A stretch of DNA of 33,410 nt, taken from the NCBI GenBank assembly GCA_024639325.1, contig JAHEIO010000041.1:1-33410 (forward strand). The letters run 5' to 3'. Numbering within the stretch: the stretch's first letter is position 1; every line of letters begins with the position of its first letter. This stretch comes from Gammaproteobacteria bacterium (GTDB taxonomy: Bacteria; Pseudomonadota; Gammaproteobacteria; Arenicellales; JAANXG01). The position numbers were made by a program, and so were the translations under genes. The notes under the pieces were generated by a model. The model was given only the letters and a program-made list of their open reading frames with translations, was not told where the DNA came from and did not search any database. Below, in pieces: positions 1 through 33,410 of the stretch.

Positions 1-102
1 GTCCTGCGCAATCGCTCGGGATCCTGGTGAGAAATGCGGGTTAGGGTAAAATTTGCATCATGGCTGTTCCGAGACACTAAATCACGATCTGGAATGTAGT
101 AA

Positions 103-3100
103 ATGAAAAATGTACTGAAATACCTCGGCATCGCGGCCGGAGCGCTCTTCGGCCTGGTGGTGCTGGCATTCGTCGCACTCAAACTGATCACCGATGAACA
201 ATACAAGGAGTGGATTTCGAAGGGTGTGCAATCCGCCACCGGCCGCGCGCTTAGCATCGACGCTCTGGACCTTGATTTGACGACGTCACTGTCGGTGCGG
301 GCCCAAAACGTCGGCCTTGCCAACGCCCAATGGAGCGACGAGCCGGTAATGCTCTCCCTGGAGGAGCTGGAAGCGGAGGTCGATCTTCTCGCCCTGCTGA
401 CCGGAGTTGCCGACTTTCGCGCCGTCGTTCGAAACGCGGAAGTATTCGGTGAAGTCAACGACGACGGGGAGAGCAACTGGGTAATGGGCCGCTCGACGGC
501 GACCCGGGACCAGCCCGACGTCCCGGGCGCCGACACGTTCGGCGGGCTGCCGCTGCGCCCGCTTATTCGGGAACTCCGCATCGAGAATCTCAACGCCGTT
601 GTGGTAACGGCGATGGGCGGTGCGGGGAAGAAATTCCAGATTTCTCAATTCCTTGTCGAAACGCCTGCGGACGAGACCACGCTGCGTCTGTCCGGCATTG
701 CCGACACCGTACCCATAGAACTCTCGGGTAATCTGGGCAATGTGGATCAGGCCCTGGACCGCTCCCCTTCACCGCTCGGCATCGAGGGATCGGTTGCCGA
801 CAATCCGCTGCGAATATCCGGGAACTGGGGGCCCATGATCCCGGACCCAAACCTGGCGCTCACGTCCATATTGCAAGGGCCCTCCGCGTCCCGGCTGCTT
901 GCCCTCGCCGGCCTCGATACGGCCGAGCTGGGGTCGTTCAAGCTCGAGGCCGACATCGACGCGAAGGACGGCCATTTTTCCTTGGCCAGAATGGTGACAA
1001 ATGTTGACGGGGAACCCGCCGAAGCCACCATAGAGGGTTCGATATCGGATTTGATTTCGCTGTCGGGAATCGCGCTCAACGCCAAGGCCCGTGTCTCCGA
1101 CCTGTCGCGACTCATCGAGAACGCGGGGCTGACCATCCCGGTGGCGCTGCCGCCAGACGTCGAGGCTACCGCCCGCATTCATGGCGACCTGGGCAAGCTT
1201 GGGATCGAGGAATTCGATGCGCAGGCGCGGGATGAAGGGGTCGAAATCCAGATCGTGGGAAGCGTGGGCAATGTCCTGACGCTGGAGGATGTGGATGGCC
1301 GGGTGACCGCCAGCATCGCTTCGACCTCGGCGCTGTCGAAGTATGCCGATCTTCCGATTCCGGACCTGGGCGCGCTGAACCTGTCCGCCGGGATCGCCTC
1401 GCGCGAGAAGGCGGTGAGCGTCTCTGAGCTGGTTGCGGGATTGAACGCGAACAACATGGATCTGCGCATCACCGGAACCGTGGATGACGTGATGGCGGTG
1501 AGCGGAATAAACGCGTCGCTGGCAGCCAACATCGGCGCGCTGACCGAAAAAAACGTCAGTGAAATCCAGACCTTGCTGCAAAAACTTGGCGTCGCGCTGC
1601 CTCTGAAGTACCTGCCCGAGCGGGTCAAGCTGAATGGCAACGCCGCCGGCGATCTCGACACGCTCGCAATCAATGACATCGAGGCCGAGATCCGCGACGG
1701 CCGCGTATCCGCCTCGGCCACCGGTTCCATTGCGAACGCCATCCGGGCGGACGGGATCGACCTCTCCATCGGCTTGAAAAGTGAGACGACCGCCGAGCTC
1801 TCCCGTTACGCGGGCATGGAACTGCCGGAACTGGGATCGATCAACGCAAGCGGCCGGGTCCGGTCTTCGGGACAGAAGTTCGGTCTGGAGAACCTCGACG
1901 CCAAACTCGACGGCGGCAACATCAACTTGAATCTTTCCGGCGGCGTCAGCGATCTGGCAAACGTCGAAGGGATCGGCGCCACGGTCAACCTGAACATAGA
2001 GTCCTTCTCCGAGCGAAACCTGGCTGACCTGGAGCGCCTGCTCACACAGTTCGGTGTGCAGGCGCCGCTGCAGCTGCTGCCCGCCGGTGCGAACCTGTCG
2101 GCCCGCGCCGAGGGGAGTCTTGCCGCGCTCGCCTTAAACGATATCAATGCCGAGGTCCGGGATGAGGGGCTTCTGTTGACCTTGGAGGGTCAAATCGCCA
2201 ACACCACCGCTCTAAAGGGGATCGACGCGCGCGCCCGGTTGAGCAGCGCATCGTTGTCGGCCTTGTCCAAGTATGCCGGCACGGAGTTGCCCGAGACCGA
2301 TCCGGTTACGCTCCAAGCCACGCTGAGCGATGGTGGTGGAGCGGGCGCACCCGCCACGCTGTCGGCACAGGCGCAAACCGGTGCCGCGAAACTCGATCTC
2401 AACGGTCAGGTGAACAACCTCGACCCCGGCGGGGACATCGCCGCCGCCGATATCGCGGTGGAGATCGGCTTGACGTCGGATTCACTGGCCGATTTCAGCA
2501 AACTGGCGCAAACCGAACTGCCCGACAAGGGTCCACTTGCCCTGTCCGGCATCGTAAGTATTCAATCCAATGACTACGCCCTCAATGGTTTCGAGTTCAC
2601 CCTGGACGACCAGGCTGCGCGCGGCAACCTTGCGGTCAATCTTGGTGAAACCGATACCGACCTGTCGACGATCAGCGGCGAGCTGACCATCCCCTATCTC
2701 GATCTGTCACCCTTGTTGCCGAAACCGGCCGAAGGAGAATCGGTGGCGGAGTCCGCGCCCGCCGCATCGGCGAAGAAACCGGGCACCAAGGACGCCAAGG
2801 AAGATGCGGAGATTGCCGATGCGGAACCCGATGAATCGGAGGTCGAGGCTATCGACCGTTTGTTCAGCAAGGATCCGCTGCCGTTGGACCGGCTGCGCAA
2901 GTTCGACGCGGATTTTGCGGTCACGGCGGACCGGCTAAAGCTGGGCAAGACGGACATGCGTGAAATTCGGCTGACGCTGGCCCTGCACGAGGGACTGCTC
3001 AGCATCGACCCCCTTGCAGGCCTGGCGGGCAGCGGAACGATCAACGGAAAGCTCACGATGGATGCCACCACCGATGTCGCCAGGCTGGTTGCCGACCTCG

Positions 3101-3891
3101 TCGTCGACGACGCACCCATGCCCAATTTTGGCGGCGGCTTGGACTTGAGTATTAAACTCGACGGTGACGGCGCGACCGCCGCCGAGCTTGCGGGCGGACT
3201 TGACGGGGAGGTTCTGATGGTCGTACGAGACGGCAGCATACCCCGCGGGTTCGTAACGGACTTCGGCACCGGTCTGATTTCATTCTCCGGGGACAAGAAA
3301 GAAATGGCGCTGGAGTGCGGGATATTGCGCATGGATATCAAGGACGGCAAGGTCGATTTCGACGACAAGCTCGCGGTTCAACTGTCGGACGTAACCTGGC
3401 GTGGCGGAGGCAACATCAACCTCAAAACGGAAAAACTCGATGTGGGGATCGTGCCCAAGCCGCGCAAGGGCATCGGCATCAGCACGGGTCAGCTCGCCGG
3501 CCTGGTCCAGGTGGGCGGTACGCTGAAAAATCCAAGCATCCAGCTGGATCCCAAGGACGTCGCCTTGAAGTACGGCAAATACATGGCTTACATGAGTACC
3601 GGCGGCCTCTCCCTGCTGGCCGAGGCCGTGGTCAACAAATCCCAGGCGAACGTCGACGTGTGCAAGCAGATTCTCACGGGAACCATATTCGACGAGACCG
3701 CCGAAGCGACCGATAAAAACCAGGGCGGCAAAATCGACCCGTCGAATCAATCCGAAGCGGCTGACACCAAAGAGGCGCAGGACCGGAAACCCAGTGTAAA
3801 AGAACCAGCCGTGAAACCGGCGGCAGGGGAATCCGGCAAAGCGGTACCTAAAAAAGATAAACCTAAACCGACTTCGAAAAATCTGCAGTGA
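103..3891 (+). CDS. AsmA-family envelope protein with tandem repeats
   Basis: A 1262-residue AsmA-like protein. Members of this superfamily (AsmA, TamB, YhdP) are anchored in the inner membrane, cross the periplasm as long beta-rich structures and are linked to outer-membrane lipid homeostasis. A single N-terminal membrane helix (about residues 5-28) is followed by the AsmA N-terminal domain. From about residue 263 to 800 there is a repeated unit: SKYA-type motifs at S412, S567 and S722 are exactly 155 residues apart, a related half-unit starts at S799, and LLxxxG-type motifs (G342, G496, G651) alternate with them. Residues about 860-920 form an acidic/Ala-rich linker. The AsmA_2-like C-terminal domain spans about 930-1150, and the last 60 residues are Lys/Pro/Glu-rich and probably disordered. 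The start ATG lies at the left edge of the window with only a weak Shine-Dalgarno. The family call is confident; the specific role is not known. Confidence 0.9.
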   Translation: MKNVLKYLGIAAGALFGLVVLAFVALKLITDEQYKEWISKGVQSATGRALSIDALDLDLTTSLSVRAQNVGLANAQWSDEPVMLSLEELEAEVDLLALLTGVADFRAVVRNAEVFGEVNDDGESNWVMGRSTATRDQPDVPGADTFGGLPLRPLIRELRIENLNAVVVTAMGGAGKKFQISQFLVETPADETTLRLSGIADTVPIELSGNLGNVDQALDRSPSPLGIEGSVADNPLRISGNWGPMIPDPNLALTSILQGPSASRLLALAGLDTAELGSFKLEADIDAKDGHFSLARMVTNVDGEPAEATIEGSISDLISLSGIALNAKARVSDLSRLIENAGLTIPVALPPDVEATARIHGDLGKLGIEEFDAQARDEGVEIQIVGSVGNVLTLEDVDGRVTASIASTSALSKYADLPIPDLGALNLSAGIASREKAVSVSELVAGLNANNMDLRITGTVDDVMAVSGINASLAANIGALTEKNVSEIQTLLQKLGVALPLKYLPERVKLNGNAAGDLDTLAINDIEAEIRDGRVSASATGSIANAIRADGIDLSIGLKSETTAELSRYAGMELPELGSINASGRVRSSGQKFGLENLDAKLDGGNINLNLSGGVSDLANVEGIGATVNLNIESFSERNLADLERLLTQFGVQAPLQLLPAGANLSARAEGSLAALALNDINAEVRDEGLLLTLEGQIANTTALKGIDARARLSSASLSALSKYAGTELPETDPVTLQATLSDGGGAGAPATLSAQAQTGAAKLDLNGQVNNLDPGGDIAAADIAVEIGLTSDSLADFSKLAQTELPDKGPLALSGIVSIQSNDYALNGFEFTLDDQAARGNLAVNLGETDTDLSTISGELTIPYLDLSPLLPKPAEGESVAESAPAASAKKPGTKDAKEDAEIADAEPDESEVEAIDRLFSKDPLPLDRLRKFDADFAVTADRLKLGKTDMREIRLTLALHEGLLSIDPLAGLAGSGTINGKLTMDATTDVARLVADLVVDDAPMPNFGGGLDLSIKLDGDGATAAELAGGLDGEVLMVVRDGSIPRGFVTDFGTGLISFSGDKKEMALECGILRMDIKDGKVDFDDKLAVQLSDVTWRGGGNINLKTEKLDVGIVPKPRKGIGISTGQLAGLVQVGGTLKNPSIQLDPKDVALKYGKYMAYMSTGGLSLLAEAVVNKSQANVDVCKQILTGTIFDETAEATDKNQGGKIDPSNQSEAADTKEAQDRKPSVKEPAVKPAAGESGKAVPKKDKPKPTSKNLQ

Positions 3892-4030
3892 ACGCGTAAT
3901 CGATGGACGGTAATATGTCCAACTGTTGTTATCCGGAGCTTGGAAGACCAATTCTTGATCAGACTACCAGTGAAAGGGAGTACAATGGACCTTCTGATCC
4001 ATCAAGCCAAAGACGTCGAGGAATAAATCA

Positions 4031-4468
4031 ATGAAACACGTTTCGACGAATACGATTCTGGCCGCGATGTTTGCGTTGTCCGGGCTTCTTTCGTTTTCAC
4101 AGAGCAGCGCGGCTGACAAACAACAAGTGGTCTACCATGTAGCCGACGAGGAAAAAGTGATGTTCGCGCTCAACAATATCCGCAATCACATCAAAGGAGT
4201 CGGCGGCAAGGAAAATGTGGAAATTGTGCTGGTGGTGCATGGACCCGGTTTGAAAGCCTTTCACGAAATGCAAGCCGTCGACAAACTGCGGGAGACCGTT
4301 GCCATGCTGCAGGGTGAGGATGTGCAGTTCAACGCATGCGGCAACACGATGCGTGCGCAGCAAATCGAAGTCGACGAGTTGATCCCGGGTTTTGTCCGGG
4401 TCGACCAGGGGGGAGTGGTTCGTATAGCCGAACTTCAACAGGACGGGTATCTGTATATTCGCCCTTGA
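4031..4468 (+). CDS. Secreted DsrE/DsrF-like family protein
   Basis: A 145-residue protein with a signal peptide (hydrophobic about residues 8-22, probable cleavage after the SQSSA stretch) and a DsrE-like fold: an N-terminal VVYHV strand, a conserved VVHGPG loop, the NACGNTM segment carrying the single cysteine, and a C-terminal LQQDGYLYIRP ending typical of COG1416 proteins. Cytoplasmic DsrE proteins relay sulfur. This group is exported and its function is undefined, so a sulfur role is only inferred from the fold and the retained Cys. GAGGAA lies about 7 bases before the ATG. It precedes the PA2779- and PA2778-like genes on the same strand, separated from the next gene by 130 bp, and may be transcribed with them. 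Confidence 0.85.
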   Translation: MKHVSTNTILAAMFALSGLLSFSQSSAADKQQVVYHVADEEKVMFALNNIRNHIKGVGGKENVEIVLVVHGPGLKAFHEMQAVDKLRETVAMLQGEDVQFNACGNTMRAQQIEVDELIPGFVRVDQGGVVRIAELQQDGYLYIRP

Positions 4469-4598
4469 TGAACCATTACGGTGTCGGCTCAGTTGATTCC
4501 AGGCGCGGCAGGATATATGGGTCCGCGAACGTTGGATCCCAATCACCCCGGGTAACGGATGTGCTTTCCTTTGGCGTATTCATGATGGAGGACATTTG

Positions 4599-4979
4599 AT
4601 GATTAGAACAGCTCGAAGGTTGATGTCGGTTTTAGTCGCGATTGCGCTTGTATTTCCTGCGCACTTCCCCACGGCCATCGCGGAGATGATCACTACTGAG
4701 GCGGCGCTCGTAGCTGCCAACCGGCATAATCTGCTGACCGAGGCCGAGACATTTTTCCTGCAGGACAGGGTCGCCGCGCAGCTTTCCCAACTGGGCGTTG
4801 ATCGAAATCACGTCCTGGCACGCGTCCGATCCATGACCAGTCACGAGCTCACCGCACTCGCCCGAAAAATGGACTCGATGCCGGCCGGGGCCGGGGCGAT
4901 AGAGATAATCGGCATCGTTTTCCTGGTGTTGTTGATCCTCGAAATCGTCGGCGTCACGGACATTTTTAAAAAAATCTAG
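4599..4979 (+). CDS. PA2779-family small membrane protein
   Basis: The protein has 126 residues. I place the start at ATG 4599 rather than the in-frame TTG at 4596, because GGAGGA at 4587-4592 is correctly spaced only for the ATG. It has a signal peptide (about residues 8-28), an amphipathic helical region (30-92), a small-residue stretch MPAGAGA (94-100) and a hydrophobic segment (101-119) ending in DIFKKI. This matches the PA2779 family, which is usually found directly before a PA2778-type cysteine peptidase, as here. The biochemical role is unknown. The HELTALARK...PAGAG portion loosely resembles a double-glycine type leader, which would fit cleavage by the neighbouring C39-like peptidase; that is inference. 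The gene stops five bases before the MITE-like insertion. Confidence 0.85.
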   Translation: MIRTARRLMSVLVAIALVFPAHFPTAIAEMITTEAALVAANRHNLLTEAETFFLQDRVAAQLSQLGVDRNHVLARVRSMTSHELTALARKMDSMPAGAGAIEIIGIVFLVLLILEIVGVTDIFKKI

Positions 4980-4983
4980 CGGG

Positions 4984-5252
4984 CTAGTGCACCCCGTCGT
5001 AAATTCTGTGACACTCAGAGCCCCCCAAAAACACGGGGACAAGGCGCGCCTCGCAGGCAATATCCGGATATTGGCCAGAGGGGCAACGCAGTAGCCGTGG
5101 TTTTGGGGGACTCCCGCAGGGCGAATCGACAAACACCCGCCTTCGGCGTTGCATCCGCTCCCATTAGCTCGCTAGTGCTTCGCGGATGCGCCTAGAATTC
5201 GAATGCTTGTCGCTTCGCTGAATGTCACAGAATTTACGACGGGGTGCACTAG
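4984..5252. mobile_element. MITE-like inverted-repeat element
   Basis: A 269-bp element bounded by 35-bp terminal inverted repeats, 4984-5018 and 5218-5252, which match at 34 of 35 positions. Both ends begin with CTAG, which may be a 4-bp target duplication or part of the palindromic ends. Internally a second inverted pair (about 5022-5036 and 5095-5109, 14/15 match) encloses the perfect 16-bp palindrome CAATATCCGGATATTG, and GCATCCGC/GCGGATGC (5151-5158, 5182-5189) forms another stem. There is no transposase, so it would be non-autonomous. It lies between two genes that are normally adjacent, and its right repeat supplies the first 16 codons of the downstream open reading frame. I do not recognise the family. 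Confidence 0.85.
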
Positions 5253-6222
5253 GAACATCTTCCGTTCGACGGGAATTATAACGCTGCTGTTGCTGCTGTC
5301 CGCTTGCGCGAACCAATGGAGCGCGGTGGACCTTACAGACCGGCGGCCGGTCGACCTCGAAGACACGCCTTTCTATGCCCAAAAAGATTACCAATGCGGA
5401 CCCGCCGCACTCGCCACCGTGTTGGGTGCGAGTGGAATAGAAGTTACTCCTGACGCCCTAGTTCCCAAGGTCTACACGCCCGGGAGGGGGGGCAGTCTAC
5501 AAATCGACATGATTGCGACCACGCGCGGATACGCTCGAGTTCCGTACATCATCGACGCGGATATGTCTCATTTGCTGGATGAACTGGACGCCGCCAGGCC
5601 GGTGCTGGTTCTGCAGAACCTGGGATTCAGCTTCAAACCTTTTTGGCACTACGCCGTTGCGACTGGATATGATCCCATCCTAGGCGAAATCTATCTTCGG
5701 TCAGGGACGGAACGACGCAAGGTGATGCGTATGGGAAAATTTGAACGCACGTGGCGACGCGCCGAGGCATGGGCCGTGGTTGTATTGAAACCTGGCGAAC
5801 TGCCCGCGAATCCTGATAGCGGCAAACTACTCGAAGCCATGGTGGCGATGGAAACGATTCAAGGCCCGGATTTCATGGTGAAACTCTACCGCGATTTTCT
5901 TGAACACTTTCCCGGCGATCAAATCGCCAGGCTGGGACTTGCAAACGCACATTTGAATAATGGCGACTTGCGTCAGGCCATCCGGCTGTATCGTCATGTT
6001 CTGGCCATGGAGCGGAGCAACGTTGCCGCCGGCAATAACCTGGCAATAGCGTTAAGTCGGGCGAATTGCCCGGCATCTGCAATTGCGCGGGCGCAAACGG
6101 CGGCGAAATGGGCCCGTGATACAAACACGTTTCCAACCGAGAGCAAACGCACTCTCGATCAGGTAAGAAACGATGCCAAGGGCGCGTTCGATGACGTCCC
6201 CGGTTCCGATCTCTGTAATTGA
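5203..6222 (+). CDS. PA2778-family C39-like cysteine peptidase, TPR lipoprotein
   Basis: A 339-residue open frame. Residues 17-35 form a lipoprotein signal ending in the lipobox LLSAC (C35). A C39-like peptidase domain follows, with catalytic-type Cys65 in YQCGPAALA and His149 in WHYAVATGYD. The C-terminal half has TPR-like helices (about 210-310, with LGLANAHLNNGDLRQAIRLY). This is the PA2778 arrangement, a lipid-anchored peptidase next to a PA2779 protein. C39 domains cut leaders after double-glycine-like sites; the substrate of this family is not known. The ATG at 5203 and residues 1-16 lie inside the right end of the MITE-like element, no Shine-Dalgarno precedes it, and no ATG/GTG/TTG lies between the element and the hydrophobic core. 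The native start has therefore probably been replaced or lost. Whether it is still translated is uncertain. Confidence 0.8.
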   Translation: MLVASLNVTEFTTGCTRNIFRSTGIITLLLLLSACANQWSAVDLTDRRPVDLEDTPFYAQKDYQCGPAALATVLGASGIEVTPDALVPKVYTPGRGGSLQIDMIATTRGYARVPYIIDADMSHLLDELDAARPVLVLQNLGFSFKPFWHYAVATGYDPILGEIYLRSGTERRKVMRMGKFERTWRRAEAWAVVVLKPGELPANPDSGKLLEAMVAMETIQGPDFMVKLYRDFLEHFPGDQIARLGLANAHLNNGDLRQAIRLYRHVLAMERSNVAAGNNLAIALSRANCPASAIARAQTAAKWARDTNTFPTESKRTLDQVRNDAKGAFDDVPGSDLCN

Positions 6223-6242
6223 CCCTGAAATATGACAAATAT

Positions 6243-6295
6243 GGGGACACAACACTTATTTCTCCATTACCATTTGAATTGAGTATTGTGTCCCC
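6243..6295. repeat. Inverted repeat between convergent genes (REP-like or terminator)
   Basis: Arms 6243-6256 and 6282-6295 (GGGGACACAACACT and AGTATTGTGTCCCC) pair at 13 of 14 positions around a 25-base loop. It lies between the convergent peptidase and TPM genes, where a bidirectional terminator is expected, but no clear T-run follows on either strand. The GGGGACACAAT core resembles the palindromes found near REP-associated Y1 transposases; no such transposase is present here, so this is only a resemblance. Confidence 0.5.
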
Positions 6296-6310
6296 GTAAT
6301 TAGTACGGTA

Positions 6311-7999
6311 CTACAAGAGACCTTTTGATTGCATCCAGTTTGTGACACGACTCACGCGACCGACTTCCCCTTCCGGCACGTCTTGTGCACGCCGCAGATA
6401 TTCCTTTGCTTTGGCCTGATAGTGTGCTCGACGCGGGTCCAGCTCGCTTGAGCCCAGATAACGCAGACCATAGACGCGGGCCAATAAACTCAAGGCGTAG
6501 ATATCGTTGGGCGCTGAGTTGAGTACTTTATCCAGGGCCACCACCGCCTTCTCATATTGATTGAGTCGGTAGTGCAGAAATCCCTCAACGCTGTGGCCGA
6601 ATATCACATCGCCGCCGTGGTCGAGATACGCTTCGATTTCATTCAACGCGGTTTCGTATTGAAAAAAGCTATTGACGTTGTATATCGCAGCATACTTGTA
6701 GGGTATTGGATCATCGGGGTTCAGCGACTTGGCCCTTTCTATCAGCGGCTGTACGTGGTTGGGACGTCGCCCGGTGATGACATTGAGCCGCAACAATTCT
6801 AGAACGCTGTCATAGTCGTCGGGATTGGCGTCGAGTCGCGCCGCTAGGGTATTCATTCGCGCGGCCATGGAAGAGTCATCGCTGCAACGATACAGGTCCC
6901 GGGCGCTCAACGGAAGATCTTTCCCGGTGGATTGGGGCACCTTGGCAAGCAGTGAGACATACGGAAACCGACCCTGTTCGACGAACCAGGATTGCTTGGC
7001 GCCCATCACGACCAAACGCCGTTGATAGACGATATCGAACTTCCAGCCCTGCTGATCACGGCAAAACAAAAAGGGCGCATTGTCCCAGCCTTTTTTATAG
7101 CCAAAATAGATCACGGCATAACCATTCTTCCGCAGTACGCGAAACTCGGCGTTTTGCCAATGGGGTAGCGCCTCTTTTGTACGCGGATCGGGGCGTTCCG
7201 GGTCGCCCATGGCCATCCGGGTCATCTCCGTATAGATATCGATGTCGAGATCCGAACCCTGGCCCGCCCACTTCGCCAACATGGTTCGCCAGGCTTCCTC
7301 GGGGGAGCGCGCTCCACGGATCGAGCGCGTTGAGGCAGTTGTCGATCCATTCGCTGTGTCATTTGTCTGAGAATACTTTTTCAGGTCCCGTTTTGCGCCG
7401 GCCCCTCCCGAGATGAATTCACTGTCCAGACTGGCAATCAACTCCGATGTATATTCACCCTGCTGCTTGAGTTCCGCGCGTCTTTCCAATTCCTCCATTA
7501 ACGCGATCAAACCCGTGCCGACATCGTCTTCTAAAAAATACGGCTTTAGCTGTTTATCCTCGACAAAACCTACGAAAGCATCTGTAAATACATCTTCAAG
7601 TTCGTAAGCCACTTCCATGCGCACCTCTTGCCGGTCTCGATCCAACAGCAACAACACCGCTCTGCCATCATAATTCCCGCCAATTCGCCAATTGTTGAGT
7701 ACGTCCGAGGCGATCTGGTCGACATCACTGCCGGTCGGTACTTTCGGCAACGTCAGTATTACCGCTTCGATATGAAAATCCCTGGTAATGTGTTTTAAAT
7801 ACCGCCGCAGACCTTCTTCGAAATGACCCAGGATTCCCGCATAATCGTACAAGTATCGTTCTTCCTCGGGCCGCTCGCTGATATTCCATTCGGCAAGCGG
7901 CGCGGCAACCTCCTGGTTTCCTGATATGTAGTTACCGGCAACGTGCCATGCCCCCGCTAACGCGGCGGCGATCGCGCCGATGTAAAAAAGTCTGCCCAT
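6311..7999 (-). CDS. TPM-domain membrane protein with C-terminal TPR
   Basis: The protein has 562 residues. It has an N-terminal signal anchor (about 4-24), then a TPM domain (about 45-170) with the family's YLYDYAGIL opening and the GGNYDGRAVLLLL and VRMEVAYELE strands. A Ser/Thr-rich linker (about 205-230) precedes an alpha/beta segment of the NTF2-like type (about 230-360; tentative), then TPR-like helices (about 385-555). TPM proteins (YgcG, Psb32-like) are envelope proteins, some with phosphatase activity and others involved in repair or assembly of membrane complexes; I cannot tell which applies. The ATG begins three bases after the lemA stop, so the two are translationally close and belong to one operon with the DUF2089 gene. 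Confidence 0.8.
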   Translation of the reverse strand: MGRLFYIGAIAAALAGAWHVAGNYISGNQEVAAPLAEWNISERPEEERYLYDYAGILGHFEEGLRRYLKHITRDFHIEAVILTLPKVPTGSDVDQIASDVLNNWRIGGNYDGRAVLLLLDRDRQEVRMEVAYELEDVFTDAFVGFVEDKQLKPYFLEDDVGTGLIALMEELERRAELKQQGEYTSELIASLDSEFISGGAGAKRDLKKYSQTNDTANGSTTASTRSIRGARSPEEAWRTMLAKWAGQGSDLDIDIYTEMTRMAMGDPERPDPRTKEALPHWQNAEFRVLRKNGYAVIYFGYKKGWDNAPFLFCRDQQGWKFDIVYQRRLVVMGAKQSWFVEQGRFPYVSLLAKVPQSTGKDLPLSARDLYRCSDDSSMAARMNTLAARLDANPDDYDSVLELLRLNVITGRRPNHVQPLIERAKSLNPDDPIPYKYAAIYNVNSFFQYETALNEIEAYLDHGGDVIFGHSVEGFLHYRLNQYEKAVVALDKVLNSAPNDIYALSLLARVYGLRYLGSSELDPRRAHYQAKAKEYLRRAQDVPEGEVGRVSRVTNWMQSKGLL

Positions 8000-8002
8000 G
8001 GA

Positions 8003-8962
8003 CTACGGTTTGTCGGTGTCGCGGCCGAATGGATCGATCAGTCCCTGGAGAGCCTTTTCCTCGGCCTGGAAATATGGCTTGTGTTCGAAGTCAATCGCCG
8101 CCGCAACCATATTGTGCGGGAACTTCAATACCATGGCGTTGTATCGTCGCGAGAACTCGTTATATCGGCGACGCTCCATGGCTACACGGTTCTCCGTACC
8201 CTCGATCTGATCCTGCAGTGTAAGGAAATTCCCACTGGCTTTGAGATCAGGGTAGTTCTCCACAACTGCGAATAGCCTGGCCAGCGCGGATTCGACGCGG
8301 CCCTGGGTTGTCTCAAGCGTCTTCATTTGCTCAGCCGTATCGGGGCCCTGCCCTTGCAAGGCTGACTGCACACCTACGGCCTTGGCCCGAGCCTCTGTGA
8401 GTTCTTCCAGAGTGGCGCGTTCGTGGTCCATATAGGTCTTGACTCCGTCGATCAATACCGGGACCAGATCCAATCGGCGTTGATAGACATTCTCGACTTG
8501 CGCCCAGGCGGCGTTGACCCGCTCTCGCGCATCGATGAGGCCGTTGTAAAGAAACGCTACCAGCAGGCCAATCACGGCCACGAGCACGGCGATCGCTACG
8601 CCGCTCGACAATTTCACCGACTGATTCATACTTTTTCTCCTTTCATCCGACAAGGCAGACAAATCCACTGCCCGACCCGGCTGGGTACCAGCGGAAGGGG
8701 GCACCGCGGTCGGTGTCGGGCCCAGGGCGGGCGTCAGCATCCAACCCATCGTCGCCCCCAGCAAAAAAAAGGCCAGGCAAGCGCCAAAGAACACGGCGAG
8801 TTTCCGTTTGGATGCGCGCCGCCCTGCCCGGGCCGCGTCCAAAATATCGGCTCGCCCGGCCTGTTCATCCAGCGAATGTTGCAGCCGGTTTGCTTCGTCA
8901 ACGGTCAGCTTGCCTTCGTCGACCATGCGTTCAATTTGGGATTTCTCACTCATCTTGCTCAT
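8003..8962 (-). CDS. lemA: SHOCT-like membrane segment fused to LemA
   Basis: A 319-residue frame. Residues 1-111 carry a SHOCT-like motif (RMVDEGKLTVDEANRL, about 12-27), a basic stretch and a first membrane helix (about 54-76), then a Pro-rich linker. Residues 112-319 are a complete LemA protein: N-terminal membrane helix, NGLIDARERVNAAWAQVENVYQRR, and a long helical bundle ending in KPYFQAEE. The first start (8962) overlaps the DUF2089 stop by ATGA. A second start at 8629 begins exactly at the usual LemA N-terminus and is preceded by a strong AAAGGAG at 7 bases spacing. Either both a fusion and a stand-alone LemA (208 residues) are made, or two formerly separate genes have lost the stop between them. 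LemA's function is not established; it commonly sits next to TPM genes. Confidence 0.85.
   Translation of the reverse strand: MSKMSEKSQIERMVDEGKLTVDEANRLQHSLDEQAGRADILDAARAGRRASKRKLAVFFGACLAFFLLGATMGWMLTPALGPTPTAVPPSAGTQPGRAVDLSALSDERRKSMNQSVKLSSGVAIAVLVAVIGLLVAFLYNGLIDARERVNAAWAQVENVYQRRLDLVPVLIDGVKTYMDHERATLEELTEARAKAVGVQSALQGQGPDTAEQMKTLETTQGRVESALARLFAVVENYPDLKASGNFLTLQDQIEGTENRVAMERRRYNEFSRRYNAMVLKFPHNMVAAAIDFEHKPYFQAEEKALQGLIDPFGRDTDKP
8637..8643 (-). promoter_or_regulatory. Strong internal ribosome binding site for LemA
   Basis: AAAGGAG on the minus strand, 7 bases before the in-frame ATG at 8629 inside the SHOCT-LemA frame. The first start at 8962 has no comparable site, although it is coupled to the upstream stop. 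This supports independent translation of the LemA half. Confidence 0.65.
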
Positions 8963-9318
8963 AAGGCATCGATGATGCGCATGCCTTGCTTGGGTTTTAT
9001 GCGCCCTTGCTCGATGTCGTCGAGGACATTTTTCTTCAGCTCCTGATCTCGTTCTTGCTCTTCGTGCAGGCTCTCGATCAGGCGATCCAAGCGACTTCGC
9101 ACCGTGGGATAGGACAATTCCAGTAGCTCGGCCATTTTTTTAAGACTGCCGCTGGATAGTATGAAAAGCTCCACAAAGCGCTGATCCTCCCTGGGTAAGC
9201 GAAACAGACGCGGGGTAAAGAAAGTGCCCTCGTAGGAAAAACCGCAATCCCCGCAGGTCAGCTTACTGATCCACATCGGCCCGCCGCAGAATTCACATTG
9301 ATTTTGCTGTTTTCCCAT
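8959..9318 (-). CDS. DUF2089 zinc-ribbon/HTH regulator
   Basis: A 119-residue protein. Two CxxC pairs (CEFC near residue 8, CGDC near 24) form a zinc ribbon. They are followed by a helical core with FVELFILSSGSLKKMAELL and the recognition-helix-like YPTVRSRLDRLI, then an acidic helix ending in the EQGRIKPKQGMRIIDAL tail that resembles a SHOCT motif. These features fit DUF2089, a family of small predicted DNA-binding proteins found before LemA, SHOCT and adhesin-like membrane genes. It is the first gene of the operon and overlaps the next by four bases, so it probably autoregulates this promoter (inference). ATG 9318 is the natural start. Confidence 0.85.
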   Translation of the reverse strand: MGKQQNQCEFCGGPMWISKLTCGDCGFSYEGTFFTPRLFRLPREDQRFVELFILSSGSLKKMAELLELSYPTVRSRLDRLIESLHEEQERDQELKKNVLDDIEQGRIKPKQGMRIIDAL

Positions 9319-9322
9319 ATAC

Positions 9323-9352
9323 TAATATTTTCATATATTTAATATTTGTCAA
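9323..9352 (-). promoter_or_regulatory. Candidate promoter/operator of the DUF2089-lemA operon
   Basis: A perfect -35 TTGACA on the minus strand (9347-9352) is followed after about 17-18 bases by an AT-rich -10-like stretch (about 9323-9329). The whole spacer is A/T-only except for one G and contains AATATT twice, possibly operator half-sites. The predicted transcript would have a very short leader before the ATG at 9318. Confidence 0.5.
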
Positions 9353-9824
9353 GAAAATTACTCAATATTATTAATTTCATGAACATATTTACTTGATTTA
9401 TCGTAACCGCGCACTCAACGGGTTCGGGCGCCGGCCCGCATTTCTCACCAGGCAGCTTTAAATTCCTGTTTTGCAAGCTGTGCTTGATATTTTCAATTGG
9501 AAAGGGCTTGCCATAAATGTACCCGGACAGGTCTCCGCTCGGGATGGTCGTACCGGAGAGATTAATGGACAAACGTACTTCGCGATCCTTCCCGAAGGCC
9601 TGGTGCTCTTTGAGCACCTTGTCAACGACCCAACGGTCAATTGCCGCCATCTGTCCGTATCGCTCCGCGGCCGGAATGAACAGGTGCGGCGAAACGACCC
9701 TGCGCGCATTTGCGACGAATCGTAAAAGTATTTCGTACCAGGTTCTTTCCCGACCGCTGTCGTTCAATGGGACCATCGGTTGAGCGTAAAGGCGCAGATG
9801 GTTGCGGAGCGTGCGAGGTTTCAT
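9339..9824 (-). pseudogene. EAL-domain (c-di-GMP phosphodiesterase) remnant with internal deletion
   Basis: The 161-residue frame begins like the start of an EAL domain (LRLYAQPMVPL, then a degenerate YEILLRF in place of the EAL/EVLLR signature region, FIPAAERYGQMAAIDRWVV, LSINLSG) and then jumps near 9524-9536 straight to GYIYGKPFPIE, the motif that normally closes the domain. About 130 residues containing the metal- and substrate-binding motifs are missing, so it cannot be an active phosphodiesterase. Any N-terminal sensor or GGDEF part is also absent. The downstream end runs into the promoter region of the DUF2089 operon. I call it a pseudogene; the coding homology ends at about 9490. Confidence 0.75.
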
Positions 9825-10000
9825 TTCAGTATTTCGTCAAACAAAGTGAAGCGAACCAGTAACCAACGGTTGCAACCAAAAATAAAAAAACTGTTGACCC
9901 CTGTTGCCGATCGAGGGATGCGCAGTCTCCCGGGTGCCCAATTCAACCTTGATCGACATTTGAGTTTGGGTTAATTTTGGATTTCAAAAGAGGTTTCTGA

Positions 10001-10699
10001 ATGAAACTTATCGTTACCCGGGCCCACCGGCTGACTCTACTTATTGTATTGGCGATCGCAGCGGCCGGTTGTGACAAGGTGGGGGATGTGGCCAGCGGGG
10101 CGGGCAGCGCAACGAAAACCCTCGCCAACAAAATCTCGGGGGGAGGATCTTCTGAACAGCAGACAAACAATCAATCCGCATCCGGCATAATAGGTCAGTC
10201 CGGGTCTGATTCAGACGGGGAATCCCCGGACGAGGAAGCCGCTGAAGACGAACCCGGGGCCGCCGTCGCCGAGTCACGCACGGGTGATTTCAATTTAATC
10301 TTTGAGATGTCCCATCAGAGTTGTAGCAGTTGTGGTATATGGTTTGATTCAGCGGAGCTTGTCATCGACCACAGCCAAGGAAGATTCACTGCACGACAGT
10401 CAGGTTCGCTTCTTATAAAGGAAGCACCTTACTTTCAGGGCCGTTTCAGTGCCAACATCAGTTCTATTCCTCCATCTTCAACAATTCAGAGAGCGATCTT
10501 GTACATGTTTTTGAACACCGATGAAGGTATTTCAAATGACGATTTTACGAGTTCGATTTCTGTTTACGGAGATATTGGTGGCAGCAGAAGGTACATCAGA
10601 GAGATCACGGCACGAGACGACATAAAAGGCAGCGGTTACTCAAAGGCAAATCCAAATGTGCCGATTGATTTCACCGCATATGCAAGACAAGTTGAATGA
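10001..10699 (+). CDS. Putative lipoprotein with acidic linker and beta-rich domain
   Basis: The protein has 232 residues. It has a lipoprotein signal with lipobox AAGC (Cys24), then a Ser/Gly/Asn- and Asp/Glu-rich linker (about 45-95), then a C-terminal domain (about 100-232) with a CSSC pair and SIPPSSTIQRAILYMFLN, a pattern seen in DNRLRE-type or other beta-sandwich surface domains (weak resemblance only). The start has an AGAGG ribosome site about 9 bases upstream. It converges on ftsH with 20 bp between stops. Base composition changes within the gene, GC-rich to about 10270 and then AT-richer. I do not recognise a family. Confidence 0.65.
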   Translation: MKLIVTRAHRLTLLIVLAIAAAGCDKVGDVASGAGSATKTLANKISGGGSSEQQTNNQSASGIIGQSGSDSDGESPDEEAAEDEPGAAVAESRTGDFNLIFEMSHQSCSSCGIWFDSAELVIDHSQGRFTARQSGSLLIKEAPYFQGRFSANISSIPPSSTIQRAILYMFLNTDEGISNDDFTSSISVYGDIGGSRRYIREITARDDIKGSGYSKANPNVPIDFTAYARQVE

Positions 10700-10719
10700 A
10701 TAGATAGGATGTCAAAGAT

Positions 10720-12636
10720 CTAGGGCGGCGAATCCGCTGGTTTATCGAGGCGTGGTTCAACTTCCTGGCGAACATCATCGGGGTCTTGATTTTCCGATGA
10801 ATTTTTTGAATCGCCCTTGTCATCGGAGGACGGGCGTGGCTCCCGGCCAGCCATAATGTCCTCGATTTGATTTGAATCCAGGGTTTCCCACTCCATGAGC
10901 GCCTTGGCCATGATTTCTACCTTCGCCCTGTTTTTTTCGAGGATGTTCCGTGCACGATCGTACTGTTCCTGCACGATCCGTGATATCTCACCATCCACCT
11001 TTTCCGCAGTGTCATCACTCAGGTTCTTGTGGGTGGTGACATCGCGTCCGAGAAAGACTTCAGATTGATTATCACCATACACACGGGGACCGAGGGCATC
11101 GCTCATTCCCCAGCGCGAAACCATGTTCTGAGCCAGTTCCGTGGCCTGTTCGAAATCGTTAGTCGCCCCGGTGGTCATCTGGTCCATGAAAATTTCTTCC
11201 GCTATGCGCCCGCCCATCAGCACCGCTATGCGTGATAGCAAATATTCCCGATTAAGGCTGTATTGATCCTGCTCCGGCAGCTGCATGGTGACGCCCAGGG
11301 TCCGGCCGCGGGGAATAATGGTGACCTTGTGCACCGGGTCGGTGTTTTCAAGTACCTTGGCAACTATTGCATGTCCGGATTCATGATATGCCGTATTCCA
11401 GCGTTCGCGTTCCGGCATCACGATGGAGCGTCTCTCCGCGCCCATCAACACCTTGTCTTTCGCCATCTCGAAATCTTCCATGTCGACCAGATTCTTGCCT
11501 CCACGGGCAGCAAACAGCGCCGCCTCGTTCACCAGGTTCGCCAGATCCGCTCCGGAAAACCCGGGAGATCCACGGGCCAGAATAGAGGCGTCCACATCGT
11601 CCGACAGCGGAACCTTGCGCATGTGAACCTTCAAAATCTGCTCGCGACCTCTGATGTCGGGCAACGGCACATGCACCTGTCGATCGAAACGGCCCGGCCT
11701 TAGTAAGGCCGGATCCAATACATCCGGGCGGTTCGTCGCTGCGATCACGATTACACCTTCGTTGCCCTCGAAGCCGTCCATTTCCACCAACAGCTGGTTC
11801 AGCGTCTGTTCACGTTCGTCGTGGCCACCACCAAGGCCGGCGCCTCTTTGTCGACCGACCGCATCGATCTCATCGATAAATATTATGCAAGGGGCATTTT
11901 TCTTGGCCTGTACGAACATATCCCGCACGCGTGATGCTCCGACGCCGACAAACATCTCCACAAAATCAGAACCGGAAATCGAGAAAAACGGAACCTTGGC
12001 TTCACCGGCGATAGCCCTGGCAAGCAGGGTTTTACCGGTCCCCGGACTGCCGGTCATCAATACGCCCCGCGGTATGCGCCCTCCCAGCTTCTGGAATTTT
12101 GACGGATCACGCAAAAAATCTACCAGCTCCTGCACCTCCTCCTTCGCTTCCTCAACACCAGCAACGTCCTCGAAGGTTACTTTATTCGTATCTTCCGTCA
12201 GCATCCGCGCACGACTTTTACCGAAACTCATGACGCCCCGGCCACCGCCGCCGCCCTGCATCTGCCGCATCAAATAGATCCAGATACCCATGATGAGCAG
12301 TAATGGAAACCAATTGATGAAAATCTGGGCCAGAATAGAAGGTTTTTCTTCCTCGGCGACTTCGATGTCCACGCCTTTATTCAGTAAGTCGCCAACCAAA
12401 CCCGGGTCGCCGGGGTCAATCGTTTCGAATTCCTGCCCTGATATCGTCTTGGCATATATCGTATTACCCTTTATGTTCACTCCCTCGATACGGCCCTCAT
12501 CGACCTCGCTCAGGAAAGTCGTATAGCTCAGTCGCTGCCTTTGCGCCGCCTTATCGGGCGAGAAATTATTGAACACCGCCATTAGAACAACGGCGACCGC
12601 CAGCCATAAAACCAGATTCTTCGTCAGATTGTTCAC
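10720..12636 (-). CDS. ftsH: ATP-dependent zinc metalloprotease FtsH
   Basis: A 638-residue hexameric inner-membrane AAA+ protease that degrades misfolded membrane proteins and regulatory substrates. Two membrane helices (about 6-22 and 106-124) flank the periplasmic domain, and a Gly-rich linker follows. Walker A is GSPGTGKT (196-203; GPPGTGKT is usual), Walker B IIFIDE (251-256), and the second region of homology is [18 protein letters not shown]. The zinc site is HESGH (418-422; HEAGH is usual). The C-terminal tail is Asp/Ser-rich. All catalytic residues are present and the length is normal. The start is GTG 12636; no ATG is available nearby. The neighbours are not the usual rlmE/folP, so this may be a second copy. 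Confidence 0.95.
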
Positions 12637-12694
12637 GATGGCCTGTTCAGTTGCACGGTGCCGTGGAAGTGTCTTTGATCCGAGCCAACCACCA

Positions 12695-12985
12695 CTACCG
12701 CGATCTTACGCCGGTCGCGGTGAGGCTCGCGCCCTCCCCGGTGAAGTCCACGATTGCCGCACCTTCAGCATCCATGATTTGTTGCATGATTGTCTGATCG
12801 GCGTTGAACGTAATAGGGCTCAATGTCTCCATATCCAGGATGGTAAAAGTGCTTTTGTCTTCGTCAATGGACAGCACCTTGCCGGCATGCGTTGAAGGCC
12901 CCATCGCCGAACAGGCCAGGAGTGCTGATGAAAACACACCCGATATCACAACAACCGCGGAAATCATCAATATTTTCTGCTTCAT
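12695..12985 (-). CDS. Small lipoprotein of unknown function
   Basis: A 96-residue protein with a lipoprotein-type signal: hydrophobic residues 5-24 and lipobox LLAC (Cys25). The mature part is short and strand-rich ([19 protein letters not shown]), suggesting one small beta barrel. A strong GGAGG sits 7 bases before the ATG. It lies 58 bp upstream of ftsH on the same strand and could be cotranscribed with it. I do not recognise the family; the gene call rests on the signal peptide, ribosome site and length. Confidence 0.65.
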
Positions 12986-13645
12986 CTAGATCGCCTCCAA
13001 TCTTTATACATATACATGAGCTTCATGGTTGAAGTTCAGTATTGACTGCCATCGCCACTTAAGGTTTAGTCCTTTACATCCACAGTTAGTTTCCCATGTT
13101 CTGCGCAACGGATTCGGCAAGTTGCCGCTACGAAAAATGCATCGATGACCCTGCGGATGCGGAACAACGATCGGAAGACCGTTGCCCCACCCTACTCCTC
13201 TTATGACCTAATTTGCAATCAATTCGGGATTATTCTCGAACGTATAAGCCGCCAGTCCTGCGTTTTTGTGTAGTCTGTGCGAAATACGGTACAGAGAACC
13301 GATGCGTGGGGCAAAAACCCGGCACGTATTCAAATTTGCGGTTTCTTTCGTTGACTGGTGTTCGGTTTATGCTGAACCCGCGTGCACCAGAGCCGAGACG
13401 TTGGACTCATTTGAGGAGATTGCGCAGGAATTGAATCGAGAGATCAATATTGATCCGGAGAACCGGACCCAGGAGCCATTTCAAGCAAATGCTTGCACCG
13501 AGCTACATGAGGACACCGAATAGCTATAATTCCCGATTTAGAGCTCGATATTTCATGTTTCTTGACCTACGGCACTTTTGCTGATCCCAAATTGTGTTAG
13601 GAAAACGGAGTAATGCTGGAAATGGGTTATTTATAAGCGGGAATG

Positions 13646-13677
13646 TGCCTAATTATGGGCAGATGTACACCGCCGCC
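13646..13677 (+). repeat. Diverged direct repeat, copy 1
   Basis: The segment begins TGCC, then TATGGGCAGATGTACAC and GCC-rich sequence. A related segment in the same orientation lies about 176 bp downstream. TGCCTAATTATGGGCA is itself nearly palindromic. It might be a degenerate recombination-site-like or repetitive element; the family is not recognised. Confidence 0.35.
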
Positions 13678-13821
13678 TCTGTATCGGGGAAATCCAGATC
13701 GTTGCGCGATCGATGGCCCATACTGTATCAATCCGGTAAAGCGATATCCCTTTGTGGAGCGGATTTAAGTCTACCCCGAGGTACTGCTGTGCGTCGGCTG
13801 GTATTAATACGGGGCGCGCAA

Positions 13822-13851
13822 TGCCAGATATGCGGGATATACACGGCGGCT
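13822..13851 (+). repeat. Diverged direct repeat, copy 2
   Basis: TGCC, then TATGCGGGATATACAC and GGCGGCT; it aligns with copy 1 over about 30 bases with several mismatches and one or two gaps. Confidence 0.35.
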
Positions 13852-13996
13852 AATTTATCAATGACATGAAGAAGAACGCCGGAAAGTGGCATACACTAGC
13901 AAACAGGCGGCGCAGGATAAATAAACATGCCTGCTGGACCGCACTTTGGTGTGCGGAAGCGCCCACGATGCAAGCAACAGACGCGGAGAAATTGTC

Positions 13997-15544
13997 ATGG
14001 AGTGGGAAGTAATCGGTAAATTGTTTCTTATTTTATTTCTTGTCGTAGGCAATGCCTTCTTCGTGGGCTCGGAAATCGCCCTGACTTCCGCCCGCCGCAG
14101 CCGTATCAAGCAGTTGGCCAATACCGGCAACAAATCCGCTAAGATAGTGCAGGTCCTCCATGACGAGCCTGAGCGGTTCTACTCGGTAACCCAAATCGGC
14201 ATCACATTGGTTTCCCTGGCTCTTGGCGCCATCGGAATGGTCACACTCACCCGCATCATCGACCCACCCATGATGGCGGCGTTGAGCGTCTTCGGGGAAA
14301 ACGATGCAATCGCGGGTTGGGGTCATACCTTGTCTTACGTCGTGGCTTTCATAGTCATTTCCTTCATGCACGTAGTGGCCGGCGAGCTGGCCCCTAAGGT
14401 TTTGGCGTTCCACAAGGCGGTGCCCCTGAGCCTGGCGGTTGCGCGAATCATCAACTGGATGCACGCTGTCATGCGTCCCGTCATCTGGGTCATGAACAAG
14501 TCCTCAAACGGATTGCTCTGGCTGTTCGGCCAGCGAGATCTGGCGAGTCAAAGCGAGGGGCACTTTTCCATGACCGGAGAGGAAATCCGCACCATCCTAA
14601 GCGCCAGCGAGCAGGAAGGCGCACTGGACCCGCAGCTGACAAAAATGCTGCGCGGGGTGTTCGACCTCGACGACCACACCGCCCGCGATGCCATGATCCC
14701 GCGAACCGAGATGGACGTATTGGAAGATACGGCCACGGTGGCCGACGTCCTATCACTATACAAAGAGGATCTGCGTGAACGTTATCCCGTCTTCGAGACT
14801 TCCGTGGACAATATCATTGGCGTGGTATCCATGAAGCAGCTCCTCAACAGAATGGCGTCGTTGCAAGATCCCGAGACATCCGCGGGGATCGTCAACCTCC
14901 CGGTCCGTGAAGTAATGCTGCCGGCCTACTACGTGCCCGATACGATGCCCCTGAGCACCCTGCTGAACGATTTCACCAGCAACCGACGGCAAATCGCCAT
15001 TGTGCTGGACGAATACGGCGGGACCGAAGGTCTGATCACTCTGGAGGACATCCTAGAAGAGATCGTGGGCGACTACGAAGATGAATTTACACCGCGGCAC
15101 CGCCACATAAAAAAGGAAGACCAGCACAGTTACGTCATCAACGGCGGCGTTAGGGTCACCGAGCTGGAACCAAAGCTCAACTATCCCTTTCCGACCGGCG
15201 ATTACGTGACGCTTGGCGGTCTGATCAATCACAGGCTTGGCCATATTGCGTCTGTAGGCGATGTCGTAGAGCTGGAAGGTGCTCGACTCGAGGTGCTTGA
15301 AATGGACAAGCACCGCACGACCAAGGTGTTGTTCCAAGACACTCTGACGGCGCAAACGGACGAGAGCGAAATTTTCGAGCCCCAAGCACTCGAAATGACC
15401 CCGGGCGAATCAACAAGTCCAACGAGTAAGCGAATACAAATTGCGAAACCGAAGGCTGGTTTGGAAGACCAGGACGTGAACGGGGACAGGAATGTCGAAT
15501 TCGAAAAGAACAGCGTCGATGTCAAGCGGGAGGTCGGTTCGTAA
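13997..15544 (+). CDS. CNNM/CBS/CorC-HlyC membrane protein
   Basis: The protein has 515 residues from ATG 13997, chosen over the in-frame codon at 13946 because GGAG lies 8 bases upstream and residue 1 then starts the membrane domain directly. A CNNM (DUF21) transmembrane domain (about 1-190, with VGNAFFVGSEIALTSARRSRI) is followed by a pair of CBS domains (about 210-340, with DHTARDAMIPRTEMDVL and VLDEYGGTEGLITLEDILEEIVG) and the C-terminal CorC/HlyC domain (about 355-440). The hydrophilic tail of about 70 residues is non-conserved. Such proteins (YfjD, YtfL, PaeA, CorC type) are linked to divalent cation or polyamine export; the substrate cannot be told from sequence. The annotation 'hemolysin' common for this family is misleading. 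Confidence 0.9.
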   Translation: MEWEVIGKLFLILFLVVGNAFFVGSEIALTSARRSRIKQLANTGNKSAKIVQVLHDEPERFYSVTQIGITLVSLALGAIGMVTLTRIIDPPMMAALSVFGENDAIAGWGHTLSYVVAFIVISFMHVVAGELAPKVLAFHKAVPLSLAVARIINWMHAVMRPVIWVMNKSSNGLLWLFGQRDLASQSEGHFSMTGEEIRTILSASEQEGALDPQLTKMLRGVFDLDDHTARDAMIPRTEMDVLEDTATVADVLSLYKEDLRERYPVFETSVDNIIGVVSMKQLLNRMASLQDPETSAGIVNLPVREVMLPAYYVPDTMPLSTLLNDFTSNRRQIAIVLDEYGGTEGLITLEDILEEIVGDYEDEFTPRHRHIKKEDQHSYVINGGVRVTELEPKLNYPFPTGDYVTLGGLINHRLGHIASVGDVVELEGARLEVLEMDKHRTTKVLFQDTLTAQTDESEIFEPQALEMTPGESTSPTSKRIQIAKPKAGLEDQDVNGDRNVEFEKNSVDVKREVGS

Positions 15545-15736
15545 CGTACTATAGAAGTGAAACCCGGTCATGGAGCTCACCCCGAATCCGGCGACAGTCG
15601 TAAAACGGCAACTCCGGGTGAATCTCATCTTTCAGCCGCATCGGCTCCAAATCTTTAATCGAGATACCTTGCGCCCGGCAGAATCCAGTCTGTTTTGAAA
15701 AAAACCGCTATACGTTGAACATTACAGCTTCTGTTA
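15545..15736. other. Intergenic region with a possible minus-strand gene fragment
   Basis: Nothing certain. On the minus strand an uninterrupted frame at 15549-15707 (52 codons, no good start) reads like protein, including IKDLEPMRLKDEIHPELPFY and then DCRRIRGELHDRV. It may be the 3' end of a lost gene; no family is recognised. Confidence 0.3.
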
Positions 15737-15812
<76 letters not shown>

Positions 15813-16290
15813 AAGTATTTGATATTGATGCAGTATAATTCTTATTGGCTTGGTTAAGTCGCGTCCGTGTCGCAACCAAACATCCTGTCGACTTTCCCTG
15901 CTGAACCCAATGGATGGGTGGATTATAACGAATTTCCCCTAATGTCGCTGATATTGGATAGTGGCACCATGCAACTCGCGCGCCTACAGCGCCCTGCGAG
16001 CGATAGTGCTGGCATTTCACTGTCCACGAGCAACTCGCCAGTCCAGCTGCGTCCGTTCTGCGCGACCGGTGTCTGCCGAATTCTTCCCCGGAGTCCACGT
16101 AGATATATCCGAGGTGAAATCGAATCGGGCTTCCGGCTTGCTCGATACCGGTACCGGGGTTTCCTTGCAGAGCGGATGGACCGTTAGTTTTTCATGGGGA
16201 GCGGGCCAATGAGTGAGCGCTGCGTCAATCTACCCCCTAGCCAGCCGCTGATCCAGTGCAGCACTCCACACGAGCTTACGGTGCTTCCTC
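15813..16290. other. Intergenic region between tRNA-Lys and vapC
   Basis: About 480 bp. Apart from the tRNA promoter region (TATACT at 15832-15837, minus) I see no gene, no strong hairpin and no repeat. The short plus-strand frames have neither ribosome sites nor recognisable motifs. Confidence 0.5.
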
Positions 16291-16713
16291 TCAATTCACT
16301 TCTTCGACATAGACGACACAGTCGGCTGCATCAGTATCGACAAGGGCATTGCTCAGCTTTCGGTCTGCCGTGACAAAGCGACCTCCTTCATGAATTGCCA
16401 ACGCAAGATAAATGCAGTCGTACACCGTTCGTTGATGCTTGATGGCCAACGCCAATGCGTTCTCGATATACGGCGCCATTCGCGCAATACGCATCGGTAG
16501 GCGCCTCAATTCGACAAGGATTTCCCGCGCCTCCACCGCTTCCAGTTCACCGGCACGGTGCTTCTTCCAAAGGATATTTCCAACCTCGGTGAGCAACAAC
16601 TCGGGCGCGACCAACGCATTGCTTTCGATAAGCAACCGCCTCGCATCAACACTATGGATTTCCGGCACAAACCACTTCACCGCAACGCTGGCGTCGATCA
16701 CCCAGGCTGTCAA
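16291..16713 (-). CDS. vapC: VapC-type PIN-domain ribonuclease toxin
   Basis: The protein has 140 residues. It is a PIN domain with the acidic metal-binding set: Asp7 (WVIDAS), Glu43 (LLTEVGN), Asp99 (TVYDCIYLALA) and Asp117 (RFVTADRKL). The length is normal for a VapC toxin, which cleaves RNA (tRNA or rRNA in characterised members). The start is TTG at 16713, overlapping the antitoxin stop in a TTGA junction, so translation is coupled. Everything needed for activity appears intact. Belongs to the group with the T-V-Y-D-C-x-Y motif. Confidence 0.93.
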   Translation of the reverse strand: MTAWVIDASVAVKWFVPEIHSVDARRLLIESNALVAPELLLTEVGNILWKKHRAGELEAVEAREILVELRRLPMRIARMAPYIENALALAIKHQRTVYDCIYLALAIHEGGRFVTADRKLSNALVDTDAADCVVYVEEVN

Positions 16714-16940
16714 CGTTCCCGGTCCTCGCGTAACTGTTCGGCACTATCGCCAAATGAGCGACCAGCGAGCTTTAGCTGCCAGACCTCCGACAACATCGCC
16801 GCTTGTTGGATGCCAACGGGCGCGGATTCCTCGAGGATCAGTTTGATTTCTTTTTGCAGTGAGCGCCCATTCAAACGCGCACGGGCCTTCAGACGCGTTA
16901 CTACTTCAGGGTCCAGATTTCGGACCAATATTTCGACCAC
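16710..16940 (-). CDS. vapB: FitA/VapB-like ribbon-helix-helix antitoxin
   Basis: A 76-residue antitoxin with an N-terminal ribbon-helix-helix (EILVRNLDPEVVTRLKARAR, then NGRSLQKEIKLILEE) characteristic of FitA-like VapB proteins, and a C-terminal toxin-binding tail rich in charged residues. The start codon is GTG 16940; a GGGG stretch about 6-9 bases upstream may serve as ribosome site. It precedes and overlaps the toxin, and probably represses its own operon through the palindromes just upstream. Confidence 0.9.
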   Translation of the reverse strand: MVEILVRNLDPEVVTRLKARARLNGRSLQKEIKLILEESAPVGIQQAAMLSEVWQLKLAGRSFGDSAEQLREDRER

Positions 16941-16959
16941 TTGAATCCCCGGCTGCGAA

Positions 16960-16978
16960 TGATATCAAAATGATATCA
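16960..16978. promoter_or_regulatory. Double-palindrome operator of the vapBC pair
   Basis: Two identical 8-bp palindromes TGATATCA at 16960-16967 and 16971-16978, centres 11 bp apart (one helical turn), about 20 bp upstream of the antitoxin GTG. This arrangement suits cooperative binding of two ribbon-helix-helix dimers; that it is the VapB operator is inference. Confidence 0.6.
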
Positions 16979-16980
16979 TA

Positions 16981-17620
16981 CCCGGGGCAGATCACCGGAG
17001 GATGACGTTTAGACCCCCTGTAGACCCGAAAATCACCTGCGTAATGAGGGTTTTCTACCCGCAGCAATGTATGAGGTTTGAGCCGTAATCCGCTGTTTTT
17101 ACAATGAAAATGAGGAGGTATGTGCTGCGGCTCGCGGCCACGCACTGCTTACCGGACTGCAACATCCTGATCTGGCCGACACGCTCGACGGGCAAATTTG
17201 CTTTGAATTCTTCCGGTTTTTTTCAGAAGCCATACGCAGCGTATTCCAACGCGCTTGGAGCATCTGTTGGAACGCACTGGGCTACAGGTTCACCCGGTGT
17301 TGACCTCCCCGGGGATTTGCCTGCTCCCGCCGCTTGGTAGAGGAAAGACCTTCAACCTTGAAAGGCAATAAAGAACAAGTGATTAGACCACTCTGTTGAT
17401 GTCACTTCCGGTTGGATTCAAAAGCAGGTCTTCAGCACGCTGCTGGACATCCACTTCCCCAGGGACCAGACTTAAAGTGCGTTTCTCCTGGTGGGGGCGA
17501 ATCGCTCAAACCCTTCACGCGATAAACCCGCAGCCAAGCGTGGGAGCGCCGGGTCACCGGACTATCTTTGGGGCCATGACGACGTGTCAATCGGCCTAGT
17601 GCAAATTGGGGAGAGGGCAG
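16981..17620. other. Intergenic region with an aromatic-rich coding fragment
   Basis: A 640-bp gap. A plus-strand frame without a usable start, 17082-17303 (73 codons), contains HALLTGLQHPDLADTLDGQI followed by a Phe/Trp-rich stretch (CFEFFRFFSEAIRSVFQ), which looks like a decayed gene rather than random sequence. No family is recognised. The rest holds nothing I can support apart from the ribosome site GGGGAGAGGG of the next gene. Confidence 0.35.
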
Positions 17621-19924
17621 ATGAAATATCCGACGGCAGCAAGGACTCCTTACTTGAGTATTCTCGTTTTGGGACTCTGCCTGCTGTGCTTTCCGCAGTA
17701 TGGTGCCAACCAGCAGAACTGGGAATCTGGATCGGTCTATCTCGAAAACGGGAGGCTGACTTATGTTTCTGATGAGGAGGGAAACCGAATTCCGGATTTC
17801 AGCCACGCCGGCTATCGCGGTGGAGGTGTTGTTCCTCCGGACTTCACCAACGAGCCGGATGTCATTACCTTGGCGCCGGATGAGGATGACGCCGACGACA
17901 CCCCCCGAATCCAGGCGGCGATCGACACGATGGCCACCATCACGCTGGACGCGAACGGGTTTCGGGGCGTCGTACTGCTCACCGCGGGGGATTATGAAAT
18001 CCACAGCACCATACGGATCAACGTAAACGGCGTTGCGCTGCGGGGCGAGGGGAACGAAAGCACCGTACTTCACGCCCACGGCCTTTTTGATCAGGGAAAT
18101 CCAAATCTCGACAAGAGCTACCGCACGGTCATCATTGCGGGCGGCGGACTGGTTACCGGCCCGTGGCCCGAGAGTAATGAAGATGCCAAGGCAAACATCA
18201 CCACCGAACTGGTGCCGGTGGGAGCACGAAGTTTCAAGGTGGACGATGCCTCGGCGTTTCAGGTCGGAGACAACGTCATTATCGTTCAACCGAGCACCCA
18301 CGCCTGGTTGAACGCTGTTAACTATGGCGACACCGCCGGAGACCCGGATTGGGCGCCCGGCGAGATCGATCTAAGGTTTAACCGTTACATCACCGAAATT
18401 CATTACGGCAGCGCGGGCGACGGCATCGTCATCGATGCGCCCGTATACGACCATCTGGATCGAGGTCTCTCTCAGTCTTATTTGCATAAATTTAATCGCA
18501 ATAATATCAAGACCCACATCGGCATCTTGGATTTACAGGTAGATATAAAGGCGCTCAATGCAGCGGATGAAAATCACGCTTGGAACGCTGTCGGCTTGAT
18601 GCAGATAGAAGACGCCTGGGTTTCTGGGGTGGTCACAAAAGGTTTCGTACAGGCAGGTGTTTTCACCCGGAACGCGTCGCGGGTTTCGGTCGTCAACAGC
18701 CACGCCATCGAGCCCGCGGCATCGACGACGGCAGGCTCGAGGCGCTACAACTTCAACATCCAGCTGGGTTCCAATAATGTCTTGTTCGAAAATTGCCACG
18801 CGACCAACGCGCGGCACGCGTATATCTCAAACGGCACCAGTTCGGTGTCCGGCATCGTGTTTTACAACAGCAGCGCAGCGGGTGATTATCTTTCGAGCGA
18901 GGGGCATCGGCGTTGGAGCATTGGATTGTTGTTCGATGGTCTGACATTCGCGCAACCCAATGACTCCGCCCCTGGAGCCAACAACAGGCGACTGGGGCTT
19001 TACAACCGGGGTGATTTCGGAACCGGCCACGGTTGGTCCGCGGCTCATTCTGTGGCATGGAGAACGACTGTTCCCGCTGATCAAAAAATCGTCATCCAGA
19101 AGCCCCCGACCGCGCAAAACTACTGCATCGGTTGCACAGGAAACGTGCTTGGCGGCGGCCCCTTTGATCACCCCGCCGGTTTTATCGAGGGGGCCAATCA
19201 ACCGGGGCTGGACCCGGTCTCGCTTTACGTTGCGCAGCTCCAAGACCGCGCCAACGGGGTGCCCCCCAGCGCACCGGCCAGGCTCTTGGCGACATCGGGC
19301 AACAACCAGGTCGACCTGTCATGGATCGATGTTGCCCAGAATGAGACGGGGTATGCCCTGGAACGTTCCGATGATGGCGGTGTTACCTACTCAGAAATTA
19401 CAACGATTGGTGTTGACGCCACAGCATATAGTGACACCACGGCGTCCGGGACAGTCAGTTATCGTCTACGCGCATACAACGGAAATGGAAACTCGGCGTA
19501 CTCTAATCCGGCCAGCGCCACGATAGTACCCTCCGGCGTGACGGCGCGCTATGTTCGGATATATGCCGCCGTGAACAGAACGAAGTGGGGCACCGAAATC
19601 AAGGAACTGCGCGTATTCGATGGCAATCAGATCAATCTGGCGCGGGATCGCCCGGCCGCTGCCAGTTCGTCCCGAAAACGCTATCCGCCGAATTACGCTG
19701 TGGACGGCAACACTACGACGCGCTGGCGATCGAAATCCGGCGCACCGGCATGGCTATATGTGGACCTGGGAACTATGCGGCCAATCAGCGCCGTTGAGGT
19801 CGTTTGGCGCCATCATTACGCTAAGGTCTACGAGGTGCAGGTATCAGATGATGGCGCGACTTGGTCCACGGTCTTTATCGAGTCCAATGGCGATGGCGGT
19901 ACCGATAATATCTCCATCGACTAA
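17621..19924 (+). CDS. Secreted beta-helix protein with FnIII and discoidin-like domains
   Basis: The protein has 767 residues from ATG 17621, preferred over the in-frame TTG 17606 because GGGGAGAGGG directly precedes it. After a signal peptide (about 8-30) comes a right-handed beta-helix of the pectate-lyase/glycosyl-hydrolase type (about 75-480: DTPRIQAAIDTM, GVVLLTAGDYEI, NVNGVALRGEGNESTVL, and repeated N-rich rungs). A fibronectin III domain (about 550-635: PSAPARLLATSGNNQVDLSW) and an F5/8-type carbohydrate-binding domain (about 640-767: VRIYAAVNRTKWGTEIKELR, YAVDGNTTTRW) follow. The last domain stops at ISID, without its closing strands, so the 3' end may be truncated. It probably binds or processes an extracellular polysaccharide; the catalytic activity is unknown. 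Confidence 0.8.
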   Translation: MKYPTAARTPYLSILVLGLCLLCFPQYGANQQNWESGSVYLENGRLTYVSDEEGNRIPDFSHAGYRGGGVVPPDFTNEPDVITLAPDEDDADDTPRIQAAIDTMATITLDANGFRGVVLLTAGDYEIHSTIRINVNGVALRGEGNESTVLHAHGLFDQGNPNLDKSYRTVIIAGGGLVTGPWPESNEDAKANITTELVPVGARSFKVDDASAFQVGDNVIIVQPSTHAWLNAVNYGDTAGDPDWAPGEIDLRFNRYITEIHYGSAGDGIVIDAPVYDHLDRGLSQSYLHKFNRNNIKTHIGILDLQVDIKALNAADENHAWNAVGLMQIEDAWVSGVVTKGFVQAGVFTRNASRVSVVNSHAIEPAASTTAGSRRYNFNIQLGSNNVLFENCHATNARHAYISNGTSSVSGIVFYNSSAAGDYLSSEGHRRWSIGLLFDGLTFAQPNDSAPGANNRRLGLYNRGDFGTGHGWSAAHSVAWRTTVPADQKIVIQKPPTAQNYCIGCTGNVLGGGPFDHPAGFIEGANQPGLDPVSLYVAQLQDRANGVPPSAPARLLATSGNNQVDLSWIDVAQNETGYALERSDDGGVTYSEITTIGVDATAYSDTTASGTVSYRLRAYNGNGNSAYSNPASATIVPSGVTARYVRIYAAVNRTKWGTEIKELRVFDGNQINLARDRPAAASSSRKRYPPNYAVDGNTTTRWRSKSGAPAWLYVDLGTMRPISAVEVVWRHHYAKVYEVQVSDDGATWSTVFIESNGDGGTDNISID

Positions 19925-20006
19925 TCCTTACTACGAAACCATAGGGCACGAAATGGCATCAGTCGCCTCAGCGCCGATGTCAGTCACAGCCAGTGCGCCT
20001 CATACT

Positions 20007-21548
20007 TCACTTTCTACCGCCCTGCACTATACGGTCGAGAATCATAGCGCAAAACAAGATTGCGAATCCGGCCAGAATTCCCTGCCCCACGTTGGCGTAC
20101 TGCAGCGCTTCCAGGACATCCTCGCCAAGGCCTTTGGCGCCGATCAACGACGCGACCACGACCATTGCCAGGCTCAGCATGATGGTCTGATTGATCCCCG
20201 CCCGGATCGATGGGCCGGCCAAAGGCAGGTCTACCCGGGTCAACAGGTACCATTTGTTCGCGCCATAGGAGATAGCGGCCTCACGCACGTTCTCTGGAAC
20301 ACCGCGTAAACCGAGCACCGTCAGACGCACGACCGGCGTGCCGCCAAAAATCATAGTCGTCACCACGGCGGCGGCCTTGCCGGTGCCAAAGAATGCGATA
20401 ACCGGAATCATGAAAACGAACGCCGGCATGGTTTGCATGAAGTCCATGATAGGGCGAATAAAAGCATAGAACCGGGGCCGGCGGGCGCAATACATGCCAA
20501 GCGGGATACCGATCGCAATTGACAGACAGGCCGCAGTGCCGAGCAGCGCAAGCGTCGTCATCGCCTTATCCCAAAAACCGAGCACGCCCATGTAAGCGAG
20601 GAAGGCACCGGAGAAAATCGCCGTGCGGATGCCGGCCGACAATCCGGTTAGAAGTACGATGAAACTGGCGATAACCATCCACGGTGTCTTGACGAATATC
20701 AACTCCAGGCCGTCGAGAACCAGGCGAATGCAGTAGGTGATCAAATCAAAGAATGCTTCGCCGTGAATCACGCAAATTTGGAAAAACCACTCGACCCAAC
20801 TGATGGTGCTGAGCCGGATTATTGGTTCGGTTGGAAATGCAGACAAAACGGCGTAGGCGCCTGGAAAACTATAATGGATCACCGTCGCGACGGTTATCAG
20901 CGCTACGAACACGCAACTCAGGCCAATATGGCGGCCGGTCATTCCCTTCGAAATCGACGGATCCGAGAGCCAGTCCGAAAAACGCTTTTCGAGCAGGGTG
21001 TTCGCAATCACGGCCTGGGCTACTTTAATGAAGACAAGTAGAAACAAGCCGCCCAGTGTTATCCAGATTGCGGAGTCTTCCAGTTGCTGGGCCTCCAACC
21101 GAATTCCGCCGATCGCGTTTTCGAGTGATTCCACGCTTCGTTGGTAGACATCGGCCTTGTCCGAGTCGTTCTCGATCGCCGCTGCGAGCTGCTGCTTGCG
21201 GAGATTTAGCGTACCCTCGATCTGCGCGATACGTTCCCAGGCGCTCAATGCCAGATCACCGAACATCCCGCGAATGATCTGAACCCAGGCGAATGTTTCG
21301 ATGATTAGAAACGCGAGACCCCAGTTCCACATGCCCCGCATGCCGTACCAAATCGGGCCAAGCAAGCCCGCCCAGAAATTGAAGCTCCAAACGAATCCGG
21401 CGTCGGCGCCAATTCGTTGAAATTCTCGGACATAGTAGTCGGGGTGAGTCGCGGTGAAGGCCGCAAGCTGACGCTGGCGGTCGATCGGCAAACCCGATTC
21501 CCCGGAATGCATGGTCGGAGTCTCCGAGGAGGCTGGGGCATCATTCAT
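20007..21548 (-). CDS. proW: Glycine betaine/proline ABC transporter permease with N-terminal extension
   Basis: A 513-residue inner-membrane permease. The C-terminal part (about 310-510) is the ProW-type BPD_transp_1 domain, with MDFMQTMPAFVFMIPVIAFF, GTPVVRLTVLGLRGVPENVREAA (the EAA-like loop) and NQTIMLSLAMVVVASLIGAKGLG. The first ~250 residues are additional: a hydrophobic patch FWAGLLGPIWYGMRGMWNWG (about 58-77) resembling DUF2628-type membrane segments, a coiled coil (about 103-160) and extra helices. Classical ProW is about 350 residues. It overlaps proV by ATGA and is the last gene of the operon. No obvious terminator follows. Confidence 0.9.
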   Translation of the reverse strand: MNDAPASSETPTMHSGESGLPIDRQRQLAAFTATHPDYYVREFQRIGADAGFVWSFNFWAGLLGPIWYGMRGMWNWGLAFLIIETFAWVQIIRGMFGDLALSAWERIAQIEGTLNLRKQQLAAAIENDSDKADVYQRSVESLENAIGGIRLEAQQLEDSAIWITLGGLFLLVFIKVAQAVIANTLLEKRFSDWLSDPSISKGMTGRHIGLSCVFVALITVATVIHYSFPGAYAVLSAFPTEPIIRLSTISWVEWFFQICVIHGEAFFDLITYCIRLVLDGLELIFVKTPWMVIASFIVLLTGLSAGIRTAIFSGAFLAYMGVLGFWDKAMTTLALLGTAACLSIAIGIPLGMYCARRPRFYAFIRPIMDFMQTMPAFVFMIPVIAFFGTGKAAAVVTTMIFGGTPVVRLTVLGLRGVPENVREAAISYGANKWYLLTRVDLPLAGPSIRAGINQTIMLSLAMVVVASLIGAKGLGEDVLEALQYANVGQGILAGFAILFCAMILDRIVQGGRK

Positions 21549-22609
21549 GATACTTCTGTTCCCTCGATGACGGTTCTCAGGATGTCTCTTCGCGTAACGA
21601 CCCCCAAATCACGGTCATTTTCGGTGATGACGATTGGCCCGTGTTGATCGATGGCCAGGCTAATGAGCGTGCTCAGGTTCTCGTCTTCGGCAATCCGCTG
21701 CACATCCCGCGGCAACGGTCCGTTTTCCCGTTCAAACTCGTCAATCGGTCGCATTACTGCATGTGCCTTGACGACTTTCAGGCGTGAGATGCCGGCGACG
21801 AATTCCGCGACGTAATCATCGGCCGGGTGCATCACGATATCTTCCGCGGTTCCCGTTTGCACCAGGCGGCCGTCGCGCATGATGGCGATGCGATCGCCGA
21901 CCCGGACGGCTTCATCGAGGTCATGGGTGATGAATATAGTGGTCTTTTCCATTACGGCGGAGAGTTTGATGAATTCATCCTGGAGTTGACGGCGGATCAG
22001 CGGATCCAACGCGCTGAACGGCTCGTCCATCAACAACACATCGACGTCCGCCGCCAACGCCCGCGCCAGCCCGACGCGCTGCTGCATGCCCCCGGACAGC
22101 TCGTGAGCGAACTTGTTGCCCCACCCATCGAGCTCAACCATGCCAAGGATCCGCTCCGCCGTTCGCATCCGCTCGTTCTTGTTCACCGAACGAATTTCGA
22201 GGGGCATCGCGATGTTGTCCAACACCGACCAATGAGGCAAGAGGGCAAAATTCTGAAAGACCATGGCGATCTTGGAATTGCGGAACTGCTGCAGCGCTTT
22301 GGGTGAGAGCGACATGACGTCGATGCCGTCCACGATCACCTTGCCGGCGGTCGGTTCCAACAGTCGATTGATATGGCGGACCAGGGTCGACTTGCCGCTG
22401 CCGGAAAGACCCATTACGCAGAATATCTCACCGCGCTTGATATCGAGACTGACATCGGCGACGCCTACGACGGCGTCGTATTGCTCTAGAATCTCTTGTT
22501 TGGAAACCTCGCTCCGGGCCTTGGCGAGCACGGCCTGAGCGTCATTTCCGAAGATCTTCCAGACATCGACTATCTCGACGGCCGTATCTGTGCGGACGGA
22601 TGATGGCAC
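21545..22609 (-). CDS. proV: Glycine betaine/proline ABC transporter ATP-binding protein
   Basis: A 354-residue ATPase of the OpuA/ProV type that energises osmoprotectant import. Walker A is GLSGSGKS (67-74); the Q-loop region MVFQNFALLPH, signature LSGGMQQRVGLARAL, Walker B VLLMDEPFSALDP and H-loop ITHDLDEA are all present. The C-terminus (about 280-354) is a CBS-type sensor region as in ProV. The start is GTG 22609 with no clear ribosome site, so the first residues are uncertain. It lies 111 bp downstream of proX; that gap contains a GC-rich stretch able to fold, perhaps setting relative expression. Confidence 0.93.
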   Translation of the reverse strand: MPSSVRTDTAVEIVDVWKIFGNDAQAVLAKARSEVSKQEILEQYDAVVGVADVSLDIKRGEIFCVMGLSGSGKSTLVRHINRLLEPTAGKVIVDGIDVMSLSPKALQQFRNSKIAMVFQNFALLPHWSVLDNIAMPLEIRSVNKNERMRTAERILGMVELDGWGNKFAHELSGGMQQRVGLARALAADVDVLLMDEPFSALDPLIRRQLQDEFIKLSAVMEKTTIFITHDLDEAVRVGDRIAIMRDGRLVQTGTAEDIVMHPADDYVAEFVAGISRLKVVKAHAVMRPIDEFERENGPLPRDVQRIAEDENLSTLISLAIDQHGPIVITENDRDLGVVTRRDILRTVIEGTEVS

Positions 22610-22720
22610 GGCGGGTAAGGTTGGCGCTTTCCTGCACTAAATGTCAAGGCGACCATCCGAGCCGCGGCGGCGCCCGCCATGGCGGACGTACGCCGCAGCT
22701 CATCTTCGATCAGCCTCGGT

Positions 22721-23686
22721 TCAGAGGCCGAGCCAACTGTCTACGCGTTCCGAGTTTGCTTTCATCCAGTCACGTGCAACCTCCCCCGGTTCGCGGCCTT
22801 TGCCGGAAATCTCAAATGCAAAGCTGCTCACATCGTCAGCGGTCAGCGAAAACCGGCCCAGAAACTCATAGATCGCCGGCGATCGATCCTGCAGCGATTT
22901 CGAGTACGCGATTTGCACGTTCTTGAGCGCATCCTTTGTCATCACCTTGGATTCTTCATACCAGTCCGGCGAGTCCGAGGGTTGCACCATCTTGTACATG
23001 GCCGGGTCGTACTTCGGTTCGCTCAGCATCTCGACGTCGAACATGTACCAGATGGCGTGCGGTTTATAGCAATAGAACGCATAGCCCTCGTTCTTGGCAA
23101 TGGAGTCTTTGACACGCGCGGTCTTGACGCTTTCTTCGGCCCGAATAGGATCGATGAAGGGTAAAAGATCGTAGTCTCGCACCTTGACTTCGTTGACGTT
23201 CGCCGACGCCCACCCCGGCGCGCCAATCCACATCTCGCCCTTACCATTGCCGTCGCTGTCCATTTTCATGGCCACGTCCGGCCGACCAAGGTCTGCGATG
23301 TCGGTGATACTGTTTGCACTCGCGAAATTCGACGACACACAAAAGCCCTGATTTCCTTCATACGGATGCTGGTTGAGGACAACCGTGCCGGCGCCGTCAA
23401 CGTATTTTTTTGTGAAGCTTTCCTGATTCGGCAGCCAGACATCGGGGTGCACGTCGATGTCGCCCTTTCCCTGGTCCATCGCCTGGAAAATAGTCGCATT
23501 GTTGCCTGGAACCAGCCCGGCCTCACCACCGATACGCTCTTCCACGACAGCCTGCAGCAGGTGGGCAATAGCCTGTGCGCCGGTCCAACTCGGCACGCCG
23601 ATGTTCACTTTCTCGGCGCTGAAAACCTGCGCCGCTGACAGGCTCAACGCTACACCGCTCAACACGCACAATATTGTCTTTCTCAT
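22721..23686 (-). CDS. proX: Glycine betaine/proline periplasmic binding protein
   Basis: The protein has 321 residues from ATG 23686, chosen over the in-frame 23698 codon because GGAGG lies 5-6 bases before it and residue 1 begins the signal peptide (MRKTILCVLSGVALSL, cleavage after VFSA). The mature protein is a cluster F substrate-binding protein (OpuAC family) with KVNIGVPSWTGAQAIAHLL, then DVHPDVWLPNQ, and CYKPHAIWYMFD; Trp/Tyr-rich pockets of this kind hold quaternary amines. It is the first gene of the proXVW operon, which is reordered relative to the E. coli proVWX. A hairpin lies in its leader. Confidence 0.92.
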   Translation of the reverse strand: MRKTILCVLSGVALSLSAAQVFSAEKVNIGVPSWTGAQAIAHLLQAVVEERIGGEAGLVPGNNATIFQAMDQGKGDIDVHPDVWLPNQESFTKKYVDGAGTVVLNQHPYEGNQGFCVSSNFASANSITDIADLGRPDVAMKMDSDGNGKGEMWIGAPGWASANVNEVKVRDYDLLPFIDPIRAEESVKTARVKDSIAKNEGYAFYCYKPHAIWYMFDVEMLSEPKYDPAMYKMVQPSDSPDWYEESKVMTKDALKNVQIAYSKSLQDRSPAIYEFLGRFSLTADDVSSFAFEISGKGREPGEVARDWMKANSERVDSWLGL

Positions 23687-23733
23687 CTCATCCTCCATTC
23701 ACCGGGATATCTGTTTCAGTGTGTTATCTGCAC

Positions 23734-23754
23734 CATCCGCCGCGCCGGCGGATG
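23734..23754 (-). promoter_or_regulatory. Hairpin in the proX leader
   Basis: An 8-bp stem CATCCGCC/GGCGGATG with a 5-base loop, about 45 bases upstream of the proX start and not followed by a T-run. It could act in RNA stability or attenuation; no function can be shown. Confidence 0.35.
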
Positions 23755-23887
23755 AACTCTGTCTATCAAAGCCTTACTAACTTGTCGTGGTCCTCGACGA
23801 CAGACCTTTGTACGCGAACAAGACCGCTGATCCGCGGAAATCAAGAATAAACGAACTACCTGGTGAGTGTCTACGGAGTGCTGCCGC

Positions 23888-24021
23888 TCAGCCACACACT
23901 GGATACCCCGCGCACCCACACTGAAGTTCGTGCCAGACGATCGACGCAATACCTTGGAGTCCGGCCTCGGTCGCAGCTGTTCAGACACGACGTTTGTATC
24001 GAGCAAATTCTCCAGGTTCAT
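23888..24021 (-). pseudogene. PIN-domain (VapC/FitB-like) toxin remnant
   Basis: The minus-strand frame from 24021 starts LLDTNVVSEQLRPRPDSKVL, the typical opening of a VapC/FitB toxin including the first metal-binding Asp. It then leaves the family pattern; in another frame from about 23947 the next conserved block appears as ASIVWHELQCGCAGYP and ends at a stop at 23888-23890. A deletion plus frameshift and loss of the C-terminal half are the simplest explanation. No intact antitoxin precedes it. Confidence 0.55.
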
Positions 24022-24065
24022 ACGCGGCTGAAAGGGCCAACCCGCAACTCACGTGCGAAATAGGG

Positions 24066-24098
24066 ATGGTCTATAAATGGGGTAATTCAACGGCTTGG
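24066..24098 (+). pseudogene. Possible AbrB/MazE-type antitoxin fragment
   Basis: Eleven codons MVYKWGNSTAW match the opening of SpoVT/AbrB-type antitoxins (the KWGNS hallmark), after which the family pattern is lost. It lies head to head with the PIN remnant, so if genuine the locus was rearranged. The match is too short to be sure. Confidence 0.3.
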
Positions 24099-24114
24099 GG
24101 TGCCGAAGCACCCC
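24097..24114 (-). terminator. UUCG-tetraloop hairpin downstream of hsp20 genes
   Basis: On the minus strand GGGGTGC-TTCG-GCACCCC, a perfect 7-bp stem with an extra-stable tetraloop, 30 bases after the hsp20 stop. No T-run follows, so it may terminate weakly or protect the 3' end of the transcript. Confidence 0.5.
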
Positions 24115-24143
24115 ACCGAGAGCTGTTCAGAATCGGTTTGATT

Positions 24144-24542
24144 CTATTGGATTTCGATCTTTTTGGCTGTCGCTTCCTTGACTTTGGGTAAATGCAAAGC
24201 CAGCACGCCGTCGGCCATCTTAGCCGAGATGTCTTCTTTGTTTATCTTGCTCGACAGGTTAAAACTGCGCGTGTAATTGCCTACGTTGTATTCCGTATAG
24301 ATTGGTTTCAAGTCCTCGTAATTTGAGAAGTCGATAGTGCCTGTGATCGTCAGTACACTTTTTTCTATGTGGATATCCACATGTTCCTTGCCAACGCCGG
24401 GCATATCCATGGTGATAAACAATGCATCGGCGGACTCGTGAATGTCAGTCTGAGGAACGAAGTATCGGCCGACTTCCGTTTTTTCGCCTGTTTCTTCGGA
24501 TCGCTCTCTCTTCTCTTGAACCTGCAAGTCTTGCGGTGTCAT
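24144..24542 (-). CDS. Hsp20-family small heat shock protein (second gene)
   Basis: The protein has 132 residues. It contains the alpha-crystallin domain (about 28-120) with FVPQTDIHESADALFITMDM, then PGVGKEHVDI and the closing block ISAKMADGVLALHLPK, and ends in the family's IEIQ-type C-terminal anchor (KKIEIQ). The N-terminal region is short and charged. Small heat shock proteins hold unfolding proteins in a refoldable state without ATP. A strong GGGAGG precedes the ATG, and the gene starts 17 bp after the first hsp20, so both share the sigma-32 type promoter upstream. The two paralogues are clearly diverged and may form mixed oligomers. Confidence 0.93.
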   Translation of the reverse strand: MTPQDLQVQEKRERSEETGEKTEVGRYFVPQTDIHESADALFITMDMPGVGKEHVDIHIEKSVLTITGTIDFSNYEDLKPIYTEYNVGNYTRSFNLSSKINKEDISAKMADGVLALHLPKVKEATAKKIEIQ

Positions 24543-24559
24543 GTGCTACCTCCCGAGTA

Positions 24560-24985
24560 CTAATTGATGGTGACCGATCGAGGCTTGTCAGCCTCGGCCC
24601 TGGGTAGATAAACGGCGAGAACCCCGTCCTGATACTCCGCACTGACGCCATCACTCTGGACGTCGATGGGTACAGTCAATGTCCGATCGAAATTTCCGGA
24701 ATCTCGCTCACGACGATGGACACTAACGCCGTCATCGTACGAGATATCTTTCTTACCACTGATTCTGATCTGATTTCCTCTCACGTTGATGTCAATATCG
24801 CTTTTGTTTACACCCGGCAATTCGGCGACGATGACGCAGTCATCGCCCTTCGAAAAGATGTTGACGGCAGGAAAAGCACCGCTACCGGCTGTGCCTCGCC
24901 CAAACCCGTCGCTCGAGCGAGTCGAGTCAAGCGATTGTTGAAAATCTCGGAGCGCGTTAAATGGATCGACGATTCTGTAAACCAT
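24560..24985 (-). CDS. Hsp20-family small heat shock protein (first gene)
   Basis: The protein has 141 residues. It has the class of N-terminus found in IbpA-like proteobacterial Hsp20 (VDPFNALRDFQQSLD), then an alpha-crystallin domain (about 38-130) with FPAVNIFSKGDDCVIVAELP, GVNKSDIDINV, RRERDSGNFDRTLTVP and EYQDGVLAVYLPRAE, and a short PRSVTIN tail bearing the I/V-x-I/V anchor. It is preceded by TAGGAGG at the correct spacing. It is the promoter-proximal gene of a two-gene heat-shock operon. Confidence 0.93.
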   Translation of the reverse strand: MVYRIVDPFNALRDFQQSLDSTRSSDGFGRGTAGSGAFPAVNIFSKGDDCVIVAELPGVNKSDIDINVRGNQIRISGKKDISYDDGVSVHRRERDSGNFDRTLTVPIDVQSDGVSAEYQDGVLAVYLPRAEADKPRSVTIN

Positions 24986-25034
24986 TACTCATACCTCCTA
25001 TTGAATCCGGCATTTCATTTGCATTCAACAGCGG

Positions 25035-25061
25035 CTATGGGGCCGCCCGAATCGATTTCAA
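25035..25061 (-). promoter_or_regulatory. Sigma-32 (heat-shock) promoter of the hsp20 operon
   Basis: On the minus strand a -35 TTGAAA (25056-25061), a 13-base spacer and -10 CCCCATAG (25035-25042) almost match the RpoH consensus CTTGAAA-N11-16-CCCCATNT. It sits 50 bp upstream of the first hsp20 start, correctly oriented. Confidence 0.8.
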
Positions 25062-25375
25062 CCTCCCATCAAAAAAAAACGAGCGGGCCCGGGCAACTCT
25101 TGAACGTTCCATGGCCGGGCGGCGGCCGGTGTCGCCCGGAGCGGTACCATTACACCGGCAGGGACAGCACACAACGAACTGACAATCATTGCCTGGGCAA
25201 CGTCGCCGACAACAGACGCCAAGGGGGGAAACGCTATTCGTGATATGATGCGCAATCACAACAATTCCAGGTGGATCGGCTGGATCAAGTGCGCTGATCG
25301 GGGTTTGAACAAGTACCCTGATCCGGATGGGGCCGCAGATCTTTCCAGGTGGCAAAAACAGTATAGGCCGTTAAG
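25062..25375. other. Intergenic region between hsp20 operon and gpmI
   Basis: About 310 bp between divergent genes. It contains the heat-shock promoter at its left edge, an A9 run (25071-25079) beside a GC-rich palindromic stretch, and nothing else I can support. No clear promoter for gpmI was found. Confidence 0.4.
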
Positions 25376-27061
25376 TTGAACATATCTCCGCTTGTAATAA
25401 ACAAAAGCTCGAAGCTACACGAAGGCCCTCTGGTACTATTGATACTGGATGGAGTTGGAGTCGGCAGGAAGGATCGTTTCGACGCCGTATATACGGCACG
25501 AACACCGACTATCGACTACTTGACCGTCAGTGGGACCAGCTGTACGTTGAGAGCTCATGGTCACGCCGTAGGACTACCCTCAGACTCGGATCTGGGCGGA
25601 TCCGAGGTGGGGCACAACATCATGGGTGCTGGGCGGGTACTTCCCCAAGGCGCGACTATCGTGGAAAGGGCGTTTGAAAGTGGGCGAATATGGTCGGGGG
25701 CCTGGGAAAAGCTGATCGATCGATTGAAGTCGACAAAAGGGGCTTTGCACCTGGTAGGCCTTCTGTCCGATGGTAACGTGCATTCCCATGAGTCCCATTT
25801 ACACGCCCTGCTCAAACAATCCGATCAAGCGGGATTGTCGAATGTTTATGTTCATATATTACTCGACGGTCGAGACGTCCCGGATTATTCGGCCGAAATA
25901 TACGTTGAACGACTGGAGCTGCTGCTTGCTGACATAAACAGCAAAACGAACCGCAACTATCGAATCGTGTCCGGTGGGGGTCGTATGACGACCACGATGG
26001 ATAGGTATGGGGCGGATTGGCCCATGGTGGAAAAGGGTTGGAATGCAATGGTTCACGGAATTGGTGAACGATTTTCCTCGGCTGCCGAGGCGATAAATCA
26101 TTTTCGACGAGAACAACCCGGTATAAGCGATCAATATCTGCCTTGCTTTGTCGTTGCAGAAGATGCAGATCCGCCAAAGGTGTCTGATGGAGACGGCGTC
26201 ATACTTTTTAACTTCAGAGGCGACCGGGCCATAGAGTTATCCGAGGCTTTTTGCGAAAGAGATAGCTTCAAGAAATTCGATCGGGGGCGAGTTCCGGACG
26301 CTTTATTTCTAGGTATGATGCTGTATGACGGTGATCTTAATATCCCAAAAGACTACCTTGTTTCACCCGAACCGGTAACTGGAGTAATTGGGGAGTATTT
26401 ATCGGAAGCTGGAATTACGCAACTGGCTTGTGCTGAAACACAGAAATTCGGACACGTTACATATTTCTGGAACGGCAATAAATCGGGGAAATTCAATGAT
26501 CAACTTGAAACGTACATCGAGATTCCATCAGACAATGTGCCTTTCGATCAGAGACCATGGATGAAATCTGCCGAAACTGCCGACCTCGTCATAAACTCCA
26601 TCGAAAAATCGAAATACAAGTTCATTCGATGCAACTTCGCCGGCGGGGATATGGTTGGACACACCGGCAATTTAGGAGCCACCGTAATTGCTCTAGAGGC
26701 AATTGACTTGTCGATAAATCGCATAATTAAACCCCTGAAAAAGGCGCAGGGCTGCCTTGTCGTTACATCGGATCACGGCAATTCGGACGATATGGTCGAA
26801 AGGGATGAAACAGGTAAACCGCGGTTTTCTGACAGCGGGGAGCCCTACTGGCGAACAGCTCATTCTCTCAATCCCGTGCCTTTTATTGTAAAGGACTATT
26901 CTGGGCGAACTTACGAGCTGAACACAGATGTGCACAATGCCGGACTCGGAAACGTGGCAACAACACTACTTGAAATACTAGGATACAACCCTCCGGAAAC
27001 TTTTGAACGCAGCCTGATTCGCCGAAGCGCGATGAGCAAGGAGCGAGTGACGGCCGCCTGA
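25376..27061 (+). CDS. gpmI: 2,3-bisphosphoglycerate-independent phosphoglycerate mutase
   Basis: A 561-residue cytosolic enzyme interconverting 3- and 2-phosphoglycerate using two metal ions. Motifs include LLILDGVGVG near the N-terminus, SEVGHNIMGAGR with the phosphorylated Ser, HILLDGRDVPDYSAEIYV, GGRMTTTMDRYGADWPM, FNFRGDRAIELSEAF, HVTYFWNGNKSG and TSDHGNSDD. The GGSEVGHN form and the GVGVG...DAVYTARTPT opening place it away from the E. coli type. The start is TTG 25376, forced by an in-frame stop at 25364; the ribosome site is weak. The gene is visibly AT-richer than its neighbours (sampled 60-base lines 35-43% GC against about 62% in the GAPDH gene), suggesting separate ancestry. It lies 436 bp before the GAPDH-arsJ pair. 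Confidence 0.93.
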   Translation: MNISPLVINKSSKLHEGPLVLLILDGVGVGRKDRFDAVYTARTPTIDYLTVSGTSCTLRAHGHAVGLPSDSDLGGSEVGHNIMGAGRVLPQGATIVERAFESGRIWSGAWEKLIDRLKSTKGALHLVGLLSDGNVHSHESHLHALLKQSDQAGLSNVYVHILLDGRDVPDYSAEIYVERLELLLADINSKTNRNYRIVSGGGRMTTTMDRYGADWPMVEKGWNAMVHGIGERFSSAAEAINHFRREQPGISDQYLPCFVVAEDADPPKVSDGDGVILFNFRGDRAIELSEAFCERDSFKKFDRGRVPDALFLGMMLYDGDLNIPKDYLVSPEPVTGVIGEYLSEAGITQLACAETQKFGHVTYFWNGNKSGKFNDQLETYIEIPSDNVPFDQRPWMKSAETADLVINSIEKSKYKFIRCNFAGGDMVGHTGNLGATVIALEAIDLSINRIIKPLKKAQGCLVVTSDHGNSDDMVERDETGKPRFSDSGEPYWRTAHSLNPVPFIVKDYSGRTYELNTDVHNAGLGNVATTLLEILGYNPPETFERSLIRRSAMSKERVTAA

Positions 27062-27497
27062 AATGCCAGATCAATCGCTCATAAAGATCATTGGATCATG
27101 ACTGTTTCACCAAAAGCGTTTTTTCGATATTCGCCCGCGACACGCGATTACGCTGCATGCTCCTTCATGCGGAGCACGGCAGGCTCTGCGTTTGTGAGCT
27201 CAGCCGGGCCGTCGGCGCTTGCCAGGATGCCTAATCATCCTGCTAAGCTGCTCTGCGCTTGATACCTGGCAGACGTTGTAAATGCAGGACGGCTCTTCAG
27301 CGTTGTCGAGCCGAATATCGACAAGTTAGCGGTGCCAGCAATTTCTTTATCGCTGTTGTAGCGGCCGCCATCGTGCTGGTTGTTTTGATTGAACCGGGTG
27401 GCCGTGGTGTTTGTGGTGCGGGATGCGCGCATTTGCAGCGACGACCATGGCCTTTAACGCATGCATTATGATCAGCTAAATCGGGGAGAAATTGACC
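27062..27497. other. Intergenic region with possible ACR3 transporter remnant
   Basis: 436 bp without an intact gene. The plus-strand frame at 27328-27381 reads SGASNFFIAVVAAAIVLV, resembling the conserved ASNFFELA helix of ACR3 arsenite exporters, but the flanking sequence does not continue the family. The ribosome site GGGGAGAA at 27483-27490 serves the GAPDH gene. No ArsR gene or clear promoter was seen. Confidence 0.4.
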
Positions 27498-28499
27498 GTG
27501 ACAGTTAAGGTAGGAATCAATGGCTTCGGCCGCATGGGCCGGTTGGCGATTCGGGCCGGCTGGGGCCGAGAGGAGATGGTGGTCATCCAGGTGAACGAGA
27601 TTGCAACGGATGCGGCCGGCTCGGCGCATTTACTCAAGTTCGACTCGTTGCATGGCTGCTGGCCGGTTGAGTGCGGGGCTGACGCTGGAACGATGATCGT
27701 CGGTGGAAAACGTATCGCCTACCACCATAATCCGACCATCTACGAGACCGACTGGTCCAACTGTGACATGGTGATAGAAGCGACCGGCAGGCATCACAAA
27801 AAGCCCGAGAGCCTGCGGACTTATTTCGACCAGGGAGTCAAGAAAGTCATCGTTGCCGCACCGACCGAGGGTGCGTTGGACATCGTCTACGGCATTAACG
27901 ACCACCTATACGATCCGGCCGAGCACAGTTTGGTGACCGCAGCCTCCTGCACCACCAACTGCTTGGCCCCGGTGGTAAAAGTGATGCACGAGAAAATCGG
28001 CATCGTCCACGGCTCCATGACCACCATCCACGATATCACCAACACCCAGACCATCGTCGACAAGGGCCACAAAGACCTTCGCCGGGCAAGAGCCTGCGGA
28101 CAGTCGCTGATCCCGACTACCACGGGTTCCGCCAAGGCGATCACCAAGATTTTCCCGGAGTTGAGCGGCAAGCTAAACGGGCACGCCGTTCGCGTCCCGC
28201 TGCTCAACGCCTCGCTGACCGATTTCGTATTCGAGGCGGCGCGTCCGGTGACCGTGGAACAGGTCAACGGGTACTTCAGAGAAGCAGCCGAAGGTGATCT
28301 AGAGGGCATCCTGGGCTACGAGGAGCGGCCGCTCGTGTCCGTGGATTATCTGAACGACCCCCGCTCCTCCATCGTCGATGCGCCGTTCACCATGGTGACC
28401 GATGGCACCCAGGTGAAAGTCTATGCCTGGTATGACAACGAGTGGGGCTACGTAAACCGGATGATGGATATCGCCGCCAAGATCGCAAAAAGCTTGTAG
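27498..28499 (+). CDS. ArsJ-associated glyceraldehyde-3-phosphate dehydrogenase
   Basis: The protein has 333 residues from GTG 27498, chosen over TTG 27492 because GGGGAGAA is then 7 bases upstream. It has the NAD-binding [10 protein letters not shown] and the catalytic-type Cys151 in [12 protein letters not shown], with the general-base His region further on and the ending [15 protein letters not shown]. Immediate linkage to arsJ marks it as the GAPDH that uses arsenate in place of phosphate to make unstable 1-arseno-3-phosphoglycerate, which ArsJ expels. This is established for ars-operon GAPDH/ArsJ pairs; here it is inferred from context. The sequence is GC-rich, unlike the preceding gpmI. 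No ArsR lies beside it. Confidence 0.93.
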
Positions 28500-28556
28500 C
28501 TATGGACTGGAAGGTATTTTTCGACCCTCGCTCGCGACGCCTGCCATAAAACGCCC

Positions 28557-29780
28557 ATGGACAAGGACCTGCGCAATTATCTGGTCGTAACCGCAGGTTA
28601 CTGGGCCTTTACCATCACCGACGGCGCAATCCGCATGCTGGTTGTGCTCTATTTCCACCTGCTGGGTTACTCGCCCTTCGAGGTGGCCATGCTGTTCCTC
28701 TTCTACGAGTTTTTCGGCATCGTGACCAACCTCGTCGGGGGTTGGCTCGGCGCGCGCATCGGCCTGAATCTCACCATGCATATAGGAATGGGGATGCAGG
28801 TAATCGCCTTGACCATGCTGACAGTGCCCGACGCCTGGCTGTCGGTACCCTATGTAATGGCCGCGCAGGCCCTGTCCGGTATCGCCAAGGATTTGAACAA
28901 AATGTCCGCCAAGGCGAGCGTGAAAATGCTGGCGGGGGGCGGCGATGAGTCCAAGCTGTTCAAATGGGTCGCCGTGCTCACCGGTTCCAAAAACGCGTTA
29001 AAGGGCGCAGGATTTTTCGTTGGTGCAGCTCTGTTGCAATGGATTGGATTTCGCGGCGCCCTGGCGGTGCTAGCTGGAATGCTGTCGGTGGTTCTGATCG
29101 TCACCGCTTTCTTGTTGCCCTCTGGCGTAGGAAAGATGAAATCGAAGCCGAAATTTACCCAAGTGTTCTCGAATCGACCGGAAATCAACTGGCTGGCGGC
29201 GGCTCGTTTCTTCCTGTTCGGCTCGCGTGACGCGTGGTTCGTAGTTGGACTGCCGGTCTTCCTCTACTCCGTGCTGGGATGGTCTTTCACCCAGGTCGGC
29301 GCTTTCCTCGCGTTGTGGGTGATCGGCTACGGCGTCGTGCAAGCCTCTGCACCCAAGCTCTTGCGGCGAAGCCGTCAAGGCGGTGGGCTCGGTGGCAGTA
29401 CGGCGCGCCGGTGGACATTCCTGCTTGCACTCCTGCCCGCGGGGATCGCCCTTGCGCTCGGGCAGAGTTGGGACCCCGCATGGGTTTTGATCATCGGACT
29501 GATCTTGTTCGGGATCGTATTCGCAATCAACTCTGCCGTGCACTCCTACCTGATTCTGGCGTATTCGGATTTCGACAAGGTGTCGATGAATGTGGGTTTC
29601 TACTACATGGCCAATGCCGGCGGGCGGCTGGCAGGTACCGTGCTGTCTGGTTGGGCCTATCAGACCCATGGGCTGGAGGGTTGTCTGTGGTGGTCGGCCG
29701 GATTCGTTCTTACCGCGGCGCTACTATCTTTCCGATTGCCGGACGTATCTCACGGCACGTCGAAGGCCGCCGGCGCGTGA
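28557..29780 (+). CDS. arsJ: Organoarsenical efflux MFS transporter ArsJ
   Basis: A 407-residue major facilitator protein with about 12 membrane helices. Family hallmarks are NYLVVTAGYWAFTITDGAIR and VVLYFHLLGYSPFEVAMLFL at the N-terminus, GIAKDLNKMSAKASVK with the loop, and FLFGSRDAWFVVGLPVFLY. ArsJ exports 1-arseno-3-phosphoglycerate, which falls apart outside the cell into arsenate and 3-phosphoglycerate. It starts 57 bp after the GAPDH stop, with a weak ribosome site, presumably in one transcript. A perfect 12-bp palindrome AGAACCGGTTCT lies 57 bp after its stop (29838-29849). Confidence 0.93.
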   Translation: MDKDLRNYLVVTAGYWAFTITDGAIRMLVVLYFHLLGYSPFEVAMLFLFYEFFGIVTNLVGGWLGARIGLNLTMHIGMGMQVIALTMLTVPDAWLSVPYVMAAQALSGIAKDLNKMSAKASVKMLAGGGDESKLFKWVAVLTGSKNALKGAGFFVGAALLQWIGFRGALAVLAGMLSVVLIVTAFLLPSGVGKMKSKPKFTQVFSNRPEINWLAAARFFLFGSRDAWFVVGLPVFLYSVLGWSFTQVGAFLALWVIGYGVVQASAPKLLRRSRQGGGLGGSTARRWTFLLALLPAGIALALGQSWDPAWVLIIGLILFGIVFAINSAVHSYLILAYSDFDKVSMNVGFYYMANAGGRLAGTVLSGWAYQTHGLEGCLWWSAGFVLTAALLSFRLPDVSHGTSKAAGA

Positions 29781-29837
29781 ATAAGAGACGGGTGCAGAAG
29801 TTTCGGGAACCTCGAGCTTCAAGCATATCGTGAAACC

Positions 29838-29849
29838 AGAACCGGTTCT
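29838..29849. repeat. Palindrome downstream of arsJ
   Basis: AGAACCGGTTCT is a perfect 12-bp palindrome flanked by partly complementary AACC and GCGGTT. It may be a protein-binding site; as an RNA it would make a poor hairpin because it has no loop, and no T-run follows. Confidence 0.3.
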
Positions 29850-29978
29850 GCGGTTGAAGGATGATTGCAAGTCAAAAAGAGCGTCTTAGCACCCGGGGCG
29901 CCGTGAAGATTCTGTTTGCTATTCGTTTACGGAGTGATCATACTTAGCCGTCTATGGCCTGTCGGCCCAGTTCTCTTG

Positions 29979-29999
29979 GCACCCATCCCGGGTGCTTTT
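29979..29999 (+). terminator. Intrinsic-type terminator upstream of csp
   Basis: Stem GCACCC/GGGTGC with a 5-base loop followed by TTTTA-TT. It lies 200 bp after arsJ and 80 bp before the cold-shock gene, so it could end the arsJ transcript or attenuate csp. Confidence 0.55.
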
Positions 30000-30079
30000 A
30001 TTGACCTTCTCCGATCTGTCAGTTGATGCCGCGCACCATGTCGTGCCCGGCTTGTCTCAATCTACTCCAGAGGAATACC

Positions 30080-30289
30080 ATGTCTATCACAGGTACCGTA
30101 AAGTTTTTCAACGCAGCCAAAGGGTTTGGCTTCATTGCTCCCGAGGACGGATCCAAGGACGTATTCGTGCACATTTCAGCGGTGGACCGCGCAGGACTGT
30201 CCACGTTGACAGAAAACCAAAAAGTCTCGTTCGAAGTGGAACGCGGAAATAACGGCAAGACCTCCGCCGTCAACCTGAAGCCGCTATAA
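30080..30289 (+). CDS. Cold-shock domain protein (CspA family)
   Basis: The protein has 69 residues from ATG 30080; the longer frame from 30023 is rejected because AGAGGA lies 7 bases before this ATG and the domain begins at once ([19 protein letters not shown]). RNP1 (KGFGFI) and RNP2 (VFVHI) single-strand nucleic-acid binding motifs are intact and the length is that of a single CSD. Such proteins melt RNA secondary structure and act as transcription antiterminators or translation aids. It is the first of three genes, csp, infA and rpoD, on one strand; the infA start is only 24 bp after its stop. Confidence 0.95.
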
Positions 30290-30312
30290 ACGCGCCCGTA
30301 AGGCAGCCGCTC

Positions 30313-30561
30313 GTGGCCAAAGAAGAATTGATCGAAGTTGACGGCGTCGTCAATGAGGTGCTGCCGAACACGCTGTTTCGAGTAACGCTTGAAAACGGCC
30401 ACATAGTGACGGCTTACGCGTCGGGGAAGATGCGCAAGTTTCGCATTCGGATTCTCGCGGGCGACCGCGTCACCCTGGAGATGTCGCCCTACGATCTCAG
30501 CAAGGGCCGCATCAACTTCCGGCACAAGGAAGAGCGAAAGTTACAAATGCGCAAGCCCTGA
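30313..30561 (+). CDS. infA: Translation initiation factor IF-1
   Basis: An 82-residue S1/OB-fold protein that binds the 30S A site during initiation. The body matches IF-1 throughout ([51 protein letters not shown]). It carries a basic tail of about ten residues beyond the usual 72 ([12 protein letters not shown]), a form often seen in second IF-1 copies next to cold-shock genes in Proteobacteria. The start is GTG 30313 with AAGG about 10 bases upstream. Likely cotranscribed with csp. Confidence 0.95.
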
Positions 30562-30655
30562 TGGCGAGGCTTTCTGGGCGCAGCATCAACTCCAGGACGA
30601 CACTACTACTCCAACACCATTTGCCGGAAGTTCGTACTGCCAAGGTAGCTGACGC

Positions 30656-32479
30656 ATGGACCAAGAAAGCAAACGGTCAGAACTAAAAAGGCTCATTCTA
30701 GCAGGCAAAGAACAAGGTTTCCTGACCTATCGGGAGATCAACGACCATTTGCCTGAAGACATTCGCGACACAGACCAGATCGAGGTCGTGGTCAACATGA
30801 TCAGTGATATGGGCATTTCGGTCTACGACAAACCACCCGACCCGGATAGTCTTCTACTCAAAGAGGCACCCGGCTCCGATGACGACGATGACGACACCGA
30901 CTCCGCACTGACGACCGCAGTGGAGAATGAGTTTGGTCGCACCACTGACCCGTTTCGGATGTACTTAAATGAGATGGGAACTCTGGATCTGTTGACTCGC
31001 CAGGAGGAGATCAAACTGGCTAAACGCATCGAAGACGGCACTCGCCAGTGCACCGAGGCCGCAGTGAGCTGTCCGGTCAGCATCGAGGAGATCCTGCGCC
31101 TGGTTGAGCTGATCGAAAACGACGAAATGCGATTAACAGATTTTCTGGTCGATTTTATAGACCCAGGCGCCGTGGACGAACCAGTGCCACAACCCCAACG
31201 AACTTGGCCTGCAAACCCCACCGAAACTGATCATGAAGATGAGGGGAGCGCAGAGAATGTGGATACCGGTCCCGACCTGGAGGAGGCCAAAGTCCGATTC
31301 AAACGACTGCGCAAAGATTACCACAGTCTGGTACGCGCAATTGAGCGACATGGAATCGGCGACGAGAAGGTCAAAAGAATTCAGAAAAAGATCACCGCAG
31401 AAGTTATGGAGATCAAACTCGCACCGAAGCAAGTTGCGGCGCTATGGGATCGAGTCAAGGAACTGGTTGAACTGGTGCGTGCGCGGGAAAAAGCAATTAT
31501 GAAAATCTGTGTTGAATATGCGTACATGCCCAGAAAAACATTCATTAAAATCTTTCTGACGAAAGAAACCGACAAGGGATTGTATCGGGCATTATTACGC
31601 GCGGCTGGCGATAACAGAACCACAATTGAGCAATATTCTGAAGAAATTAAAGAGCATCGTAAACAACTAGAGAGGCTCGAGCAGTCGGCTCGCATCCCTC
31701 TCTGCGAGTTGAAGGAGATCAATCGCCGGATGTCGATCGGTGAGGCCAAAGCGCGTCGCGCCAAAAAAGAAATGGTCGAAGCAAATCTGCGTTTGGTGAT
31801 TTCCATTGCCAAGAAATACACCAACCGTGGCCTGCAATTTCTGGACCTGATTCAGGAGGGCAATATCGGTTTGATGAAGGCAGTGGATAAATTTGAGTAC
31901 CGCCGCGGTTATAAATTTTCCACCTACGCGACGTGGTGGATTCGACAGGCCGTCGGCCGGTCAATTTCGGATCAAGCTCGGACTATCCGTGTTCCGGTAC
32001 ACATGAATGAAGCTATCAACAAGCTCAATCGTGTATCGCGCCAGATCCTGCAGGAAAAAGGACGCGAGGCACTGCCCGAAGAACTGGCCAGTCGCATGGA
32101 AATGCCCGAGTATAAAATCCGCAACGTGTTAAAGATCGCCAAACAATCTATTTCCTTGGAGACGCCGATCGGCGACGATGGAGATTCACATCTGGGTGAC
32201 TTCATAGAGGATAAAAAATGCGAGGTGCCGATTGATGCCGCGACCAGTTCCAGCCTGAGGGACGCAATCCAGGGTGTTCTGGATACGTTGACTCCTCGCG
32301 AAGCCAAGGTACTGCGCATGCGCTTCGGCATCGGTATGACTACCGATCACACGTTGGCGGAAGTGGGCAAACAATTCGGCGTAACCCGTGAACGTATTCG
32401 ACAGATCCAAGCCAAGGCCTTGCGCAAATTGAACCATCCTACTCGCTTTGATCATTTACGTAGTTATCTAGAGCACTAA
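30656..32479 (+). CDS. rpoD: RpoD-family (sigma-70) RNA polymerase sigma factor
   Basis: A 607-residue group 1-type sigma factor with region 1.1 (about 1-60), region 1.2 ([20 protein letters not shown], near 102), a long non-conserved region (about 130-350), region 2 ([39 protein letters not shown]), region 3, and region 4 with the -35 reading helix [21 protein letters not shown]. coli RpoD has 613 residues. The core promoter-reading residues are kept, but there are substitutions in region 4.2 (see findings). The neighbours are csp and infA rather than rpsU-dnaG, so this may be a paralogue of the housekeeping sigma. ATG 30656 is the natural start. Confidence 0.93.
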
Positions 32480-32595
32480 AAGGGGGCGAAAGTGAAAATC
32501 AAATGCACAGGAAACTGGGGCAGATGCGACATAATATCAACGAGTTAGCGCACTTCGCCCGCTCAACGCCGGAACACTACTAAGAGAAACCAATT

Positions 32596-33410
32596 ATGCA
32601 GATCCGGGTCGGCTACGAATTGATATACGACTGCCTGCAGCCGACGCCTATGATCCTGACATTACAAATTCATTTTACGCGCGTCTCAGACATAATCGTC
32701 CCTGATCATCTCGTCACCAGTCCGTCAACCCCAATCACCGCCTATCGTGATGCATTCGGAAACTGGTGCAGCCGGATCGTCGCACCGGAGGGTGAGATCC
32801 GGATTTCAACCGACGCGGTGGTGAGAGATACGGGTGAGCCGGACGTGGTCGCCGACTCGGCCCATCAACATCAGGTGCAAGATCTGCCGGAGGAAACCCT
32901 TGTGTTCCTCTTGGGAAGCCGGTATTGCGAAACCGATCTGCTGTCGGAGGCCGCTTGGGATTTATTCAATAAATCGCCCACCGGATGGGGACGCGTCCAA
33001 GCCATCTGCGACTTTGTCCATCAACATATCACTTTTAATTACGAGCGTGCCCGCGCCACGAAGACGGCCTCGGAAGCTTTCGACGAGGGCACCGGCGTCT
33101 GCCGTGACTACACGCATCTCGCCATCACCTTCTGCCGTTGCATGAACATTCCAGCGCGCTACTGTACAGGCTACCTCAGCGACATCGGAATACCCCCCCC
33201 GCACGGCCCGATGGATTTCGCCGCCTGGTTTGAAGTTTATCTCGGTGGCCGTTGGTACACCTTTGATGCCCGGAACAACGTGCGGCGTGTCGGTCGTGTG
33301 CTGATCGCGCGAGGCCGCGATGCCGCCGATGTACCAATCAGCAACACGTTCGGCCCAAATACCTTGAAGAGCTTCAAGGTCTGGACTGATGAGGTACACG
33401 GCGCTGTCGC
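32596..33410 (+). CDS. Transglutaminase-like family protein (3' end beyond window)
   Basis: 271 complete codons from ATG 32596, open to the window edge. An N-terminal beta-sandwich (about 1-105) is followed by a transglutaminase-like core (about 135-240) with the nucleophile motif GVCRDYTHLAI (Cys169) and WYTFDARNN (Asp224). The catalytic His position in the family pattern DFHAWFE is Ala here (DFAAWFEVYL, Ala209). The C-terminus visible so far (TFGPNTLKSFKVWTDEV) is typical of bacterial transglutaminase-like proteins, which in characterised cases act as peptidases. It follows rpoD after 116 bp that contain a loose inverted pair GGGCGAAAGTG/CACTTCGCCC (about 32484-32560). The gene is truncated only by the window. 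Confidence 0.85.
   Translation, partial: MQIRVGYELIYDCLQPTPMILTLQIHFTRVSDIIVPDHLVTSPSTPITAYRDAFGNWCSRIVAPEGEIRISTDAVVRDTGEPDVVADSAHQHQVQDLPEETLVFLLGSRYCETDLLSEAAWDLFNKSPTGWGRVQAICDFVHQHITFNYERARATKTASEAFDEGTGVCRDYTHLAITFCRCMNIPARYCTGYLSDIGIPPPHGPMDFAAWFEVYLGGRWYTFDARNNVRRVGRVLIARGRDAADVPISNTFGPNTLKSFKVWTDEVHGAV

Follow-up and report, generated by a model that had tools for sequence, protein, structure and literature searches.

The window, the whole 33,410-nucleotide stretch of DNA that was analysed, contains an operon pair separated by a short inserted element. The upstream partner is a PA2779-family gene (4596..4979, + strand; NF033919, DUF6627), which scored 95 bits against a profile cut-off of 40 and whose TAG stop (4977-4979) lies within a CTAG. 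The downstream partner encodes a PA2778-family C39 cysteine peptidase lipoprotein with TPR repeats and the lipobox LSAC (5203..6222, + strand). The PA2778-like identity given to this peptidase in the first-pass annotation was upheld by an NF033920 score of 283 bits (cut-off 150), by a match spanning almost the full family model, and by its position beside the PA2779-family gene.

The element between the two genes occupies 4984..5252 (+ strand) when both CTAG copies are included, as delimited by its copies, terminal-repeat ends, and empty sites. By inspection, the left 35-bp terminal inverted repeat (4984..5018, + strand) is identical at 34 of 35 positions to the reverse complement of the right repeat (5218..5252, - strand), as had been claimed. 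Both repeats include CTAG, and the element end sequence is CTAG-TGTACCCCGTCGTAAATTCTGTGACATTCAG. The outer CTAG on each side (left copy 4984..4987, right copy 5249..5252) is a target duplication and lies outside the terminal repeat. Thus, the limits proposed earlier stand for the MITE together with its CTAG copies, but not for the element proper, which is 4988-5248. On the + strand, CTAGCGGGCTAG (4976..4987) consists of the stop CTAG of the upstream gene, followed by CGGG and the element's left CTAG. The ORF list of the 269-bp element contained no ORF of transposase size. Its predicted fold showed end-to-end pairing with an MFE of -148 kcal/mol and a z of -11.2 against shuffles. At the third base in from either end (4990 and 5246), the window copy carried the same rare change, TGCACC for TGTACC, which suggests correction between the two ends or descent from a source copy with both changes.

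The genome and its relatives were searched with the 269-bp element. About 13 loci were found in its own genome at 89-100% identity, which excludes chance for the reality of the element; five were essentially full length, and the others were truncated or located at contig ends. The same-genus sister genome G001 contained 42 terminal-repeat ends at about 32 loci, ten end pairs being spaced 181-314 bp apart. Both genomes are fragmented draft assemblies, and the same ends were found at about 45 loci across them. Each copy differed from the consensus at 3-10 positions. The element was absent from two other same-genus genomes and from the remaining family members, and the sole further match among 100 relatives was a 48-base partial match in G089. 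The 26-base element end was absent from every other genome of the 369 searched in the class Gammaproteobacteria.

Exact orthologous empty sites were obtained for two copies (L109/L117 and L107/L139), with one CTAG when empty and two when filled, so the CTAG is the target duplication. The left edge was also clean in three further empty-site comparisons (L104/L140, L111/L121, and L079/L141). The target at element ends was CTAG and rarely TTAG, which fits a 4-bp YTAR target duplication. The element is short, lacks a transposase gene, and has terminal inverted repeats, dispersed copies, and target duplications with empty sites, all of which characterize bacterial MITEs. These results bear out the MITE-like nature first assigned to 4984-5252 from the sequence and identify it as a transposable element of the MITE type, short and non-autonomous. 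The very stable predicted fold could also be expected of a conserved leader or regulatory RNA of the operon. This explanation is extremely improbable: the copies adjoin unrelated genes, and the empty orthologous site in the sister already refutes it. Likewise, none of the four other relatives compared at the PA2779-PA2778 junction (G004, G006, G012, and G002) has the element there, and the 269 bp is not a conserved leader in these relatives or in the sister.

At 18 of about 45 loci, the CTAG occupied by the element supplies the TAG stop of an ORF 80 codons or longer, with Pfam support for 13. An insertion preference for stop codons was considered and rejected: such ORFs also end at 38 of 129 further CTAG sites in the retrieved DNA, and there is no clear preference beyond CTAG itself. 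The 13 element ends that lie exactly on the TAG stop of a Pfam-supported gene include L042, L077, L104, L107, L111, and L112. The CTAG duplication at such insertions restores the stop.

The right end of the element is open in two of three frames, each with an ATG (the MLVASLNVTEFTTGYT and MSQNLRRGTL types), and the third frame is terminated by the TAG of CTAG. In-frame fusion is therefore easy and expected often, and most copies have an ATG with an open frame. In the window, ATG 5203-5205 begins a frame of 339 codons, and its first 16 codons, MLVASLNVTEFTTGCT (5203..5250, + strand), are borne by the element. Codon 17 (AGG, 5251-5253) spans the element edge, and the frame continues as ...GIITLLLLLSAC, just as the first reading of the sequence had it. 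The second element-borne ATG (MSQNLRRG..., 5222..5248, + strand) lies in another frame that stops early in the window copy and is in frame with downstream genes elsewhere. Among other copies, the MLVASLNVTEFTTGYT frame extends an arginase-family gene at L081, and the MSQNL frame extends a HupE/UreJ gene at L092 and, at L109, a gene with a weak match to Dyp-peroxidase. These three extended genes all keep an internal ATG, which is likely their native start. The window copy was the only one seen without a remaining native standard start.

Alignment with the sister locus (L025/L116), which lacks the element and whose peptidase orthologue is 92-93% identical, was used to trace the native start. From the PA2779 stop to the signal peptide, the sister sequence contains no ATG or GTG and only one TTG (L025:1839-1841), located 14 nt past the stop; its sole other start candidate before the hydrophobic core overlaps PA2779. 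Translation from this TTG gives MRATGIITLLSALLSAC, which ends in the same lipobox. In the window, the aligned codon is TTC (5260..5262, + strand), within AACATC TTC CGT TCG ACG compared to TTACAGC TTG CGT GCG ACG in the sister. When the window flanks were joined in silico with one CTAG, the junction read TAG CGG GCT AGG AAC ATC TTC CGT TCG ACG GGA ATT ATA ACG CTG CTG. This contains no ATG, GTG, or TTG ahead of the hydrophobic core, and the earlier claim about excision was therefore correct. The assembled sequence thus supports ATG 5203 as the only standard start remaining for the peptidase, with the loss of the old start hanging on base 5262 of a draft assembly. The proposal that the insertion destroyed the native start was not supported, since the sister TTG lies downstream of the insertion point. 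Instead, the native TTG was probably removed by a substitution before or after the insertion, with the sister state taken as ancestral.

The window element copy carries four private changes in 269 bp, and dS between the two peptidase orthologues is 0.116; from these values, the insertion fits a date after the split from the sister. Its main effect is that the peptidase gene was moved away from PA2779, the stop-to-start distance being 14 nt in the sister and 223 nt in the window. In G004, G006, and G012 the genes share a TGATG or ATGA overlap, and in G002 they stand some tens of bases apart.

Because the window has TTC where the sister has TTG and ATG 5203 is the only standard start, a start codon donated by the element is plausible. 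We propose, with a probability of roughly 0.55 and from sequence comparison, that the element landed in the operon, that its ATG now serves as the peptidase start, that the native TTG decayed, and that the protein gained 18 residues at its N-terminus. In the proposed order of events, a CTAG-targeting MITE inserted between the PA2779 gene and the PA2778-family peptidase gene at a site that is empty in the sister. The ATG and open frame at its right end then allowed the peptidase frame, as read from the sequence, to begin inside the element. The native TTG would have changed to TTC, probably as the element ATG made it dispensable. The resulting peptidase would carry about 18 extra residues before the old signal peptide (MLVASLNVTEFTTGCTRN then IFRSTG, preceding the hydrophobic stretch), probably at a reduced or uncoupled level. 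Cleavage by signal peptidase II at the lipobox cysteine (LSA|C) would take off the signal peptide and the whole addition together, leaving the mature lipoprotein unchanged. More tentatively, at slightly less than even odds, the MITE end acted as a ready-made start, with its ATG as the sole start of an operon gene, the host start decayed, and the remaining protein unchanged.

The peptidase may instead no longer be properly translated. It would then be a pseudogene in the making, uncoupled from PA2779, with an unselected TTG lost and a coincidental in-frame ATG; we consider this unlikely, at about one chance in four. The overlaps in G004, G006, and G012 suggest an ancestral translational coupling that was lost in the window, and the element end is built so that two of the three possible frames receive an ATG. 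Poor translation would also agree with the start region: no clear Shine-Dalgarno was found ahead of ATG 5203 (upstream GATGCGCCTAGAATTCGA), and two bases of this ATG are predicted to be paired in a read-through transcript (unpaired 0.05 and 0.02). The predicted RNA opens at ATG 5203 only for transcripts that start inside the element after about 5150, and no promoter-like site was detected on the element strand reading toward the peptidase. However, the 951-bp peptidase frame is open throughout, aligns with the family model along nearly the entire length, and contains a single indel, of 3 bp, compared to the sister. The dN/dS values against the sister, 0.295 for the peptidase and 0.192 for PA2779, are below 1, although they average over the whole time since the split, including the period before insertion and without a close outgroup, and thus cannot show selection after insertion.

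Less probable again is a start still at or near the native site, which would make the element ATG irrelevant. Base 5262 would then be a sequencing or assembly error and really complete a TTG, or a rare ATC (5257) or ATT (5275) would be used. The sister uses TTG at the aligned codon, initiation at ATC 5257 would produce the compact lipoprotein signal MFRSTGIITLLLLLSAC, and the G006 relative begins MFRSG at its overlapping ATG. However, ATC and ATT start codons are very rare, and the bases beside 5262 also differ from the sister, so the TTC is no isolated suspicious base.

If the element ATG is used, a mobile repeat has taken over translation initiation of a conserved operon gene, and the empty site in the sister makes the event traceable; gene callers will annotate such transposon-derived sequence as an N-terminus. 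If it is unused, this is a routine MITE insertion. There are published precedents among other bacterial elements for a start supplied by a mobile element, and the window copy is possibly one unusually clear case of start-codon takeover. The element represents a lineage-restricted MITE family of an already known kind, whose sequence appears to be new. MITEAba12 of Acinetobacter is likewise short and non-autonomous and carries start codons at its termini, and copies of it are reported to give neighbouring coding sequences their first four residues, MQQS (PMC6382973). However, it is 113 bp long and derived from ISAba12, whereas the present element is about 269 bp, targets CTAG, and has no parent that was found; in the window, moreover, the neighbour gene seems to be left without a start of its own. 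MITEPsy1 of Pseudomonas syringae is a short element of 100 bp with 18-nt repeats (GGAAGGTCTGAAAAAGCC) and a 4-nt target duplication of CTAG or YTAA (PMC3189936), but its sequence is unrelated. Small mobile repeats fused in frame to genes are also known as RU-1/ERIC, RU-2/YPAL, Correia/NEMIS, and Rickettsia palindromic elements (PMC2759123, PMC2229807). Their sequences and hosts differ from those of the present element, and many of the described cases concern new loci or fusions that are internal or C-terminal.

The commonest target duplication in the IS5 group is CTAG, with the consensus YTAR (PMC5493358), and an IS5-group affiliation of the element is suggested by this target alone. In contrast to the shared target, no transposase or end-sequence match was found, including among the PF01609 loci of the two draft genomes. 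No autonomous partner with matching ends was detected at PF00872 (own genome only), PF13546, or PF01609 transposase loci in these draft genomes, and the single-ended copies had no longer interior in common. A candidate autonomous transposon on G000:C312, with ends 4.7 kb apart, was rejected as two truncated copies flanking cellular genes, which by eye we take to be rfbC/rfbD-like, dinG-like, and tsaB-like.

Other CTAG-associated elements were observed in the same genomes. One element copy (L045:546-950, G000:C341) is interrupted by a nested insertion starting CTAGGGAAACTCTGATTAATTC, which resembles one terminus of the IS5-type insertion sequence at L145:1018-2207, itself bounded by a CTAG duplication. 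CTAG and short inverted ends flank two DDE_Tnp_1 transposase genes in G001 (L168:1294-2876 and L171:1141-3219), and several CTAG-targeting elements thus seem to coexist in the genus. A second repeat group in G000 and G001 starts CTAGCCCGCAT(TTCT or ATTG)CACCAG and has many copies at CTAG, partly on the same sites (e.g., L125:1497, L137:2927, L140:1810, and L141:1851). The sister PA2779 stop (L025:1822, CTAGCCCGTATTAC) and CTAGCGGGCTAG in the window may be remnants of this second, CTAG-bounded repeat family.
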